Virus record (IMG/VR): IMGVR_UViG_3300025030_000013
Span: 1-64,000 of that record
DNA: 64,000 nt
Source of the DNA: a virus
Direction: 5' to 3' (one strand)
This document shows, piece after piece, positions 1 to 64,000 of this stretch. A program made the position numbers and the translations under genes. How positions within the stretch are numbered: position 1 is the first letter of the stretch; each line of letters opens with the position of its first letter. Below the pieces are notes generated by a model. That model searched no databases. It worked only from the letters and a program-made list of their open reading frames with translations, and had not been told where the DNA came from.

Positions 1-966
1 AATAAGATGTCACTACATACCACCTACCATGATAATAAGTTCATTGACGACGAATACAAGGCACTCTTGGAGTCATACAAAGAAAAGGACCCTTATTATT
101 ATGACGTATATGCTTTAGGTCAGTGGGGAGTTTTAGGCAAAACCATATTCAATGCTCACAAGGTCAATGAACGTCTAACCCTAGTCCGAGACAGATACCC
201 GGTCAAGCAAGGTTCCTTTACTTATGATTATGTGGGAGAGAGAATAGTAGAGTCATCTATTCGTTGGGTAGAGTCTGACGATGGCTATATAACAATCTAC
301 GAGGATGTCATACCCGGCCTAACCTATGGCATTGGTGGAGACACATCAGGAGATGGATCAGACTACTTCATAGGTCAGGTTATAGACAATACATCAGGTA
401 AGCAGGTAGCGGTACTTAGGCATCAATTTGATGAGGACTTATACGCAAAGCAAATGTACTGCTTGGGTAAATACTTCAACTGGGCACTCATTGGTATTGA
501 GACAAACTACAGCACGTACCCGGTCAAAGAACTTCAACGCCTTGACTACCCAGAACAGTACATTCGAGTAGTAGAGGACACCATAAGCCAAACAACACAA
601 AAGAGGTATGGATTCCAAACAACTAAGCTAACAAGACCAATTATTATTGCCGATTTAGCCTGCATCGTTCGAGAGCAAACGGAGCTTATAAACGACCCTG
701 AAACCCTGAACGAAATGCTAACCTTTGTTCGTAACAAAAAAGGCAGACCCGAAGCAATGCCTGGTGAGCATGACGACCTTATCATTGCCTTAGCAATAGC
801 CTATTACATCAGAGAACAGGGTATTATTAACGGAACGATCGTAGCGGCGGTAGCAAGGAATACGAATACAACAGTTAATCATGACTACCAAAACGGAAAA
901 CATTGGTCGGAGATAGAGGATGAGCAGGACGAAGAAGGAAGTTTCATGAAAGGGTGGACGTTATGA
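1..966 (+). CDS. terL: Terminase large subunit, C-terminal part (5' end outside window)
   Basis: The frame is open from the first base, so the ATPase half lies outside the window and the internal ATG at 7 is not taken as the start. What remains is the RNase H-fold nuclease that cuts concatemers during packaging. Three acidic clusters are visible: GIGGDTSGDGSDYF (about residue 112), IETNYS (about 167) and GEHDDLIIALA near the C-terminus. The N-terminal THSTY/DNKFIDDEY-like stretch is typical of PBSX/P22-type large terminases just after the ATPase domain. The stop overlaps the next ATG. The small subunit at 61928 near the other edge fits a circular map. Confidence 0.9.
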   Translation, partial: NKMSLHTTYHDNKFIDDEYKALLESYKEKDPYYYDVYALGQWGVLGKTIFNAHKVNERLTLVRDRYPVKQGSFTYDYVGERIVESSIRWVESDDGYITIYEDVIPGLTYGIGGDTSGDGSDYFIGQVIDNTSGKQVAVLRHQFDEDLYAKQMYCLGKYFNWALIGIETNYSTYPVKELQRLDYPEQYIRVVEDTISQTTQKRYGFQTTKLTRPIIIADLACIVREQTELINDPETLNEMLTFVRNKKGRPEAMPGEHDDLIIALAIAYYIREQGIINGTIVAAVARNTNTTVNHDYQNGKHWSEIEDEQDEEGSFMKGWTL

Positions 967-1178
967 ATTTTAATACAATTAAAACATTGCTCGGAATGGA
1001 TACTTACAGAGGAAGCGTGCAGGAAAGAATAGATATTAGGCTTGAATCAATTAAGCAAGGTGGTCCATGGAACGATACACCTGGTCTTAGGATACCTATG
1101 CGTAATATATCAGACTTCAAAAACTCCGAACCGCGTAAGGGTCAGGACAATAACTGGTTCATGCAAACATTTTGCTAG
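963..1178 (+). CDS. Small protein with a portal-like peptide, function unknown
   Basis: A 71-residue frame whose ATG overlaps the terL stop (ATGA). The middle reads PGLRIPMRNISDF, nearly the same as PGLRIPMRDINAW in the portal protein at about 2965-3000, and the DNA is also similar there. No domain is recognised. It may be a real small gene or a hybrid left by recombination between terL and portal sequences. A terL-tail-like repeat just downstream supports the second view. Confidence 0.45.
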   Translation: MNFNTIKTLLGMDTYRGSVQERIDIRLESIKQGGPWNDTPGLRIPMRNISDFKNSEPRKGQDNNWFMQTFC

Positions 1179-1190
1179 AGTAGTTAAATC

Positions 1191-1220
1191 ATGATGTTCA
1201 TGAAAGGGTGGGATTCCTAG
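1191..1220 (+). repeat. Second copy of the terL 3' end (15-bp repeat)
   Basis: TTCATGAAAGGGTGG occurs at 943-957, encoding the terL C-terminus FMKGW, and again at 1197-1211 in a short frame reading MMFMKGWDS then stop. A repeated gene tail is what an insertion or unequal recombination next to terL would leave. The intervening 230 bp would be the inserted or rearranged segment. Confidence 0.6.
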
Positions 1221-1394
1221 ATGGTATACGCAGAACCTTTTAGGCATTCGTGGATGAATGACATTTACTATAAACCAAGGAGAGTAGAACTAAGCGAAAA
1301 AGAGTTGAGCGATTTAAGGTTATTAAGATCAATGGGAGTACGGGAAGCTAGTCAAAAACTGGCTGACTATTCCTTTAATAAGTATCTAAGTTAA
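1221..1394 (+). CDS. Hypothetical small protein
   Basis: A 57-residue frame starting at ATG 1221 directly after the terL-tail repeat (MVYAEPFRHS...NKYLS). It is rich in charged residues and has a predicted helical C-terminal half. The ribosome binding site is weak (GGGTGGG). It fills the gap before the well-marked gene at 1408, which favours it being real. No family recognised. Confidence 0.5.
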   Translation: MVYAEPFRHSWMNDIYYKPRRVELSEKELSDLRLLRSMGVREASQKLADYSFNKYLS

Positions 1395-1407
1395 TAGGAG
1401 GTCCAAC

Positions 1408-1653
1408 ATGCCAACTCCCCTACAGCAAAAAGCTATAGATTGTCTTAAATTATGCTATATATGTCATACCCGTGATGGCGAACAATGGAGAAGGGCATAC
1501 GAAATAATTTGCGCTAAGTATTCGGAAAAGGCAGTTATTGCTAAAATGGAAGAACTAACAAGCAGGGGATACATGGAGTATGGCGTAAGCGTAAGAACCG
1601 GATGGCTCACCGACAAAGGAAGAGAGGCATTATTATCATGCCAACACCCCTAA
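1408..1653 (+). CDS. Hypothetical winged-helix-like small protein
   Basis: 81 residues with a perfect AGGAGG seven bases before the ATG. The C-terminal half (KMEELTSRGYMEYGVSVRTGWLTDKGREALL) has the recognition-helix-then-wing layout of small winged-helix domains that end in a 'T.KG...L' strand and helix. This is a structural impression only. It overlaps the next gene by 16 bases, suggesting co-translation. Confidence 0.65.
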   Translation: MPTPLQQKAIDCLKLCYICHTRDGEQWRRAYEIICAKYSEKAVIAKMEELTSRGYMEYGVSVRTGWLTDKGREALLSCQHP

Positions 1654-1913
1654 CAATCTCAATTTGCCTAGCCTTAACCCTTTCGATAACAGCAGGGTCT
1701 TTTTATTGGGGTAAATACATCGGCATAACCCTAAAAACATCTGCCGATAACCAAACTCGTATTAACCTAGCCACAAAACAAATCGAGGAAATGGCTGAAA
1801 TAATTGAGCAGCTTAACTATCAACTCGACAATGACAAAAGGGAAAAGGTAGGTTATCCACCACAAAAGCAAGGATGGGATCCGTCTAATCCTCTTAGCTC
1901 GGAAAGAAGGTGA
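1638..1913 (+). CDS. Small membrane-anchored coiled-coil protein
   Basis: 91 residues. An N-terminal hydrophobic helix (about residues 5-24, ISICLALTLSITAGSFYWG) is followed by a heptad-rich stretch (about 38-65) and a polar tail. The start is ATG 1638, since the upstream codons of the frame lie inside the previous gene. Such one-TM coiled-coil proteins are found among spanin-like and virion accessory proteins, but its place before portal gives no clear function. Confidence 0.6.
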   Translation: MPTPLTISICLALTLSITAGSFYWGKYIGITLKTSADNQTRINLATKQIEEMAEIIEQLNYQLDNDKREKVGYPPQKQGWDPSNPLSSERR

Positions 1914-1917
1914 GTAA

Positions 1918-3792
1918 GTGAAGGACAAGCCGATTGACATTATAGATGACGATACTGACGTTAAAGAATTAATCCAAACCGAAGAAGAAAAGAAACTAGC
2001 AATGCGAGTGCAAGAACTATTTACAGCCTCTTATAATACTAAAAGCCAACTTAGAAAGCCTGATATATGGAAGAAGTGCGATGATTACAAGCACAACCGG
2101 CAGAACCCACCAAAGAGCGATATAGATCCCGGAAGCGTGACGAATATCATTCATTCCATCATAGAGGCGATGATTGCCGACTTGGTGGATAAGCCTATTG
2201 CTGTAGAAGCGAAAGGTCATGAACCATCAGACCATTTATTAGCCGAGCAATCAAAGCATATGCTTGAATTTGTGCTAAACCGAAACAGGATTAAGTCAAA
2301 GCTCAATCAGTCTGAACATGATCGGTTAGAGTTGGGAACAACAATATTGAAGGTATATTTCGACCACGACGCTTTAGGTGGCAGAGGTCTTCCGATCGTT
2401 GAACCAATTTCACCTGCAAACTTCTTTCCAGACCCAAAGGTACAGAGTTCTCACCTACTCCAAGAAGGCGAGTTCATGATTCACGCTGTACCGAGGCCGC
2501 TATCATGGTACAGGAAACAATGGCCGGAGCGCGGTAAATATGTTCAGCGTGAAATATCTGTGCCGTATAACCCTGAGATATTCGAGGATCAAGGGTCTGA
2601 TGAAACCGAGTTAACGACTAGCCAAAAGGCGTTACTCCTTGAATGCTACATGAAGGATAATGATGGTTCCACTTACTGTCTACATGTGGCAAATCACATT
2701 CTGCTCGAAGATTCCAGAAAAGTTCTGAACGGTAAAAAGGTCAACAGACGTGATCAATTCCCCTTCGTCTTGATCCCCTGCTACATCCAGAGAGGGCAGA
2801 TATGGGGTCAATCAGACATTGAAATGCTTATTCCAACTCAGGACATCATAAATGAGATGGACGATAACATAAGAATTACAGCACGCCTTATGGGTAATCC
2901 TCAAGTTGTTGTAGGGATGGGAGCCGGGCGTTCATTTGATTACCGCAAGTGGACAAACATGCCGGGTCTTAGAATACCAATGAGGGACATTAACGCTTGG
3001 CGCATTGTAGAACCATCTGGTGTTTCAGCAGACATTATCAATAGGCGTGAAAAGGGATTTCAGGAAGCGAACCTTATATCGGGGAGAACAGACTTAACTA
3101 CTGAGCAAACCTATGGAGCAGTTAGGGCGGCAAGTGCTATTATAGCCGTTCAGCAGCAAGGTCAAAAAGGAGTTAACCATAAGGCCGAGATGTTCAAGAC
3201 TGGCTGGGGAGAGGTTCTTGAACTCATTATGGATGAGATAATAACTAATTGGGATACCGAAATGTGGTTTAGGATTGAGGGGGAGAAACCGGACTTTAGA
3301 TTCTATGACCCTTCAAGATTGAGTGTGGTTCCTCAAATGATTCCAGATCAAAGACCTGTTTTGGATGAGAATAACGAACCTGTCATTGGGCTTGATGGTC
3401 CCGAAATGGAACACTTCATCAAACCATTAGAGGACGAAGAAGGAAACCAAATGACAAGAGAGGTACAATTAGACCTCTCTTTATCTATGGGTAATGGCTT
3501 GCCAAGCGATAAGGCGTTTATGTATCAGACGGTCGTGGAGTTATCTAAGGCAATAATTGATGGTCGGTCGGTTATTACATGGAAAGAATTCCGCGAATAC
3601 TTACGTTCCGAAGTCGGATTACCGTTAGATGATGACGTAAACATTCCCCAACCTCAATTATCAGGTATGCCTGGGCAACCTACGATGCCGGGACAAATAC
3701 CAGGACAAATGCCTATTCCGAACACTGATAATATGAATGGCCAAGAAGGGCAGATGAATAATATTCTTTCTTCATTGCGAGGTGATGGTTAA
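1918..3792 (+). CDS. Portal protein
   Basis: 624 residues from a GTG start after AAGGTGAG. Length, position after terL and content fit a podovirus-type portal: an acidic N-terminus, a central DIEMLIPTQDIINEMDDNIR helix region, and a Pro/Gly/Met-rich C-terminal tail (repeated PGQ). Portals form the dodecameric ring through which DNA is packaged and ejected and to which terminase and tail dock. The stop overlaps the next ATG (TAATG). The PGLRIPMR segment recurs in the small frame at 963. Confidence 0.88.
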   Translation: MKDKPIDIIDDDTDVKELIQTEEEKKLAMRVQELFTASYNTKSQLRKPDIWKKCDDYKHNRQNPPKSDIDPGSVTNIIHSIIEAMIADLVDKPIAVEAKGHEPSDHLLAEQSKHMLEFVLNRNRIKSKLNQSEHDRLELGTTILKVYFDHDALGGRGLPIVEPISPANFFPDPKVQSSHLLQEGEFMIHAVPRPLSWYRKQWPERGKYVQREISVPYNPEIFEDQGSDETELTTSQKALLLECYMKDNDGSTYCLHVANHILLEDSRKVLNGKKVNRRDQFPFVLIPCYIQRGQIWGQSDIEMLIPTQDIINEMDDNIRITARLMGNPQVVVGMGAGRSFDYRKWTNMPGLRIPMRDINAWRIVEPSGVSADIINRREKGFQEANLISGRTDLTTEQTYGAVRAASAIIAVQQQGQKGVNHKAEMFKTGWGEVLELIMDEIITNWDTEMWFRIEGEKPDFRFYDPSRLSVVPQMIPDQRPVLDENNEPVIGLDGPEMEHFIKPLEDEEGNQMTREVQLDLSLSMGNGLPSDKAFMYQTVVELSKAIIDGRSVITWKEFREYLRSEVGLPLDDDVNIPQPQLSGMPGQPTMPGQIPGQMPIPNTDNMNGQEGQMNNILSSLRGDG

Positions 3793-4055
3793 TGGCCAAT
3801 GAAATGACAGCTCAGGAAGAACAATATTGGTTACACTCGCTTAGTGGAGATCCTTTGATTGGGTCTTTTTTACGTACTCAGGGTATGTTTGGTGATCCAA
3901 GGATACGCGCGTTAAATCAACCTGTCTGTGGGCGATGTCAAAAACTTTCTTTGTGGCATGAAAATGGTGCTTTATGTCCTAGTTGTGGTCATTTAACCCC
4001 TAAAAATAGTAGTTATAAGCTCAAGACGCATCTCAAGGAAGGTTGGTATAAGTAG
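3792..4055 (+). CDS. Zinc-ribbon small protein
   Basis: 87 residues, translationally coupled to portal (TAATG). A four-cysteine ribbon (CGRC...CPSC, about residues 46-67) is visible. In related phages short proteins sit between portal and scaffold, often as virion accessory proteins. No specific function can be assigned. Confidence 0.7.
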   Translation: MANEMTAQEEQYWLHSLSGDPLIGSFLRTQGMFGDPRIRALNQPVCGRCQKLSLWHENGALCPSCGHLTPKNSSYKLKTHLKEGWYK

Positions 4056-4075
4056 ATGAAAGGTGGTAATTATCA

Positions 4076-4261
4076 ATGGAATGTCCTGGAAAAGGTAAAG
4101 GAAAAGGTATGATGATCAGCGTAATGGTTAAGAAAGGTGGTGGCCCCATGAAAGGCAAGCCAATGATGGATGACGATGAATACAAAGCAATGCCAAAAGG
4201 TCCAATGTCTAAAAAGACTATGGCTAAGTCAGCGCCAAAGGGCAAGGCTAAGAAAAAGTAG
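4076..4261 (+). CDS. Lys/Met/Gly-rich low-complexity small protein
   Basis: 61 residues dominated by K, G, M and P (PMKGKPMM, PMSKKTM), strongly basic, probably disordered. The ribosome binding site AGGTGG precedes ATG 4076. A similar basic protein (TKPMKPTKPMK) is at 30968. Such peptides may bind DNA or be head-packaged, but this is inference only. Confidence 0.6.
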   Translation: MECPGKGKGKGMMISVMVKKGGGPMKGKPMMDDDEYKAMPKGPMSKKTMAKSAPKGKAKKK

Positions 4262-4284
4262 AATTGGCAATAGGTAAAGGGTAG

Positions 4285-4365
4285 ATGTATCCTGCGTTTA
4301 CTGAAAATCTTTATCAGGTGATCAAGGATAATCCGGGCATGTTTATGAAGAAAGAAGAGGAATGA
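4285..4365 (+). CDS. Possible 26-residue peptide
   Basis: A short frame, MYPAFTENLYQVIKDNPG..., with AAAGGG upstream, sits in the 110-bp gap between two genes on the same strand. Codon usage looks normal, but the length makes chance possible. Confidence 0.3.
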   Translation: MYPAFTENLYQVIKDNPGMFMKKEEE

Positions 4366-4372
4366 TTTATTA

Positions 4373-4792
4373 ATGGGAAAATATATCGGTGTAAAAATTG
4401 TTGAGGCCGAGGCAATGGGCTTGCATGACTTTAATGAAAACCATAACCACAATAAGGTTATTACCTCAACTCAAGGGAACGAAGGTTATAAGGTTGTTTA
4501 CCCTGATGGATACGTCAGTTGGTCACCTAAAGTTGTATTTGAGGAAGCGTATAGAAAGACTAATGGGATGACATTAGGGCTAGCTATCGAAGCAACTGGA
4601 AAAGGATTTTGCGTAGAGCGTGAAGGTTGGAATGGAAAAAACATGCACGTTACCAGGACTAAGCTTTATACTCCTGAGGGCATACAGATAAACAACGATT
4701 GTCTTCTACTGTTCAATGTTACGGGAAAATACAACACTTGGGTTCCGAGCATTACCGATATCTTGGCCGAAGATTGGCGAATAGTTAAATAA
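4373..4792 (+). CDS. DUF2829 (Tad2-like) protein, anti-Thoeris candidate
   Basis: 139 residues in two parts. Residues 1-65 contain YKVVYPDGYVSWSPKVVFEEAYR, a small domain often found alone in phage proteins. Residues 67-139 match the DUF2829 pattern: MTLGLAIEA...K, REGWNGK, then WVPSITDILAEDWRIV. DUF2829 includes Tad2, known to bind and sequester the cyclic-ADPR-type messenger of Thoeris defence. Activity here is inferred from family membership. It sits between portal and scaffold rather than with early genes, and a terminator follows, so it may be virion-associated or late-expressed. Confidence 0.72.
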   Translation: MGKYIGVKIVEAEAMGLHDFNENHNHNKVITSTQGNEGYKVVYPDGYVSWSPKVVFEEAYRKTNGMTLGLAIEATGKGFCVEREGWNGKNMHVTRTKLYTPEGIQINNDCLLLFNVTGKYNTWVPSITDILAEDWRIVK

Positions 4793-4804
4793 AGTCCAAC
4801 TGAC

Positions 4805-4827
4805 GAGCTAATAAAAAAGCTCTTTTT
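4805..4827 (+). terminator. Rho-independent terminator (weak stem)
   Basis: GAGCT, an A-rich loop, AGCTC and TTTTT follow the DUF2829 gene. The stem is only five pairs, so read-through into the scaffold gene is likely. Confidence 0.5.
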
Positions 4828-4906
4828 ATATGTCTAAAATTTACACTCGGAAAGACGAGACGGGCGAAACGATGGGATGCCGCCATCAAATTATGGAGGA
4901 ATTACA

Positions 4907-5758
4907 ATGAAAAGACTTTTATCCATGAACTTACAGAAATTCTCTGAAACGGTCGTAGATGTGCCTGACGACGAGGCGCAAACCACTGAAACCACGGAAG
5001 AAACTGAAACCACCGAGACTACTGAAGCAGAAGAAACAACCGAGTCTGCGGAGTCTACCGAAACTGAAGAAGCCACTGACGATACCGACGACCTTCCCGA
5101 ACTACCTCCCGAACAGAAAAACGCCTTCCAGAAACGTCTTGAGCGCGAACAAAAGAAGATTCGTGATCAAGTAGAAGCAGAATCAATTGCAAAGTATGCC
5201 AAGCATCAAAAGATAATAGACTCCCTTGGTGGCGACCCTGACGCAATTGAAAAGGCTTTTCAGGAACAGGCATGGGCGAAGGAAGCTGAGGCTCAAGGGT
5301 ACGCAAACCCCGAAGAGTCTGCATGGTATATCGGGCAGAAGAAGCAACAGGCCGAACTTAATGAACTCCGAGTCAAGGTACAAATCAATGAACTGAAGGA
5401 CGATCCCCTTTATGCCGGAATCAAGGGTTCGGAGAAAGAGATTCAAGCCTTTATGACTCGAACAGGTTCTACGGCTAAAGAAGCATACTGGGCAATAGGT
5501 GGAGAAGCCCGGGCGCAACAACTCAAACGAGAGGCCGAGCAAAGGGCAATCGTTAAGAAAGCTCAACCAAAACGTACTGTTCAGTCAGATAGTTCGACAG
5601 GGGATGCAGGGGCATTGCCTCCGTTACCTGCTGATATCGAGGTACAACGTAGGCAGATGGGCATTTCTCATCAGGAAGCACTTGATCTGCTCGGTTCGGA
5701 CTATGCCAACATTGACGACTATCGGAAACAAAAACAACTTAAACAGAAGAAAGGATGA
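4907..5758 (+). CDS. Capsid assembly scaffold protein
   Basis: 283 residues from ATG 4907, which has GGAGG eight bases upstream; the longer frame from 4877 lacks one. The Thr/Glu-rich N-terminal tract (about residues 25-70) is followed by long charged helices with PEQKNAFQKRLEREQKK and a basic C-terminus. This acidic/helical layout directly before decoration and capsid genes is typical of phage scaffolding proteins, which guide procapsid assembly and then leave. Confidence 0.8.
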   Translation: MKRLLSMNLQKFSETVVDVPDDEAQTTETTEETETTETTEAEETTESAESTETEEATDDTDDLPELPPEQKNAFQKRLEREQKKIRDQVEAESIAKYAKHQKIIDSLGGDPDAIEKAFQEQAWAKEAEAQGYANPEESAWYIGQKKQQAELNELRVKVQINELKDDPLYAGIKGSEKEIQAFMTRTGSTAKEAYWAIGGEARAQQLKREAEQRAIVKKAQPKRTVQSDSSTGDAGALPPLPADIEVQRRQMGISHQEALDLLGSDYANIDDYRKQKQLKQKKG

Positions 5759-5764
5759 TACTAA

Positions 5765-6208
5765 ATGGCACGTTATTTATATTCTGCATTAACAGGTACT
5801 AACGATTCCAAAACAACCACTCTCAAGATCGGAGCAAGCCAAACCATAGCGATCGGAGATATCCTGGCGATTGATGCAACAACTAAGCGAGGAATTGCTG
5901 CAGTTGGGGCATCTACAGCACTATATGCCATTGCTGCAGCCGCAATTACCACGACTGCAAGTCCTACTTCTGCAGATAAGATTCCGGTCACTCTGCTCAA
6001 GGGTGCGGTTATCCGTATTCCGTTCATTACAGCAGGGACAAAGAAGACCTTCGCCGACACTGATTTGTTTATCACAAAGTTCGACCTGAAGGACAAAGTA
6101 TCTGTTGACCCTGACGATGTAACAGGGGGTATGTGTCACATTATTGACTACGATAACACTGCATTAACGGTGGACGTAGTGTTCGACGATGCAAATTTAG
6201 TTTATTAA
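5765..6208 (+). CDS. Capsid decoration / head-stabilising-like protein
   Basis: 147 residues, rich in Ala/Thr/Val beta-strand segments, between scaffold and major capsid protein. Both position and size match lambda gpD-like or Bacillota phage decoration proteins that cement the expanded capsid. No diagnostic motif is seen, so the role rests on context. Confidence 0.65.
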   Translation: MARYLYSALTGTNDSKTTTLKIGASQTIAIGDILAIDATTKRGIAAVGASTALYAIAAAAITTTASPTSADKIPVTLLKGAVIRIPFITAGTKKTFADTDLFITKFDLKDKVSVDPDDVTGGMCHIIDYDNTALTVDVVFDDANLVY

Positions 6209-6225
6209 GAAGGGAATGATTAACA

Positions 6226-7107
6226 ATGCCAATGAATACAAGCCAATTTCAAAACCTTTACTTGAAGAAAATAGATAAAACCTTTTTCGAGGCGTGGGAT
6301 GAAGAGTCTGAGCAATGGTCCAGATATCTTAAAGCTGAGACTTCTAGTCAGAATGCCGAGGTAACTCAGAACTTCGCCGGAATCGCTAAGTGGTCTAAAA
6401 AGGATGAGCTCGCCAACCCAACTGAACAAAAGTTCAAACTAGGAGACATTATCACGACTACGCATCAACCGTTTGCCGTTACTGTGGTAATGAGTCGTGA
6501 GCAAGTTGACGATTCCAAATACAAAGAAGTGGAAGGCATGACCCGTGATGCTGGACATGCAGGACGGGAAACCCTTGAGTCTGAATGCATTGGAGTCCTT
6601 GATAATGCCTTTACTGTTAATCAGTACGACGGAGTTCCGTTGTGTTCTGACTCTCATCCTAATCGTGGAGATGCAGGGGGTGTTCAAGACAACCTGCATT
6701 CTGGTGCATTGTCGGACGCTACCCTGAAAACAGGATTAACCCTCTTCCGTCAGCAAAAGGATGAAAGCGGAAAGCAGATTCTCGCTCGTCCTAAAAAGCT
6801 TATTATCCATCAATCCAAGCAATTCTTGGCTGCTACTATCTTGCAATCTACTCTGCAATCCGGAACTCCTAATAACGACAAAAACGTCCTTCCGGCTCTT
6901 GAGATTGTGGATCTCGACTTCATGTCTTCTACTACTGCATGGTTCTTGCAGGGTTCTCGCCATGGATTGGTGCATTATTTCCGTGTTAAACCTGAGTTTA
7001 TCCGAGAGAAGGAAATGCGCCAGAACGGTAGTTGGGTGTGGAATGGATACTTTAGGCATAGTACCGCAGTTGAGAATTGGCGCATGTTCGTTGGGAGCAG
7101 TGGTTAA
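6226..7107 (+). CDS. Major capsid protein, Mu gpT-like HK97 fold
   Basis: 293 residues. Features of the Mu gpT-type head protein are visible: the E-loop/spine region with SREQVDDSKYKEVEGMTRDAGHAGRETLE, the PLCSDSHPNRG segment, and a beta-rich C-terminus (WVWNGYFRHSTAVENWRMFVG). It follows scaffold and decoration genes as expected. A promoter-bearing HNH gene follows immediately, splitting the head from the tail module. Confidence 0.85.
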   Translation: MPMNTSQFQNLYLKKIDKTFFEAWDEESEQWSRYLKAETSSQNAEVTQNFAGIAKWSKKDELANPTEQKFKLGDIITTTHQPFAVTVVMSREQVDDSKYKEVEGMTRDAGHAGRETLESECIGVLDNAFTVNQYDGVPLCSDSHPNRGDAGGVQDNLHSGALSDATLKTGLTLFRQQKDESGKQILARPKKLIIHQSKQFLAATILQSTLQSGTPNNDKNVLPALEIVDLDFMSSTTAWFLQGSRHGLVHYFRVKPEFIREKEMRQNGSWVWNGYFRHSTAVENWRMFVGSSG

Positions 7108-7130
7108 AAAAGAATTGTCGTAGGATATGC

Positions 7131-7159
7131 TTGTTTTACCTCTTTCCCTATGGTATAGT
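7131..7159 (+). promoter_or_regulatory. Sigma-A-like promoter of the HNH gene
   Basis: TTGTTT, 17-bp spacer, TATAGT, with TG at the extended -10 position. It lies between the capsid gene and the HNH gene, giving the endonuclease independent transcription. Confidence 0.6.
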
Positions 7160-7182
7160 TATCACAGGGAGGGAGGTAAATT

Positions 7183-7884
7183 ATGAATTGCGTTATCTGT
7201 GAAAATCCCATTATAGACAGGAATTCCCGTAAATATTGCTCAGAAAAATGTGCAACAAGGGCAGAGAGTATCCACCGGGCAGAAAGAATTAATTCGTTAA
7301 GGGTAAAAGTTGTTAAAAAATGTGTTCACTGTGGCAAGGAGTTTAGTCCTCACGTTAGGAATAAGTTTCAAACATACTGTTCTCCATCATGCAGAAGAAA
7401 AGAGAAATTCAAAAGAGATAAGGAAACAGGTAAGTATAACTTCGAATACGCCAGAGGATATGCCAAAAAAAACATTAAACGTAAAAACGAGATGAACGAC
7501 ATATATCACGACCGAATAAGGTTTGGTGGAAATAAATATCCTGTGTTGGACCGAGATGGACAAAAATGTACTAAATGTGGAAAAATAAAGGGCTTAATAA
7601 TTCATCATATTGACGGTAGCGGACATGATAAAAATCCAAACAATTCTATGGACAACCTAACAACTCTTTGTAGATCGTGCCATATGAGGCATCACGCATC
7701 CGGTGATAGAAATTATCTCTATAAGGAATTGACAGTAGAAATGTATAACTTAGCAAAAGAGGGAAGCAAAAGTTTGTTTGATATGGCAATAAAATTAAAT
7801 ATGCATAGAGACACACTCCGTAGGAAAGCAAAGGAACTTGGGTTAGCTACAGACATAAGAAGAGAACTAAAGCTTAATAAGTAG
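7183..7884 (+). CDS. HNH homing endonuclease with N-terminal zinc fingers
   Basis: 233 residues. Two treble-clef-like fingers at the N-terminus (CVICENP...CSEKC; CVHCGKEF...CSPSC) are followed by an HNH core (CTKCGK, IHHIDGSGHDKNPNN, LTTLCRSCHMRHH, about residues 127-167) and a C-terminal helix-turn-helix (DMAIKLNMHRDTLRRKAKELG). This is the usual layout of free-standing phage HNH homing enzymes that nick or cut an allele lacking the gene. Its own promoter and terminator mark it as a mobile cassette between structural genes. Confidence 0.88.
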   Translation: MNCVICENPIIDRNSRKYCSEKCATRAESIHRAERINSLRVKVVKKCVHCGKEFSPHVRNKFQTYCSPSCRRKEKFKRDKETGKYNFEYARGYAKKNIKRKNEMNDIYHDRIRFGGNKYPVLDRDGQKCTKCGKIKGLIIHHIDGSGHDKNPNNSMDNLTTLCRSCHMRHHASGDRNYLYKELTVEMYNLAKEGSKSLFDMAIKLNMHRDTLRRKAKELGLATDIRRELKLNK

Positions 7885-7892
7885 CAAAAATA

Positions 7893-7916
7893 GGAGGGGC
7901 TTATTCCCCTCCTTCT
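7893..7916 (+). terminator. Terminator after HNH gene
   Basis: GGAGGGG, loop CTTATT, CCCCTCC, then TTCT: a seven-pair GC-rich stem right behind the HNH stop, with a poor U-run. Confidence 0.6.
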
Positions 7917-7990
7917 CAATGGATCATTTATCGAAAGATATTCAAAATATAGTTGGACAAATGACCCATTACATTCGAGGCGGTGAAACG

Positions 7991-8314
7991 ATGACCACTA
8001 AATATCCTGCTGCAATAGATACATTTACAACTAAAATTGACTACGTTAGCCCTATTATCGCAAAAGATATGAATGACGTTCAGGACGCTATTGTAGCTGT
8101 TGAAACTCTTCTAACTCATACCGTCGAAGAAGTTGGAAATATATCCACTACTAGGGCTACTAATGTTCAAATCGTAATCGGAGCGACATCAATAAATATT
8201 TTCAGGGATGGAGAGCAAGAGTCGTGGGCAGCAACAAGGGATTCGCGCGATAGGTTTTCAACGCTAACAAGGGGAGAAAGCACAATAAGTATAACGTACC
8301 CGCCGGAGGTGTAA
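7991..8314 (+). CDS. Small virion/tail protein, unassigned
   Basis: 107 residues from ATG 7991, preceded by GGCGGTG; the upstream codons of the open frame have no ribosome binding site. The N-terminus (YPAAIDTFTTKIDYVSPIIAKDMNDVQDAI) is a motif seen at the start of many Bacillota phage tail-fibre or baseplate-attached proteins, where it anchors to the virion. The remainder is predicted beta-rich. It precedes a propeller protein that it may anchor. Confidence 0.6.
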   Translation: MTTKYPAAIDTFTTKIDYVSPIIAKDMNDVQDAIVAVETLLTHTVEEVGNISTTRATNVQIVIGATSINIFRDGEQESWAATRDSRDRFSTLTRGESTISITYPPEV

Positions 8315-8317
8315 TTT

Positions 8318-9337
8318 ATGGTTGGTAAAGATTGGGAAGATGGATTTTTTATGGGAATAGCGGTTGGATCCACTAGCCAGATCGAAAGCAGTGGCTACGG
8401 GATAGGGGATACTATTAAGGCCTCTAATCTAGAGCATATATCACCAATAGTATGGACCGTCGATGCGTATAGTGCAGGTTATCCAATCAATGTAACAGTA
8501 GATGATGCTGGCAATGTATATACGGCATCTAGTACAGGGGTAAGAAAATACGATTCTGATGGAGTAATTATATGGTCAAATACCGAGGCGGCCTTTGCTT
8601 ATGATGTAGCAGTCGACGCTTATGAAAATGTATACGTAGCTTACCGTAATAGCCTGGGAACCAAAACTGTACGCAAGCTCAGTTCATCAGGGTCCGAAAT
8701 ATGGGCTAAAACAGATAACTCAAATGCAAACGGGATAGCGGTTGATGCTGACGGTAATGTATATGTAGCCTATGACATAAATACAGCCCTCGCCAAAACT
8801 GTACGCAAACTAAATTCATCAGGGGTCGAAGTGTGGTCAAGAAATGATGTGAAACGAGCAACGGATATAGCCGTAGACACAAGCGGAAACGTATATGTTT
8901 CTTATTATACTTATTCTGGGGTTACAAGCGTAAATAAGCTTGATTCATCAGGGGTGGAGTTGTGGGCTAAGACGGATGGCAGTAGTGCTACCGGAATAAC
9001 CGTAGACTCGGAAGACAATGTATGTGTTTCGTATGATATGGCATCTACTTCAGGATATAGCTCTATACGCAAGCTTAATTCATCAGGGGTGGAGTTGTGG
9101 GCTAAATACGATATAGGACAGGCCTATGGCGTAACCGTAGATACAGATAATAATGTGTACGTTATTTATCGCCATTCTGGTAGCCGCAAGATTAGTTCTG
9201 CTGGTAATGATATATGGATTCTGCCTAGTAGGGTGAATAACGCTATTGCAACCGATTCGGTAGGACATGCATATATCACCACTTACGACGGTTTAGTGAA
9301 ATTTAATTCAGACCTTGAGTACACAATTGTGTCTTAA
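8318..9337 (+). CDS. Beta-propeller (NHL/SBBP-type repeat) virion protein
   Basis: 339 residues containing about six repeats of the pattern 'AxDVAVDxxxNVYVxY...VRKLxSSGxExW'. Such repeats build a beta-propeller, commonly used for carbohydrate or protein binding. Being encoded among tail genes, it is probably a virion surface protein for host contact. There is no enzyme motif. Another propeller protein is encoded at 11650. Confidence 0.75.
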   Translation: MVGKDWEDGFFMGIAVGSTSQIESSGYGIGDTIKASNLEHISPIVWTVDAYSAGYPINVTVDDAGNVYTASSTGVRKYDSDGVIIWSNTEAAFAYDVAVDAYENVYVAYRNSLGTKTVRKLSSSGSEIWAKTDNSNANGIAVDADGNVYVAYDINTALAKTVRKLNSSGVEVWSRNDVKRATDIAVDTSGNVYVSYYTYSGVTSVNKLDSSGVELWAKTDGSSATGITVDSEDNVCVSYDMASTSGYSSIRKLNSSGVELWAKYDIGQAYGVTVDTDNNVYVIYRHSGSRKISSAGNDIWILPSRVNNAIATDSVGHAYITTYDGLVKFNSDLEYTIVS

Positions 9338-9384
9338 GAATAAAGTGATAGCCAAAGTAAGAGCAATAAAATGGAGGCGATACT

Positions 9385-9933
9385 ATGCCTACGTATGGAG
9401 CAGATATAGCAAGTGAAGAACTAAACATAACGGACGGAACGACTCTTCTTGATGCGCTTAATAAACTCATTAGCGATACGGTACTATGGTCTGATGCTGT
9501 TAAGTGGTTTAATGATGGCATTAACGAGTTAGCTAATTATCTTGAGATTGAAACGAAAAGTAAAATTACAACAACTGCTGGAACTCTTAATTATCCAATA
9601 CCTCTTGACTGCATATCTATTTACAAGGCAGATTTATCTTTCGACACATGGGGAACGGATATTATCCTATATGTAGATCCGGGTGATAGCTCATTTAATA
9701 TTTACTACTATCGAAAACCTTTGTACTTAAAATATGTTACTGATGTTCCGACAGATGTTCCAAGTACATCACATTATGCGTTGGTCCTTTACGCAGCTAT
9801 GAGGTATATGCAATCTGAGGATGATTTTGATCAGGCAAGGGAATTCGAGAAGTCCTTTGAAAAGAAAAAGAACTTGATGATTGATCAAATACAAGGTAAG
9901 GTCTATCCGTCATTTCCAACGGTGGTGTGGTGA
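9385..9933 (+). CDS. Head-tail adaptor (connector) protein
   Basis: 182 residues. Helical N-terminus (LLDALNKLISDTVLWSDAVKWFNDGINELANYL), a strand section, then a helical C-terminus (YALVLYAAMRYMQSEDDFDQAREFEKSFEKKKNLM) with a final short tail. This matches adaptor proteins that bind the portal in P22/T7-like podoviruses (gp4/gp11-like) in length and pattern. Its position directly before the nozzle-like gene supports the call. Confidence 0.7.
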   Translation: MPTYGADIASEELNITDGTTLLDALNKLISDTVLWSDAVKWFNDGINELANYLEIETKSKITTTAGTLNYPIPLDCISIYKADLSFDTWGTDIILYVDPGDSSFNIYYYRKPLYLKYVTDVPTDVPSTSHYALVLYAAMRYMQSEDDFDQAREFEKSFEKKKNLMIDQIQGKVYPSFPTVVW

Positions 9934-11639
9934 TGTCTGAGAAGTTACTATACGAGGTTAAGGATATGTCTGGTGGCTTGAACGTTGGCACCAGGCCGCA
10001 TTTAATTAGAGATAATGAAGTTCAGGATTGTCAAAACATTGACTTATTACCAGGCCAGGCGGCAACGTGTGATGGATACGGATTGATAAATTCCTTGTCG
10101 GCAGAAAGAATCTATAACTATGCTAAACGAGACGGAACAGTCCAACTTGTCCAGCAAGTAGCAGATAAATTATATATTGATGGAACCTTAGTGAAGTCCG
10201 GCATTGTCGGGCTTCTTTCTTTTGAGACGTATCAGAATTTATTATTTTGCACTAACATTGAAACATCTTTTATTTGGAACGGGCTTATATCGGTATGGGG
10301 AATAGAAAAGCCTGGGACAACCTGTACAGCAACGGTGTCAGGTGATGCTGGATTACCAAATGAGGAACGTTCGTATTACGTAACTTTTGTTAACGATCGA
10401 GGTCAAGAAAGTAATCCTTCTCCTGCTTCCAATACTGTCTCTCCTTCGTTAAAAAAGGTTGACCTAACAGATATACCAACTGGTGAATCAAATACCGCCA
10501 AACGGAGGATATACGCCTCTGCTACCATTGGCAGCACAACAGGAACATGGTTACTCGTCGAGATAGCGGATAACACAACAACAACGTATACCGACAATAT
10601 GGCAGGGAGTTCTCTTATTATTGGTAATGCTTTAGAGACTGATAATGATCCACCTACTAAGTCTAGTTATATCTTAGAGCATAAGAATCGGCTGTTCTTG
10701 GCACAGGGTTCCTTCCTTTACTTCTCCAAGCTGAATAAGCCAGAATCATTCCCTTTGTCTAACTACATCCCCTGTAATGATGGAGGGGATAGGATCACGG
10801 GAATAAAAGTTTTAAATGATTGGATTGTAATCTTAAAGGAACGTTCAATTCAAATGCTCTCCGTAGAAGGAGAATCGTCTTCGTGGAAGTTTAAGACGAT
10901 TAATGATAGTCGGGGGTGCCCTTACCCTGAAACTATTCAACTCTTGGACAATAATATAATTTTCATGGGCGTTGATAACCTGTATCAGATTCAACCAACT
11001 TTGGTTCAGGACGAGAGAAGCATAGTCCCAGTTGGTACGAGGATTGAAAGCCTTCTGGTCAATGAGTCATCCCCCATCAGTGTTGACCATGATGGAAGGT
11101 ATTGGCTAAAGATCGGTAAGTTAATCATAATATACGATTATAGAAGGAATTACTTCACGAAGTATGTCTTCCCTGATGTTCCGAAGTCCTTTTGTGTGAC
11201 AACTTTGAATAAACTTATTTTTGGCACAATCAAGGGAACTATGCAGTACGGAATGAGTAAAAACTTTAACGGCGTAGCAATTAGCTCATTTGTTGTTGGT
11301 AAGGACTTCGATATGGGTAGTCGTAGTAGAATGAAAAAAATCAGGAAGATATTTGTTTATTATCGCAAGGAGACTGTTAGTGATAGTATGTATGTCCAAT
11401 TCGGTACGGACAAGGTTGGTTATGGCGAAAAATTAACAATAGGACTAGCTAATGGGTATATGGAATGGGGAGACAATAGCCTGTGGGGTAGACTATGGGG
11501 AGGGCAATCGTCTCCAGGTCAAGAGTCTCAAGCAATATTCCAGAAAGATAACTACTTTAGAGTTAAGATGGGAAGCGATTCTATTCCTTCTCAGTTTTAC
11601 GGGTTTGGAATTATCTACAAACTAAAAAGAATTAGGTAG
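9933..11639 (+). CDS. Tail nozzle / tubular-B-like protein
   Basis: 568 residues from ATG 9933, coupled to the adaptor stop (TGATG). It begins LLYEVKDMSGGLNVGTRPHLIRDNEVQDCQNIDL, the typical opening of podovirus nozzle or stopper propeller proteins ('GGLN...P..I.DNE...a.N.d'). A fibronectin-like insert (YYVTFVNDRGQESNPSPASNTV) is visible around residue 150. These proteins form the lower tail through which DNA exits. Confidence 0.75.
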   Translation: MSEKLLYEVKDMSGGLNVGTRPHLIRDNEVQDCQNIDLLPGQAATCDGYGLINSLSAERIYNYAKRDGTVQLVQQVADKLYIDGTLVKSGIVGLLSFETYQNLLFCTNIETSFIWNGLISVWGIEKPGTTCTATVSGDAGLPNEERSYYVTFVNDRGQESNPSPASNTVSPSLKKVDLTDIPTGESNTAKRRIYASATIGSTTGTWLLVEIADNTTTTYTDNMAGSSLIIGNALETDNDPPTKSSYILEHKNRLFLAQGSFLYFSKLNKPESFPLSNYIPCNDGGDRITGIKVLNDWIVILKERSIQMLSVEGESSSWKFKTINDSRGCPYPETIQLLDNNIIFMGVDNLYQIQPTLVQDERSIVPVGTRIESLLVNESSPISVDHDGRYWLKIGKLIIIYDYRRNYFTKYVFPDVPKSFCVTTLNKLIFGTIKGTMQYGMSKNFNGVAISSFVVGKDFDMGSRSRMKKIRKIFVYYRKETVSDSMYVQFGTDKVGYGEKLTIGLANGYMEWGDNSLWGRLWGGQSSPGQESQAIFQKDNYFRVKMGSDSIPSQFYGFGIIYKLKRIR

Positions 11640-11649
11640 GTGTTGACAC

Positions 11650-13629
11650 TTGGCAATGATACAGAACATAACTAGAGCTAATAACTTTGTTAACGGAACA
11701 CCTGCTGACGCTGAGGCCGTAGATGCTGACTTTGATGCACTATACGCGAAGTTGTCAGAAATATTATATGCGTTTAGTAGCGCGTCGATAGGGGAAAGCA
11801 TTGCTGAAAAGATGAATTGTGCCCCGATTGACGGACTTATTGACGGTACTATTTACGAAAAGCTGGCTGACATTAAAAGCCAGCTTGGTATTGCGGTTAC
11901 AGGTACGATACCCAATTCAAGCCTAGAAGCAACTAAGCTAGTTATTGAGCTACAAAGATTCCTTAAAAGCACGCGCAAGGAAAATGCAAACACCATGGCT
12001 GTCCACGATAAAAACGGACTAGCTATCCCAGGTACGAATAATATTTATGACTTATTAGATAATACGAACTCGTATTCTTGTGGGAAGCTAGATGCTACAA
12101 AGACTATGACAACTATTGCATTGAGTGTTGGAGCTACCAGTATAACCGTGGATGACGCTACCGGGATAGTGGCTAATAATGAGTACACTATTCAACAATC
12201 CGATAAGATGCAAAGTTTTATAGTAACCTCAGTATCTGGAAAAGTACTCACCGTCCCTGCATTAGTAAATTCGTTCGGAGTTGGTGCTATTGTGTATCGC
12301 TCCAATGTCATACTCGATCAAGGAAGAATGGTATTCGGAACCGTGAGGAGCGTAACCTTCCCTGTTAAAATAACTGACCCGTCACTACTCCCTGCTGGAA
12401 CGGTCAATGGGGTTGCCTATTCTCCTGATGGTAAGTGGCTTGCTGTAGCCAGTGGTTCAACTCCATATCTAATTCTCTATAAAAGAACAGGAGATGTATT
12501 CCTAAAACAGCCAGACCTTGACGGAAAACCTACTTCTGATTGTTACTGCGTTGCTTTCTCAAAAAACGGAAAATACTTCACGGTTGGAACTAGTGGCTCG
12601 ACGACTTCTCATTATAAAATATCAGGTGATGTATTTACTAAGCTCACTCGACCTGTATCTTATCCTGCAGGAACAGTATATGGTGCTGACTACTCAGAGG
12701 ACGGAACATATCTAGCCCTTTCCCAATCCTCATCCCCGTATTTGGTAATCTATAAAATAGACGATGTTGTTTTTACTAAGCTTGCTGACCCTGAGACTAA
12801 ACCAACTGCGACATGCCACGGCATTAAATTTTCTCATAATGGAATTTATCTTGCCGTATCGTCGGACGCTTCTCCCTATGTGTTCGTTTATAAAAGAACA
12901 GGAGATGTTTTCGATAAGATTAGTAATCCTGAATCATTACCAACTGGTGATGGTGACGCATTGTCATGGGGAAAAAACGATGAGTATTTAGCGGTAGCGC
13001 ACGAAGTAACTCCGTTCGTTACGATTTACAAAAGGACATCAGACACTTTTGCCAAACTAGCTAACCCATCAGTCCTGCCCACTGGAAATGCGTTCGGTGC
13101 GGACTTTAGTAAGGATGGCAGCTACCTAGCGATAGCTCACGCGGTTACTCCTTTTGTCACGATGTATGACAGGCTAAATGATACGTTCTCTGCCCTCCCT
13201 AACCCAATTTCTCTACCAGCAGACGATGCGAAGTGCGTTACATTTGGCCTTGATGATTCGTTTCTAACAATTGGTCATGATACTAATCCCTATATATCAA
13301 CGTATAAATGCGGAACAAAGGTTGCTAATATTGATGTTCGGTATAACGTAGTCCCTGTTGATCCGACAAAGGAAGTCTACGCATGGGTTCACCATGAAAA
13401 AGACACCAGTTTTAATATTACGCCTACGCTATCAATCGTTGACTCTGGAAGCGATGAACTATATGCATCAATGGCGCTGAGTACTACAGAAGTAAACGAC
13501 AATCTGATTATGGATTCAGTAAGAGGTTCTGCTTCTTTATCGAAAAGTAAGGTTACGTTTAAAATGGCGATCGCTAAAGGGGTAAACGTAGATAAGGCTA
13601 TTACTAAAATACTTGGCTCAGTGGTTTAA
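11650..13629 (+). CDS. Tail-associated beta-propeller protein (WD40-like repeats)
   Basis: 659 residues from TTG 11650, with TAGGTAGGTG at suitable spacing. The N-terminal 120 residues are a helical virion-attachment segment. Residues about 225-560 hold some seven repeats of 'DxFxKLxxPxxLPxGxxxGxxxSxDGxYLAVAxxxTPFVTIYKR', a WD40-like propeller. The C-terminal part looks like a beta-sandwich. It is likely a tail spike or receptor-contact protein. Confidence 0.72.
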   Translation: MAMIQNITRANNFVNGTPADAEAVDADFDALYAKLSEILYAFSSASIGESIAEKMNCAPIDGLIDGTIYEKLADIKSQLGIAVTGTIPNSSLEATKLVIELQRFLKSTRKENANTMAVHDKNGLAIPGTNNIYDLLDNTNSYSCGKLDATKTMTTIALSVGATSITVDDATGIVANNEYTIQQSDKMQSFIVTSVSGKVLTVPALVNSFGVGAIVYRSNVILDQGRMVFGTVRSVTFPVKITDPSLLPAGTVNGVAYSPDGKWLAVASGSTPYLILYKRTGDVFLKQPDLDGKPTSDCYCVAFSKNGKYFTVGTSGSTTSHYKISGDVFTKLTRPVSYPAGTVYGADYSEDGTYLALSQSSSPYLVIYKIDDVVFTKLADPETKPTATCHGIKFSHNGIYLAVSSDASPYVFVYKRTGDVFDKISNPESLPTGDGDALSWGKNDEYLAVAHEVTPFVTIYKRTSDTFAKLANPSVLPTGNAFGADFSKDGSYLAIAHAVTPFVTMYDRLNDTFSALPNPISLPADDAKCVTFGLDDSFLTIGHDTNPYISTYKCGTKVANIDVRYNVVPVDPTKEVYAWVHHEKDTSFNITPTLSIVDSGSDELYASMALSTTEVNDNLIMDSVRGSASLSKSKVTFKMAIAKGVNVDKAITKILGSVV

Positions 13630-13641
13630 GGAGGCGGAACG

Positions 13642-15249
13642 ATGCCAACTACAGCTTATTATTCTAACGATGAGGATTTAGCAAGTGGCAGAAAATACCT
13701 TGGTGGAGATGTTAATTACATCAAGTGGACACCAGGGACGAGAATCAAGAAGGGGCAGCTAGGATTAGGTGGCAACGCTGTAATTCCAAACTCTGCTTAT
13801 TACGGCGGTCAAGCATTGGGAGGGTACGATGCAGCAGGAACAGCCAATGAAATACAGAAATATCAAGGACTGAACAATGCAACAGCATCTGCAAATCTTC
13901 AGTATGCCCCACAGATTAACCCTATTAGTTCTAAGATTCAAGGGATACAGGCTTCGATGGCTGATGCTGCACGACAAGCAGAAGCGCAAAGATTAGCGGC
14001 GAATAACCTATCCTTGGACAACGTTAATCAGATAAGAAGACTACAGGATAGCAACAGGGGACGCACGAATGAGACGATGAATACTAGAGGTTTAATGAAT
14101 TCAGGTATAAATGATTATGCTCAAGGTCAGATTAATGCCTCCGAGGGTGCAGGGTTACGGAATAACCAAGCTCAGTTAGCTCAGACGCTCAAGGGTATTC
14201 AGGATTGGTTGAGTGGCGTGCAACAGACCGGACAGGGCAATGTTGCTGACTTAGAGTCTCAAAAGGCCGGATTGTTGGCACAGGTTCCACAGTTGGCGCA
14301 GAGTATTTATGATAAGCAACAAAGTGACGCTGCAGCTGCAAAATTTGAGCAAGATCAAGCTATCGCCAAGTTAATGGGCTTTTATCAAGGTGAACCAACG
14401 TTGGCAGGTCAGGAATTTACTAGAGCTGGACAACAAGCTGATAGGACTTTTGGACTACAAGAAGGAGAGTTACTTGGTAACTATCAAGGACTTCCAACTT
14501 TAGGAAGAGAGAGGATGAATCAGGATGTTAATCAGTTCTATCAAAAACAGGCGCAAGATGAAAGTCAATTTGGTAGATCTAATGCAATAGCTCAACAAAG
14601 GGCGAATGTGAATGAGTTTGAGGCAACGGGTAATATGCCTAACGGTAAAACTTCTGCTAATGTTCCAACTCCATTCATGGAAGCCGCTATTAATGCTGGT
14701 AACGCTACGGGTGTTGATCCTCTTCTGATTGCGGCTATCGGCAAGCATGAGACAGGCTATGGAACGCTTGGGGCCGGGAGAGAAGGGTATAGTTTGGGTT
14801 ATGGCTACCCTGCACCGGGACAAGGAAACGCTAAATACCAAGATGCTCCCGGAGAATTTAGTAATCAAACTCTATCGGCTGCTAAACAAATTGCAGGGTA
14901 TTTAGGAAACAAAGATGTCACATTGGAAAACCTGACTGACTTTATGAATAATAGTTGGAAGCCTGGTGACAGAAATTGGGCGAACGCTGTGTGGAGGGAA
15001 TACCAACAACTTAATAAGGATGCAACGACTGTTGGGTCTGCTCCTACAAAGAAGTTAACTGGTCCCGAAAGAACAGACGCGGCAACGGCAGACGCAATGG
15101 ATATTTTGAACCAGTTGGCGAACCAACATAAAACAAGAACTGAGATCATGAAGTTTATCAACGATAATTCCGGAAGGTTTGAGGCAAGCGGGGCAAGTTC
15201 GGCTTACCTAAGAGATTGGGCGGACAAGGCTTTTGAATGGGATGGATAG
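13642..15249 (+). CDS. Internal virion protein with lytic transglycosylase-like domain
   Basis: 535 residues. The N-terminal two thirds are Gln/Ala-rich helices. Around residue 355-400 is a lysozyme-like segment, GVDPLLIAAIGKHETGYG, where Glu (about 370) sits as the catalytic acid of transglycosylases, followed by GYSLGYGYP. Such ejected proteins open the peptidoglycan for DNA entry. The following giant gene is its usual partner in podoviruses. Confidence 0.75.
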   Translation: MPTTAYYSNDEDLASGRKYLGGDVNYIKWTPGTRIKKGQLGLGGNAVIPNSAYYGGQALGGYDAAGTANEIQKYQGLNNATASANLQYAPQINPISSKIQGIQASMADAARQAEAQRLAANNLSLDNVNQIRRLQDSNRGRTNETMNTRGLMNSGINDYAQGQINASEGAGLRNNQAQLAQTLKGIQDWLSGVQQTGQGNVADLESQKAGLLAQVPQLAQSIYDKQQSDAAAAKFEQDQAIAKLMGFYQGEPTLAGQEFTRAGQQADRTFGLQEGELLGNYQGLPTLGRERMNQDVNQFYQKQAQDESQFGRSNAIAQQRANVNEFEATGNMPNGKTSANVPTPFMEAAINAGNATGVDPLLIAAIGKHETGYGTLGAGREGYSLGYGYPAPGQGNAKYQDAPGEFSNQTLSAAKQIAGYLGNKDVTLENLTDFMNNSWKPGDRNWANAVWREYQQLNKDATTVGSAPTKKLTGPERTDAATADAMDILNQLANQHKTRTEIMKFINDNSGRFEASGASSAYLRDWADKAFEWDG

Positions 15250-15260
15250 GAGGTAATTAA

Positions 15261-18200
15261 TTGGCTACTAATATGTTTGCGGATCTACTTGATAAGCCAA
15301 GTTCTCCAAAAGTAAAAAAGAATATGTTTGCCGACCTTCTTCCTCCTGAACCAAAGCAAGCAAATGTGCAGCCCGAGTTTTATGAGGATACTCCTGACTA
15401 TACAAAATATCTGACTACTTCACATGCCGTTAGTTCGCCTGTTGTTCAACCTACTCAGCCCTCAACGTGGGATCAAGTAAAAGCAGGAGACATTAAGGGT
15501 TTAATTAATCAAGTAGGATTAGGTTTATCTCAAGGACTAGCCAATACAGGGGCAGCAAAGCAGAATGTGGACATTGCTAATATGTTGACGAAGAATCCAC
15601 TGCCTGGTATGGCCGATATAGGTAAGCAACAACTAGCAGAGATACAAGCTAATCAAGATTATTTAAAAGCGAATCCTGCCGAGTCTCTCCCTGCAATACT
15701 TGGGAAAGAAATTCCTAGCCTGCCTTTGTGGATGGCTGGTGAGGGCGCTGTTGGTGCGTTGGGCAAGGGTATAGGCAAATTGTTCCCCTCTGTTATTCCG
15801 GCTGCTGAGAAGGTTGGTTCTAAGCTTCCTAGCTTCATTAAAGGCGGATTGACTGACGCGGCGGCTTACGGTGGAGTAGTAGCGCCTACACAGAATATCC
15901 AAGAAGGCGGGAGTTTTCAGGATCTTCTTGAGCGAGAGAAGCAGATTCCGAGCATTGCATTAGGCGGTGCGGTGGCGAGGGGAGCGTTTAAGGGAATAGG
16001 TGAAGGGGCTAAACTTGGTAAAGATGTACTTGGAGAAGGTGGTTCTCTCAGGCAAGCGTTGGAATTAAGGAAGCTTAATATTCCTGAAATAAAGTCTAAT
16101 CCTCTCGATGATGTGCAAAACGCTTACAAACCAACTTTTTCTCTTCAAGATATTAAATCTGCCAATCCTGTCAATCGTTCGGTTCAGCGCGGGACAGAGT
16201 TAGGAACATTGAGGGTTAGTGATAGGATTACCCCTCAATATAAAGCTAGGCAATCTGAATTGACGGATACGTTCAAGGATCTCCCTATAGGTTCTACGAA
16301 GACCCCATTGGCACGTAATACCTTGCAGGAGAACATTGATAGCAGTATGGGTATTTCTAAGCCTACAGAGGTCTATCAGGGCTTAGATGCCTTTGGAAAA
16401 CCCTTGCAGAATTATAAACTTAACACCGATGCCAAGAATACCATAGCCGAGATTACGGATAAGATGGATAAGAAGGTTCAAGATATAGCTAAATCCATGA
16501 GGCAAGCAGATGGGCAAACTAAGGTTGACTCTATCCGTAGTCAGGTTAAGGCTAGAGGTGGTATTAAGCAGGGAAACGCCGACATATTCGAAGAACAGAA
16601 AGTCATACCAAACTGGATTCGCAATGATAAGGGCGGCATGGCCCTAGATCAGATGGCAGACGAAATGAAGATGTCAACTGATGAGTTATTGAGGGCTATA
16701 GATGATTCGGCGTATAGCAAAAAAGATTATATCACCGAGGCTTATCGTGTAGCGTACAAGGACCCTGAGTATCAGGCGTTGAGCAATACGTTGGACAAGT
16801 TGAAGGCTGATTCGCAAGGTAAGGTAAAATTACTTCGTAAGGATAAAATAACCACTCCCGATGATTTCCCATTTCCCATTAAGGATATTCCAATAATTCG
16901 TTATCAGAAAGAAGTTGGTCCGGCAACATATTCTGACCTAAGGGGAGGAACTTGGTACAACAGAGTAGACAATGTGCATGGCGAAAACACTGGTTACAAT
17001 GCCGATGATAGCGCTGTCGGAGGGATGAATAAATTAGCAGAGAATTATACTCCCAAAAAACCATTGTTGGTTAAGGATACGGAATCTGCTGGTGCAGGGG
17101 ATGCCGCAATCAGGGCGATTAAGGGCGAGAAATATTTAGATGATGTTTATGAGGCATACTTTGATGGGCAGGAATCAATCAAGACATTGCTTGGTAAGTT
17201 TGGTATTCCTGAACAAGAAGCAACCCTATTAATGAAACATCCCGAACAGCCTCAAGTCTTATTGGATCGCGTTGGAACTGAGTTGGCGAAACAAAATGGC
17301 TACGATTCCATAGTCCATACTACCCCTAATGGATTGTATGCCGAGATTGTCAAGTTAGATAGTTCACCCGGTAGAATAAAGGCTATTGATGGTCCTATCA
17401 AGCTCAAACCACGCGAACTAACTCCAAAAACTACACCTGAAATACTCCCAATAGAATCATTTAAAAGACTGAAACCTTCAGGTAGCTTACCTGTAGATGA
17501 AGTTCCTAGACCTGTCAAGAAACTTACTCCTGTAGCTAAGGAGAAGTTGATTTGGACTAATAAGGATGGTATAGGGAGTTCTGGTGCAAAGATGAAGGAT
17601 ATTCCTAAGAGGGGAGAAGTTCCCGGTAAGTTGGAGGTTAGGCCTACTGGGGTTGAGGGTGCGAAGATTGGTGATTGGATGGACCCGAAGTTGGCTGCGT
17701 CCGTTCATCCGGTGGCTGACAAGGTGATGACCATCCTTGACGATATTGAATCTTCAGCACTTGCACGTATTAAATCTAACAAGGGGAGGATAAGCGCAGG
17801 ACTTCCGGTGGATACCCTCATTGATTATTCCATATTGGGTGGAGTAAAAATAGCAAGGGGCGCAGTTAAGTTCTCCGTCTGGTCCGCTGAGATGATCAAG
17901 GATTTAGGCGATGAAGTTAAACCACATCTAAAAGAAGTATGGGCTAAGGCTAAAGAGCAACACGCCACAATGGTTGATGGAACATTCGAACCTAATATTC
18001 CCGCCGGAACAAAGGAGAGAGGATTTTCCAAGAACACAAGGACGGATATAAATAACCCTGATGCCCTAAGAGATAGCTACACCACGGATGCCTTGTGGTA
18101 TAAACAGTTGGGAAATAAGGATGTAGTGGCGAAAGCTCAGGCTATTTTTGATCAAGGATTTGAATCTGCTAGAACTCAATTGACCGAATTGGCATCACGG

Positions 18201-20354
18201 ATGAAGCCAGAGGCTGTGCCACTTGCTAAAATGCTTTCAAGAAAGGCAACGGAAGATGGTAATATTCTAGGGTCTAGAGAAATAATTGCTGATGTCGCTG
18301 AGAGATTAACCCAAGCGGGTCAATTCAGCCAGGCGGCCAAGATATTGAGGGATGCAGATCCCGAAACATTCCTCTTAACCATTGGTAAGCAGTTGAAGAA
18401 GTTGAACAAAGAAGGCGCGGAACAATACGGTAAAAAGTGGAGTAATGTCGAATTAACCCCTGATGAATTGACTATGGTATCGAGTATTGAGCGAGGTAAT
18501 CAAGCGTCTTACGAATCGGCATTTGAACAAATACAGGCGAGAATAGCTAATGAGATGCCTGCGAGTGCGTTTGAGAAGATTAACGCTTGGCGTCACTTGA
18601 GTATGTTATTAAACATAAAAACACATGTTAGGAATATTTTGGGAAATGGTATTATGATGGGTATGAGGAAATCCGCACAGAGGGTATCGGGCGTCTTGCA
18701 AAAAGTAGCTCTGCCGGAAGCGGAAAGAACTCAGTCGGTGCTTGTTAGTAAAGAATACAAAGGGTTGGCTAATGACTACTTTGAGGCGAATAAAAAGGAC
18801 TTACTGAGTGGTGCGAATAAATTTCAAGAAGGTATGAGTTTGAGGATGCCCGACAAGAGGGTATTCAGAAAAAGTCGTATTGGAGAAAAGTTTGGCAAGG
18901 ATATTGATGTATTAGAAAAGACGCGCAAGTTAAATTATAAGCTACTGCAATGGGGAGATAATCCCTTCTACAAGGCGGCCTATGTGGACCGTATAGCGTC
19001 ATATGCTCAGTCAAAAGGGATAAAGGATTTCTCTAAGTTAGAGCAGGAAGCTTTTGATATTGCGGAACGAGAGGCGCAACAGGCTACTTATAGAGACGCG
19101 AGCGTTATTGCTACTTTTTTAAACAAGGTGAAAAGTCCTGAAAAGGGTGCGAGTATCGGGAGGAAGACGGGAGCAGTATTAACCGAGGCGGCACTTCCTT
19201 TTACCAAAACACCCATTAACCTGATTAAAAGAGGCATCCAATATTCACCAATTGGTGTAATGAATGGACTGGCTGGAATAAAGTCATCCAAGGGCGCGGT
19301 TATTGCAATTGATGAGTTAGCTAAAGGATTAACTGGAACGGGTATACTCGGGTTAGGTTATCTCTTGGCAAGCAAGGGCGTGTTGACCGGAAAGGCCGAG
19401 AAAGACATTGACCTAAAGGCGTATAATGCAAATACTGGGAATTCTCCGTTCTCTGTGTTGGGCAAATATAGTTACGACTGGGCACAACCTTTCTCCGTTC
19501 CCCTGTCGGTTGGCGTGGAGATATTCAACGCTATCAAGGATAAACCGAATGATATGGCTAGAATGAATGGTCTGATTTCCAAGAACGATTCATCAAAGTT
19601 CGAAGAAATGGCACTTACTGCCGCGAATGGAATAATGGAAGGCCTTAACGCTTCGGGCGATGTTGTATTCAACATGAGTATCATGAAGGGCATAAAAACA
19701 TTGCTTGGTAGTGGTTACAATGGATTCATGGAGGGTATGGCACAGCTACCACAAGGATATGCAACTCAATTTATACCTACACTATCTAGTCAAATAGCAG
19801 GTACGATTGATCCTGTTAGTAGGCAAACTTATGTCAAGGGAAGCTTGCCTGGTTCAATGAGGAATGCCTTAGTATCTAGGATTCCAGTAGCTAGTACCAC
19901 GTTGCAGCCTCGACAGACTCCATTCGGTACAGATATGAAGAAGATTGAGAATCCAGCCGGTAGGGCATTTTCTCAATTCCTAAGTCCTGGTATTATCACC
20001 AAGGATCAAGGAATTAACCCTAAAGTGGATTCCGAGTTAAGGAGATTAAACAAAGCAGAAGGGTTATCTAATCAATTACCGACTATGGTTCCTAATTACA
20101 TTGAAAAAACCCAAAAGCATCCCAAGATCGGATTATCCCCTGAAGAGACAACCCGATATCAGAAGCGTGTGGGTCAGTTAACGTTAGCATCTTTCGGTAA
20201 GATCATTAATAGCGGGGCGTATAAAAATGCCCGCGCTAACAAAGCGAAGGGTAAATCTGCTGATGAGATAAAAGCTGATATGCTGGCGACTGCGGTATCT
20301 GATGCTAAGGCACTGGCAAAGAAGGAGATATTAAAAGGCAAGGGTCTAAAATAG
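15261..20354 (+). CDS. Giant internal virion (ejection) protein, possible ADP-ribosyltransferase-like domain
   Basis: 1697 residues from TTG 15261 after AGGAGG. Two copies of NMFADLLxxP open the protein, followed by long Ala/Lys-rich helices, a pattern shared with T7 gp16-like ejected proteins. Around residues 600-705, YDSIVHTTPNGLYAEIVKLDSSPGRIK resembles the end of ADP-ribosyltransferase folds in phage polyvalent proteins ('GYDGIV...E.VVFD...IK'). I cannot see all catalytic residues, so the enzymatic call is tentative. A terminator overlaps the stop region and ends the structural operon. Confidence 0.75.
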   Translation: MATNMFADLLDKPSSPKVKKNMFADLLPPEPKQANVQPEFYEDTPDYTKYLTTSHAVSSPVVQPTQPSTWDQVKAGDIKGLINQVGLGLSQGLANTGAAKQNVDIANMLTKNPLPGMADIGKQQLAEIQANQDYLKANPAESLPAILGKEIPSLPLWMAGEGAVGALGKGIGKLFPSVIPAAEKVGSKLPSFIKGGLTDAAAYGGVVAPTQNIQEGGSFQDLLEREKQIPSIALGGAVARGAFKGIGEGAKLGKDVLGEGGSLRQALELRKLNIPEIKSNPLDDVQNAYKPTFSLQDIKSANPVNRSVQRGTELGTLRVSDRITPQYKARQSELTDTFKDLPIGSTKTPLARNTLQENIDSSMGISKPTEVYQGLDAFGKPLQNYKLNTDAKNTIAEITDKMDKKVQDIAKSMRQADGQTKVDSIRSQVKARGGIKQGNADIFEEQKVIPNWIRNDKGGMALDQMADEMKMSTDELLRAIDDSAYSKKDYITEAYRVAYKDPEYQALSNTLDKLKADSQGKVKLLRKDKITTPDDFPFPIKDIPIIRYQKEVGPATYSDLRGGTWYNRVDNVHGENTGYNADDSAVGGMNKLAENYTPKKPLLVKDTESAGAGDAAIRAIKGEKYLDDVYEAYFDGQESIKTLLGKFGIPEQEATLLMKHPEQPQVLLDRVGTELAKQNGYDSIVHTTPNGLYAEIVKLDSSPGRIKAIDGPIKLKPRELTPKTTPEILPIESFKRLKPSGSLPVDEVPRPVKKLTPVAKEKLIWTNKDGIGSSGAKMKDIPKRGEVPGKLEVRPTGVEGAKIGDWMDPKLAASVHPVADKVMTILDDIESSALARIKSNKGRISAGLPVDTLIDYSILGGVKIARGAVKFSVWSAEMIKDLGDEVKPHLKEVWAKAKEQHATMVDGTFEPNIPAGTKERGFSKNTRTDINNPDALRDSYTTDALWYKQLGNKDVVAKAQAIFDQGFESARTQLTELASRMKPEAVPLAKMLSRKATEDGNILGSREIIADVAERLTQAGQFSQAAKILRDADPETFLLTIGKQLKKLNKEGAEQYGKKWSNVELTPDELTMVSSIERGNQASYESAFEQIQARIANEMPASAFEKINAWRHLSMLLNIKTHVRNILGNGIMMGMRKSAQRVSGVLQKVALPEAERTQSVLVSKEYKGLANDYFEANKKDLLSGANKFQEGMSLRMPDKRVFRKSRIGEKFGKDIDVLEKTRKLNYKLLQWGDNPFYKAAYVDRIASYAQSKGIKDFSKLEQEAFDIAEREAQQATYRDASVIATFLNKVKSPEKGASIGRKTGAVLTEAALPFTKTPINLIKRGIQYSPIGVMNGLAGIKSSKGAVIAIDELAKGLTGTGILGLGYLLASKGVLTGKAEKDIDLKAYNANTGNSPFSVLGKYSYDWAQPFSVPLSVGVEIFNAIKDKPNDMARMNGLISKNDSSKFEEMALTAANGIMEGLNASGDVVFNMSIMKGIKTLLGSGYNGFMEGMAQLPQGYATQFIPTLSSQIAGTIDPVSRQTYVKGSLPGSMRNALVSRIPVASTTLQPRQTPFGTDMKKIENPAGRAFSQFLSPGIITKDQGINPKVDSELRRLNKAEGLSNQLPTMVPNYIEKTQKHPKIGLSPEETTRYQKRVGQLTLASFGKIINSGAYKNARANKAKGKSADEIKADMLATAVSDAKALAKKEILKGKGLK

Positions 20355-20368
20355 CCCCTTGCCTAACT
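20336..20368 (+). terminator. Terminator of the structural operon
   Basis: AGGCAAGGG and CCCTTGCCT form a nine-pair stem spanning the stop codon, followed by AACTTTCT. It separates the virion genes from a convergent small gene. Confidence 0.65.
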
Positions 20369-20379
20369 TTCTCTTATTA

Positions 20380-20595
20380 TCATTTTGATGCATTGATTTT
20401 CCGAGTGTGATAATCCTTAATTGAATCGCCTATATTCGCAAGTATTCCTGTCAAAGCAAGTGTTCCGAAAACAATTATAAGCATAACTGCCAACCAACTT
20501 GACCCACCATCCGCAATATAGCTTACTGCAAAAAGAAACATTATGAAAAATATAAATATTTCTATTTCCTCTATGTCTTGTCGAAATATCTTCAT
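20380..20595 (-). CDS. Small two-TM membrane protein
   Basis: 71 residues on the opposite strand with two hydrophobic helices (about 12-31 and 36-56) and a basic C-terminus (DYHTRKINASK). GAGGGGGC precedes the ATG. The convergent orientation suggests expression outside the late transcript, for example in lysogens, as for superinfection-exclusion proteins; that role is inference. Confidence 0.65.
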   Translation of the reverse strand: MKIFRQDIEEIEIFIFFIMFLFAVSYIADGGSSWLAVMLIIVFGTLALTGILANIGDSIKDYHTRKINASK

Positions 20596-20643
20596 GCCAA
20601 TTGCCCCCTCTTCTTTGTAAATTGTTCCTAATTATATCATACT

Positions 20644-20671
20644 TTTACTGAAAGGTATCGCTAAGTATGAT
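20644..20671 (+). promoter_or_regulatory. Promoter of second HNH gene
   Basis: TTTACT, 16 bp, TATGAT (a second -10-like TATAAT overlaps at 20671). It would start transcripts at about 20678, upstream of the folded leader. Confidence 0.55.
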
Positions 20672-20681
20672 ATAATAATAG

Positions 20682-20726
20682 TGGGCTAGGAGGCATCCGA
20701 ACGAGAGTAACCCTACTCTCTGCCCA
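20682..20726 (+). promoter_or_regulatory. Folded 5' leader before HNH gene
   Basis: TGGGC (20682-20686) pairs with GCCCA (20722-20726). Inside lies GAGAGTA/TACTCTC (seven pairs, loop ACCC). The whole resembles a small branched RNA placed in the leader of the endonuclease transcript. Its role is unknown. Confidence 0.5.
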
Positions 20727-20766
20727 TTTTAATTTTAGGGTAAATGCTGAGGGGGCGTTAATTTTT

Positions 20767-21690
20767 ATGGGAAAAACTAAGACATGTTTCCAATGCAAGA
20801 GGGATCTTCCTGCCGATAGACTCCACTTCTATATAGCAAGCCATACTAAGGATAAATTCCATTCCGCGTGCAAGGAGTGTGAAGGTCATAAGTTTTCCAA
20901 GCCTAAGCTGGTTGAAAAAGAAGGGCACAAAATATGCACAAAGTGCAATAGGGAACTACTTGCTACTTTACTTTACTTCGAGAAGTCATCCGATTGCAGA
21001 TACGGAGTTTCATCCATATGTAAGGAGTGCAGAGGGCGAACCTTTATGATTCGAGAGCTAATACCAGTAATTGATGGGTACAAGGTGTGTAACATATGCC
21101 GGGTTAATCTTCCGAATACGAAGGAGTATTTCTACAGTAGTGGTAGCGCATTAAGGCCTGACTGCAAAGAGTGTGAGAGCAAGAAAATCAAGGCTTACTA
21201 TGTTGAAAATGTTGAACACAAAAGATGTTATGCTAGGGATTGGTATCAAGGACATTGTTCCAATAACGAAGAGTACAGGATTAATAACTCTGTTAGAGCT
21301 AAGAAACATAGGATAGCTAACCAATATACTGATCGGTATAAGACTTCTCAGAACATTAAATCTCAAAGAAGGAGATCGCTGAAGAACAAATTGATAAGCA
21401 CCCTGACCGCTAAAGAATGGACAGCTATAAAGCAGGATTTCAATAACACATGCGCCTATTGTGGTGAGAGAGAAGTTTTAACTCAGGATCATTTTATCCC
21501 TTTAAAGGTTGGAGGGGAATACGCAATAACTAACATAATTCCAGCATGTAAGAGTTGCAATAGTCAAAAGAGCGCCAAATTGTTTTCCTCATGGTATCCA
21601 ACCTTCAAGCACTACACCCACGAAAGAGAAGCTAAAATACTCTCCTACCTAGGATACGTCAACGGACACCAACAACTCTCCCTACTCTAA
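20767..21690 (+). CDS. HNH endonuclease with repeated zinc ribbons
   Basis: 307 residues. Three CxxC...CxxC modules (CFQCKRDL...CKEC; CTKCNREL...CKEC; CNICRVNL...CKEC) cover residues 1-140, then a basic linker, then an HNH core: CAYCGEREVLTQDHFIPLKVGG...NIIPACKSCNSQK (about 236-275). The fingers recognise DNA and the HNH cuts it. Flanking promoter and terminator make it a mobile unit. A GGGGGCG sequence sits 5' of the start. Confidence 0.85.
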   Translation: MGKTKTCFQCKRDLPADRLHFYIASHTKDKFHSACKECEGHKFSKPKLVEKEGHKICTKCNRELLATLLYFEKSSDCRYGVSSICKECRGRTFMIRELIPVIDGYKVCNICRVNLPNTKEYFYSSGSALRPDCKECESKKIKAYYVENVEHKRCYARDWYQGHCSNNEEYRINNSVRAKKHRIANQYTDRYKTSQNIKSQRRRSLKNKLISTLTAKEWTAIKQDFNNTCAYCGEREVLTQDHFIPLKVGGEYAITNIIPACKSCNSQKSAKLFSSWYPTFKHYTHEREAKILSYLGYVNGHQQLSLL

Positions 21691-21695
21691 ACCCC

Positions 21696-21725
21696 AAGAC
21701 ACCATAAACCCATGGTGTCTTTTTC
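21696..21725 (+). terminator. Terminator after second HNH gene
   Basis: AAGACACCA / TGGTGTCTT nine-pair stem followed by TTTT: a textbook intrinsic terminator. Confidence 0.8.
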
Positions 21726-21746
21726 TATACAAAAAGGAGGAACCAC

Positions 21747-21971
21747 ATGGATCACTTCGACAACGCATCCGGCCCCGAACAACGGTACCGCAACGACCTA
21801 TTCAACGAACTACGCACCCAATCCTCCCTGCTAACCGAACTAAAAGAGCAAAACTCCCTACTCAAGGACATAATCAAACTCCTATCAACTCCAAAACCTG
21901 ACCAACCAAAAGTGGTAAAGCGTGTTCCAGCCAAGAAGAAAGTCGATGCAATAATTAAGAGGGGGATTTAG
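21747..21971 (+). CDS. Hypothetical coiled-coil small protein
   Basis: 74 residues with AAGGAGG upstream. A leucine-rich heptad stretch (LFNELRTQSSLLTELKEQNSLLKDIIKLL) is followed by a basic Lys/Pro tail. Likely an oligomeric structural or accessory protein. It is adjacent to and co-transcribed with the next gene. Confidence 0.65.
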   Translation: MDHFDNASGPEQRYRNDLFNELRTQSSLLTELKEQNSLLKDIIKLLSTPKPDQPKVVKRVPAKKKVDAIIKRGI

Positions 21972-21972
21972 T

Positions 21973-22398
21973 ATGACAATACATTTAGGTGATGAATTCG
22001 GTAATGAGTACAATAAGAGTAATCCTGTGCCGACTTCTATTACTGGGAGTTTAGCAAATGATTTAGGGTTATATTTAGACGGCACGGTTATTGCTGCGGG
22101 CGCAACACTTTATGGTGATTGGATTAATGATCTTGATTGGGTACGCCATATAGTTTTGTTTGTAAAAACAGATCAAACATGCACGATACTTACCTCTCGT
22201 AAAAACAGAGCGTCAGTTGAGGCAATTGCAAATATTTTACTTGCCTCAACAGGTTTAACAGGTGGTAGCGTGGTAAGATTTACGTCTGCCGCTCCACCTG
22301 TTAGTTTACTTGGTTATAGTGCTAAATTTGGTATAAATAATATTGGTGCAGTGCCGACAGTGGTAGCGCAGCTTTATGTTCAATTATTAGGATTATAA
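21973..22398 (+). CDS. Hypothetical beta-rich virion-like protein
   Basis: 141 residues after GAGGGGG. Alternating beta segments (VRHIVLFVKTDQTCTILTSRKNRASVEAI, YSAKFGINNIGAVPTVVAQLYVQLLGL) resemble small phage appendage proteins of unknown function. No family recognised. Confidence 0.6.
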   Translation: MTIHLGDEFGNEYNKSNPVPTSITGSLANDLGLYLDGTVIAAGATLYGDWINDLDWVRHIVLFVKTDQTCTILTSRKNRASVEAIANILLASTGLTGGSVVRFTSAAPPVSLLGYSAKFGINNIGAVPTVVAQLYVQLLGL

Positions 22399-22410
22399 GG
22401 AGGGTATAAA

Positions 22411-22683
22411 ATGAATGATCTTTTTGAAAAATTAGGGAAAAACAATCTATTGGACGGGGACAACATTATCCTTGAAAGGTATGAAGGGGGTAACACTCAA
22501 ACCGTCAACAAGGATATTTTTTTAGTTTTTTTCGGTGATGTTTCAGAGAGCCCAACATATGAGGCATTATCTGGAAATCATACGTTTTTATGGGGAGATC
22601 CGCCTCAAAGTTTAACTTACAATGCTACGCAGTTAGGTTATCAAGGATATTTTGACCAATGGCATGAATTGGGTATAATTTAG
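22411..22683 (+). CDS. Hypothetical small protein
   Basis: 90 residues with GGAGGG before the ATG. Aromatic-rich C-terminal half (TFLWGDPPQSLTYNATQLGYQGYFDQWHELG). Last gene before a terminator. No function recognised. Confidence 0.6.
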   Translation: MNDLFEKLGKNNLLDGDNIILERYEGGNTQTVNKDIFLVFFGDVSESPTYEALSGNHTFLWGDPPQSLTYNATQLGYQGYFDQWHELGII

Positions 22684-22715
22684 ACCTTCGCTAAAAACTG
22701 CATTTTATAATGGGG

Positions 22716-22740
22716 CACTCTAGAAATAGAGTGTTATTTT
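22716..22740 (+). terminator. Terminator
   Basis: CACTCT, loop AGAAAT region, AGAGTG, then TTATTTT. It closes the three-gene unit 21747-22683. Confidence 0.6.
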
Positions 22741-22768
22741 CCTATGGACATAGAAAGTGGGTGTTCTA

Positions 22769-23098
22769 TTGAAGAAACCACTAATAATCGTCTTAATAAT
22801 CATCTCATTTTTCTCATCACTTTTTCTATTCATTCACAGCAGGGGTTCACCTTCGATCAAAGTCATAGGCAATAACAACGTTTCAATTATCGGAGATAAC
22901 AACTCAATGGGTGCTGAGAGGATAGACTTGAATAGGGCGTCACAGGAGGCCCTAGAATCACTCCCAGGGATCGGGAAAGTGTTGTCGGCGCGGATTATAC
23001 AAGGTAGACCATTTAAGGACCTCCAGGACTTAGGGAGGGTAAAAGGTATCGGTGATAAGACGATTCAGGGGTTGGAAGGGAAAGTAGTGGTCCAGTAA
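22769..23098 (+). CDS. ComEA-like helix-hairpin-helix DNA-binding protein, membrane-anchored
   Basis: 109 residues from TTG 22769 (a GTG at 22757 is an alternative). An N-terminal TM/signal helix (IIVLIIISFFSSLFLFI) is followed by a polar linker with IGNNNVSIIGDNNSMG and a ComEA-type double helix-hairpin-helix: IDLNRASQEALESLPGIG...ILQ-like...VKGIGDKTIQGLEGK. ComEA binds dsDNA outside the membrane in competence. In a phage next to holin and lysin genes it could bind incoming or released DNA; the role is open. Confidence 0.75.
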   Translation: MKKPLIIVLIIISFFSSLFLFIHSRGSPSIKVIGNNNVSIIGDNNSMGAERIDLNRASQEALESLPGIGKVLSARIIQGRPFKDLQDLGRVKGIGDKTIQGLEGKVVVQ

Positions 23099-23120
23099 AA
23101 TTTAGGAGTTGGTTGAGTAA

Positions 23121-23393
23121 ATGGATGTTGCAACAATTGTAGAGGCATGTATCAGATTAGGAGTAATCCCATCATTGTTCATATACTTATTATTCGACAC
23201 TAGAAAAGAGCACGCTGAGCAGATAAAAGAAGCCCATGACAGGGAACGGCAACTCATGGAGAGTCTAGCTAAATCAGACGGTGTTCTTGAAAACTTCGCT
23301 GCCAGCCTTAATAAGATAGGTGAAACGCTCAATGGCATGGACAGAAGCCTTAGTTTCCTGCAAAAAGATGTTGAAAATTTGAAGAATGCATAG
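23121..23393 (+). CDS. Holin, BhlA/UviB-like
   Basis: 90 residues. One N-terminal TM segment (LGVIPSLFIYLLFDTRKEHAEQ) is followed by a long charged coiled coil, the pattern of BhlA/UviB holins in Bacillota. It lies directly before the amidase. It would permeabilise the membrane so that lysin reaches the wall. Confidence 0.78.
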   Translation: MDVATIVEACIRLGVIPSLFIYLLFDTRKEHAEQIKEAHDRERQLMESLAKSDGVLENFAASLNKIGETLNGMDRSLSFLQKDVENLKNA

Positions 23394-23402
23394 GAGGTAG
23401 GC

Positions 23403-24110
23403 ATGCAACTAAGAACACAGCGAATCAAATACGTTGATTTGCATCACACAGCCGGGCATGAACCAAATACCCAAGCCATCAGAGAATACCATGTCAACGT
23501 TCGTGGCTACGGTGATATCGGTTATAACTCAGTTATTGAGCCAAATGGCACAGTTGGAGTAGGACGTGATACCAAATGGGCCGGCGCACATGATCCCGGC
23601 ATAGTCCCGGGAGAATCCTATCCCATGAATCAACTTGCTTATGCAATTTCACACATAGGCGACTTCATGGAAGAAGAGATTAGCGAGGTTCAATTTCAAG
23701 CGTCTATAGCTGAGTGTGTGAGGGTTTGTAAGCTCTACAATATCCCATCAAGTGGTGTAAGACGGCATAGCGACCAATACGCTACAGATTGTCCAGGGGA
23801 TAATTTCCCTTACAAAAGATATATCACAGAGCTGGACAAAAGGTTGAAGGGTGGTGATGAAGTGTTAGAAGTAGCAATCTTAAAGTTTTCCGCAGAAGAT
23901 GAATGGGCTGCAAAAGATATCGATGCCAAACTGGGAGGAGTGGCAAACTTTACGAGGCAGGGGGCTGGTAGGATTATTCCGAAGGACGCGATGGCAGCGA
24001 AGCGTTTGATTGTTGTTGGTGGTCCTACTACAAATCATCCCAATGAGGTCCTTTTAAGCGGAAAAACGAAATTTGATACAGCCGTAGTGGTTGGAAAGTA
24101 TTTGGGTTGA
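23403..24110 (+). CDS. Endolysin, N-acetylmuramoyl-L-alanine amidase (Amidase_2)
   Basis: 235 residues. Catalytic domain about 1-150 with zinc ligands in DLHHTAGHE and VRRHSDQYATDCPGD, and the YNSVIEPNGTVGVGRD core of type 2 amidases. The C-terminal part (VGGPTTNHPNEVLLSGKTKFDTAVVVGKYL) resembles cell-wall-binding repeats of Bacillota hydrolases. The start is ATG 23403 after GGAGGTAGGC. It follows the holin directly. Confidence 0.88.
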   Translation: MQLRTQRIKYVDLHHTAGHEPNTQAIREYHVNVRGYGDIGYNSVIEPNGTVGVGRDTKWAGAHDPGIVPGESYPMNQLAYAISHIGDFMEEEISEVQFQASIAECVRVCKLYNIPSSGVRRHSDQYATDCPGDNFPYKRYITELDKRLKGGDEVLEVAILKFSAEDEWAAKDIDAKLGGVANFTRQGAGRIIPKDAMAAKRLIVVGGPTTNHPNEVLLSGKTKFDTAVVVGKYLG

Positions 24111-24123
24111 GAAAGGACATTTT

Positions 24124-24369
24124 ATGGATGAAGATTATGTCGAACAGCGTGAAGTGATTGAAATGAGTGATGTTATCAAATTAATGAAGGATTGCAATGA
24201 CATCAATAAGCGCTTCATGTGGGTTATCGCTATTGCGTTAATATGCTTCACAGTTATGGTAGGTAGCCTTGCCGGGTTCTATTTTCTTGGGAATAACCAT
24301 TCAGGTGTAGATCAAAAGGCAGTTCAGTCCGATGGGCGGCAAGAAGTGTATCAGAGTATCATAAAATAA
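24124..24369 (+). CDS. Small single-TM protein in lysis cassette
   Basis: 81 residues from ATG 24124 (GAAAGGA upstream). Acidic N-terminus, one TM helix (about 35-57, MWVIAIALICFTVMVGSLAGFYFLG) and polar C-terminus. It may be a second holin-like or regulatory lysis protein. No family is certain. Confidence 0.6.
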   Translation: MDEDYVEQREVIEMSDVIKLMKDCNDINKRFMWVIAIALICFTVMVGSLAGFYFLGNNHSGVDQKAVQSDGRQEVYQSIIK

Positions 24370-24386
24370 CCCTATGGTAAGGGGTG

Positions 24387-24545
24387 TTGGCAATTAGGAA
24401 AGAATATCGTTGTAAGAAATGTAATAAATTATTGGCGATCGAGGTAGACGGACAACTTCAGATCAGGTGCGTCCAGCGCGGGAAACATACTGACGGACAC
24501 AAATGCGACACAATTTTAACTATTCCACTAAATAGGATAATGTAG
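24387..24545 (+). CDS. Com-like zinc-ribbon protein
   Basis: 52 residues from TTG 24387 with AAGGGGTG before it. The pattern YRCKKCNKLLAIEVDGQLQIRC...CDTIL matches the Com family of phage Mu-like zinc fingers (RCxxCxxLL...IxC...C). In Mu, Com activates translation of the DNA-modification gene mom. No mom-like gene is visible here, so the target is unknown. Confidence 0.65.
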   Translation: MAIRKEYRCKKCNKLLAIEVDGQLQIRCVQRGKHTDGHKCDTILTIPLNRIM

Positions 24546-24585
24546 ACTTCGCGGCGCTCCTTTATTTTAGGAAAGGAGATAAAAT

Positions 24586-25908
24586 ATGCTAGATTTACTA
24601 ATGCCAGAAATTTCAGCAACTGCAGGTAATTACAGCGATGGCGTGGTAATAGGGAATATCGTGCGTTCTAATATTGTTGGAGCGTTTACTAGTTCCGTAA
24701 TCCTTGATACAATATACGCATTGAGAAAAGAAAGTGTAGTTAGCGGAGAAAATGTAGGGGATCAGTTCTTGGATGTATCAGCTAATGCTATAGGTAATGT
24801 AGTGAATGGATTTAGCGCACTATCCGGTTTAGAATTATGGTTATCATCTATAAAAGATATTTGCGAAATATATGTACAAATAGATACTCCAGGCGTGTAC
24901 ACGGGAACTATGTCTGTCCAAGAAAGCATAGATGGAGAAACCTTGGTTGACGTTGGAAATTTAGTCGATGGTTCAGATGGTTTAAGAGCATCAGCAGGTA
25001 TATACAAAATAAGTTTTGACGATAACGATAACCGAAAGGCAATATCTCCGTTTTTCGGAGCGACAAAAAGGAAGTATATTGTCATAAGTAGGAGTTTGAC
25101 AAGTTCCCCCCAAACCCCACTTTTAAGAAGATTATGGTTAGCTTGTTCTGATAATTCAAAGGAGTATTTAGATTTTACGGATGCTGAAAACCAAGATCTT
25201 GCAGATCCTATAGATCAATCTTTTGTAGATTTAACCGTAATACCGAATATAGACGCTGACACAAACTTAGGTTTTTCCGGATTAACTATGGGATTTGATA
25301 GAACTGATTATCGAGCAGTAGATAATACGTCCATTGTGCCTATTCATGAGTATTATGCTAGTGATGAGACGTGGAAACCTCTGCAAAATGTTGTTGATCC
25401 ATCTAACTTTCATACAATTGGACCAACTAATTACGGTGATCCTACTGTACTTACTAAAGTAAGGTGGACTGTCCCGACAGATTGGACAGCTAAGCCCCTT
25501 ACGTTCGCACCTTCAATAACACCTGTTACAGCATATTGGTACAGGAACCGAATGGTCTCGATAGGTACGTACACCTTATATGCTACTCCGTTATGGCGAG
25601 CTAGGTCGTTGTCATTTGGGAGTAGTCTGGCTTATGGTATATTTCACGCGAAAGCAAGTAGTTATTCATATGTAACGTTTGAAATTGGCATAGCGAGTAC
25701 CGCGGACATGATTGTAGCCTTCGTTAATGCAATCACTGGTCAGTCAAGAAGCGTTACGATACCTCAAAACACATCTTCAAGTGGCTCAGTTACCGGGGGA
25801 AGGTTGGATTTTGTAACTCCTTTGGAAATTGGGGCAGGTCAACATTTACTAATTTCTCATATTTCAGGATCTGGTAATTTGCAGGATGTTCAATTACGAA
25901 TAGGTTAG
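24586..25908 (+). CDS. Tail fibre / receptor-binding protein, copy 1
   Basis: 440 residues starting MLDLLMPEISATAGNYSDG, beta-rich throughout. It is a paralogue of the next gene (shared start, ESIDGETLVDVGNLVD, PFFGATKRKY, LLISHISGSGN). Paired fibres with a shared scaffold and variable surface are typical of receptor-binding modules. AAGGAG precedes the ATG. Confidence 0.68.
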   Translation: MLDLLMPEISATAGNYSDGVVIGNIVRSNIVGAFTSSVILDTIYALRKESVVSGENVGDQFLDVSANAIGNVVNGFSALSGLELWLSSIKDICEIYVQIDTPGVYTGTMSVQESIDGETLVDVGNLVDGSDGLRASAGIYKISFDDNDNRKAISPFFGATKRKYIVISRSLTSSPQTPLLRRLWLACSDNSKEYLDFTDAENQDLADPIDQSFVDLTVIPNIDADTNLGFSGLTMGFDRTDYRAVDNTSIVPIHEYYASDETWKPLQNVVDPSNFHTIGPTNYGDPTVLTKVRWTVPTDWTAKPLTFAPSITPVTAYWYRNRMVSIGTYTLYATPLWRARSLSFGSSLAYGIFHAKASSYSYVTFEIGIASTADMIVAFVNAITGQSRSVTIPQNTSSSGSVTGGRLDFVTPLEIGAGQHLLISHISGSGNLQDVQLRIG

Positions 25909-25969
25909 TTTTCATAAGTCTCCCGAAATCCTTCGAGATTCAAAGATTGCATTAAGGGAGGTAATAATA

Positions 25970-27313
25970 TTGCTTGATCTACGCTTGCCCGAAATATCGG
26001 CAACATCTGGGAGTATGAGTGACGGAGTGTCTATTGGAAATATCAATAGAACTCAGCCGGTAGCGGCATATAACAACTTACTATTGTCAACGGAAATATT
26101 TGCTTTAAGAAGAGATACAGGAACAAGCAACATCTTTACAGATTTGTCGTCAGAAGCCATAAGTGAGGTTGATAATTCATTCCTTCCGTGGGGTGATGAT
26201 GCTACATTCTCATCAGGAGATGAGATATGGATTGCCGACGGAGAAAAGAATATCAATGAGATTTATGTACAAATTACAACTCCTGGGGTATGGACAGGAA
26301 CCGGATTAAGTGTCTTAGAGAGTATAGATGGAGATACGTTAGTTTCTGTGGGAAACTTAGTAGATACATCCAACGGGATGAGAAATGCAGCAGGGGTATA
26401 CAAGATATCATTTGATATTAATTTAGCTAATAGAAAGTCCATCGCACCATATTTTGGTGCAACAAAACGAAAGTATGTAGTCTTGAGGCCTAACGGTCTT
26501 ACATCTAAAACAACTTCTCCTAAATTAAGGAGGATATGGACCACTAGCAGCGAAGGTGCTAATGAATGGACAGACTACACAAGCATGGTTACTGCAGACT
26601 TAACGAATTCTGATTTTGGTTCCATAGCTAATAATACAATTTTCCCCGTCATTGGTAGTGAGTCAAGAATTGGTTACTCAGGATTAACAATAGGGTTGTA
26701 TGATGCTATATACAGGGGTATACCAAATAACTACAGTGTAGTTAGGGAATATTTAGCGTCTGACGACACATGGAAACCTCTACCTGACTATGTTGATCCG
26801 GGTAATAACTTCACAACAGTGTCAACTACGTATAGCGCGACTCCTACCTATTTATACAAGAAGTGGTCAATTCCCTCGGATTGGGCAGCCAAAACCCTTA
26901 CGCTTCCTCCGTCTACAACCCCAATTACAGCATATTGGGTGAGAAGGAGAATAACAGCCGTTTCGACCTATGGTCCCATACCTATATACTTGTATCGTAG
27001 GAGGTCGTTGTCTTTTGGTGCAGGGTTAGCTACGGGGATATACTTTAAGAATGCCGTATCGTTTAGTTATGCCACATTTACCATAGGTGTTCCATCGTCC
27101 ACAAGTATGGTACTGGCCTTTACTAATGCCATCACTGGAGTTAGTAGAAGCATCACAATTCCTCAAGGTACAACTGATTCAGGAGCCTTGACTGGAGGGC
27201 GACTAGACTTCGCTTCACCGCTCACAATTGGACCCGGTGAGCATCTTTTGATCAGCCATATTTCAGGAACCGGAAATATACAAGACATGGAGCTCCATTT
27301 AGATCCTCAGTAA
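25970..27313 (+). CDS. Tail fibre / receptor-binding protein, copy 2
   Basis: 447 residues from TTG 25970 after GGGAGG. It aligns end to end with the preceding protein (MLDLRLPEISATSGSMSDG at the start, HLLISHISGTGNIQDMEL at the end), with most divergence in the middle. Likely a duplication followed by divergence, giving alternative or hetero-oligomeric fibres. Confidence 0.68.
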   Translation: MLDLRLPEISATSGSMSDGVSIGNINRTQPVAAYNNLLLSTEIFALRRDTGTSNIFTDLSSEAISEVDNSFLPWGDDATFSSGDEIWIADGEKNINEIYVQITTPGVWTGTGLSVLESIDGDTLVSVGNLVDTSNGMRNAAGVYKISFDINLANRKSIAPYFGATKRKYVVLRPNGLTSKTTSPKLRRIWTTSSEGANEWTDYTSMVTADLTNSDFGSIANNTIFPVIGSESRIGYSGLTIGLYDAIYRGIPNNYSVVREYLASDDTWKPLPDYVDPGNNFTTVSTTYSATPTYLYKKWSIPSDWAAKTLTLPPSTTPITAYWVRRRITAVSTYGPIPIYLYRRRSLSFGAGLATGIYFKNAVSFSYATFTIGVPSSTSMVLAFTNAITGVSRSITIPQGTTDSGALTGGRLDFASPLTIGPGEHLLISHISGTGNIQDMELHLDPQ

Positions 27314-27431
27314 TAAATATTGGAAGAAGTCGCGGGGGCAAGGCACAAAGCCAAGCTATTACATTATGGGGTAACTAATTAAATATCTTTACGCAGGTCT
27401 CGAACCTCTGAATTAAAAGGGGGTTTTTTCT

Positions 27432-29906
27432 TTGAAGAAAGGTTTTTTGACCGTAGCATACCCGCAAAATGCAACAGAACAGGCAGCGGTACCCGTAGGA
27501 CAGTTCGCTATACTTCCTGGTGAAAGTGAAGTCAAACAGAAATCAGCCACAGGCGAGATATCATCGGTCGGAGGTGGAGGAGTTGGAGGTAAAGCACAAC
27601 TCACTACTGCTGGCAGTAATGCCTTAACCTATTCCTTGCACAACGGAAAAGAAGTTCACTGTGAGGCAGGGGTAACAGCCGTTACAATGGCATTGGCTGA
27701 TTTCCAAGTAAGTGGAGAGAATATCTTTGGTTCGTTTTATCTATTCAACTATACCGGTTCTCCATTGCCACTTAGTTTAACTGGTTTGTGGTTTGGAGGT
27801 ATCAGTGAGGATGGAGAATCAGCAAACGACTTATTCGGAGCAGGAACGTTAGTAACAATTCCTCATTCCATGAAAGCATTGGTTATATTCGATGCCGATA
27901 AGTATGTAAGGGCTTCAATTTTAGGTAGTGAAGTAACGCAAACCGAACTCAATTCAAAGCTAACTAATATTGTTTCTGCAACCGATAAAATATTAGGACG
28001 TTCCACAGCTGGAGCAGGAGCAATTGAGGAAATAACTTGCACCGCAGCAGGTAGAGACATACTTGATGATGCTGATGCAGCAGCACAAAGAACTACTCTA
28101 GGACTTGGAACATTGGCTACTTTATCAACGGTAGGTTCAACCAATATCACAGATGATGCTGTAACAAATGCAAAACTAGCTGATATGGCTGCAAATACCA
28201 TTAAAGTTAATGCAACAGCTAGTGCGGCTAATCCAACAGATGTTACTCTTGCTGCTAATCAATTCTTAGCAAGATCAAGTATAGGTAATGTCACAGCATT
28301 AACATTAACAGATACAGCCATTTCACTACTTGACGATGATAATACAACGGCAATGAGAACTACTTTGGGACTTGGTGCACTTGCGACCAAAAATACAGTC
28401 GTTTCAACTGATATGTTCGATGGGATCGCAATGAGAAGGAACGAACTTAAGCGCAGACTTCCTAGGTGGAGTTCAACTGTTCTTGCAGTCGATTGTAATG
28501 GAGATTTTACCGACTTATCAAACGCACCAACAACTCTTACAACTACAGGTACCGTTGCATTTGTAGCTGATACTAACGGAATTGGTACTCAAGTAGCAGA
28601 CTTTGCAGGTGCTAGTAATTCGGTAACAGAAACTGCAATAGATTTAAATGGTCATTCGTTTTCGTTAGCATGTTGGTACAAAAAAGCTGCAGTTGGGGAT
28701 TTCGGGTATATTATAGGGCAAACAGGTGCGGGAGTCACTAATAACACAATGCTGTTTGGGTATAATGGAGTGGCAGGAACTTTTAGTCTTGTATTTTGGG
28801 GGAATGACTTAAACTACACATCTGCACCGAACGACACGAATTGGCATCATGCAGTTGGAACTTACGACACGTTGACTAATATCCAGGCTTTGTATATTGA
28901 CGGTGTTTTAGTTTCAACGAGGACTTCCACATCAGACTTATTATCTAATAAAACTATATATATAGGTCGTTCGGAAAGTAATGGAGAATGGGGAGGACTT
29001 GTTCAACAAGCAGTTATTTGGGATAATACTGTCTTGACGTCTTCTGAAATTGCTTCACTCTATTCAAAGGGTGATTTAACATCATTTGGACAGTTAGCGA
29101 ATACAAGCAGTAGTGTAGAATCATTTTTGCTAAATACAGGTATTGCTAAATTATGGACTCCTAGCGACTTAACTCGTGCAATTGATATTGATTTCTCAAG
29201 CGCTCCACTTGGAACATTGACTACCATAACAAATACTGGATCGCTTGGTGGAAATGCAGCACAAGCAACAGGTTCAAGGCAACCAGTGATAATAACGGAT
29301 TTAAATGGAGTTAAATGTTGCTCGTTTGATGGAGTAGACGATTTTCTAGAGAGTAGTATTGCATGGCCGCTTGGTACTCACTACGCATTATTTGCAGTTT
29401 ATAGATACGTTGCAACTGGTCAAAATAAAATGATAATATCAGACGTTCACACACCAGATGGTAATATTAGTTATTGTATGGGTTTTGACAATGCGACCGG
29501 AGAACATACTTCAACCGCAAATTCCATTGGTGGCGCGCACTTCAATGGTTCTTGGAGAGCTGGGGCATCTACCGGATACACAGCAGGTAATTTCGGATTC
29601 CACTTTGCGCAGTATGACGGCGTAAACATTGCAAATAAATCAAATGGTGGGACTACTGTAAATACAGCCCAAGTATCAGACCCGGCAGGTGCACAAGCAA
29701 CACTCACAAGAATAGCAGCAGATTGGAACACATCTACAGTGGACTATGCAAATGTGCGCATATTTAGAATATTAGGATTTGTAGCAGGTGCTGGTCTTTC
29801 CTCCGATACTATAGAACGGCTAGAAGGTTGGGCAGCTTGGACTCACGGACAGCAATCATTACTTCCCGCAACGCACACATACAGGTATAAAAGGCCCCTA
29901 GCCTAG
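27432..29906 (+). CDS. Large tail fibre with LamG-like domain
   Basis: 824 residues from TTG 27432. An N-terminal anchor (AYPQNATEQAAVPVGQFAILPGE) is followed by fibre repeats with TTLGLGTLAT and TTLGLGALAT and TDAAV-like NAKLADMAA segments. Residues about 400-540 form a concanavalin/LamG-type lectin module (FSLACWYKK...WHHAVGTYD...LYIDGVLV...IYIGRS). A second lectin-like C-terminal domain ends with WAAWTHGQQSLLP. A host glycan-binding fibre is likely. Confidence 0.75.
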   Translation: MKKGFLTVAYPQNATEQAAVPVGQFAILPGESEVKQKSATGEISSVGGGGVGGKAQLTTAGSNALTYSLHNGKEVHCEAGVTAVTMALADFQVSGENIFGSFYLFNYTGSPLPLSLTGLWFGGISEDGESANDLFGAGTLVTIPHSMKALVIFDADKYVRASILGSEVTQTELNSKLTNIVSATDKILGRSTAGAGAIEEITCTAAGRDILDDADAAAQRTTLGLGTLATLSTVGSTNITDDAVTNAKLADMAANTIKVNATASAANPTDVTLAANQFLARSSIGNVTALTLTDTAISLLDDDNTTAMRTTLGLGALATKNTVVSTDMFDGIAMRRNELKRRLPRWSSTVLAVDCNGDFTDLSNAPTTLTTTGTVAFVADTNGIGTQVADFAGASNSVTETAIDLNGHSFSLACWYKKAAVGDFGYIIGQTGAGVTNNTMLFGYNGVAGTFSLVFWGNDLNYTSAPNDTNWHHAVGTYDTLTNIQALYIDGVLVSTRTSTSDLLSNKTIYIGRSESNGEWGGLVQQAVIWDNTVLTSSEIASLYSKGDLTSFGQLANTSSSVESFLLNTGIAKLWTPSDLTRAIDIDFSSAPLGTLTTITNTGSLGGNAAQATGSRQPVIITDLNGVKCCSFDGVDDFLESSIAWPLGTHYALFAVYRYVATGQNKMIISDVHTPDGNISYCMGFDNATGEHTSTANSIGGAHFNGSWRAGASTGYTAGNFGFHFAQYDGVNIANKSNGGTTVNTAQVSDPAGAQATLTRIAADWNTSTVDYANVRIFRILGFVAGAGLSSDTIERLEGWAAWTHGQQSLLPATHTYRYKRPLA

Positions 29907-29962
29907 TTAAATAAGGCTGTCATTCACTGGCAACCTATTCTCTCACAAAGGTGGTGGTGCAA

Positions 29963-30922
29963 GTGAGAAGCGGAACTCCAATTATTTTTTACCCACAGAA
30001 TACAACAGAACAAGTGGCAATTCCTACGGGGTCGTTGGCGTTACTATCTGGAGAAACCATAACAAAGGTGAAACTAAGCGATGGAACATTTATCCCTTTA
30101 GGTGGCATAACAGACATTACTGATTTTGGTAGAGACTTGATAGACCTTCCGAATATAACCGAATTAAAGATATTGTTAGGTACGGCTACAGCATGGCAAC
30201 CGACGTCATTGACTAGGCGAGTAGATGTTGACTTTACTAGCGCAAGCCTTGGCGCAATTTCTAGTATAGCTAATGCCGGATCACTTGGTGGAGACTTTGG
30301 TCAAACAACGTCCTCGAAACAGCCTACAGGAGTTGACTTTTTAACGTACAGAGCCGCATCATTTGACGGAGATGATAGCCTTTCTGGTTCAACAGCGTGG
30401 TTAGTCGGTGCAAATTATGCTTTTTTTATTGCGTTTTCTTATGATCCAGACCCTCCGGAGCAACAATATTTATACAGCGGACATCCCATAACTGTCAGGG
30501 CAGCTCATTCTGTTGGCTCTAGGAATACCACAGGTAATCTCGTAGGGCCTGCCCACAAGTCAAGCGATACATGGTATGCAGGTAATGGTAGCACGGCTAA
30601 TTACGGCAACATTGATTTTGTGTACTGTTCTTACGATGGATCGAACTTTCATACAAAATTCAACGGTAGCATTGATTCTATAGTATCTAATACAGCCGTT
30701 CCGGACACAGGATATAATACCGTTGGTGCTATTGGAGCGGCCAACATAGGCAGTGAATATGCCTATAATCTTAAAGGTAAAATTTTCCGAGTGATAGGAT
30801 TTAGCTCTCATCAATCCGACACAGACATTGCGAAAATGGAGGGTTGGGCTGCATGGAACTTTGGTAGAACTAGTATGTTACCTGCTAACCATCCCTACAA
30901 AAATGTTAGACCAATAGTATAA
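29963..30922 (+). CDS. Short tail fibre, shorter paralogue of the preceding gene
   Basis: 319 residues from GTG 29963 (AAAGGTGG upstream; an in-frame GTG at 29951 overlaps that site). N-terminus FYPQNTTEQVAIPTGSLALLSGE and C-terminus KMEGWAAWNFGRTSMLPANHPY match the two ends of the 824-residue protein, but the fibre repeats and first LamG module are missing. It therefore looks like the same anchor and tip joined without the shaft. Confidence 0.7.
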   Translation: MRSGTPIIFYPQNTTEQVAIPTGSLALLSGETITKVKLSDGTFIPLGGITDITDFGRDLIDLPNITELKILLGTATAWQPTSLTRRVDVDFTSASLGAISSIANAGSLGGDFGQTTSSKQPTGVDFLTYRAASFDGDDSLSGSTAWLVGANYAFFIAFSYDPDPPEQQYLYSGHPITVRAAHSVGSRNTTGNLVGPAHKSSDTWYAGNGSTANYGNIDFVYCSYDGSNFHTKFNGSIDSIVSNTAVPDTGYNTVGAIGAANIGSEYAYNLKGKIFRVIGFSSHQSDTDIAKMEGWAAWNFGRTSMLPANHPYKNVRPIV

Positions 30923-30953
30923 GGCGGTTCTAAATGAGCCGCCTATCTCTTTT
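30923..30953 (+). terminator. Terminator after tail fibre genes
   Basis: GGCGGTTC / GAGCCGCC (eight pairs with one G-U) with loop TAAAT and a TATCTCTTTT tail. Confidence 0.65.
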
Positions 30954-30967
30954 AAAGGGGTGATATC

Positions 30968-31159
30968 ATGAAAGTATCTAAGGATTGCAAGGAGTACGAA
31001 ACTAAGCACAAAAAAGAACTTCTGAAAATGTCTAAGTCCAATCTTCGTCATGGAATAGAGACCGTGAAGCTTGCTAAAGAAGAAGCAAAGGCCGCCAAGC
31101 CCGGTAAGTCTACTAAACCAATGAAGCCCACGAAGCCCATGAAGATGGGCAAATATTAG
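30968..31159 (+). CDS. Basic Lys/Pro-rich small protein
   Basis: 63 residues after AAAGGGGTGAT. A helical Lys/Glu half and a C-terminal run of TKPMKP repeats. Strongly basic. Similar in composition to the product at 4076. Function unknown. Confidence 0.6.
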   Translation: MKVSKDCKEYETKHKKELLKMSKSNLRHGIETVKLAKEEAKAAKPGKSTKPMKPTKPMKMGKY

Positions 31160-31168
31160 GAGGTATTT

Positions 31169-31351
31169 ATGATACTAGAACGACTTAGAAAACCTGCATT
31201 GGCAATAGCTATTTTAGGTTCCGTGAAATTGGTGACTGACACGTTTGGGATATCAATATTAACCAACGAAAGCATTAACGCTATCGCCAATGGTGTTGCT
31301 GCAGTCGCTACTATTGTGGGTATTCTGATTAATAGGGATGCGGTACAGTAG
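31169..31351 (+). CDS. Holin-like small membrane protein
   Basis: 60 residues with GGAGG before the ATG. Two hydrophobic segments (ALAIAILGSVKLVTDTFGI; AIANGVAAVATIVGILI) around a short turn and a charged end (NRDAVQ), the form of phi-LC3/XhlB-type holins. A second holin-like gene besides the one at 23121. Confidence 0.65.
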   Translation: MILERLRKPALAIAILGSVKLVTDTFGISILTNESINAIANGVAAVATIVGILINRDAVQ

Positions 31352-31372
31352 AGAGTATGATATACTAAATAA

Positions 31373-31494
31373 TGTGTAGTGGCGAAATAGGTAACCGCTT
31401 CTCTAAGGAGATTTATCCGAGCCGAAATATGCCTCCTCTTAGCTAGGGAAATTAAAGCGCAACGGCATGTATGGTGCAAATCCATACCTACACA
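31373..31494 (+). ncRNA. Candidate tRNA-like structured RNA
   Basis: TGTGTAG (31373-31379) pairs perfectly with CTACACA (31488-31494). Inside are a D-arm-like element (GCG...AATAGGTA...CGC, 31382-31398), a long arm in which TTCTCTA pairs with TAGGGAA (31399-31405/31444-31450) and AGGAG with CTCCT (31406-31410/31433-31437), and a T-arm-like hairpin, GTATGG-TGCAAAT-CCATAC (31469-31487). The layout is a cloverleaf, but the anticodon arm is far too long for an ordinary tRNA. No coding frame fits this interval. Confidence 0.5.
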
Positions 31495-31557
31495 AGCATC
31501 CGTACTCCGGTAGGCCGGAATAAGCTGATGACTACATCTTGATATGCATCCATGAGT

Positions 31558-31593
31558 AATCCTCTGCCTTTAATTAGGTGGAGGATTATTTTT
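31558..31593 (+). terminator. Terminator downstream of the structured RNA
   Basis: AATCCTCTGCC / GGTGGAGGATT (eleven pairs with two wobble pairs), then ATTTTT. A further small hairpin, TCCGG-TAGG-CCGGA, lies at 31506-31519. The pair would end an RNA begun upstream. Confidence 0.75.
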
Positions 31594-31630
31594 ATGCCCA
31601 AATATAGGAATTAATAAGGTATTCACTTCC

Positions 31631-31659
31631 TGTACATTGCGCTATATTAGTGTTATAAT
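31631..31659 (+). promoter_or_regulatory. Promoter of RHH gene
   Basis: TGTACA, 17-bp spacer, TATAAT, about 20 bp before the ribbon-helix-helix gene. Confidence 0.65.
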
Positions 31660-31678
31660 AGTGCTAGGTGGTGATTTG

Positions 31679-31813
31679 ATGAAAAGGGTTAACTTGTACA
31701 TCACGGATGATCAAGAGAAGTGGCTCAAGGATCAGGTGGAAAAGTCTGGATTGTCAGGGGTATCCGAACTAGTTCGTAGGATTTTCGATAAGGAGATGAA
31801 GGAGGATAAGTAA
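31679..31813 (+). CDS. Ribbon-helix-helix (CopG-like) regulator
   Basis: 44 residues: MKRVNLYITDDQEKWLKDQ, then KSGLSGVSELVRRIFDKEM. One N-terminal strand and two helices match the RHH fold, in which the strand pair of a dimer reads the major groove. AGGTGG lies before the ATG. It heads a group of small genes from its own promoter and probably autoregulates, as RHH proteins usually do. Confidence 0.75.
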   Translation: MKRVNLYITDDQEKWLKDQVEKSGLSGVSELVRRIFDKEMKEDK

Positions 31814-31821
31814 TAATTTGG

Positions 31822-31929
31822 ATGTGCAATAGAAAAAAGCTGTTTGACTTTAGCGGATACAAGATTATTGGAAATATTCATGACGACACTGAATTATTGG
31901 TGATTTGGAAGGAGAAAATAACCGAATGA
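31822..31929 (+). CDS. Possible 35-residue protein
   Basis: Frame MCNRKKLFDFSGYKIIG...VIWKEKITE, overlapping the next start by four bases (ATGA), which hints at translational coupling. The upstream ribosome site is weak. No function recognised. Confidence 0.4.
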   Translation: MCNRKKLFDFSGYKIIGNIHDDTELLVIWKEKITE

Positions 31930-32213
31930 AAGAAAATAAGGAAGCGATTAACTTAAACACTCCCGACTATCTAAAGGGATTGCATGACGGTTATATAAAA
32001 AATCGTACAGATTACTTCGAGCAATACGGAAATTTAGTAGCGGAACTAGATAGCCAAGTTCCAAGACAGTATATTATTAAGACGGAAACAAAAAGCGAAA
32101 TGTACAGAGCGTTGAAAGCGTGTGAATATTATTTATGTAGAATGTCATTTGTTGACGAGGAATTATTAGAGATGGTTCGAAATGCGTTAAGGGAGGCGGA
32201 TGGCAAAATATGA
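31926..32213 (+). CDS. Hypothetical protein
   Basis: 95 residues from ATG 31926 after GGAGAAAA. Charged helical composition with YLKGLHDGYIKNRTDYFEQYGNLVAELDSQ. Overlaps the next gene (ATGA). No family recognised. Confidence 0.6.
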   Translation: MKENKEAINLNTPDYLKGLHDGYIKNRTDYFEQYGNLVAELDSQVPRQYIIKTETKSEMYRALKACEYYLCRMSFVDEELLEMVRNALREADGKI

Positions 32214-32626
32214 ACTGTCAATCCTGCAACGAACCAACTAAATACATCCTTGGACTATGGGATGGATCAAACGGAACTCATGGCGCAATATTCGACTGCC
32301 ATAATCTAAGCTGTGAAATAAACAAGAATAGGTTACAGGAAGCTGATCGTTCCGAGGAAAATAGAAATAAGGTCATTGATGAAAATGCGAAGAACGGTAT
32401 ATTCATGGAGTTAATCAAAAGCAGGAGGAAGTCGCTACTTATCACCATTATGAAGATGTCGCGATTATTAGGCATATCTCCTGAAACGTATAGCGATTAT
32501 GAAATGTGCCGGGTTGCGCTGCCTGTGGAGATGGTTGAGAGGATTGAGGATGTTTTTAGGGATAAGTACAGGGAAAGCATAGAAGAGAAAACATTTAAGG
32601 AGGCTTTCGGAGAAAATGAAGGCTAA
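32210..32626 (+). CDS. Zinc-finger plus HTH-like protein
   Basis: 138 residues. Cys pairs CQSCNEP and CHNLSCEI at the N-terminus form a likely zinc site. Residues about 70-125 (LLITIMKMSRLLGISPETYSDYEMCRVALPVEMVERI) have the form of a Cro/CI-type HTH. Possibly a DNA-binding regulator of the local small-gene set. Confidence 0.6.
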   Translation: MNCQSCNEPTKYILGLWDGSNGTHGAIFDCHNLSCEINKNRLQEADRSEENRNKVIDENAKNGIFMELIKSRRKSLLITIMKMSRLLGISPETYSDYEMCRVALPVEMVERIEDVFRDKYRESIEEKTFKEAFGENEG

Positions 32627-32810
32627 ATACCAGCACTACAAAGGTGGTATCTATATTCTCATTGGCTGTGGTAAGCATACTGAGAGTAGGGAATAATTAG
32701 TTGCTTATACGGACAAATATGGGGAGCTGCATTTTCGACCAAAGGATATGTTTACCGAGAAGGTTGAGGTTGACGGGGTGATGGTGGATAGGTTTATAAA
32801 AATATTGTAG
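32616..32810 (+). pseudogene. DUF1653 gene interrupted by an in-frame TAA
   Basis: The 64-codon frame reads KYQHYKGGIYILIGCGKHTESRE, stop, LVAYTDKYGELHFRPKDMFTEKVEVDG. This is the usual DUF1653 sequence (YxHYKGxxYxVLGxAKHxExxEELVVY...RPxxMFxExV) with one codon turned into TAA at 32694-32696. The downstream half stays intact and in frame, so the change is recent, or the site is read through, or it is a sequencing error. Confidence 0.7.
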
Positions 32811-32823
32811 GGAGCTAAGAGGG

Positions 32824-33045
32824 ATGAATGGAAAATGTTTTGTGTGTGGAGGAATGAATAATAATATCAATAGGAGTCCTAACGTACGCATACATAAGGG
32901 ATACGTATGTGATGTCTGCATTGCTGACTATATTCACAATCCTGTGATAGAAACTCAATCCAGTGATGCTGTCACATACTTTAAATCTAAACAGAAAAGC
33001 CATTGGCTAGTTAAATTGTTTTTCAGAATATTAAGTAAGGTATAA
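32824..33045 (+). CDS. Small zinc-binding protein
   Basis: 73 residues after GGAG. CFVCGG and CDVCIADYI supply four cysteines, the rest is basic and ends in a hydrophobic helix (WLVKLFFRILSKV), possibly membrane-associated. Function unknown. Confidence 0.6.
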   Translation: MNGKCFVCGGMNNNINRSPNVRIHKGYVCDVCIADYIHNPVIETQSSDAVTYFKSKQKSHWLVKLFFRILSKV

Positions 33046-33066
33046 AAAGTAGGGTTGTGAAGAGGG

Positions 33067-33210
33067 ATGGGAGAAAAAGAAATTCTCTTAAAAATAAACG
33101 AACTTATCAGAAAAGCTGAAGACGGAGACATAACAATAAAGGATGCTCATTATGCCATAAAAGTTATAATGCCTAGTGACCAACAAGTAAAAGAATATTT
33201 CACACTTTAA
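33067..33210 (+). CDS. Hypothetical small protein
   Basis: 47 residues (MGEKEILLKINELIRKAEDGDITIKDAHYAIK...), mostly helical, GAGGG before the ATG. It is the last plus-strand gene before a bidirectional terminator. Confidence 0.6.
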   Translation: MGEKEILLKINELIRKAEDGDITIKDAHYAIKVIMPSDQQVKEYFTL

Positions 33211-33222
33211 TAGCACAAACAA

Positions 33223-33245
33223 ATACCCTCCAACTCGGAGGGTAT
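33223..33245. terminator. Bidirectional terminator between convergent genes
   Basis: ATACCCTCC-AACTC-GGAGGGTAT, nine perfect pairs, lies between the plus-strand accessory genes and the minus-strand plasmid-like cassette, with T/A-rich flanks on both sides. Confidence 0.75.
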
Positions 33246-33248
33246 TAT

Positions 33249-33521
33249 CTATTTCAAAGGAATAAATATATTCATCACACCTAACGTTGTTATCTCTCTG
33301 TCGCCATAGTAGGTAGTGAAAATAGTTCCAAAATAAAGATCCTTGGATGTTGTCGTAGAGCTTATCAAGGGATTACCGAAGAGAGAGACTAGGCTGGACT
33401 CTAAGCCTGATGTACTGCGTTCCATTACCTTATCCTTAGCCCATAATACGTAATCACTTCTAGGTGGGTTTGTGGCTGCCATCACAACTAACACCACAGC
33501 TAATATCGCTAATCTTTTCAT
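33249..33521 (-). CDS. Secreted small protein, DUF4359-like
   Basis: 90 residues with a signal-peptide-like start (MKRLAILAVVLVVMAATNP) and the segment TNPPRSDYVLWAKDKVME, resembling DUF4359 proteins of Bacillota and cyanobacteria. AAAGGAG precedes the ATG. It is the last gene of the minus-strand cassette. The role of the family is not known. Confidence 0.6.
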   Translation of the reverse strand: MKRLAILAVVLVVMAATNPPRSDYVLWAKDKVMERSTSGLESSLVSLFGNPLISSTTTSKDLYFGTIFTTYYGDREITTLGVMNIFIPLK

Positions 33522-33581
33522 CGTCCATCTCTCCTTTGCTCAAAATTATTATTACCTAAAAACGAACAATTATGCAAAACG

Positions 33582-33615
33582 AAACCCTCTAATCATTACG
33601 AAAAGAGGGTTTTTT
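33582..33615. terminator. Terminator
   Basis: AAACCCTCT / AGAGGGTTT with a 13-nt loop followed by TTTT on the plus strand. It lies between the DUF4359 gene and the M23 gene. Confidence 0.65.
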
Positions 33616-33624
33616 AGCCTGGCT

Positions 33625-33673
33625 AATCGGTCACTGTATCGATCGTTCTTTATATCGGTCACTGTATCGGTCG
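33625..33673. repeat. Two 20-bp direct repeats (29-bp period)
   Basis: ATCGGTCACTGTATCGATCG (33625-33644) and ATCGGTCACTGTATCGGTCG (33654-33673) differ at one base. They lie in a non-coding gap of the plasmid-like cassette. Possible protein-binding sites (partition or regulation). Confidence 0.65.
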
Positions 33674-33784
33674 CCATAAACGACTGATGTACAAGCTAAA
33701 ATACGCTAAATACCTATTATTTTTCTAGGAAAAAGAGGGTTAAGGTGGAATGATTAAGGATTCTAAAGGACAAGCAAGGGGTGA

Positions 33785-34369
33785 TTATTTTAAGTACCTT
33801 ATGGGATCGACGGCAACCCCCTCCTTCCTGACCTCAAAGTGTAGGTGCGGACCCGTTGATATACCCGTACTTCCACAACTACCAACTCTTGAACCTGCGA
33901 TTACGGGATAACCAACTTTCACAGATAACCCACTTAGATGACCGTATAAAGTCTCGACTCCATTTCCATGATTCACAATAATCATATTTCCATAAATATC
34001 ATCCCAACAAACCTTAATTACGTCTCCCTCCCAATACGAAGTTACGGGAGTTCCTGCGTTGGCGGCTATATCAATTCCATGATGATCCACGCCATTGAAG
34101 TATTTTGTTATCTTACCTTTCATTGGTAGTTCATTATTACCTTGACCAATATTTGATATTTTTTCAACCGTTCCTTGAATTGAATCTATCCTTGCGTTTA
34201 ATCTTTTTAGGGTTGGAGTAAGGTCCTGCATAGTAGTCAACAACCCCAACATAATAGCCACCATTGCCACTAAATTGGCTAGTTGCTTTCTCTCTACGGC
34301 AATAAGGATTACATAGGCCACAAAAGACGCTACCGCAATAAATAGTATATGAAAAATACATAAAGCCAC
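33785..34369 (-). CDS. Membrane-anchored M23 metallopeptidase
   Basis: 194 residues from GTG 34369. One or two N-terminal TM helices (about 3-45) and a short coiled coil precede an M23/LytM domain with HHGIDIAANAGTPV (about 95) and GPHLHFEVRKEG near the C-terminus, carrying the zinc and catalytic His residues. Such enzymes cut peptidoglycan cross-links. In plasmids they often belong to transfer machinery; here they sit with an FtsK-type ATPase. Confidence 0.82.
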   Translation of the reverse strand: MALCIFHILFIAVASFVAYVILIAVERKQLANLVAMVAIMLGLLTTMQDLTPTLKRLNARIDSIQGTVEKISNIGQGNNELPMKGKITKYFNGVDHHGIDIAANAGTPVTSYWEGDVIKVCWDDIYGNMIIVNHGNGVETLYGHLSGLSVKVGYPVIAGSRVGSCGSTGISTGPHLHFEVRKEGVAVDPIRYLK

Positions 34370-34370
34370 A

Positions 34371-34607
34371 TCACATCACGCCTGCCGTAAATTCGAAGAA
34401 CTTCTTGAGCAACTGCCACGCTACGGCTACTACCGAAAGGATAGCGACAATTATAGTTGCTGTTCTTAACATTCCTGCGACCTGCCCCTTATTTACTGCT
34501 CCTAATATTAACTCCCCTAACCAAGATCCCACACCAAGCATAACTAAGATGATAATTACGAATCCCGGCTTACCTGGTCCGAATACCTCCCTTGCTGCTT
34601 CTGCCAT
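34371..34607 (-). CDS. Small two-TM protein of plasmid transfer type
   Basis: 78 residues: an amphipathic N-terminus and two TM helices (FVIIILVMLGVGSWLGELIL; ATIIVAILSVVAVAWQLL). Size and layout resemble VirB2/TrbC-like or small conjugation-associated membrane proteins, but sequence is not diagnostic. Overlaps the upstream gene, indicating one operon. Confidence 0.6.
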   Translation of the reverse strand: MAEAAREVFGPGKPGFVIIILVMLGVGSWLGELILGAVNKGQVAGMLRTATIIVAILSVVAVAWQLLKKFFEFTAGVM

Positions 34608-35256
34608 TTAAGCATTCCTCCTTTATTTGATCTAACGAATAAACACGAAATTCAAGATTATGGACATTCTCTTTATCAATTTTCTCCTTGATAGACTTAA
34701 CTCTTCCGGTAGTCACCACAATAATAGCAGGGAATCGCTTGGATAAAGGAACCCACCATTGATTCATATAGGCCCCTGAACCAAAAAGATCGTTGTATTT
34801 TTTAACCTTCTTGGAAAAATCATTTCCGCTTTTACCAATATCCATTTCGACGAAATAGAAATACATAGCATCTTGCCATAGATTATTTATCCCCACAAAA
34901 GCATCCGGTCGAATAGTCTTGTAATCCTTAATCTCCCTGTCAAAACAATGAAGTTTTTCCATATTGGAGAGAGTTGTGTTTATCCAAGTGAAGACCCATG
35001 ACACGCCTAGAACATGCTCTAATTGACCCGGCCTACGATCTAGGTAGTAATGATATGGTTCACCTAGTCTTAGTCTGTCACGATTGATTTTAGCGTGTGG
35101 TGGAGTGGACAAGATAGTTAGTCGACGCTGAACTATACGTAGGCAATTACCCTTGAATAAGAGAAGGTGAACCATATCTGTGGTTAAGACTGTTTGGGAT
35201 TCTAGCATGTCGATTAGCTCCCTATCGCGGCGACAACATTTTGCGTGGTTGTTCAA
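34570..35256 (-). CDS. Replication-relaxation family protein
   Basis: 228 residues from TTG 35256. ATG 35210 has a better ribosome site but would lose RDRELIDML. The N-terminal winged helix (RDRELIDMLESQTVLTTDMVHLLLFKGN...VQRRLTIL), then HYYLDRRPGQLEH and a RPDAFVGI...YFYFVEMDIGKS segment, are the hallmarks of the plasmid 'replication-relaxation' family, typically encoded next to FtsK-type ATPases in Gram-positive plasmids. The C-terminal half looks like a nuclease-type fold. Confidence 0.75.
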   Translation of the reverse strand: MNNHAKCCRRDRELIDMLESQTVLTTDMVHLLLFKGNCLRIVQRRLTILSTPPHAKINRDRLRLGEPYHYYLDRRPGQLEHVLGVSWVFTWINTTLSNMEKLHCFDREIKDYKTIRPDAFVGINNLWQDAMYFYFVEMDIGKSGNDFSKKVKKYNDLFGSGAYMNQWWVPLSKRFPAIIVVTTGRVKSIKEKIDKENVHNLEFRVYSLDQIKEECLNGRSSKGGIRTR

Positions 35257-36355
35257 TCTTTATCAACTCGCTTCGTGCAATCATTGGTCTATTGTTATAG
35301 AGTTTTATCGCTTCGTCTGGTTCCAGTAATAATGTTTGGACTTCTAATTTATCAAGACCACATTTATAGATAGCCCTGCCTTTTATTGCAGGGAGGTGTG
35401 CCGCCTCATCGCTGTCTAAGATCATCCTGGAGTTAATTATATCGGCCACAACAAAACATATCCTTCCGAGAAACATTGCCTTTAGATCACCAAACTTTTC
35501 AAACACTTTGGAGGATGGTCTCTGCGTGGCTGCAATTACATGTACTCCAACAAATCTCCCCATCCTTAGAAGCCTCCATAAGCTGTCTTGTGCATCTTCT
35601 GGCAAGTCTGCCCACTCATCTATAATTAGGACTATATAGGGCATCTGGTGGCCTTTCTCATGGTATTTTTTTATCTTAGCGCATGATGCCGACTTTAGAA
35701 TCTTCTTTCGCTTATCCATCTCTTTATTCAGTGACTCGAACAAACCCTTAACCTGACTCATTTCATCTACTACTAAAGCCATTTCATTAAGATAGTCAAA
35801 CTCAGTCGATTTAGGGTCAATGATAATCAAGTTGGTGTCCGGTCTGTAAAGGAGGATTGAGTTTGCGATAACATGGAGTTGATTCGATTTTCCATAGTTC
35901 GTTTCCCCGGCTGTTAGTAGGTGCGGATACTCCACAAGGTCCCTGACTATTAATCCTTTGGCGGATATTCCTATCGGGATAGGTAATTCCATCTTGGAGT
36001 ATTTAGTGTGATCGAAAAGAGAATATGGGTATTTCTTTTTAAGTTCTTCGGTTATTACCTCCATCGTAATTGCCTTGCCATGCTTTTCTATGTGGACGGA
36101 ACCACCTGTAGCGTCTGAAAATAGATTAGTTTTCTTCTGGAAATCAGTAAACCCGGTACCAGGAGGAAGATAAATAGTAAACGTCCACACTTCTCCTTTT
36201 TTTGACTTGTGGATAATCAAGGGTTTAAGCTCATCCTTGGAGTATAAGGCGTTAATGCAATCCTGAACCGCAGCGTGAGCATCATTCCCTTTTCGATGCA
36301 ACCAAAGTGATTTAAGTTGGTCCCTTACTTCCTCTATTGCGTTTTGTTGCTTCAT
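35222..36355 (-). CDS. FtsK/HerA-type DNA translocase ATPase
   Basis: 377 residues. Walker A-like AGETNYGKSNQLH (about residue 152), Walker B YIVLIIDEWADL (about 235), and QRPSSKVFEKFGDLKAMFLGRICFVV match plasmid FtsK/SpoIIIE or TcpA-type coupling ATPases. The usual GxxGSGKS lysine-serine pair is kept as YGKS. The protein would move DNA or couple it to a channel. Neighbours suggest segregation or transfer of the extrachromosomal form. Confidence 0.82.
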   Translation of the reverse strand: MKQQNAIEEVRDQLKSLWLHRKGNDAHAAVQDCINALYSKDELKPLIIHKSKKGEVWTFTIYLPPGTGFTDFQKKTNLFSDATGGSVHIEKHGKAITMEVITEELKKKYPYSLFDHTKYSKMELPIPIGISAKGLIVRDLVEYPHLLTAGETNYGKSNQLHVIANSILLYRPDTNLIIIDPKSTEFDYLNEMALVVDEMSQVKGLFESLNKEMDKRKKILKSASCAKIKKYHEKGHQMPYIVLIIDEWADLPEDAQDSLWRLLRMGRFVGVHVIAATQRPSSKVFEKFGDLKAMFLGRICFVVADIINSRMILDSDEAAHLPAIKGRAIYKCGLDKLEVQTLLLEPDEAIKLYNNRPMIARSELIKIEQPRKMLSPR

Positions 36356-36506
36356 CCATCAATCCCCTTTCTATCAATACTTTCCTAAGTCCGTCTCTAA
36401 TCATGTCGGCTAGTTCTCCTTCTTCAAAGCTAAGACACATAATAGCTTGCCGAATATCCTTATCCCTCTTTCTTAACCTTGCCCTAAGGATTGATATATC
36501 TTCCAT
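36312..36506 (-). CDS. Small helical protein of the plasmid cassette
   Basis: 64 residues with AGGAGG before the ATG. Charged helices (ILRARLRKRDKDIRQAI...MIRDGLRKVLIERGLMDEA) and a basic tail. It overlaps the ATPase gene. Possibly an RHH-like or accessory regulatory protein; no firm family. Confidence 0.55.
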   Translation of the reverse strand: MEDISILRARLRKRDKDIRQAIMCLSFEEGELADMIRDGLRKVLIERGLMDEATKRNRGSKGPT

Positions 36507-36585
36507 TTGTGTACCTCCTGGGTAATCGTTGTGTTACATAAAGGTATGGCGCACAACTCGTCCAATATTACTGTTAAAATTAGAC

Positions 36586-36613
36586 AAAAAAGAACCAGAC
36601 ATATTATGTCTGG
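36586..36613 (-). terminator. Terminator after the MerR-like gene (minus strand)
   Basis: CCAGACA-TATTA-TGTCTGG followed on the minus strand by TTCTTTTTT. It separates the rep/MerR-like unit from the ATPase operon. Confidence 0.75.
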
Positions 36614-37155
36614 CTGAATATTCTCCTCCACCACGGATTATTGCGTTGTTGTTGTATCACTTTAATATCATTGAGTCGTTGTATTACCTCATTATCCCTG
36701 TTCTCTACGTCCTTATATCCATCTTCGACCTTCTTGTGGAGTCCTGTAAACCCTTCATTAAACTCTGCCCTCATATCCTCAATTTCCTCTTGTAGTTGAA
36801 TGATAATTCGGTTCTGCTTAGTAATTTCTTCGAGGAGGACGTGGCGGATAGTATGCGCTAAATCTTCTTGTTGCGTTGCCTCTGTGCTGTTGTCCGGTTC
36901 TTGCGTAACAATATCGGTTGTTACGTTAATTCCATACATTTTGTCTAATAGCTCTACTATTTGATCGTGGTCTAATTTCCTGACATATGATGCCTTAATA
37001 ACATTCAATATCTCCACGGTGGATGATTTCTCAAACTTAGTCGTTTTTCCTTCTCCCTGGGTTCGAAAATATTGGAGGTAAACATCCTTGTAATATCGAC
37101 AGGTACTTATGTTTATGTCAGTAAGTTCGGAGCATTGTTTAAGTGTTAGATACAC
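36604..37155 (-). CDS. MerR-like HTH plus coiled-coil plasmid protein
   Basis: 183 residues from GTG 37155. N-terminal MerR-type HTH (YLTLKQCSELTDINISTCRYYKDVY, then FEKSSTVEILNVIKASY), a linker, a coiled coil (ITKQNRIIIQLQEEIEDMRAEFNEGFTGLHKKVEDG) and a C-terminal WWRRIF tip. The layout matches plasmid-borne RacA-like/DUF3967-type proteins. The DnaA box 37159-37167 lies just upstream of its start. A role in segregation or origin binding is plausible. Confidence 0.7.
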   Translation of the reverse strand: MYLTLKQCSELTDINISTCRYYKDVYLQYFRTQGEGKTTKFEKSSTVEILNVIKASYVRKLDHDQIVELLDKMYGINVTTDIVTQEPDNSTEATQQEDLAHTIRHVLLEEITKQNRIIIQLQEEIEDMRAEFNEGFTGLHKKVEDGYKDVENRDNEVIQRLNDIKVIQQQRNNPWWRRIFSQT

Positions 37156-37156
37156 G

Positions 37157-37308
37157 ACTTATGCACATCCTTTCTGTGGATAATATCCTCGCGCATATTA
37201 TTAATAAGATCACTCTTGTAAGAGTATTTCTTGTGGAGAAAGATTCTTTCGGGGTCCCCGTAAAATTCTTTCGGGGAGGGGGAAAGATTATTTCGGGGTT
37301 GTTGATAA
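37157..37308. other. Candidate plasmid replication origin (oriV)
   Basis: This 150-bp gap between rep and the MerR-like gene holds two excellent DnaA boxes: TTATGCACA at 37159-37167 and TTATCCACA (minus strand) at 37175-37183. Weaker ones are at 37232-37240 (TTCTCCACA) and 37300-37308 (TTATCAACA). An AT-rich stretch covers 37180-37210, and three iterons cover 37238-37298. Rep gene, iterons, DnaA boxes and AT-rich DNA in one place are the standard parts of an iteron theta origin. Function is inferred. Confidence 0.75.
37238..37298. repeat. Three 17-bp iterons at 22-bp period
   Basis: GAAAGATTCTTTCGGGG (37238), GTAAAATTCTTTCGGGG (37260) and GAAAGATTATTTCGGGG (37282) begin exactly 22 bp apart, two helical turns, as in iteron plasmids. 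A degenerate fourth copy may start at 37218. They are likely Rep binding sites. Confidence 0.8.
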
Positions 37309-37698
37309 CTATTGTCTTTCCTTCATCATCATTTCGTAGAGGGTATCAGGGCTTATTAATCCTTCTTTTACGGATCGTTCAAGGTGTTCAGTTACCTCCG
37401 AACAAAGGAAATACATTACCTTCTCATCTCCCGGTATCCCGGCCTTTACTATCCATATGTAACCCCGTTCTTCTAGCCACATCATGCCAGCTGTAACGCT
37501 TGGCCTTGATAACTTAGTTAATTTCAGGAGTTGTGGCATGGCTAGGTAGTCCCCAACCTTTTCCCACCCCCAGCATTTCCTTATAAGGGTAAAATAGCAT
37601 TTAAGAGCAGCTAAGTTTGTTATCTCTGGCATAAGTTGGTCGAACACTATGTTTGGCACTTCTGTATAGTTTTTTTGCGGGCGCGGCAATTTGAACAC
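37309..37698 (-). CDS. Rep-like replication initiator, winged-helix domain
   Basis: 129 residues from GTG 37698. YTEVPNIVFDQLMPEITNLAALKCYFTLIRKCWGWEK...AMPQLLKLTKLSRPSVTAGMMWLEERGYI is the winged-helix found at the N-terminus of phage O-type and plasmid RepA_N-type initiators. The protein is short for an initiator (usually more than 200 residues), so a second component may be needed. Its ribosome site GGAG is built into the terminator at 37702-37740, its stop abuts the DnaA box 37300-37308, and iterons follow. Confidence 0.7.
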   Translation of the reverse strand: MFKLPRPQKNYTEVPNIVFDQLMPEITNLAALKCYFTLIRKCWGWEKVGDYLAMPQLLKLTKLSRPSVTAGMMWLEERGYIWIVKAGIPGDEKVMYFLCSEVTEHLERSVKEGLISPDTLYEMMMKERQ

Positions 37699-37701
37699 AA
37701 T

Positions 37702-37740
37702 AAAAAACTCCTATCAAACCAAATTAAAGGATGACAGGAG
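37702..37740 (-). terminator. Attenuator terminator overlapping rep ribosome site
   Basis: Minus strand CTCCTGTCA / TGATAGGAG (nine pairs, one G-U) followed by TTTTTT and, nine bases after GGAG, the GTG start of rep. The same hairpin can stop transcription and block translation. Confidence 0.75.
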
Positions 37741-37759
37741 CAAAAATGTGTTTTATACT
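37731..37759 (+). promoter_or_regulatory. Promoter of antisense RNA
   Basis: ATGACA, exactly 17 bp, TATACT on the plus strand, opposite to rep. Transcription would begin at about 37766 inside the rep leader. Confidence 0.7.
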
Positions 37760-37765
37760 AAATTA

Positions 37766-37837
37766 AAGCACATATAGATTCCTGTCTAGGGCCTCTTCGA
37801 ACATCACTTTGGCGGTGGGTAGTTCGGAGAGGTTTTT
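37766..37837 (+). ncRNA. Antisense (countertranscript) RNA to the rep leader
   Basis: From the promoter at 37731-37759 the plus-strand RNA would run about 70 nt and end at CCTCTTCGAAC / GTTCGGAGAGG (37792-37802/37822-37832) followed by TTTTT, an intrinsic terminator. The 19-nt loop contains TTTGGCGG, fitting the YUNR (U-turn) rule of plasmid antisense RNAs. It is fully complementary to the hairpin between segments A and B of the leader. Size and position match copy-control RNAs of pT181/pIP501-type systems. Confidence 0.7.
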
Positions 37838-37878
37838 CCTTTTCTCCCTAATTCGACAGGTTCAATCTATTATCCTAT

Positions 37879-37992
37879 CTAGCTGAAAAAATAAGCAACA
37901 AACTCATAGAGATACCGAGGGTCGAGTATAGTTAGTTCATCATCCACTACTATCCACTTAAAGAACCCTGCTAAATCTCGTTCAATAATCAT
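37879..37992 (-). CDS. 37-residue protein upstream of the rep leader
   Basis: MIIERDLAGFFKWIVVDDELTILDPRYLYEFVAYFFS with GGAAG before the ATG. Encoded on the rep strand just ahead of the leader, in the place of copy-control peptides in other plasmids. Its sequence is hydrophobic and acidic and matches no family I know. The proposed rep -35 lies just inside its 3' end. Confidence 0.5.
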   Translation of the reverse strand: MIIERDLAGFFKWIVVDDELTILDPRYLYEFVAYFFS

Positions 37993-38105
37993 TTGAAAAA
38001 CTTCCTTTCTTGTCTTATGATACAATACATTTTCCCTGCTTTCAGTTGGTCTTCATAACCATAATTACGACTATATATTTCCTTATATTTAAAAATGCGC
38101 AAAGA

Positions 38106-38142
38106 AAAGCGAGTATCCGTTGTATTACGATTGGATACTCGC
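38106..38142 (-). terminator. Terminator of the CI-like repressor gene
   Basis: GCGAGTATCC / GGATACTCGC, ten perfect pairs, followed on the minus strand by TTTTCTTT. It insulates the plasmid cassette from the repressor transcript. Confidence 0.8.
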
Positions 38143-38151
38143 CAAAATATT

Positions 38152-38532
38152 CTATCTTGACTTCATTTTCTTGATTGACTCTAAGAGTTCGCGCAGGAAG
38201 ATGGGGTCTATTTGTTCTATCGCTAAATCACGCGCCAGTACAGCATATGCTAGGCTCTCAGGCTTACTAAAGAATTCTACTATGTCAGATGGGGGGTCGT
38301 ATCCCGTTATCCTAGTAAGTGATTCCAAGGAAACAGCAGCATCGTCCATAAAAAAATAGGTATTGGCATTAAGCGCCTTGGCTATTCTCTCTAATGATTT
38401 CATTGCGGGGCGCTTTTTTTCATTCTCAATATCACTTAAATAAGGGGTAGACAATCCGCATTTTTTAGATAAATCAGAGAGTGTCATTTGTCTCAATTCT
38501 CTAACGTATCTAAACTTTTCTCCGTAATTCAA
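38152..38532 (-). CDS. CI-like phage repressor (XRE HTH)
   Basis: 126 residues from TTG 38532, with GGAGGTG upstream. N-terminal HTH_3/XRE domain (RYVRELRQMTLSDLSKKCGLSTPYLSDIENEKKRPAMKSLERIAKAL, about 8-55) and a C-terminal oligomerisation-like part without the Ser/Lys peptidase dyad of LexA-type repressors. It is divergent from a second XRE gene, forming a lysogeny switch. Without a self-cleavage domain, induction may use the antirepressor at 39005. Confidence 0.82.
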   Translation of the reverse strand: MNYGEKFRYVRELRQMTLSDLSKKCGLSTPYLSDIENEKKRPAMKSLERIAKALNANTYFFMDDAAVSLESLTRITGYDPPSDIVEFFSKPESLAYAVLARDLAIEQIDPIFLRELLESIKKMKSR

Positions 38533-38769
38533 TTACAACACCTCCGATTTATCATATAACTAATATGCTTCGCAACCCTATTACTATACCCCGTTTATTG
38601 ATACCACAACACGGTAAAATATACCTCTTAGCTATATGATAAATTATTTCATAAACTATTGACTATTTATCTATTAGCGTATAGAATATGCGTATGGAAG
38701 AAATTATATACATCTTTTTGTAAAAAAAAAGTTATCTATATGATAAGTGAGGGGGTGAACTTAAACAAA
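38533..38769. promoter_or_regulatory. Lysogeny switch region with three operator candidates
   Basis: The 237-bp gap holds TATATGATAA three times: inverted at 38549-38558, direct at 38633-38642 and 38737-38746. A strong plus promoter, TTGACT-17 bp-TAGAAT (38659-38687), lies between the second and third copies, so a bound repressor would block it. The first copy lies just upstream of the repressor start, suiting autoregulation. Confidence 0.65.
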
Positions 38770-38991
38770 ATGAAGCCTAAGCAAAGCATTGGGGATAATG
38801 TTAGGGACTATCGTAAGAAACGCGGATTAGACCAAAGAGAGCTTGCCCTCATAGCAGAGTTATCAGGTCCGACCATTAGTAATATCGAGAGAAACGTTAA
38901 AATGCCATCCGTTAAAACTCTAGCTAAAATAGCTTACGTTCTCCGTTGCTCGGTAAGCGACTTGATGCAAGATGCAGTAGAAATAAAGTAA
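38770..38991 (+). CDS. Cro-like XRE regulator
   Basis: 73 residues from ATG 38770, with AGGGGGTG 12 bp upstream; a GTG at 38755 is possible. DNVRDYRKKRGLDQRELALIAELSGPTISNIERNVKMPSVKTLAKIAYVL is a full XRE HTH. Divergent from the CI-like gene and first gene of the plus-strand early operon, the usual place of Cro. Confidence 0.78.
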   Translation: MKPKQSIGDNVRDYRKKRGLDQRELALIAELSGPTISNIERNVKMPSVKTLAKIAYVLRCSVSDLMQDAVEIK

Positions 38992-39004
38992 GGAGAGGTT
39001 ATGG

Positions 39005-39652
39005 GTGAATACTCGTATTGAAACTTGGCTAGGCCACGAAATACGCTTTATCGAAGTTAATCCCAATGATTGGTGGGCTGTAGCAGTTGATATTTGTAAA
39101 GCCTTAGACTTGAAGCAAGTAACAAAAGCGTTAAAAGGTTTGCCATTACCCGGGGTTACTACTAGTAAGGTAGGGGTAGTAACGGGTGAAAGGCGAGATG
39201 GAACAATCTCAACCCAAGAAGTAATGATAAATATCATTGACTCTAAGAATATCTATCGATTGGCTTTCAAAAGTCGAAAGAAAGAAGCAATTCAGTTTCA
39301 AGATTGGGTATTTGATATCCTTGAAACCCTACGAAAATCTGATGGATTAGAAGGTTTCCAAATATTCCGTATGCTCGACAAGGAACATCAACGTGAAGCT
39401 ATGCGCCAACTTAAATTAAATCTAACCAAACCTATCAAGGTTGATTACATCAAAGCCAACACGGTTGCCAATAAAACGGTATCCACGATGTTCGGTTATT
39501 CAAGGATGTTAAAGAAAGATGCAATGACCCCTGAAATGCTTGTACAACGTCAAGAAGTGCTTAATGAAACCGTAAATCTTATGGGAGTAAATGAAAAGTT
39601 TAATTTGGACCTTTCAATTGGTAAGACGGTTAGGGGTAAGTATTTGAATTAG
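39005..39652 (+). CDS. BRO-N-type antirepressor
   Basis: 215 residues from GTG 39005. BRO-N domain (ETWLGHEIRFIEVNPNDWWAVAVDICKALDLKQVTKALKGL...VMINIIDSKNIYRLAFKSRKKEAIQFQDWVFDILETLRK) plus a helical C-terminal part of the KilA/antirepressor type. It likely inactivates the repressor or acts as an early regulator. It is directly downstream of the Cro-like gene. Confidence 0.82.
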   Translation: MNTRIETWLGHEIRFIEVNPNDWWAVAVDICKALDLKQVTKALKGLPLPGVTTSKVGVVTGERRDGTISTQEVMINIIDSKNIYRLAFKSRKKEAIQFQDWVFDILETLRKSDGLEGFQIFRMLDKEHQREAMRQLKLNLTKPIKVDYIKANTVANKTVSTMFGYSRMLKKDAMTPEMLVQRQEVLNETVNLMGVNEKFNLDLSIGKTVRGKYLN

Positions 39653-39688
39653 GTGGACAAGCTTATTAAAAGAAAGTGAGACACTAAC

Positions 39689-39874
39689 ATGCTAAAATCC
39701 ATCCTCGAACAAACTACCGGCCCGCTAACCACAACTCAATTCGCACACCTCATGGACTTAACCACGACTGACATCATGGTTAATAACATTGGATTCAAGC
39801 GCAGGACGAGCATGGCATATGTTATCAGAGTGGCAGAGATTAGTTTTAGGATTTTAACTAGGTGGGAGGAGTAA
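39689..39874 (+). CDS. Hypothetical small HTH-like protein
   Basis: 61 residues (MLKSILEQTTGPLTTTQFAHLMDLTTTDIMVNNIG...YVIRVAEISFRILTRWEE). The QFAHLMDLTTTDIM part resembles an HTH recognition pair. Weak evidence. Tightly spaced to the next gene. Confidence 0.5.
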   Translation: MLKSILEQTTGPLTTTQFAHLMDLTTTDIMVNNIGFKRRTSMAYVIRVAEISFRILTRWEE

Positions 39875-39876
39875 TT

Positions 39877-40059
39877 ATGGCTAAATATCGCGGAAAGTAC
39901 AAGAAGTGCCGAACGTGTATACACTCTATCGAACCTTTAATGGTAATGGTACTCGTAAGGGAATCGTGCCCAAATAAGCACAAGTTTTCGGGTGGGGATA
40001 TGGTAGATAAGTACACATGCGAAAAGTGTGAACATTTTGAAGAGAAAGAGGGAAGTTAA
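39877..40059 (+). CDS. Small zinc-finger protein
   Basis: 60 residues from ATG 39877 (GGGAGGAG). CRTCIHS...CPNKHKF...CEKCEHF gives four or five cysteines in a ribbon. Such proteins are common in phage early regions. Function unknown. Confidence 0.65.
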
Positions 40060-40061
40060 AT

Positions 40062-40790
40062 ATGCAAATTGGAGATTTTGTTAAAGGAAAGCCAAGCAAC
40101 GGATATGGCATCACGAACGAGGATATGACGAGGGGTGTTGTGGTTGAGATATTATCCGGTGATCGTATCAAGGTTAAAGTTCTGGATCATGTAGATGGCG
40201 GAACTGGTACGTATGAGGTTAGTGCTGTCGGATTCGAAGTAATAGGACACCAAAAGAAGTTTGACAGGCCAGAAGTCTTAGAACTACTTAAAAACGGATG
40301 CAAGAAAGCAATATTGGATTACGACCTTCGCAGTGCAGACCTTAGCGATGCAGACCTTAGCAGTGCAGACCTTAGCAGTGCAGACCTTCGCGATGCAGAC
40401 CTTCGCGGTGCAAACCTTCGCGGTGCAAACCTTCGCGGTGCAAACCTTCGCGGTGCAAACCTTCGCGGTGCAAACCTTCGCGGTGCAAACCTTCGCGGTG
40501 CAAACCTTCGCGATGCAGACCTTAGCAGTGCAAACCTTCGCGGTGCAGACCTTAGCGGTGCAGACCTTGATTTTTCTTGCCTACCGCTAAGATGTGGAGG
40601 ACTTCGTTGGAAAATTGATAAACGTCTGGCTTGTCAATTGGCATACCACCTCTGCTCAATGCAGTGTGACGATGAGGAATATTTGAAGATGCGGGATTCT
40701 GTTCTCGGTTTTGCGAACCAATTTCACAGGTTTGATGAGTGCGGAAGACTAAATCCTCAAGAGAAAGAAAATAATCAAATTGAAATCTAA
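40062..40790 (+). CDS. Pentapeptide-repeat protein with KOW/SH3-like N-terminus
   Basis: 242 residues. N-terminal SH3-like barrel ([39 protein letters not shown]), then 16 pentapeptide units (A[D/N]L[R/S]x, residues about 88-170) that should form a right-handed quadrilateral beta-helix, then a helical cap ([31 protein letters not shown]) known from phage pentapeptide proteins. Some such helices mimic DNA and bind gyrase; whether this one does is unknown. The repeat DNA is nearly uniform. Confidence 0.85.
40322..40569 (+). repeat. Tandem 15-bp repeats (about 16.5 copies)
   Basis: The unit is GCANACCTTCGCGGT, six consecutive NLRGA copies being identical. Copy number of such an array can change by slippage without frameshift. 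Confidence 0.9.
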
Positions 40791-40810
40791 CCTAGAAAGC
40801 AGGTAATTAC

Positions 40811-40957
40811 GTGAGGAAAGACCAGAAAAGGCGTTTATCTTATCAAGAAGCCCAACGCATCAACTCTAAGTCAATTCCAAACTTTAAGGATGTTCTGAAT
40901 CCGGTGCAGTTAACTGAGGGGCAGTTGAAAGTCTTTACATCCAAACTTATTAAGTAG
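40811..40957 (+). CDS. Hypothetical small basic protein
   Basis: 48 residues from GTG 40811 (MRKDQKRRLSYQEAQRINSKSIPNFKDVLNPVQL...). Weak AGG upstream, but the frame fills the gap between two same-strand genes. No family recognised. Confidence 0.5.
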   Translation: MRKDQKRRLSYQEAQRINSKSIPNFKDVLNPVQLTEGQLKVFTSKLIK

Positions 40958-40969
40958 GGAGGATTCTTT

Positions 40970-41209
40970 ATGGTTAAACAAGCAACGCAGATTTGTATGT
41001 GTGGTGAAATTGTTAACCTATCTGACGGTGAAGTTAAGATAACCTGCTCATGCGGTAGAACTTGGGAAATTAGTACAGAAGGAGTGCTGTTAACTAATCT
41101 AATGTTTCCGTTTTGTCAGAGAGAATGTTCTAGGCGGGAGAATGTTCCTATTGTGGCAAAGCGTGAGCGTCCAAGGAATAAGAGGAAGAGGAGGGCGTTG
41201 AAATGCTAA
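40970..41209 (+). CDS. Small zinc-ribbon protein
   Basis: 79 residues, GGAGG before the ATG. CMCGEIVNL...CSCGRTW forms one zinc knuckle pair. The C-terminus is very basic (KRERPRNKRKRRALK), suggesting nucleic acid binding. Overlaps the next gene. Confidence 0.6.
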   Translation: MVKQATQICMCGEIVNLSDGEVKITCSCGRTWEISTEGVLLTNLMFPFCQRECSRRENVPIVAKRERPRNKRKRRALKC

Positions 41210-41514
41210 AGAAATTCGCCAAAGCCATCGGCTACCAAGCATCAAAAATAGGTTGGATCAATCGTGAAATACAAGCCTATAAGATCGAGCAGGAGAAGAA
41301 GGTTATTGAGGAACGTATAAAGCGCAATAAGGCTGATTTTACCGAGTTAATGCGGTGTGGTAATACTGTTCGCGGTGAGGATAAGGAAGATGGCAGGATG
41401 AAGGCTGTAGTGGTGGATTATGTTGGCAGGGGGATAGTTGGGGAGCCGTTTAAACCGGTGTTTTCAAGAGAAGACTGCTTGGCATGGGGAGAAAAGGTTG
41501 GGGATAGGTATTGA
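41203..41514 (+). CDS. Hypothetical basic protein
   Basis: 103 residues. N-terminal helix-rich basic half and a small C-terminal strand part (MKAVVVDYVGRGIVGEPFKPVFSRE). Stop overlaps the start of the next gene (TTGA). Function unknown. Confidence 0.55.
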   Translation: MLKKFAKAIGYQASKIGWINREIQAYKIEQEKKVIEERIKRNKADFTELMRCGNTVRGEDKEDGRMKAVVVDYVGRGIVGEPFKPVFSREDCLAWGEKVGDRY

Positions 41515-42098
41515 GAGTGTTAGTGGCGTGTGAATACTCAGGAACAGTTAGGGATGCATTTAGAAAAAAGGGTCATGATGCCTGGAGCTGTGACATATTG
41601 CCGACAGATTCAGATCCTGCCTATCATTTTAAGAAAGACATTTCAGAAGTATTGACCATGGATTGGGACTTAATGGTTGCTCATCCACCATGCACCTACT
41701 TAACAAATAGCGGGGTTATGTGGCTCCATAAGGATCAAAAACGCTGGGATCTGTTATCTAAAGGCATAGATTTTTTCAAATTATTTATTGATTCCGATAT
41801 ACCCAAGGTAGCTATCGAGAACCCCATCCCTCATAAATACGCTAGGGATGAGATCGGTAAATACACTCAGATAATTCATCCCTACATGTTCGGACATATG
41901 GAGCGTAAAGCAACTTGTTTGTGGCTGAAAGGTCTTCCGCTACTTGAGTCAACTAATCTAGTTAAGGAAGAAATGGAAAAACTTCCAAAGAACCAGCAAC
42001 AACGGTTGCATTATCTGCCGCCAAGTCCTGAAAGGGCAAAATTGCGTTCAAAAACATTCCAAGGAATAGCAGATGCTATGGCTGACCAATGGGGCTAA
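41511..42098 (+). CDS. C5-cytosine methyltransferase-like protein
   Basis: 195 residues from TTG 41511. SAM-binding start VLVACEYSGTVRDAFRKKGH, then DLMVAHPPCTYLTNSG with the PPC motif (motif IV) and AIENPIPHKY corresponding to ENP-type motif VI. It is shorter than full Dcm enzymes (over 300 residues) and lacks a visible target-recognition domain, so it may be a solo or altered enzyme. A DNA-modifying or anti-restriction role is plausible. Confidence 0.65.
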   Translation: MRVLVACEYSGTVRDAFRKKGHDAWSCDILPTDSDPAYHFKKDISEVLTMDWDLMVAHPPCTYLTNSGVMWLHKDQKRWDLLSKGIDFFKLFIDSDIPKVAIENPIPHKYARDEIGKYTQIIHPYMFGHMERKATCLWLKGLPLLESTNLVKEEMEKLPKNQQQRLHYLPPSPERAKLRSKTFQGIADAMADQWG

Positions 42099-42125
42099 AG
42101 ACTCACATAGAAAGGAGCAACCATC

Positions 42126-42539
42126 ATGAGAAAATTAACCACAACCGAACTCCTAGCCATCCAAAACCTAGAGGACAGCTCGCTTATCGAGCAATGGTCA
42201 ATTGACGGTCACTCCAACGCACTAAGACGCGTCACGGTCATATCCAAGGTTAATGCCGATTGGGACGAGATAGATGTCTTACTAAATGCAATATTCCCTG
42301 AATTAGAATATCGAGGCAAGGCAGGGATTAGCGTCAAGGATGGTGTTATTTATGAGTGTTTTTCGATAGATGTGGATGGGGAGACGCTGATTAATTTAGT
42401 GATAAAGAAGACGATTGAGCAAAAAGAAGGGACTTCCGCGCTAACAGAAGTCCGGGATGGAAAGATTACTACTCACCATAATTGTATCACGAATCAATCA
42501 AAATCAGAACTACGTGGGCCGTGTGAATCTTTTGTTTAA
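42126..42539 (+). CDS. Hypothetical protein
   Basis: 137 residues with AAGGAG before the ATG. N-terminal helical part (LLAIQNLEDSSLIEQWSID) and an acidic strand region. A GGACTTC...GAAGTCC inverted repeat at about 42430-42453 lies inside the frame, without a U-run. No family recognised. Confidence 0.55.
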   Translation: MRKLTTTELLAIQNLEDSSLIEQWSIDGHSNALRRVTVISKVNADWDEIDVLLNAIFPELEYRGKAGISVKDGVIYECFSIDVDGETLINLVIKKTIEQKEGTSALTEVRDGKITTHHNCITNQSKSELRGPCESFV

Positions 42540-42565
42540 GGTAAATTAAGGGAGGTAATTAAAGA

Positions 42566-43450
42566 ATGAAAGCTAAAACAATCAAAGCAGTTCTAACTAA
42601 AAAACATAAGGATTTCGTTGCAACTATCCAAGATGAGGAAGTTCGCAAGCTAGTTGATAAAAACTCTATCATCACAGGCGGTTCAATCGTTTCGATGTTG
42701 CTCGGGGAAGATGTTAATGATTTCGACTACTACTTCACCGATCAGAACACTTGTGAAAAAGTGGCCCACTACTTCGCTAAACAATTCAACCAATTAACGG
42801 GAAAATCAGTCGAGGTTCAAACCATGGGAAACGGCAGAGTAAGGGTATTTATTAAGAGTGCAGGGGTTGCGGAGGATGAGACAGTCGAGAAATCAACCAC
42901 AGAGTTTGACGATAAAGGTTTAGAAAGCTTAGGACTCAAGGAATTAACGGAAATAAAGGCTGAGGAAAAGCCTGAATATAGACCAGTTTTTCTTTCCTCG
43001 AATGCCATAACTTTAACAAACAAAGTGCAGTTAATAATTCGCTTCTACGGTGAAGCTGAGGAAATTCACAGCAACTATGATTTTGTCCATGCAACTTGCT
43101 ACTGGGAATCAAAGAACGGGAACCTCACTCTCCCTGCGAAAGCACTCGAAGCTATTTTAACGAAAGAGCTTATTTATCAGGGTAGCAAGTATCCATTGGC
43201 TTCGATTATGCGGACAAAAAAGTTTGTTCAGCGAGGATGGTCAATAAATGCAGGGCAATTTCTAAAAATGGCATTGCAGCTTAATCCAATGGATTTACTA
43301 GATGCAAATGTACTAGAGGAACAATTGACCGGGGTTGATTTGGCATACTTCGCAATTATTATAGATGGGATCAAAGAAAAACATGAGAACGATCAAGAGT
43401 TCAAACTGGATAATAACTACTTGTTTGAGGTAATTAATAGGATATTTTAA
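42566..43450 (+). CDS. Nucleotidyltransferase-fold protein
   Basis: 294 residues. GGSIVSMLLGEDVNDFDYYFTD is the GGS...DxD signature of the pol-beta nucleotidyltransferase superfamily, with an acidic insert about residues 100-135 and a helical C-terminal part. Substrate unknown. It precedes the recombination genes. Confidence 0.7.
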   Translation: MKAKTIKAVLTKKHKDFVATIQDEEVRKLVDKNSIITGGSIVSMLLGEDVNDFDYYFTDQNTCEKVAHYFAKQFNQLTGKSVEVQTMGNGRVRVFIKSAGVAEDETVEKSTTEFDDKGLESLGLKELTEIKAEEKPEYRPVFLSSNAITLTNKVQLIIRFYGEAEEIHSNYDFVHATCYWESKNGNLTLPAKALEAILTKELIYQGSKYPLASIMRTKKFVQRGWSINAGQFLKMALQLNPMDLLDANVLEEQLTGVDLAYFAIIIDGIKEKHENDQEFKLDNNYLFEVINRIF

Positions 43451-43494
43451 GCGCATCGTCATTGGGAATTTGAGAAGAAGGAAGAGGAATAAGA

Positions 43495-45498
43495 ATGAAA
43501 ATTATTAAACTTCAATCGTTATCTCTTAAAAACTTCAAGGGGGTAGAGGATTTTACCCTTGAATTAAACGGTAAAAGCGCTGACATTTTCGGTAAAAATG
43601 CAACAGGGAAAAGTACACTTTTTGACTCTAGCCAGTGGCTTCTTTTTGGGAAAGATTCATCAGGTAGAACGGATTACCAGGTAAAACCGCAGGATGAGGA
43701 TGGAAACGAGATCCATCGCTTGGATTGCATTGTCGAAGGGGTTTTCCTTGTCGATAATAATAAGCTCAAGCTCAAGCGTCAACTCTCTGAAAAATGGGTG
43801 AAGAAACAGGGAACCCAAGTGAAAGAGTTTACTGGCAATGAAACTAAATATTGGGTCAACGATGTCCCGGTAAAAGCCAAAGACTATACTCTTGAAATCA
43901 ACATGCTCATAAAGGAAAATATCTTCAAACTCCTGACAAATCCCCTCTTTTTTAATACCAATGAGAAGGGATTTGGATGGCAGGAACGGAGAAAGATTCT
44001 GTTTGAGATATGCGGTGATGTGTCGGATTCGGACGTTATTGATTCGCTAGTTTCCGTAGGCGACAAAAGTATGTTGGATTTACAAATGGTCATTAACTCC
44101 GGCAGGACAATTGAACAACACAAATTAGTAGTTTCGGAGAAGATTAAAAGCACTAAATCCCAAATGGATGGGATACCATCACGGATCAATGAGCAACAAC
44201 GAAATATCACAGAAGATGTCACTGACTACACAGCAATAGAAACCTCGCTACAAGCCCATAGAGACACTTTGCAAGCGATTGAATTAGAACTAGCTACTAA
44301 CGCCAAGGGAGCTAGTTTATACCGCCAGAAACAGCAACAGGCGTATAAGTTGCAGGGCGAATTGGATGCTCGAAAAAAGGATCTCGATAACTACTCTTTG
44401 TCTGGACTAAAAAAGGCAATTGAGGAAAAATCGCAACTCGAAGGTGAGAGATACCTTATATCCACAGAGGTTAAGAAGTTGGGTTCTAATTACGAATTAA
44501 GGTCCATGGAGCTAGAAAATATAGAAAAGTCAATTATCGAACTCCGTAAAACATGGGCAGAGGAAAACGCCAAACAATTCATTGCCCCTGATGGGTTTAG
44601 CTGCCCAACTTGCGAACAATCACTACCCGAAGGTAAGGCGCAAGAGAAGATTGATAAGTTAAAGGAAAACTTTGACAAGAATAAAAATCAGGTTATCTCC
44701 GGTGTTCGTAAACAGGGTACAGATGCAGGAAGTAGAGCTGAAGTCCTTAATAAAGAGAAAACGTTAGATGCTGAGATTTTAACCAAACACGAAACTAGAT
44801 TAACTCAAATATACGAGAGAATTGTCGAGTTAGAAAATGACATAGAGCGCGAGAAAACTGAACACGGCAACGGATACAACTATTCTCTTGATTTGAAATA
44901 TTCAAGTCTGACTGACGAACTCCAAGCCTTGCAAGTCGAACTTGACAAGCCTATCGAAGATACAACTTCCGACCTTCTGTATAAAAAGCAAGAAACAGCT
45001 TCCTTAATCGAATGGCTAAACAGAACACTCAACCAAAAGGAAGTTATCGAAAAAGCAAAACTTCGTATCGAAGAACTCAAGGCAGAAGAAAGCAAATTAG
45101 CTGCCGAAATAAACAGCTATGAGCGTCAAGACTATCTAATTAAGCAATTCACAACTGCAAAGGTCAAGATACTTGAGGATTCGATTAACAACCGGTTTAA
45201 GACGGTTAAATTCAAGCTATTCGACACGCTGAATGATGGGACGGAAAAAGAAGTCTGCCGTACGTTAGTTAATACGAATGGCGTTTGGGTTGAATTTGAT
45301 GGGGCGAATAACGGTGGCAAAATTATAGCTGGTCTTTCCATCATTGAAATGTTGTCGGAGTTTTACGGGGTATCATGCCCGATTTTCATTGATAATTTTG
45401 AGTCGATCACGGGTACTGTGGATGTAAACTCGCAAGTTATTAAGCTCATTGTGAGTGCGGAAGATGAAAAATTAAGAGTAGTGGGGAATAAAGCATGA
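43495..45498 (+). CDS. SbcC/Rad50-like recombination ATPase
   Basis: 667 residues. Walker A FGKNATGKST (33-42), a coiled coil with a CPTC zinc-hook (about 370), and Walker B CPIFIDNFES near the C-terminus with an upstream GGKIIAGLSIIEML signature-like region. Rad50-family ATPases tether DNA ends and drive nuclease activity. Start at ATG 43495, stop overlapping RecT. The partner exonuclease might be the MBL protein at 46506. Confidence 0.85.
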   Translation: MKIIKLQSLSLKNFKGVEDFTLELNGKSADIFGKNATGKSTLFDSSQWLLFGKDSSGRTDYQVKPQDEDGNEIHRLDCIVEGVFLVDNNKLKLKRQLSEKWVKKQGTQVKEFTGNETKYWVNDVPVKAKDYTLEINMLIKENIFKLLTNPLFFNTNEKGFGWQERRKILFEICGDVSDSDVIDSLVSVGDKSMLDLQMVINSGRTIEQHKLVVSEKIKSTKSQMDGIPSRINEQQRNITEDVTDYTAIETSLQAHRDTLQAIELELATNAKGASLYRQKQQQAYKLQGELDARKKDLDNYSLSGLKKAIEEKSQLEGERYLISTEVKKLGSNYELRSMELENIEKSIIELRKTWAEENAKQFIAPDGFSCPTCEQSLPEGKAQEKIDKLKENFDKNKNQVISGVRKQGTDAGSRAEVLNKEKTLDAEILTKHETRLTQIYERIVELENDIEREKTEHGNGYNYSLDLKYSSLTDELQALQVELDKPIEDTTSDLLYKKQETASLIEWLNRTLNQKEVIEKAKLRIEELKAEESKLAAEINSYERQDYLIKQFTTAKVKILEDSINNRFKTVKFKLFDTLNDGTEKEVCRTLVNTNGVWVEFDGANNGGKIIAGLSIIEMLSEFYGVSCPIFIDNFESITGTVDVNSQVIKLIVSAEDEKLRVVGNKA

Positions 45499-46502
45499 CA
45501 ACAGATATAGCGATAAAGGAACAAACCATGGCAGAACGATTTATGGGCAAGGTAACGGAATTATTTAAAGGAAGCGTAGGGGAGATTGTCCTAACTAATT
45601 TCCAAAAACGTCTGATCCAAAACTATTTCATCGTTGCCGATATGACCCTTAAAACTGCTGAAGAGAAGCGTAAAAAGAAAACCAAGAACCAGGACCCCTT
45701 GCCTGTTGTTTGGGCAAATATCGATATGGAGGAACTTTCCCAAAGCGTTGTAGCGGCCGCGAGGATTGGTTGGGACCCGCAACAGGACAACCATGTCAGT
45801 CTTATCCCATTTAAGAAGAATGGCGTGGCTAAATATGGATTAACCTTTATGCCTGGGTATCGAGGAATTGAACTAAAGGCAGTTAAATACGGCCTAGATG
45901 CTCCAAATGTTATTGTTGAACTCGTTTACTCTACCGACAAATTCAAATCTATCAAAAAGAGTCACACCAATAAGGTTGAGTTTTATGAGTTTGAGATTAC
46001 CAACGACTTTGACCGGGGCCAGTTAGTGGGTGGGTTTTATTACCACTCATTCCCTGATAATCCAGAGAAAAATAAGCTTGTTGTTTTATCGATAAAGGAC
46101 ATCGAAAAAAGAAAGCCCAAATATGCCTCAGTTGAGTTTTGGGGTGGGGAAAAGGACGTTTGGGATAACGGTAAAAAAGTCGGCAGGGAAACCATAGAGG
46201 GATGGCACGACAAGATGTGCTATAAGACAATTTACCGGGCCGCCTATAAAGACATCACAATCGACAGCCAAAAGATTGATGACGATTATATGCGACTAAA
46301 TCAACTTGAAAACGAATTCAAAGAGGCCGAAGTAGAACAAACGATTGTGGAAAACGCTAACAATGGCAATGTTGTTGATATCGTATCCGAAGACGTTCCG
46401 AACGACCACGGAACAGAAGAAGGGATTACGGATGCCGAGATAGTTGAAATGGACAAGCTGGCCGAGGAATTGAATGGTCAGCCCGTAGGCCCTGGTTTTT
46501 AG
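45495..46502 (+). CDS. RecT-type single-strand annealing protein
   Basis: 335 residues. RecT core: LTNFQKRLIQNYFIV, SVVAAARIGWDPQQDNHVSLIPF, KYGLTFMPGYRGIELKAVKYG, and GWHDKMCYKTIYRAAYKDI. Acidic C-terminal tail. It anneals complementary ssDNA in phage recombination. Coupled to the SbcC-like gene and followed by an MBL gene. Confidence 0.92.
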   Translation: MTTDIAIKEQTMAERFMGKVTELFKGSVGEIVLTNFQKRLIQNYFIVADMTLKTAEEKRKKKTKNQDPLPVVWANIDMEELSQSVVAAARIGWDPQQDNHVSLIPFKKNGVAKYGLTFMPGYRGIELKAVKYGLDAPNVIVELVYSTDKFKSIKKSHTNKVEFYEFEITNDFDRGQLVGGFYYHSFPDNPEKNKLVVLSIKDIEKRKPKYASVEFWGGEKDVWDNGKKVGRETIEGWHDKMCYKTIYRAAYKDITIDSQKIDDDYMRLNQLENEFKEAEVEQTIVENANNGNVVDIVSEDVPNDHGTEEGITDAEIVEMDKLAEELNGQPVGPGF

Positions 46503-46505
46503 GGC

Positions 46506-47246
46506 ATGAACTTAAAAGTTTTAGGTAGTAATTCGTCCGGTAATTGCTACCTCCTGCAGACAGAAACGGATACCTTGATTCTGGATTGCGGTGTTAGATA
46601 CAAGGATATTCAGGTAGCATTGAATTTCGATTCATCAGGGGTTGCTGGGTGCATTGTCACCCATCGACATTCTGACCACCTAAGAGCGGCTAACGACATC
46701 ATGAAGGCGGGGATTGAAGTCTATGCTCCGATTGACTGCGCGGAGCTTGTGGACGAATCCATGAAGCACAGATTCCATCCGGTCGATGTCGGAAAGCAAT
46801 TTACAATAGGTGATTTCATTGTCCTTCCTGTCGAAGCACAACATGACGTTCCCTGTGTATCATTCTTAATCGTTTACAGGCCCACAGGGGAAAGATTGCT
46901 TTATACCACTGATACATTTTACCTAAAGAATCGCTTCAATTCGTTAGATTGGATCCTTATCGAATCGAACTACTGCAAGGATACCCTCGACGAAAACATA
47001 GCAAATGGAGTCATCCCGCGCGAAATGAAAAACCGTCTATTGGAAAGCCATTTTTCACTCGAACATGTCAAAGAGTTTTTATCTGCTAATGATTTGTCAA
47101 AGGTCAAGAAAATAGTTTTACTTCATTTATCCTCAGTTAACTCGGACGCAGAAAGAATGGTCAGGGAAATAACGGAGTTAACGGGTAAGGATACGGAGAT
47201 TGCTGAAGCTGGGAAAAATATACCACTCGAATTATATCCTTTTTAG
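46506..47246 (+). CDS. Metallo-beta-lactamase-fold hydrolase, YycJ-like
   Basis: 246 residues. THRHSDHLRA (HxHxDH, about residue 55), LILDCG, and downstream His/Asp positions (SHFSLEHVKE, LHLSS) are MBL-fold metal ligands. Related proteins are 5' exonucleases that accompany RecT in phages. Context (RecT directly upstream) favours a nuclease role in recombination. Confidence 0.82.
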   Translation: MNLKVLGSNSSGNCYLLQTETDTLILDCGVRYKDIQVALNFDSSGVAGCIVTHRHSDHLRAANDIMKAGIEVYAPIDCAELVDESMKHRFHPVDVGKQFTIGDFIVLPVEAQHDVPCVSFLIVYRPTGERLLYTTDTFYLKNRFNSLDWILIESNYCKDTLDENIANGVIPREMKNRLLESHFSLEHVKEFLSANDLSKVKKIVLLHLSSVNSDAERMVREITELTGKDTEIAEAGKNIPLELYPF

Positions 47247-47293
47247 TAAATAGAACGGGCAGCTAACCACTGCCCACCAAAGGAGGAAGAAAA

Positions 47294-47515
47294 ATGCAAA
47301 ACACAGCAACAGAAATAGACCCCATCCTATTCACAGAACTCTACATGTCCGGCCTAAACGACATCGAAGTCGGCAAAATCATAGGCTGCGGTAAATCCCG
47401 GATTCAGAAAGAGCGCAACGAGTTAGACTTACCGCCGAACAAGGATATTTTTGCATGGCAAAAGGGTCTAGATAATGCCGAATTAGCGAAGATACCTGCT
47501 AAATATCGGAGGTAG
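47294..47515 (+). CDS. Small HTH protein
   Basis: 73 residues after GGAGG. LFTELYMSGLNDIEVGKIIGCGKSRIQKERNEL forms an HTH like those in phage gene products that recognise 'growth point' sites. A GGGCAG/CTGCCC hairpin lies just upstream (47258-47276). Confidence 0.65.
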   Translation: MQNTATEIDPILFTELYMSGLNDIEVGKIIGCGKSRIQKERNELDLPPNKDIFAWQKGLDNAELAKIPAKYRR

Positions 47516-47517
47516 TT

Positions 47518-47985
47518 ATGGCTTATCAGTATTGGATAACTCCCGAACATTACTCTATAGCAGAAGAAAATGGCATAAGTGCAAACACTCTAGAAAAGAG
47601 AGTTCGGGACAGAGCGTGGCCGATAAAAGAAGCCATAACTATACCACCAATAATGCGTAATAAGTACACAGAATGGGTTGAATTAGCCAAGAAAAACGGA
47701 ATAGGCAAGAGGACATTCGAGACAAGGATTTACAGGCATGGATGGACACCTGAGAAGGCAGCAACTCAACCTGTACTTGATCCAAGGAACAACATGAAAG
47801 TGGTCGGAGAAGCAAATCGAAAGCATCAGAAAAAATATGAGGAATTGGCACTCAGGAACGGTATTTGTCGCAGAACTTTTTTAAGCAGAGTGCTTAGGAA
47901 ATGGAGTCTTGAGGATGCGGCGACTAGGCCGATTGAAACTAATCGTTGGCATAGCGATAAAAAGAAGGAGATGGAGAAGAAGTGA
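47518..47985 (+). CDS. Repeat HTH protein (paralogue of 52299)
   Basis: 155 residues. Three copies of a helix-turn pattern (AxxNGIxxxTxxxRxxxxxWxxExA, e.g. AEENGISANTLEKRVRDRAWPIKEAI, AKKNGIGKRTFETRIYRHGWTPEKAA, ALRNGICRRTFLSRVLRKWSLEDAA). Probably DNA-binding. The gene at 52299 has the same start (MSYNFYIPPxAYxIANKNGIS) and repeats. Confidence 0.72.
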   Translation: MAYQYWITPEHYSIAEENGISANTLEKRVRDRAWPIKEAITIPPIMRNKYTEWVELAKKNGIGKRTFETRIYRHGWTPEKAATQPVLDPRNNMKVVGEANRKHQKKYEELALRNGICRRTFLSRVLRKWSLEDAATRPIETNRWHSDKKKEMEKK

Positions 47986-48245
47986 AGCCAATAGGAATCT
48001 CAGTAACAATGGACTCTTTCGGGAGGATTACGATACCCAAGCCATTGCGGTTAACGATGGGATATGACACTACGACACCGCTAGAAATGGTGTTAGATGG
48101 AAAAGGTTTGAGGATACAGAAGTACTCGAAAGAGTGTATGTTCTGCGGGTCTGATATTAAGGTTGTCGCGTGGCATGGGGATATGGTTTGCAGAGCATGT
48201 TCCTCTGATATTTTGGCGAAGAGTGTGAAGGAGGGCGTTGAGTGA
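47982..48245 (+). CDS. AbrB/SpoVT-like regulator with zinc finger
   Basis: 87 residues from GTG 47982. MDSFGRITIPKPLRLTMGYDTTTPLEMVLDGKGLRIQKY is the AbrB swapped-hairpin N-terminal DNA-binding domain, followed by CMFCGSD...CRAC. AbrB-type proteins bind AT-rich control regions. The stop overlaps the next start. Confidence 0.82.
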   Translation: MKPIGISVTMDSFGRITIPKPLRLTMGYDTTTPLEMVLDGKGLRIQKYSKECMFCGSDIKVVAWHGDMVCRACSSDILAKSVKEGVE

Positions 48246-48556
48246 TGAAGACGGGTGAAATGTATACATATGCGTTAGTTAATCCTAATGCTAAATTTTA
48301 TAGAACCAACTTAAATAATGCTGTTTATAAATTCCTTGATGGGCACTTAGTTTATTCCGATAACGATAAGTTTTCATGTGAAGTTCCGAAACTTGATGAA
48401 GATTGGGAATTAGTTCGTGATGAAGTAAATTTCATGACCGCGGTGAATAGTGGGAAGAGGATAAGGCCAGTAGATCATACTATTGACAGTTTCCTTAGAT
48501 TCACGGAATGGGATCTCAGCCTTAAAATGATCAACGGCCTATGGCTAGTCGAGTAG
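48245..48556 (+). CDS. Hypothetical protein
   Basis: 103 residues from ATG 48245 (TGATG overlap; the upstream GTG 48242 is an alternative). Aromatic-rich alternating strands (DGHLVYSDNDKFSCEVPKLDEDWELVRDE). Resembles small phage proteins that follow regulators. Function unknown. A GGCAGAG/CTCTGCC inverted repeat follows at about 48574. Confidence 0.5.
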   Translation: MKTGEMYTYALVNPNAKFYRTNLNNAVYKFLDGHLVYSDNDKFSCEVPKLDEDWELVRDEVNFMTAVNSGKRIRPVDHTIDSFLRFTEWDLSLKMINGLWLVE

Positions 48557-48581
48557 TCCATGCAAAGAAATAAGGCAGAGA

Positions 48582-48758
48582 TTAATCCTCTCTGCCGACT
48601 GAATACTTATAATGCTCATCCAGTACCTTCTTGATAAACTCCCTAATCACTAACCCCCTGGAATCTAGGGTGCCAATTTCCTTTCGATATTGATCTATCT
48701 CTTTTAATTGCGTAGGCGAAATCATCAGATTAAAGCGAACGAGTTTTTCCTTTTCCAT
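48582..48758 (-). CDS. RHH (Arc-like) regulator on opposite strand
   Basis: 58 residues, GGAGGGG before the ATG. KLVRFNLMISPTQLKEIDQYRKEI...LVIREFIKKVLDEH fits a ribbon-helix-helix protein. It is the only minus-strand gene in this early region and has its own strong promoter. Likely represses the divergent early unit. Confidence 0.7.
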   Translation of the reverse strand: MEKEKLVRFNLMISPTQLKEIDQYRKEIGTLDSRGLVIREFIKKVLDEHYKYSVGRED

Positions 48759-48778
48759 AGTATCCCCTCCTGAAATAT

Positions 48779-48807
48779 ATTGTACCAGATAGGTATAGTA
48801 TGGTCAA
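48779..48807 (-). promoter_or_regulatory. Minus-strand promoter of RHH gene
   Basis: TTGACC, 17 bp, TACAAT read on the minus strand, within 60 bp of the RHH start. Confidence 0.7.
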
Positions 48808-48836
48808 CTTGGCCCCGTTGTATACGTTGGTTTATA

Positions 48837-48866
48837 TGGACAACATGGTCATGTTTATGGTATACT
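48837..48866 (+). promoter_or_regulatory. Divergent plus-strand promoter
   Basis: TGGACA, 18 bp, TATACT with TGG upstream (extended -10). It faces the replication gene unit. The TGG[T/A]CAAC[T/A]TGG element occurs at 48801-48812 and 48837-48848, overlapping both promoters and suggesting shared operators. Confidence 0.65.
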
Positions 48867-48887
48867 ATTAATATAGGAAGGAACGAG

Positions 48888-48938
48888 GTGAAAGTAAGTA
48901 ATTGGGGAACACAAGAAGTCCTTGCCGCCATGAATTAA
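48888..48938 (+). CDS. Possible 16-residue leader peptide
   Basis: GTG 48888 with GGAAGGAACGAG upstream opens MKVSNWGTQEVLAAMN then stop, just downstream of the plus promoter. A short start-to-stop frame directly ahead of a gene may act as a leader peptide, but it may be chance. Confidence 0.3.
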   Translation: MKVSNWGTQEVLAAMN

Positions 48939-48972
48939 AGCAATCGCAAATTAAAAATAAGGAGTGAGAACA

Positions 48973-49359
48973 TTGTCAAAAACTATAGAAAAAAGCGTTC
49001 TTGAAATGGCAAAGGGTGCATTAATCGAACAATTTAATACTGAGTTCGTGAAGATAGGTTCTAATATCCTCGACCCGAATACGGATGCTACTAAGGCCCG
49101 TAAAATTACCCTGACATTAACCTTTAAACCTGATGAGAACCGTGAATTTATTGGGTGGGAAGCTCAAGCCAAATCTACCCTTGCACCCGTCACGCCGATT
49201 GCAACAAGGTTCTTTTTGGGCACAGATAAAGACGGAATTCCTGTCGCCACGGAAATCGTTCGCGATGATCCGAACCAAGTCCATATTTTCGATGAACCGG
49301 AAGACGGTCAACCTGAAGCTCAAGACCCAAAAGTATTAAAATTCGGGAGCGTGAAATAA
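48973..49359 (+). CDS. Phage replication-terminator-like conserved protein
   Basis: 128 residues from TTG 48973, chosen because AAGGAG lies eight bases upstream; the GTG at 48964 overlaps it. SKTIEKSVLEMAKGALIEQFN, NILDPNTDATKARKITLTLTFKPDENRE and a conserved TLAPVTPIATRFFLG match a conserved family in Bacillota phages sometimes labelled replication terminator. Biological role not established. Confidence 0.65.
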   Translation: MSKTIEKSVLEMAKGALIEQFNTEFVKIGSNILDPNTDATKARKITLTLTFKPDENREFIGWEAQAKSTLAPVTPIATRFFLGTDKDGIPVATEIVRDDPNQVHIFDEPEDGQPEAQDPKVLKFGSVK

Positions 49360-50073
49360 ATGATTGAAGCAGCATTGAGATATATTAACAGTTTTCGTGA
49401 TATCCAAGTCGTCCCTCACAATGGGCTCAGTTTTACAAACGACAAACTTTTTCAACTCCCAGAAGATGTTCCGGCAGTATTTTCTACCAAAACACTCGCA
49501 AGCCTAGTTGAGTTAATACTCAAGGAACACTCTCACGACTCCCTGAATGACCTTATCGTCCACGTTGACAGCCCAACTAAGGTAAATGTTCACACAACTC
49601 TCCGTGGACACCTTGACCGCTTTAATCTTTATACTGCAACAGCCGAGCTACCACGCATTATCCTTGATAACTACATTGACCTCGAAGCCATGAACATCTT
49701 GCTAAAAAGTGCATTTGTGCAAAACGGGACACGGGACGAGCTTATCAAAGTTCTCGGACAAGTTGTTGAGGATGCGATAAAGACCAGCGTTGACGATGGA
49801 ATGTCGCAAACAGTAACAGTTAATACCGGGGTCAGATCACTTGCTAAGATGGAAATGCCTACAATCGTTAAACTGGCACCTTATCGAACGTTTATCGAAG
49901 TACCCCAGCCTGAAGGAGAGTTCTTACTTCGACTGAGAAAAGGACCGGAGGCGGCATTATTTGAGGCAGACGGTGGAGCGTGGAAGATGACTGCGCGGCA
50001 GAATATAAAGCAGTATTTTGAGGTTGCGCTTGCCGGATTAATTGAGGACGGAAGGGTTATCGTTACTGAGTAG
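49360..50073 (+). CDS. DUF2303 protein (YfdQ-like)
   Basis: 237 residues. The DUF2303 signature is clear: LIVHVDSPTKVNVHTTL, SAFVQNGTRDELIKVLGQV, DDGMSQTVTVNTGV, KLAPYRTFIEVPQPEGEFLLRLRKGPEAALFEADGGAWKM. Function is unknown but the family is widespread in phages and often beside recombination or replication genes. Directly abuts the upstream gene. Confidence 0.78.
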   Translation: MIEAALRYINSFRDIQVVPHNGLSFTNDKLFQLPEDVPAVFSTKTLASLVELILKEHSHDSLNDLIVHVDSPTKVNVHTTLRGHLDRFNLYTATAELPRIILDNYIDLEAMNILLKSAFVQNGTRDELIKVLGQVVEDAIKTSVDDGMSQTVTVNTGVRSLAKMEMPTIVKLAPYRTFIEVPQPEGEFLLRLRKGPEAALFEADGGAWKMTARQNIKQYFEVALAGLIEDGRVIVTE

Positions 50074-50125
50074 AGGCAATAAGGGGTGGTTACGGCTACC
50101 CCGTTATTTAAAGGGATGATTTAAA

Positions 50126-50899
50126 GTGGCAAAAAGAAGGGCTATTTCGCAAAAGTTGAGGTTCGAAATATTTAAACGTGACAGTTTTAAATGTCAATAT
50201 TGTGGAGCATCGGCACCAGAAGTAATACTCCATGTAGATCATATGAAACCAGTTGTTAAAAACGGAACAAATGATATGACCAATTTAATCACTTCTTGTG
50301 AAGGTTGTAATTTTGGTAAGGGCAAGAGAACTTTGAATGACACAACTGCCATCGAAAAACAAAAGGCTCAATTAGACGAACTTAATGAAAGACGTTCCCA
50401 ACTCGAAATGATGATGAAATGGCGCGAGGGACTTTCAAGTATTGAGGAAACTAAATTCAAATATGCACTTGAAAAATGGTCGTATCTTGCCCATCCTTTT
50501 TCACCAACGGAAAGTGGAGAAAAGATATTAAAGATAATTATCAAGAAGTATCCACTGGAAACAGTTCTCGATGCAATAGAAACATCTACTGATCAATACT
50601 TGGAAAAAGATAAGGATGGAAAATTTACTGAAAAATCCGTCGGTAAGGCATTTGATTATATTGAAAAAATATGCGCAAACAAGAAGAGGGAACAGGAAAA
50701 ACCTTATTTAAAAGATTTGTATTACGTACGCGGTATTTTAAAAAACAGGCTTAGTTCTCTGAATATGTGGAAGACATTGGATTTACTTGAGGAAGCCTAT
50801 AGTCATGGGTTTGATTTGGAGGAACTAAAGAAATTGGCAAAAGAAGTTAGGAGTTGGACAGAATTTAGGAACGCTATTGAAGACTTTATTAGTGGGTGA
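50126..50899 (+). CDS. HNH endonuclease
   Basis: 257 residues from GTG 50126. Core HNH: FEIFKRDSFKCQYCGASAPEVILHVDHMKPVVKNGTNDMTNLITSCEGCNFGKGKR (about 12-70), then a long helical C-terminal part. Unlike the first two HNH genes, it has no promoter or terminator that I can see. It lies in front of the replisome organiser and could serve homing or recombination. A GGGGT/ACCCC hairpin precedes it. Confidence 0.85.
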   Translation: MAKRRAISQKLRFEIFKRDSFKCQYCGASAPEVILHVDHMKPVVKNGTNDMTNLITSCEGCNFGKGKRTLNDTTAIEKQKAQLDELNERRSQLEMMMKWREGLSSIEETKFKYALEKWSYLAHPFSPTESGEKILKIIIKKYPLETVLDAIETSTDQYLEKDKDGKFTEKSVGKAFDYIEKICANKKREQEKPYLKDLYYVRGILKNRLSSLNMWKTLDLLEEAYSHGFDLEELKKLAKEVRSWTEFRNAIEDFISG

Positions 50900-50903
50900 T
50901 GTA

Positions 50904-51749
50904 ATGGCCCGTTCGAGAAACATTAAGCCTGGTTTTTTCTTAAATGATGTTCTGTCCGAAATAGAACCACTAGGAAGATTGTTATTCGCCGGATTATGGA
51001 CGATAGCGGATAAGGCTGGAAGGTTAAGGGATAGTCCAAAGAAAATCAAAGCTTGTATTCTTCCTTATGATGATTGTGATGTAAATAATTTGCTAAATGA
51101 ATTGTGGAAAAGGAAATTTATAACTCGTTATGTCGTAGATAACGAGGGATATATCGCTGTGATTAACTGGAAAAAACACCAAAACCCACATATGAAAGAA
51201 GTGGAAAGCGAGATACCTGAACCTGAAGAGGAAGCTTTTTATTCGGAACAAGAACTAAACGAGCATCATACTAGCACCATGCAAGAACAAGTTTTGCACG
51301 AAACTAGCCCTGCTGATTCCCTTAACCTGATTCCCTTAACCCTTAACCTGATTCCTGATTCCAGTACGGGTGCAAGCACCGTACAAAAAAACCCAAAGAA
51401 ATCTAAAGTGGCTGTTATTAAAAAAACATTTGGTGAAAAAGTTCACTTGTCGGAAGCTGAGTATGAAAAGTTAGTCAAGGATAACGGTAAATATGACACG
51501 GATGAAATGATTGCCATCCTTGACAATTGGTATTGCTCTAAGGGAAAGCCTCCAAACAAATCTGATTATCATTGCATGGTCGGAAAAGGATGGGTATTAA
51601 GCAGACTTAACGAAGATCGACAAAAGCAATCCAGTAAACCAAAAACAGGATGGATTAACACCAGAACACCAAACCAATCCATTCAGGACAACATAACGGC
51701 CCAATGGTTATCCATGCACGAGGAGGCAGAAAAGAATGGACAAGCCTGA
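50904..51749 (+). CDS. Replisome organiser / replication initiation protein
   Basis: 281 residues from ATG 50904. The N-terminal winged helix (NIKPGFFLNDVLSEIEPLGRLLFAGLWTIADKAGRLRDSPKKIKA) is shared with phage replisome organiser proteins. A Lys-rich linker and a C-terminal helical part follow. It would melt the phage origin and recruit a helicase loader. A candidate origin with 21-bp repeats lies within the gene (51321-51384). It overlaps the helicase loader gene. Confidence 0.72.
   Translation: MARSRNIKPGFFLNDVLSEIEPLGRLLFAGLWTIADKAGRLRDSPKKIKACILPYDDCDVNNLLNELWKRKFITRYVVDNEGYIAVINWKKHQNPHMKEVESEIPEPEEEAFYSEQELNEHHTSTMQEQVLHETSPADSLNLIPLTLNLIPDSSTGASTVQKNPKKSKVAVIKKTFGEKVHLSEAEYEKLVKDNGKYDTDEMIAILDNWYCSKGKPPNKSDYHCMVGKGWVLSRLNEDRQKQSSKPKTGWINTRTPNQSIQDNITAQWLSMHEEAEKNGQA
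51321..51384. other. Candidate lytic origin within replisome organiser gene
   Basis: CTTAACCTGATTCC occurs at 51321-51334 and 51342-51355 (21-bp period), followed by an inverted repeat GTACGGGTGC...GCACCGTAC at 51364-51384. Origins within initiator genes are known from lambda O and SPP1 gene 38. Confidence 0.5.
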
Positions 51750-52275
51750 GTTTGCTAAATTTTATTCATACATCACGTCAATTACCACCGATACCAAGCC
51801 ATCACCACAAAGGATGGAGGTATACTGGGACGCTCTTAACGACTTACCATTTAACATAGCCATGACCGCAGCTAGAAAAGTAATAGCAACCCTTGAGAAT
51901 CCTTTCCTCCCAATGCCAGCCGTATTCCGAGGGGTGGCGGCACAAATCACAGGACCGAACATCCCGCCAGCACCGGACGCATGGGCAGAGGTTACAAAGT
52001 CAATCCGTAACCTCGGCATATATCGCGAACCGGAAGCGTTGGCAAGTCTTAGTCCTTTAACAAGAAAAGCAGTTGAAGCGATTGGATTTAAAGATATTTG
52101 CCTATCTGAAAACATTGATGTTATACGGGGTCAATTCCGAATGGCGTATGAGGCCTTGGAGAAAAGGGAGATAACGGACGCGAAAACCCCGCAATCTTTA
52201 AAGCAAATCATAGCAACAATGCAAGGGGCAAAGGATTTAGCCGAACCGAAACAGATAGCAAAGATTGACACCTAA
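51736..52275 (+). CDS. Replicative helicase loader, G39P-like
   Basis: 179 residues. EFAKFYSYITSITTDTKPSPQRMEVYWDALNDLPFNIAMTAARKVIATLENPFLPMPAVFRG fits the SPP1 G39P-type helicase loader/inhibitor (PF11417-like). It follows the replisome organiser and would recruit the host or phage helicase to the origin. No phage helicase is seen in the window, so the host DnaB-type helicase is the likely target. Confidence 0.75.
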   Translation: MDKPEFAKFYSYITSITTDTKPSPQRMEVYWDALNDLPFNIAMTAARKVIATLENPFLPMPAVFRGVAAQITGPNIPPAPDAWAEVTKSIRNLGIYREPEALASLSPLTRKAVEAIGFKDICLSENIDVIRGQFRMAYEALEKREITDAKTPQSLKQIIATMQGAKDLAEPKQIAKIDT

Positions 52276-52298
52276 AACAGTGAGGGGGCTTGGTTGTG

Positions 52299-52724
52299 AT
52301 GAGCTATAACTTCTATATCCCACCAACTGCATATGAAATAGCTAATAAAAACGGAATAAGCACAAGGTTACTCACTGACAGAGTAAGAATCCTGGGATGG
52401 AGCATTGAAAGAGCAAAGAAAGATCCACCTCGAAAGCAAGGTGATTGGAAGAAGTGGACAGGTGTTGCAAAGGAGAACAATATTCCCCTCTCTGCATTTT
52501 ACAGAAGGGTAAACGAATTGGGTATGAGTCCAGACGATGCAGCAACCATTCCCATGATGGGCAAGAGAACACTGATAGACAACATAGCAATAGCAAAAAG
52601 GAAATACCCCAAGGAATACGAGGACATGGCATTGGCTAACGGGATTGGAAAGAAAACTTTTGTGAGCAGGATGTTTAGGAAATGGGATCCTTTAGAGGCG
52701 GCGACTAAACAAGTTAAGAGATAA
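52299..52724 (+). CDS. Repeat HTH protein (paralogue of 47518)
   Basis: 141 residues from ATG 52299, chosen because MSYNFYIPPTAYEIANKNGIS aligns with the start of the paralogue MAYQYWITPEHYSIAEENGIS. GAGGGGG is ten bases upstream. Three HTH-like repeats are visible. Probably a sequence-specific DNA-binding protein. Confidence 0.72.
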   Translation: MSYNFYIPPTAYEIANKNGISTRLLTDRVRILGWSIERAKKDPPRKQGDWKKWTGVAKENNIPLSAFYRRVNELGMSPDDAATIPMMGKRTLIDNIAIAKRKYPKEYEDMALANGIGKKTFVSRMFRKWDPLEAATKQVKR

Positions 52725-52736
52725 GGAGGAACCTAA

Positions 52737-53102
52737 ATGCGAAAGCTAAAATTCAACGAACAAAAAATCTTGCAGCTCTACAACTCCGGCAAAAACGATA
52801 CCAAAATTGGAAAGGCAGTCGGGATAAAGCCAAACACCATAGCGTGTTGGAGGTATAGAAATAATCTCCCGGCCAACATCGGCAACATATCAGATGGAAC
52901 ATACCTTACCGGGGTTAGTTATCGAGATGTGCTGGAACCTGAGCAGGTTGACGTAATGAGTGATTTCCTTATCAACTTACTCAAGGCTGGGAAACAAGCT
53001 ATGGAGGCAGGAGTTAAGCCGGACGTTATGGGATTTATGGATACTTATGCCGGCAGGACTAAGAAGTGGTCAGAGGAAAGACGGGAGAGGGTGGCGAGAT
53101 GA
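52737..53102 (+). CDS. HTH protein
   Basis: 121 residues. KFNEQKILQLYNSGKNDTKIGKAVGIKPNTIACWRYRNNLP is a resolvase/terminase-small-like HTH. The rest is acidic and helical with a basic tip. Overlaps the deaminase gene. Regulatory role likely, target unknown. Confidence 0.65.
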   Translation: MRKLKFNEQKILQLYNSGKNDTKIGKAVGIKPNTIACWRYRNNLPANIGNISDGTYLTGVSYRDVLEPEQVDVMSDFLINLLKAGKQAMEAGVKPDVMGFMDTYAGRTKKWSEERRERVAR

Positions 53103-53449
53103 ACTACTTCGACGAAGCCCGAAAACTCCTACCCCTCTCAAACTGCCTAAAACGTCACTACGCCTGTGTAATCGTTAAGAGTGGTCGAAGTTTATCCAAT
53201 GGGTATAATACGAGCCTTAAAACATGTACTACGTGCGCTAGGATGGATATTGAACATAATACGGGAAGTTATGATGATTGTTTAGCCGTGCATGCCGAGG
53301 CTTCTGCTTTGATTAGGACTAAGGTCGATCTTGAGGGTTCTGAGTTGTATCTAGTCTGCTCGGATGAGGTTGATCCTATACCGTGTCCGGCATGCCAGAA
53401 GTTGTTGGACTTCGCAGGAGTTAAACAGGTAAGGGAGGTGCAGGGGTGA
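53099..53449 (+). CDS. Cytidine/deoxycytidylate deaminase-like protein
   Basis: 116 residues from ATG 53099 (ATGA overlap with the HTH gene). Zinc-binding HAEASAL and PCPAC motifs match the CDA/dCMP deaminase fold. With the dUTPase at 55878 it would feed dUMP/dTTP synthesis. Short but complete. Confidence 0.8.
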   Translation: MNYFDEARKLLPLSNCLKRHYACVIVKSGRSLSNGYNTSLKTCTTCARMDIEHNTGSYDDCLAVHAEASALIRTKVDLEGSELYLVCSDEVDPIPCPACQKLLDFAGVKQVREVQG

Positions 53450-54198
53450 AACGCGGCAACATGCGAACCTACGGCACAGTATTAACGGAAAAGCTAGTCA
53501 GCGAAAAATGTACGACAATGGCTAGTCCATGCGTTCGCTACTTTGTCGATGCGAGTGGTAACAGGATAAGCGAGCCAGATAAGGTTGTAGCAGAAAGCGC
53601 ATACATTGAGCCTGCGGAATACAGAAAGAGGGTTGATAATTTGAAAAGGGACGAAAAAGGGAAGTTTGTTAAGATGGAAACTACTCCATTCGAGATACCT
53701 AACACGCCGGGGAATTATCAAGCGATAGATAAGCTAGTAGAGGGTACAGAAGCACTATCAGGGGCTAGTAAAGAGGATGAGGGTGGGATTGTTAGGAAGG
53801 GAGACGGGGAAGGACCTAAAATTGCATTTGAGGAATATTTTAAAGTTGAATTCGATGAACAAAATCGCGTGCCCGGATGCTTTGGGGGTTATGATCCTAT
53901 TATGTATTGTTGTAGGGATTGTACGGACAACGTTGAATGCAAGGAAACGTCCAATAAGGTTAAAAGCAAGGAAACCAAGGATGATATCGGAGTATTGGCC
54001 GAACCTGAATCGGAGTTGGTTCCTGAGTATGCAGGGGAACCCGAAATATGGCCATGTAGGCCTAAGCCGGAAAAGGAAACTCCTGACCAGATGTGGGCTC
54101 ATGTTGCTTATTATATTGGGTCTATAAAGCAGCAGGGCATAAGACGAGTTGAGGAAGATATTCAAGCGAGACTAGATAAAATTTTGGGAGGAAGATAA
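53446..54198 (+). CDS. Hypothetical protein with Cys cluster
   Basis: 250 residues from GTG 53446 overlapping the deaminase stop. N-terminal half hydrophilic; GCFGGYDPIMYCCRDCTDNVECKE (about residues 145-170) holds a likely zinc-binding cluster; C-terminal helices. No known family. Confidence 0.6.
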   Translation: MKRGNMRTYGTVLTEKLVSEKCTTMASPCVRYFVDASGNRISEPDKVVAESAYIEPAEYRKRVDNLKRDEKGKFVKMETTPFEIPNTPGNYQAIDKLVEGTEALSGASKEDEGGIVRKGDGEGPKIAFEEYFKVEFDEQNRVPGCFGGYDPIMYCCRDCTDNVECKETSNKVKSKETKDDIGVLAEPESELVPEYAGEPEIWPCRPKPEKETPDQMWAHVAYYIGSIKQQGIRRVEEDIQARLDKILGGR

Positions 54199-54199
54199 T

Positions 54200-54610
54200 A
54201 TGTTAAATCGTGTGGTATTAATTGGTAGATTAGTTCGAGATCCGGAATTACGGTACTCTCCAAGTGGTGTTGCCGTGTCGAATTTTACGCTCGCAGTTGA
54301 CCGTAAATTCAAGAACTCGGAAGGTCAAAAAGAGGCAGATTTCATTCCGTGCGTTGCGTTTAAGCAGCTTGGTGAATTGGCCGCTAATTGGTTGGCGAAG
54401 GGGAAGCAATGTTCGGTAGATGGGAGAATACAGGTTAGGAACTACAACGACAAAGATGGTCAAAAGCGTTGGGTTACAGAAGTGATTTGTGAAGATATAC
54501 ATTTTCTTAGTCCAAAAGACGCGCAACAAGGCGATAACAACACAACAAGCGGAAATCCTTCATACGGAACAGAGGTTAATTTAGATGATGGAGATTCTAT
54601 CCCATTCTAA
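54200..54610 (+). CDS. ssb: Single-stranded DNA-binding protein
   Basis: 136 residues. OB-fold SSB core (LNRVVLIGRLVRDPELRYSPSGVAVSNFTLAVDRKF...DFIPCVAFKQLGELAANWLAKGKQCSVDGRIQVRNY) and acidic C-terminal tail DDGDSIPF. Protects ssDNA in replication and RecT recombination. Confidence 0.93.
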   Translation: MLNRVVLIGRLVRDPELRYSPSGVAVSNFTLAVDRKFKNSEGQKEADFIPCVAFKQLGELAANWLAKGKQCSVDGRIQVRNYNDKDGQKRWVTEVICEDIHFLSPKDAQQGDNNTTSGNPSYGTEVNLDDGDSIPF

Positions 54611-54664
54611 TCTAAAATAAATAGGGGTGCATACTAACCAATCACCCCCCAAAAGGAGGCCCGT

Positions 54665-54955
54665 ATGAAAAACACAAAAACAAACAGACTAAAAACCCTC
54701 TACCCCACGCTCTCCGATCTCGAAAAGGCAATAGAAAAGTTTGGTAACGTATCAAAGCTTGCTTATCATTTAGGAATGAGTCGGACAACTATTACAGATT
54801 ACAGGTTGGCACTGGACGGCAATTGTACTATCAGAAGTGGCAGGAAGTACATGAAGGATTGTGAGCTGGACGAGAATATTCGCAAGGTTGTCGAGGGTGC
54901 GGGTGTTGTTGGGGTTGGGGAATGCCATCAGTGGATGGGGACGACGAAGATATGA
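54665..54955 (+). CDS. HTH regulatory protein
   Basis: 96 residues. VSKLAYHLGMSRTTITDYRLALDG is a clear HTH; the rest is short helical. A GGGGTG/CACCCC hairpin lies upstream at about 54623-54646. Likely transcriptional regulator. Confidence 0.65.
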   Translation: MKNTKTNRLKTLYPTLSDLEKAIEKFGNVSKLAYHLGMSRTTITDYRLALDGNCTIRSGRKYMKDCELDENIRKVVEGAGVVGVGECHQWMGTTKI

Positions 54956-54968
54956 GGGGGATTTTGGA

Positions 54969-55397
54969 ATGAGTGATGTTAAATTTACACCGGGTCCGTG
55001 GGAAGTTGTAAATACTGATGACAACTTATGTATGAGTATGACGGTAATTACTCCTAGAGGATTGTTTGAAAGAAATGAAACTAACGGCATGTTAAGTGAT
55101 GAGTCGTCTGATAAATTAGGAAAAATTATTGCCGTTACCTTTCATCAAATCGACCCTATTGTTGGGCTTGAAGCGTGCGATAAGAATGAGGATGATGGGA
55201 ACGCTCGACTTATTGCTTCTGCACCCGAAATGTACGAATCCTTAAAGATCTACGAATCATGGGAAGCGGAATTACTTATGGAAAATAGTGTATGGGTGAA
55301 CGGTTTGCCGAGGTTTACGCAATCGCTATACGACAAGTGGATGGAGATACAGGGGAAGAGGAATGAAGTGTTGGGTAAAGCGGATGGTAGGGTATGA
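54969..55397 (+). CDS. Conserved phage protein (FTPGPW type)
   Basis: 142 residues from ATG 54969 (GAGGGGG upstream). FTPGPWEVV...DDGNARLIASAPEMYESLKI is a hallmark of a very common phage early-gene family of unknown function. Stop overlaps rusA. Confidence 0.8.
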   Translation: MSDVKFTPGPWEVVNTDDNLCMSMTVITPRGLFERNETNGMLSDESSDKLGKIIAVTFHQIDPIVGLEACDKNEDDGNARLIASAPEMYESLKIYESWEAELLMENSVWVNGLPRFTQSLYDKWMEIQGKRNEVLGKADGRV

Positions 55398-55822
55398 TCA
55401 CAATACCTGGCAAGCCATTAGGTAAGCAAAGGGCTAGAACGTTAAAAAGCGGTAGGAGTTACACGCCGGACCAAACTGTAAATTATGAAACTTACGTCAA
55501 GATGTGCTATGTCGAGCAGGGAGGGAGAAATTTGGGTGGGACAGATTTACTATGGATGGAGATTGCTGCTTTCTACCCAATCCCTAAATCGACAAGCAAG
55601 AAGAAGGCCGCCTTAATGGAGGGTGGGGAAATACGTCCAACCGTAAAGCCTGACCTAGATAACTGCATCAAAATAGTGGCAGATAGCTTGAATGGCATAG
55701 CTTATAAAGATGATAGCCAGATAGTATCTGTGGTAGCTAATAAATTCTATAGCGATGCTCCAAGATTAGAGATTAAGATTGGCATTACTACTGCTAAAAC
55801 GCAACGGTATCCTTTAGTCTAA
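55394..55822 (+). CDS. rusA: RusA-type Holliday junction resolvase
   Basis: 142 residues. IPGKPLGKQRAR, then KPDLDNCIKIVADSLNGIAYKDDSQIV with the conserved Asp residues of RusA endonucleases. Resolves branched DNA during phage recombination and packaging. Confidence 0.88.
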   Translation: MITIPGKPLGKQRARTLKSGRSYTPDQTVNYETYVKMCYVEQGGRNLGGTDLLWMEIAAFYPIPKSTSKKKAALMEGGEIRPTVKPDLDNCIKIVADSLNGIAYKDDSQIVSVVANKFYSDAPRLEIKIGITTAKTQRYPLV

Positions 55823-55877
55823 AGTGAAAAAGAGAACTAAAGCAACGCAATAATAGAGCAATAATAGGAGGATGGTA

Positions 55878-56507
55878 ATGAAAATTAAGTGTTTAAAAAA
55901 AGTTGTAATGAATTTTGATGGCATAGTCGCCTTTGTTAAGGGGAAAACATATGAGGCTAATGAGGATGAGGACGGGGGATTTCGTATAACCAATGAGCAG
56001 AATTCCCCACATTGGGGATCATATGAATGGGTAAATGAGAATTTCGTTTTCCTAGAATTGAGGGGTATTAACATTATTCCCACTAAGTTAATGCACACCA
56101 CAGACCCTATATTCCTTCCATACCGCAAGCACGCAAACGATGCAGGAGCAGACCTAAGAGCTCGGATAGAGCAGCCAATAAGATTGCATCCTGGTCAACT
56201 ATACAAAATACCATCGGGCGTTGCTATAGAGATACCATGCGGATATGTCGGACTACTGCAGCCACGTTCAGGGGCATCGGGTGAGGGTAAATTAACAATA
56301 ACTGGAACTATCGACAGTTCGTATCGCGGGGAAATGTCCATGAATATATTTAATCCTCTCGACTCGAATTATGTAGTTATAAACCCAAAAGAGCGCATTG
56401 CCCAACTGGTGGTGGTTCCATACTTACAAACTGAGTTTGTTCAAGTTGATGAGCTGGGGGAGAGCGAGCGCGGAATACAGGGCTTCGGAAGCACAGGAAA
56501 GGAATGA
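55878..56507 (+). CDS. dut: dUTPase with N-terminal extra domain
   Basis: 209 residues from ATG 55878; an ATG at 55872 abuts AGGAGG and is too close. Residues about 70-209 hold the five dUTPase motifs: NDAGADLRA, PRSGASGEG, GTIDSSYRGE, RIAQLVVVP, RGIQGFGSTG. Residues 1-65 form a small beta-rich extension (FVKGKTYEANEDEDGGFRITNEQNS) also seen alone in phage proteins. The enzyme limits dUTP. Confidence 0.9.
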   Translation: MKIKCLKKVVMNFDGIVAFVKGKTYEANEDEDGGFRITNEQNSPHWGSYEWVNENFVFLELRGINIIPTKLMHTTDPIFLPYRKHANDAGADLRARIEQPIRLHPGQLYKIPSGVAIEIPCGYVGLLQPRSGASGEGKLTITGTIDSSYRGEMSMNIFNPLDSNYVVINPKERIAQLVVVPYLQTEFVQVDELGESERGIQGFGSTGKE

Positions 56508-56509
56508 TT

Positions 56510-56614
56510 ATGATAGACAACAATACCTGTCCAGAATGTGGCCAAAGGATTAGGAATGAAGGGGGTTGCGTTACGTGCCCTAATCCTGTGTGCGCATGGA
56601 GTGTTTGCTCATGA
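56510..56614 (+). CDS. Small zinc-ribbon protein
   Basis: 34 residues (CPECGQRI...GCVTCPNPVCAWSVC) after AAAGGA. Five or six cysteines in a compact ribbon. Overlaps the next frame (ATGA). Confidence 0.5.
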   Translation: MIDNNTCPECGQRIRNEGGCVTCPNPVCAWSVCS

Positions 56615-56736
56615 TTGATGAATTGAGAGGGATCATGAGTATTGTTGCTATATTTATGAGTTTATATTTATTTGGAACCCATAATGTTGCGGATGCCATC
56701 TACTTAGGAGTGATGGCGGTATGGGTTAGGCCTTAA
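56611..56736 (+). CDS. Small membrane peptide
   Basis: 41 residues (MIDELRGIMSIVAIFMSLYLFGTHNVADAIYLGVMAVWVRP) with two short hydrophobic segments. Starts four bases within the previous stop. Function unknown. Confidence 0.5.
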   Translation: MIDELRGIMSIVAIFMSLYLFGTHNVADAIYLGVMAVWVRP

Positions 56737-56758
56737 AAATAGAGGGGGAAAAGGAATT

Positions 56759-57094
56759 ATGAAAAGAGTAATTGACGGAGTTGGCAAAGATGCTCCAATA
56801 GAAAAGAACGAATCCGGGGGAAGACAGTCAAATTCTGGGTATCGCTTTGATTTGATAGATCCTAAAGCATTATTTGCTACTGCTAAGGTATTGAAAGAGG
56901 GATTCGATAAGTACGGAGAGGATAACTGGCGAAAAATACCAACTAGCGATCACTTAAACCATTTACTAGTTCATGCGTACGCCTATCTTGCGGGGGATCG
57001 CCAGGATGAGCACCTTAGCCATGCTGTATGTCGAGCTATATTCGCCTTGGGAGTAGATATTGATACTAGAGAGGAGATGGAAGATAAGTGTTAA
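56759..57094 (+). CDS. DUF5664-like dATP/dGTP diphosphohydrolase N-terminal family protein
   Basis: 111 residues, AAAGGA before the ATG. GGRQSNSGYRFDLIDPKALFATAKVLKEGFDKYGEDNWRKIPTSDHLNHLLVHAYAYLAGDRQDEHLSHAVCRAIFAL shows the helical metal-binding pattern of the family; a MazG-like nucleotide pyrophosphatase role is inferred. Confidence 0.72.
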   Translation: MKRVIDGVGKDAPIEKNESGGRQSNSGYRFDLIDPKALFATAKVLKEGFDKYGEDNWRKIPTSDHLNHLLVHAYAYLAGDRQDEHLSHAVCRAIFALGVDIDTREEMEDKC

Positions 57095-57342
57095 TGGATA
57101 AAATTAGGGCAAGTCTGGACAAGAGATATAATACGGATTTGACTGTAAAGCTGGCTGATATGGGATTTACTCCTACGACTTATCATAGGCTGAGACGCGC
57201 AGGGATAGAGATTGTAGGGGATTTGGTTAGGATGTCGTGGAAAGACCTCATGGGGCGCAGGAACATCGTTAGAGGGGATTGTGTGGAGGTTAAAGAGAAG
57301 TTGGAGGATATGGGGTTGGCTCTCAGGAAGGATGGAAAGTAA
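57094..57342 (+). CDS. Stand-alone RNA polymerase alpha C-terminal-domain-like protein
   Basis: 82 residues from ATG 57094 (TAATG overlap; GTG 57088 also possible). TTYHRLRRAGIEIVGDLVRMSWKDLMGRRNIVRGDCVEVKEKLEDMGLALR follows the alpha-CTD pattern (SYNCLKRAGI.TVGDL...L...RNLGRKSLEEVKEKL..LGL.L). Alpha-CTD binds UP elements and activators in host promoters. A free copy could compete with or redirect host RNA polymerase. The host GRKS loop appears as VRGD, so DNA contacts may differ. Confidence 0.75.
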   Translation: MDKIRASLDKRYNTDLTVKLADMGFTPTTYHRLRRAGIEIVGDLVRMSWKDLMGRRNIVRGDCVEVKEKLEDMGLALRKDGK

Positions 57343-57479
57343 TGAACCTAAAAATACGCCTAAAGTTTAGTGACATCATAAAGCTGGTATTCGGTGGCGA
57401 TGTGATGGTATTGGACCCGTACAGCAACAGTATTTATATAGTGAAAAAGGGGGAGGATACTGGAATTTATAAGGAGTAG
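57342..57479 (+). CDS. Hypothetical small protein
   Basis: 45 residues overlapping the previous stop (TAATG), MNLKIRLKFSDIIKLVFGGDVMVLDPYSNSIYIVKKGED. Coupled to the alpha-CTD-like gene. Function unknown. Confidence 0.5.
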   Translation: MNLKIRLKFSDIIKLVFGGDVMVLDPYSNSIYIVKKGEDTGIYKE

Positions 57480-57491
57480 GAAGGGGAATGG

Positions 57492-57587
57492 ATGATGTTC
57501 TACGGATTAAAAGACAGGAATATTTCGTGGCGAAGGGGTTCTGGGAGAAAATTATGGTTTCCGTGTAGGTCGAGAAAGTGGTGGTAG
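57492..57587 (+). CDS. Possible basic peptide
   Basis: 31 residues, very rich in Arg/Trp (RNISWRRGSGRKLWFPCRSRKWW). AAGGGGAATGG upstream. The short frame and three adjacent ATGs make it uncertain. Confidence 0.3.
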   Translation: MMFYGLKDRNISWRRGSGRKLWFPCRSRKWW

Positions 57588-57590
57588 GGT

Positions 57591-57863
57591 ATGTCTCATG
57601 GAATAGCGAAAGTAAAACCGTCAGCCACTGATTGCCAATCGTTCATCAATACGGCTGAAGGTTATAATGTCACGCCAGATTGCACTAATTGCCATAAAGA
57701 GCAAACTGTTGAAATACTTCAATTCGTTTCATCGTTCTTTGGCGCATATGGAATCTGTAAAAACAATAATAATGAATTTATTAAGATTAATACGCATCAA
57801 CTTGAATCGATTACTAGTTGCCCAGTGTGTGGAAAAATAGATATTGGAGGTGAAGATCAATGA
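57591..57863 (+). CDS. Zinc-binding hypothetical protein
   Basis: 90 residues. DCTNCHKE and CPVCGKID pairs suggest one zinc site; a central aromatic helix (ILQFVSSFFGAYGI). Overlaps the next gene (ATGA). No family recognised. Confidence 0.6.
   Translation: MSHGIAKVKPSATDCQSFINTAEGYNVTPDCTNCHKEQTVEILQFVSSFFGAYGICKNNNNEFIKINTHQLESITSCPVCGKIDIGGEDQ

Positions 57864-64000: not shown

What the first reader, a model, noticed from the sequence alone, without database searches (positions are those of the whole stretch)
37157..37308. Iteron-type plasmid origin inside a podovirus-like genome
Three 17-bp repeats start exactly 22 bp apart (37238, 37260, 37282), flanked by DnaA boxes TTATGCACA and TTATCCACA and an AT-rich stretch, beside a winged-helix Rep-like gene. 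These parts are known from iteron theta plasmids. In this genome they suggest that the prophage is kept as a plasmid.
Basis: partly seen in the sequence, partly recalled or inferred. Interest (0 to 1): 0.88.

Follow-up and report, generated by a model that had tools for sequence, protein, structure and literature searches.

The report
Plasmid-type origin in a metagenomic phage
A complete phage genome from a metagenome carries, beside its ordinary lytic replication genes, a small plasmid-style replication origin with its own one-domain initiator protein, so the dormant phage is probably kept in the cell as a free DNA circle rather than inserted in the host chromosome.

Summary
The repeats are real: three copies 22 bp apart (37238, 37260, 37282), 45/51 pairwise identities against a maximum of 32 in 1000 shuffles. 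They lie directly after the stop codon of a 129-aa winged-helix gene related to phage O initiators. The record is a complete circular or permuted 65.6-kb genome (exact 127-bp end overlap). It has lysogeny genes, no detected tyrosine or serine recombinase, and a separate lytic replication module. Eleven aligned relatives keep the plan: rep stop, DnaA box or near-box, three or four palindromic repeats, a conserved TACAA/ATCTTATTAATAATA block. In divergent relatives the repeat sequence has changed completely while its place stays; their Rep proteins differ in the predicted recognition helix. Two relatives have ParA near rep. Two complete circular Bacillus carboniphilus plasmids that carry phage genes have the same order: O-like Rep, MerR-like/DUF3967 protein, FtsK, replication-relaxation protein. 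There Rep has a further C-terminal region and the iterons lie inside its gene. Best reading: a phage-plasmid replicon in which a reduced, DNA-binding-only Rep marks the origin and host DnaA probably loads the helicase. A new variant of a known kind. The plasmid state and Rep binding are inferred, not shown.

The parts
37309..37698 (-). rep: 129-aa winged-helix initiator, O-type DNA-binding domain only
   Evidence: phrog_678 'replication initiation O-like' E 1.3e-10; Pfam Phage_rep_O E 8.6e-5, below its cut-off; AlphaFold model pLDDT 84, winged helix; profile match to the N-terminal domain of longer Reps of Bacillales plasmids, hhalign 96.5%, E 8e-10
37282..37298 (-). iteron nearest the rep stop (GAAAGATTATTTCGGGG on +)
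37260..37276 (-). middle iteron (GTAAAATTCTTTCGGGG on +)
37238..37254 (-). iteron farthest from the rep stop (GAAAGATTCTTTCGGGG on +; core GAAAGATTCTTTC palindromic)
37300..37308 (-). DnaA-box-like site TTATCAACA, one mismatch; TTATCCACA in most close relatives
37194..37236 (-). conserved TACAA...ATCTTATTAATAATA block; probable unwinding element (inferred)
   Evidence: conserved in all 12 aligned loci although the iterons changed
37175..37183 (-). DnaA box TTATCCACA
37159..37167 (+). DnaA box TTATGCACA
36604..37155 (-). MerR-like N-terminus, coiled-coil-like middle, Trp-rich C-terminus; candidate single-protein partition factor (inferred)
   Evidence: 23-27% identity over about 97% to MerR/DUF3967 proteins of small Bacillales plasmids; same position after rep in two phage-carrying plasmids; alignment
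35222..36355 (-). FtsK/SpoIIIE-like ATPase
   Evidence: Pfam E 6.5e-23; phrog_1358 E 4.7e-62
34570..35256 (-). replication-relaxation family protein
   Evidence: PF13814 E 5.1e-8, over cut-off
38152..38532 (-). HTH repressor upstream of rep on the same strand
   Evidence: Pfam HTH_3 E 9.3e-12
38659..38991 (+). divergent Cro-like HTH regulator
   Evidence: Pfam HTH_3 E 3.8e-13
39005..39652 (+). Bro-N antirepressor
   Evidence: Pfam Bro-N E 3.6e-13; phrog_9976 E 2.1e-50
50877..51749 (+). separate lytic replication initiator / replisome organizer
   Evidence: phrog_16167 E 1.1e-48, phrog_13246 E 4.2e-17
51736..52275 (+). protein of unknown function directly after the lytic initiator; helicase-loader role only suspected
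   Evidence: phrog_9804 E 5.7e-29, family of unknown function

Best explanation
This is the plasmid-maintenance replicon of a temperate phage (a phage-plasmid). In the lysogen a 129-aa winged-helix Rep, encoded downstream of the repressor on the same strand, binds as a dimer to three palindromic iterons spaced about two helical turns apart just beyond its own stop codon. Rep and host DnaA, bound at the flanking boxes, open the conserved AT-rich block. Because this Rep lacks the C-terminal region of its longer relatives, the host helicase is probably loaded through DnaA. The neighbouring MerR-like coiled-coil protein probably serves segregation. Lytic growth uses the separate initiator at 50877-51749. 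Shown: sequence anatomy, conservation, synteny with circular phage-carrying plasmids, separate lytic module, no recombinase hit. Inferred: Rep binding, origin activity, DnaA dependence, extrachromosomal lysogeny, the role of the MerR-like protein.
For: Repeats far above chance. Record is circular or permuted by an exact 127-bp end overlap, and the terminase gene is split across the two ends. Eleven aligned relatives keep rep stop, DnaA box (perfect or near), 3-4 repeats and AT block. Repeat sequence changes completely in L030, L012, L013, L033 and L047 while position is kept, and the Rep proteins differ at positions of the predicted recognition helix. Two or three perfect DnaA boxes lie within 180 bp after the rep stop in 11 of 13 one-domain loci (some near-identical to each other), against none near the rep of four longer, two-part Reps. 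In L033 the next genes upstream of rep are ParA and a putative ParB; in L012 a ParA lies 1.5 kb beyond rep. Same order O-like Rep, DUF3967/MerR, FtsK, replication-relaxation in two complete circular B. carboniphilus plasmids with terminase and other phage genes; those also have iterons, inside rep, in 23-24 bp units. No PF00589 or PF00239 match in this genome. Lytic initiator elsewhere.
Against: No ParA and, by inspection of the ORFs, no ParM- or TubZ-sized candidate in this genome. No direct evidence of a plasmid state; the overlap fits either a circular molecule or a permuted linear phage genome. Rep itself has no match in 72,556 plasmids. DnaA boxes are not enriched genome-wide. L030 and L013 have no perfect box.
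Confidence: 0.8

Rival explanations
1. The iterons and O-like protein are the phage's lytic origin, as in lambda.
For: The protein is O-related, and lambda-type iterons are inverted repeats beside an AT-rich region within the O gene (PMC7466680).
Against: A separate replisome organizer is encoded at 50877-51749 in the early lytic strand. rep lies on the opposite strand in the repressor cassette. B. carboniphilus plasmid unnamed1 shows the same two-initiator layout with DnaB-like helicase and replisome organizer elsewhere. L033 carries rep with ParA in a 153-kb record with no match to the terminase family searched.
Confidence: 0.1
2. The repeats are a centromere or operator: a TubR/ParR-like winged-helix protein binds them for partition or autoregulation, and the origin is elsewhere.
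For: TubR structures are among the (weak) fold matches of the model. The next gene is MerR-like and resembles plasmid proteins.
Against: No ParA match, and no ORF that looks like a ParM or TubZ motor, in this genome (and ORF lists). DnaA boxes and AT block are conserved with the repeats. Sequence relatives are O-type initiators. In L033 and L012 the ParA partition genes sit beside this Rep rather than replacing it.
Confidence: 0.08
3. A relic replicon in a phage that actually integrates by a recombinase not recognised here.
For: Some relatives (G004, G005) and both B. carboniphilus elements encode tyrosine recombinases.
Against: This genome and the close relatives searched lack matches. Iterons, boxes and an intact rep are conserved across divergent loci, which argues against decay. 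The recombinases in G004 and G005 are short (182 aa) and may serve multimer resolution (inference).
Confidence: 0.07

Closest known systems
Phage-plasmid-like replicons of Bacillus carboniphilus SaN35-3 (NZ_CP129015.1, 47,351 bp; NZ_CP129014.1, 66,029 bp)
   Same: O-like Rep with palindromic iterons, then a DUF3967/MerR-like protein, later FtsK and replication-relaxation genes; complete circular plasmid records carrying phage genes.
   Different: Their Rep has a C-terminal region and the iterons lie inside the coding sequence; no perfect DnaA boxes near rep. One has ParM. Both encode tyrosine recombinases. In NZ_CP129014.1 rep is annotated as two overlapping ORFs.
Lambda O / ori-lambda
   Same: O-type DNA-binding domain family, inverted-repeat iterons, adjacent AT-rich region.
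   Different: Here the iterons lie outside the gene; there is no C-terminal domain; DnaA boxes flank; a separate lytic initiator exists.
RepA_N theta plasmids (pSK41, pTZ2162)
   Same: Semi-palindromic iterons and a DNA-binding N-terminal domain (PMC7145576). The C-terminal part of the long relative L048 matches plasmid proteins annotated 'replication initiator protein A'.
   Different: The window Rep gives no Pfam RepA_N match and lacks the C-terminal domain.
Iteron/DnaA plasmids (RK2, P1, F, R6K)
   Same: Iterons, DnaA boxes and an AT-rich region together; iterons of 17-22 bp (PMC4980987).
   Different: Those Rep proteins belong to other winged-helix families (F RepE has two winged-helix domains); here there is one.
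Single-protein partition: pSK1 Par, RacA, RocS (for the MerR-like neighbour)
   Same: MerR-type winged HTH, coiled coil, C-terminal tail (PMC11500499).
   Different: Family membership of the window protein not tested; only overall layout compared.

Membership tests
Iteron-type theta replicon | Tandem direct repeats at helical spacing beside a rep gene | tested here: met
   Three repeats 22 bp apart directly after rep; conserved place in 11 relatives
Iteron-type theta replicon | DnaA box(es) and AT-rich element | tested here: met
   Two perfect and one near box; AT block conserved; box count genome-wide only at chance level
Iteron-type theta replicon | Rep binds the iterons and fires replication | not testable with these tools
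   Needs binding and replication assays; only indirect co-change of repeats and recognition-helix residues
Phage-plasmid | Phage structural genes plus plasmid-type replication genes | tested here: met
   Terminase, portal, capsid plus rep-iteron replicon
Phage-plasmid | No chromosomal integration | tested here: inconclusive
   No PF00589 or PF00239 match in G000; lysogen not available
Phage-plasmid | Recognised partition system | tested here: inconclusive
   No ParA in G000, ParA in three distant relatives; MerR-like candidate only
Phage O-type initiator family | Match to O DNA-binding domain | tested here: met
   phrog_678 E 1.3e-10; Pfam Phage_rep_O E 8.6e-5, below the curated cut-off
Phage O-type initiator family | C-terminal domain and origin inside the gene | tested here: not met
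   129 aa only; iterons after the stop codon
RepA_N | Pfam RepA_N match | tested here: not met
   Not among Pfam hits; one structure titled only 'N-terminal domain of DNA binding protein' (4pql) at rank 44 of the fold search is not decisive
TubZRC / ParMRC partition | Motor protein next to the repeat-binding protein | tested here: inconclusive
   ParA absent by search; ParM and TubZ judged absent only from ORF lists, not by dedicated profile searches

The most novel reading that the evidence does not exclude
A minimal iteron replicon in which the phage O-type initiator has been reduced to its DNA-binding domain, with the iterons displaced outside the gene and helicase loading handed to host DnaA; lineages then switch iteron specificity by changing the recognition helix together with all repeats.
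Probability: 0.5. Interest if true: 0.62.

Novelty: new variant of a known kind. Interest (0 to 1): 0.5.

Why it matters
It gives a compact candidate replicon that marks phage-plasmids among uncultured phages without ParA or a known Rep, where the plasmid-collection search with this Rep found nothing. The natural series of related Reps with different repeats could let initiator-iteron specificity, and therefore compatibility between co-resident phage-plasmids, be tested directly. The comparison of one-domain Reps with DnaA boxes against two-part Reps without them makes a testable claim about how the helicase is loaded.

Tried and rejected
The Rep of the window found nothing in the plasmid collection and only distant O proteins of Acinetobacter and Pasteurella phages. 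A PDB profile search gave no significant match, and the fold search gave only generic winged-helix matches, none at E <= 0.001. The replication-relaxation protein had no plasmid match. A class-wide search of 395 genomes around the Bacilli MAG G009 found only that MAG, so the host stays unknown. No repeats of the iteron kind were found in the long Reps L053 and L054. The lytic initiator gene holds only one pair of 16-bp repeats. The PF13814 genome search missed the window's own copy, which the protein scan finds, so its negatives are not used. One paper on phage-plasmid groups was not held.

Full report
Observation. The three repeats exist as described: 17-bp copies at 37238, 37260 and 37282, exactly 22 bp apart. 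Their summed identity of 45/51 compares with a maximum of 32 in 1000 shuffles of the segment and 34 at the next best place in the genome. Two perfect DnaA boxes lie at 37159 and 37175, both on the same side of the repeats; a near-box TTATCAACA lies on the other side at 37300. Genome-wide the perfect boxes are no more frequent than chance; what matters is their position and conservation.

The genome. The window is part of a 65,756-bp IMG/VR record. The record's ends share an exact 127-bp repeat, and the large terminase gene is split over the ends. It is therefore a complete circular or circularly permuted genome of about 65.6 kb. Terminase, portal, major head and internal virion proteins are recognisable; the portal's best matches are Paenibacillus phages at about 25% identity. 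An HTH repressor (38152-38532, -), a divergent Cro-like gene and a Bro-N antirepressor form a lysogeny region. No tyrosine or serine recombinase family match was found.

Two initiators. The early strand encodes a replisome organizer at 50877-51749 followed by a protein of a family of unknown function that might load helicase, with RecT-like and, by inspection, SSB-like genes nearby. The repeats belong to a second, opposite-strand cassette: repressor, winged-helix Rep (37309-37698), repeats, MerR-like protein, FtsK-like ATPase, replication-relaxation protein, a small membrane-type protein and an M23 peptidase.

Relatives. Scans of IMG/VR with Rep gave 10 loci, and with the alignment A1, 25. Twelve regions (window plus 11 loci) were aligned from the rep stop. 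All show a DnaA box or near-box after the stop, three or four repeats, then TACAA and ATCTTATTAATAATA with small changes. In L030 (73% Rep identity), L012 (68%), L013 (66%), L033 (60%) and L047 (61%) the repeat sequence differs: GTAAAGAATCTTTAC, GTCCGGAATTCGGAC, GTGCAGATTTTGCAC, GTCTAGAATTTAGAC, GTCTAAAATTTAGAC. Many single copies are near-perfect 15-bp palindromes where 0.1-0.3 are expected by chance per region. Some copies in L012, L033 and L047 are degenerate or displaced, so the spacing is not exactly 22 bp everywhere. The Rep proteins differ along residues 64-70, at the start of the helix predicted at 65-77. I read this as co-change of protein and site; with few lineages it is descriptive, not a statistical test.

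Plasmid links. In L033 (153-kb record, no terminase-family match) the next genes upstream of rep are ParA and a putative ParB, with an actin-like protein nearby. L012 has a ParA about 1.5 kb beyond rep; toxin-antitoxin-like gene pairs precede rep in L012 and L013 (by inspection). Using L033's Rep, a weak match led to Bacillus carboniphilus plasmid unnamed2. That 47-kb circular record holds terminase, portal, capsid and tail genes and the order Rep, DUF3967, FtsK, replication-relaxation. Its companion plasmid unnamed1 has Rep, MerR, ParM, then FtsK and replication-relaxation, with terminase, DnaB-like helicase and replisome organizer genes elsewhere. Homology between the short Reps and the N-terminal domain of these longer Reps is supported by hhalign (96.5%, E 8e-10). 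In both plasmids the iterons lie inside the rep coding region (12422-12511 of L048; 6291-6380 of L055). The MerR-like neighbour resembles proteins of small Bacillales plasmids, and its layout recalls single-protein partition factors (PMC11500499); its role here is inferred.

Mechanism. I propose that Rep dimers on the iterons, with DnaA on the boxes, open the AT block, and that DnaA supplies helicase loading because Rep has no C-terminal domain. Support for the last step is only the contrast: two or three perfect boxes after rep in 11 of 13 one-domain loci and none near four longer Reps. L030 and L013 have no perfect box, several of the 13 are near-identical, and the two groups are also separated by ancestry, so this is a hypothesis. 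Iterons with DnaA boxes and an AT-rich region are the standard anatomy of iteron plasmids (PMC4980987), and phage-plasmids carrying both phage and plasmid replication genes are well known, especially in Bacillus and Clostridia (PMC11652158).

Limits. No lysogen, host or read data were available. The overlap does not distinguish a plasmid circle from a permuted linear genome. ParM- and TubZ-type motors were excluded only by looking through ORF lists. The genome scan found one bacterial relative, a Bacilli MAG contig (L047); a 395-genome search around it found no other.

Verdict. It is a new variant of a known kind.

Noticed in passing
window 1-127 and record end (L002): Exact 127-bp repeat at the two ends of the 65,756-bp record, with the terminase gene split across them: the genome is complete although it was linearised inside the terminase gene.
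   Followed up: yes
window 33785-36355 (-): FtsK-like ATPase, replication-relaxation protein, small membrane-type protein and M23 peptidase in a row; the first two recur together in two Bacillus phage-plasmids and all four in L030. Function unknown, possibly a remnant transfer or segregation module.
   Followed up: partly
window 51319-51355 (+): Two identical 16-bp repeats 21 bp apart inside the lytic initiator gene; possible lytic origin.
   Followed up: no
L033 1-2677 and 5069-7404: 153-kb IMG/VR record with ParA, actin-like protein and an ATPase with weak similarity to type IV secretion coupling proteins but no match to the terminase family searched; may be a conjugative plasmid filed as a virus.
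   Followed up: partly
L055 5819-6917: rep of B. carboniphilus plasmid unnamed1 is annotated as two overlapping ORFs that meet at the iterons; natural split or sequencing frameshift not decided.
   Followed up: no
L012's record (G004) 1950-2894 and 83553-84497: The same terminase match with identical scores at both ends, implying about 6.3 kb of end redundancy and a circular or permuted genome of about 81.6 kb.
   Followed up: no
window 40062-40790 (+): Protein with a run of pentapeptide-type repeats (ANLRG) near the lysogeny region.
   Followed up: no

What the first reader, a model, noticed from the sequence alone, without database searches (positions are those of the whole stretch)
37699..37862. 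Antisense-RNA transcription attenuator controlling the phage Rep gene
The rep leader has four alternating segments (C:D terminator hiding the GGAG of rep, B:C antiterminator, A:B anti-antiterminator). On the opposite strand a 17-bp-spaced promoter (37731-37759) and a U-tailed terminator (37792-37837) frame an antisense RNA of about 70 nt that is complementary to the leader hairpin. This is the pT181/pIP501 copy-control logic in a phage genome. I know of no description of it for a phage of this type.
Basis: partly seen in the sequence, partly recalled or inferred. Interest (0 to 1): 0.9.

Follow-up and report, generated by a model that had tools for sequence, protein, structure and literature searches.

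The report
Antisense-RNA switch on phage replication gene
Between a repressor operon and a replication-initiator gene, a family of uncultured phages carries a short RNA switch that is probably turned off by a ~75-nt RNA made from the opposite DNA strand, the way some bacterial plasmids count their copies; this suggests these viruses live in their hosts as copy-controlled plasmids.

Summary
The leader of the wHTH initiator gene (37698-37309, minus strand) has the terminator, its competitor and an opposite-strand promoter and terminator at the stated places. Seventeen distinct relatives of the leader exist in viral contigs. In every one the best antisense promoter sits at the same spot, and the terminator arm (C:D) and antiterminator (B:C) are kept. 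The central hairpin departs from Watson-Crick pairing almost only by C.A pairs (12 C.A against 0 G.U over distinct duplexes), which are G.U in the antisense RNA. It is therefore kept as an antisense-strand hairpin. Blocking the antisense-covered segment restores the terminator in all 16 complete leaders in silico. The read-through form is better described as B:C plus E:F, with A perhaps pairing to D. The leader cassette sits before four initiator types, inside a conserved repressor-operon module with FtsK and Replic_Relax, sometimes ParA. No integrase was found in 19 records, and a second initiator lies in the rightward operon. Best reading: pT181/pIP501-type copy control of a plasmid-like prophage. 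It is a new variant of a known mechanism; neither transcripts nor function have been tested.

The parts
38155..38532 (-). XRE-family repressor gene, first gene of the leftward operon; conserved upstream of the leader in relatives (CI-like or Cop-like role undecided)
   Evidence: HTH_3 E 9e-12; synteny in about 20 loci
38017..38045 (-). candidate promoter of the rep transcript (CTGAAA-17-TATCAT); would give a leader of about 310 nt
   Evidence: consensus scan; TAT(C/T)AT kept in several relatives; weak
37879..37992 (-). small ORF of 37 aa upstream of the leader (about 70 aa with a hydrophobic C-terminus in one lineage)
   Evidence: 78-89% identical in most relatives
37849..37862 (-). segment A, AACCTGTCGAATTA: identical in 15 of 17 distinct leaders; can pair with B or with D
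37833..37848 (-). segment E (A-rich): template of the antisense U-tail; pairs with F in the read-through form
   Evidence: E:F cognate better than non-cognate p = 0.005, 0.002-0.017 in subsets
37792..37832 (-). central hairpin H: on the minus strand the sensing hairpin of the leader, on the plus strand hairpin and terminator of the antisense RNA
   Evidence: 12 C.A versus 0 G.U departures; antisense fold always stronger
37781..37786 (-). segment B (GACAGG), antiterminator / pre-emptor
   Evidence: B:C cognate test p = 0.0006; 100% of cells paired in 11 leaders
37731..37759 (+). antisense promoter ATGACA-17-TATACT
   Evidence: best site at the same place in all 17 leaders, TATAAT in several
37766..37842 (+). 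predicted antisense RNA of about 77 nt, single main hairpin with UUUGGCG loop (YUNR), U-rich tail
37732..37740 (-). segment C, 5' arm of the attenuator terminator
37719..37731 (-). segment F, loop of the terminator, complementary to E
37702..37716 (-). segment D (3' arm of the terminator, holds the GGAG ribosome-binding site at 37711-37708) and U-run 37707-37702
   Evidence: 98.9% of C:D cells paired versus 39-48% when slid
37309..37698 (-). wHTH replication initiator (Phage_rep_O-like, 129 aa), the controlled gene
   Evidence: phrog_678 'replication initiation O-like' E 1e-10; Phage_rep_O 9e-5
36604..37155 (-). MerR-like DNA-binding / coiled-coil protein, conserved next gene (ParA takes its place in L132)
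   Evidence: weak MerR match
35222..36355 (-). FtsK/SpoIIIE-like ATPase
   Evidence: PF01580 E 7e-23
34570..35256 (-). Replic_Relax protein, also found in plasmid prophages
   Evidence: PF13814 E 5e-8; PMC8026635
50877..51749 (+). second initiator-like gene in the rightward (probably lytic) operon
   Evidence: phrog_16167 replication initiation protein E 1e-48

Best explanation
This is an antisense-RNA-controlled transcription attenuator that limits synthesis of the initiator by which the prophage replicates as a plasmid. The leftward mRNA (repressor or small ORF, then rep) is transcribed through the leader. If the leader is free, B pairs with C and E pairs with F, so the C:D terminator cannot form and rep is transcribed; A may then pair with D. 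A constitutive ~75-nt RNA from the opposite strand, whose amount follows genome copy number, binds the central hairpin, starting at its loop. It covers E, the hairpin and B; C then pairs with D, which ends transcription before rep and also buries its ribosome-binding site. Shown: the anatomy, its conservation, strand-specific selection on the hairpin, co-variation of B:C, C:D and E:F, and conservation of the antisense promoter. Inferred: that both RNAs are made, that binding causes termination, that copy number is what is controlled, and that the prophage is extrachromosomal.
For: Seventeen distinct leaders with the same order of parts. The antisense promoter is the best site at the same spot in all 17, in the top 1% of windows for 14. 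Hairpin H: 12 C.A to 0 G.U over 12 distinct duplexes, p = 0.0005; by independent positions at least 6 to 0. C:D shows the reverse, 10 G.U to 2 C.A, and the two come from a leader cut by a contig end. Cognate versus non-cognate pairing: H p < 0.001, B:C 0.0006, E:F 0.005, C:D 0.02, holding in divergent subsets except C:D without L083 (p = 0.09). With the antisense region blocked, C:D forms in all 16 complete leaders; before D is made, B:C dominates in 14 of 17. The leader stands before four initiator types in one conserved operon. No integrase in 19 records; ParA in two of them, next to rep in L132. Replic_Relax and ParA/RHH occur in plasmid prophages (PMC8026635). The pT181 anatomy is the same in outline (PMC5703833, PMC4878617).
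Against: No RNA data. In the window itself, and in L044 and L131, A:B with C:D competes with or beats B:C even without antisense RNA, so the switch may leak towards off. The antisense promoter is weak in L071, L134 and L083, and the U-tail in L083 is poor. Related rep genes in L009/L010 (66-68% identity) lack the leader. Column-wise counts inside the close group show mostly one-sided wobble changes. All relatives come from a few metagenomes and none from genome contigs (the four hits there were not inspected beyond their titles). Permutation p-values ignore shared ancestry. Records are fragments, so a missing integrase is not proof.
Confidence: 0.8

Rival explanations
1. Same antisense RNA and leader, but the main effect is on translation: antisense binding lets C:D sequester the GGAG of rep, with little true transcription termination (pSK41-like).
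For: The ribosome-binding site lies in arm D in every complete leader; pSK41 works this way (PMC5703833).
Against: A run of 5-7 U directly follows arm D in the complete leaders other than L083 (4 U), as an intrinsic terminator needs; C:D stems are -11 to -18 kcal/mol.
Confidence: 0.12
2. The leader is a protein- or ligand-dependent attenuator; the nearly invariant segment A is the binding site, and the opposite-strand promoter is incidental.
For: A (AACCTGTCGAATTA) is identical in 15 of 17 leaders and more constant than its partners.
Against: No Rfam riboswitch or leader match. Hairpin H varies in the way expected of an antisense-strand hairpin, and the -10 of the antisense promoter is kept while flanks change. 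A protein acting on A in addition to the antisense RNA is not excluded.
Confidence: 0.06
3. The antisense RNA mainly serves phage immunity or incompatibility (shutting down rep of a superinfecting relative) rather than copy-number homeostasis.
For: The locus is in the repressor operon beside the divergent regulators and BRO antirepressor, and at least two loop types exist.
Against: Incompatibility follows from copy control anyway; leader types are shuffled among initiator types, which says nothing either way.
Confidence: 0.15
4. Chance: inverted repeats and a promoter-like site in A+T-rich DNA.
For: The consensus scan finds promoters at about the shuffled rate over the 2.5-kb region (11 versus 8.2).
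Against: Leader fold z = -4.9; conservation in 17 leaders and the strand asymmetry.
Confidence: 0.01

Closest known systems
pT181 family (Staphylococcus) countertranscript-driven attenuator
   Same: Antisense RNA of similar size (87 nt RNAI), a sensing hairpin next to the pre-emptor, terminator immediately before rep that holds the ribosome-binding site (PMC5703833, PMC4878617).
   Different: Rep is not a rolling-circle Rep_trans protein but a wHTH initiator; no Rfam match; extra E:F (and possible A:D) pairing; located in a phage repressor operon.
pIP501/pAMbeta1/pSM19035 (Inc18) RNAIII attenuation with CopR
   Same: An XRE-type repressor gene upstream, a long leader (~310 versus 329 nt), antisense promoter inside the leader, terminator before rep (PMC4981023, PMC5703833).
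   Different: RNAIII is 136 nt and acts through two loop pairs; RepR is a different (PriCT_1) protein; the XRE protein here may be the phage immunity repressor.
Plasmid prophages of Bacillus cereus sensu lato
   Same: Replication initiator plus Replic_Relax and partition genes (PMC8026635).
   Different: No antisense copy control is mentioned in that paper (0 occurrences of 'antisense').
RNA-based replication of extrachromosomal mycobacteriophage prophages
   Same: A non-coding RNA in prophage plasmid replication (PMC7157519).
   Different: There an RNA appears to start replication in the absence of RepA; no attenuation.
P4 CI RNA, P1/P7 c4 RNA, lambda OOP (own knowledge)
   Same: Phage-encoded small RNAs acting by pairing, some by premature termination.
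   Different: They control immunity, antirepressor or cII genes, not an initiator gene through an overlapping countertranscript and intrinsic terminator.

Membership tests
pT181/pIP501-type antisense attenuator (mechanistic class) | antisense promoter within the rep leader reading away from rep, with its own terminator | tested here: met
   sequence level only
pT181/pIP501-type antisense attenuator (mechanistic class) | intrinsic terminator just before rep, mutually exclusive with a pre-emptor upstream | tested here: met
pT181/pIP501-type antisense attenuator (mechanistic class) | antisense RNA covers the pre-emptor so that the terminator forms | tested here: met
   in silico only, 16 of 16 complete leaders
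pT181/pIP501-type antisense attenuator (mechanistic class) | antisense transcript exists and causes premature termination | not testable with these tools
   no expression data
pT181 plasmid family proper | Rep_trans rolling-circle initiator | tested here: not met
   wHTH O-like / HTH_36 / DnaD-like initiators
pT181 or pIP501 RNA families in Rfam | match to a curated covariance model | tested here: not met
Inc18 (pIP501) | XRE-type Cop gene upstream of the leader | tested here: inconclusive
   an XRE gene is there in every relative that reaches far enough, but it may be the phage repressor
Inc18 (pIP501) | RepR/RepE-type initiator | tested here: not met
phage-plasmid (plasmid prophage) | virion genes and no integrase | tested here: met
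   terminase and portal; no PF00589/PF00239 in 19 records; records may be incomplete
phage-plasmid (plasmid prophage) | plasmid-type replication and partition genes | tested here: met
   initiator and Replic_Relax here; ParA only in two relatives
phage-plasmid (plasmid prophage) | prophage observed as an extrachromosomal circle | not testable with these tools
   metagenome contigs classed linear

The most novel reading that the evidence does not exclude
A portable antisense-attenuator cassette has spread through a phage-plasmid family and been placed, unchanged in design, before at least four different initiator types. Its loop types define copy-control and incompatibility groups among co-occurring phages, and its read-through form is a closed structure (A:D, E:F, B:C) not described for plasmid attenuators.
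Probability: 0.35. Interest if true: 0.75.

Novelty: new variant of a known kind. Interest (0 to 1): 0.6.

Why it matters
Countertranscript-driven attenuation is textbook plasmid copy control, and how plasmid-like prophages of this kind count their copies is largely unknown. If true, these phages use the plasmid solution, with a regulator that stays constant while the initiator is exchanged, and loop types would predict which phages can share a cell. The strand-specific mismatch test (C.A versus G.U) is also a simple sequence-only way to tell which strand of an RNA hairpin is under selection.

Tried and rejected
Rfam scans at gathering and permissive thresholds: nothing relevant. Homologues in the phages collection by DNA: none; by protein only distant O proteins of Pasteurella/Acinetobacter phages, one checked and without this module. 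No plasmid relative of the window rep. Genome contigs: no relative by protein, and four pattern hits of unrelated organisms taken as chance from their titles. Mini-ORF reading of segment A (TTG AAC CTG TCG AAT TAG): the start codon is missing in L007, L039, L055 and L133, so coding does not explain its invariance. Segment A as a repeated operator: 13 near matches against 5.6 expected, scattered, not pursued. Column-based counting of H on the MAFFT alignment failed because the hairpin is shifted by one column in the L007 group; direct arm comparison was used instead.

Full report
What is there. The window is 64.0 kb of a 65.8-kb virus record. Right of a repressor region, genes read rightward (Cro-like XRE, BRO antirepressor, recombination genes, a second initiator at 50877-51749). 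Left of it, one leftward series reads XRE repressor 38532-38155, a 37-aa small ORF, the leader in question, a 129-aa wHTH initiator 37698-37309, a MerR-like coiled-coil protein, a small protein, FtsK and Replic_Relax, then an M23 peptidase. The leader folds much better than shuffles (z = -4.9). The opposite strand holds one of the best promoter matches of the region and a terminator hairpin that would give an RNA of about 77 nt.

Relatives. A protein search in IMG/VR gave ten loci; eight keep the leader and two at 66-68% identity do not. A DNA scan with segment A, a stricter scan and a search with the neighbouring MerR-like protein brought the set to 17 distinct leaders. Divergent ones share 66-88% identity. 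The same leader stands before four initiator types: O-like (window), DnaD-like/phrog_6493 (L039, L055, L134), HTH_36/phrog_428 (L044, L071, L145, L152) and HTH_36/phrog_7882 (L083, L131, L132) (one representative of each type was scanned). The types are divergent wHTH proteins with overlapping weak profile matches, so a remote common origin is not excluded. The two loop types of the leader are found with more than one initiator type, so leader and initiator have been reshuffled. The operon order around it is otherwise kept.

Does the antisense RNA exist? Three sequence signs say that it has been selected. First, in all 17 leaders the best antisense promoter lies at the same place, in the top 1% of windows in 14, with -10 TATACT or TATAAT while the flanks change. 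Second, the central hairpin has, over 12 distinct duplexes, 119 Watson-Crick pairs, 12 C.A, no G.U and one other mismatch (p = 0.0005 if independent; at least six separate events by position). A C.A on the rep strand is a G.U on the other strand, so the hairpin is intact as antisense RNA and slightly broken as leader RNA. This also fits the finding that interior loops in the sense hairpin are needed in pT181 attenuators (PMC4878617). The terminator C:D shows the opposite bias (10 G.U, 2 C.A, the latter from a leader truncated by a contig end). Third, the antisense loop keeps UUUR in every leader (UUUGGCG, UUUAGCAG, UUUGGUCG), a YUNR U-turn motif of the sort noted for antisense systems (Heidrich and Brantl 2003, cited in PMC4981023), while the inner stem changes from CAC:GUG to AUC:GAU between loop types (read).

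How it switches. Comparing each leader's segments with their own partner and with partners from other leaders, own pairs are better for H (p < 0.001), B:C (0.0006), E:F (0.005) and C:D (0.02), but not A:B (p = 1.0; extended by flanks 0.12). Subsets of divergent leaders agree, except that C:D drops to p = 0.09 when L083 is left out. L083 is telling: C, B, D and E have all changed and the pairings survive (AACCCC:GGGGUU, AUACUAG:CUAGUAU). Ensemble folding just before D is made favours B:C in 14 of 17 leaders; with the antisense-covered stretch blocked, C:D forms in all 16 complete leaders. The window leader itself is balanced between A:B and B:C, so it may leak towards termination. The minimum-energy read-through form of most leaders also has A paired with D; A:D cannot be separated from C:D by covariation, because A and C are alike. 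Arm D carries the ribosome-binding site, so the same fold would also block translation.

What it is for. No tyrosine or serine recombinase was found in the record or in 18 related records, and two related records have a ParA gene, directly after the controlled initiator in L132. Plasmid prophages of Bacillus carry replication initiator, Replic_Relax and ParA/RHH genes (PMC8026635). The controlled initiator is in the repressor operon, and a separate initiator is in the rightward operon. I infer that the leader limits the initiator of the plasmid-like prophage. A distant plasmid relative of one initiator type (Brevibacillus laterosporus NZ_CP136164.1, followed by ParA) has, by eye, a comparable leader: a hairpin with one C.A, UUGG in the antisense loop and a terminator-like repeat before rep (the automatic terminator scan did not list it). 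This was not tested further.

Standing. The mechanism class is known from plasmids (PMC5703833, PMC4981023, PMC4878617). Membership in the pT181 or Inc18 families is not claimed: the initiators differ and no Rfam model matches. In the held literature I found no antisense attenuator in a phage-plasmid; the nearest is RNA-based replication in mycobacteriophage prophages (PMC7157519). The library lacks most subscription papers, so absence is weak evidence. All claims rest on sequence; no transcript, termination or copy number has been measured.

Noticed in passing
window 50877-51749 (+): A second replication-initiator-like protein in the rightward operon, separate from the attenuated one.
   Followed up: partly
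L161 2230-2480 (Brevibacillus laterosporus plasmid NZ_CP136164.1): Leader of a plasmid rep gene (followed by ParA) seems to have a similar attenuator: hairpin with one C.A, UUGG antisense loop, terminator-like repeat before rep.
   Followed up: partly
L044, L071, L083 initiators: Initiator types 3 and 4 share the C-terminal motif KYEKFYL although the rest differs; possibly a contact for a common partner.
   Followed up: no
L152 about 2400-3300: An HNH-like gene is inserted between the small ORF and the leader, and segment A is degraded (GTGTGTCGAAAT), while the rest of the leader is intact.
   Followed up: no
window 37849-37862 (-): Segment A is far more constant than its pairing partners need; the cause (protein site, DNA site or several partners) is unexplained.
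   Followed up: partly
window 37879-37992 (-): Conserved small ORF (37 aa, or about 70 aa with a hydrophobic end in the L007/L008 lineage) between repressor and leader, no family match.
   Followed up: no
window 24586-30922 (+): Four large proteins (323-824 aa) in the rightward late region have no PHROGs match at E 1e-5.
   Followed up: no
window 40062-40790 (+): Pentapeptide-repeat protein near the start of the rightward operon (PF00805 E 3e-30).
   Followed up: no
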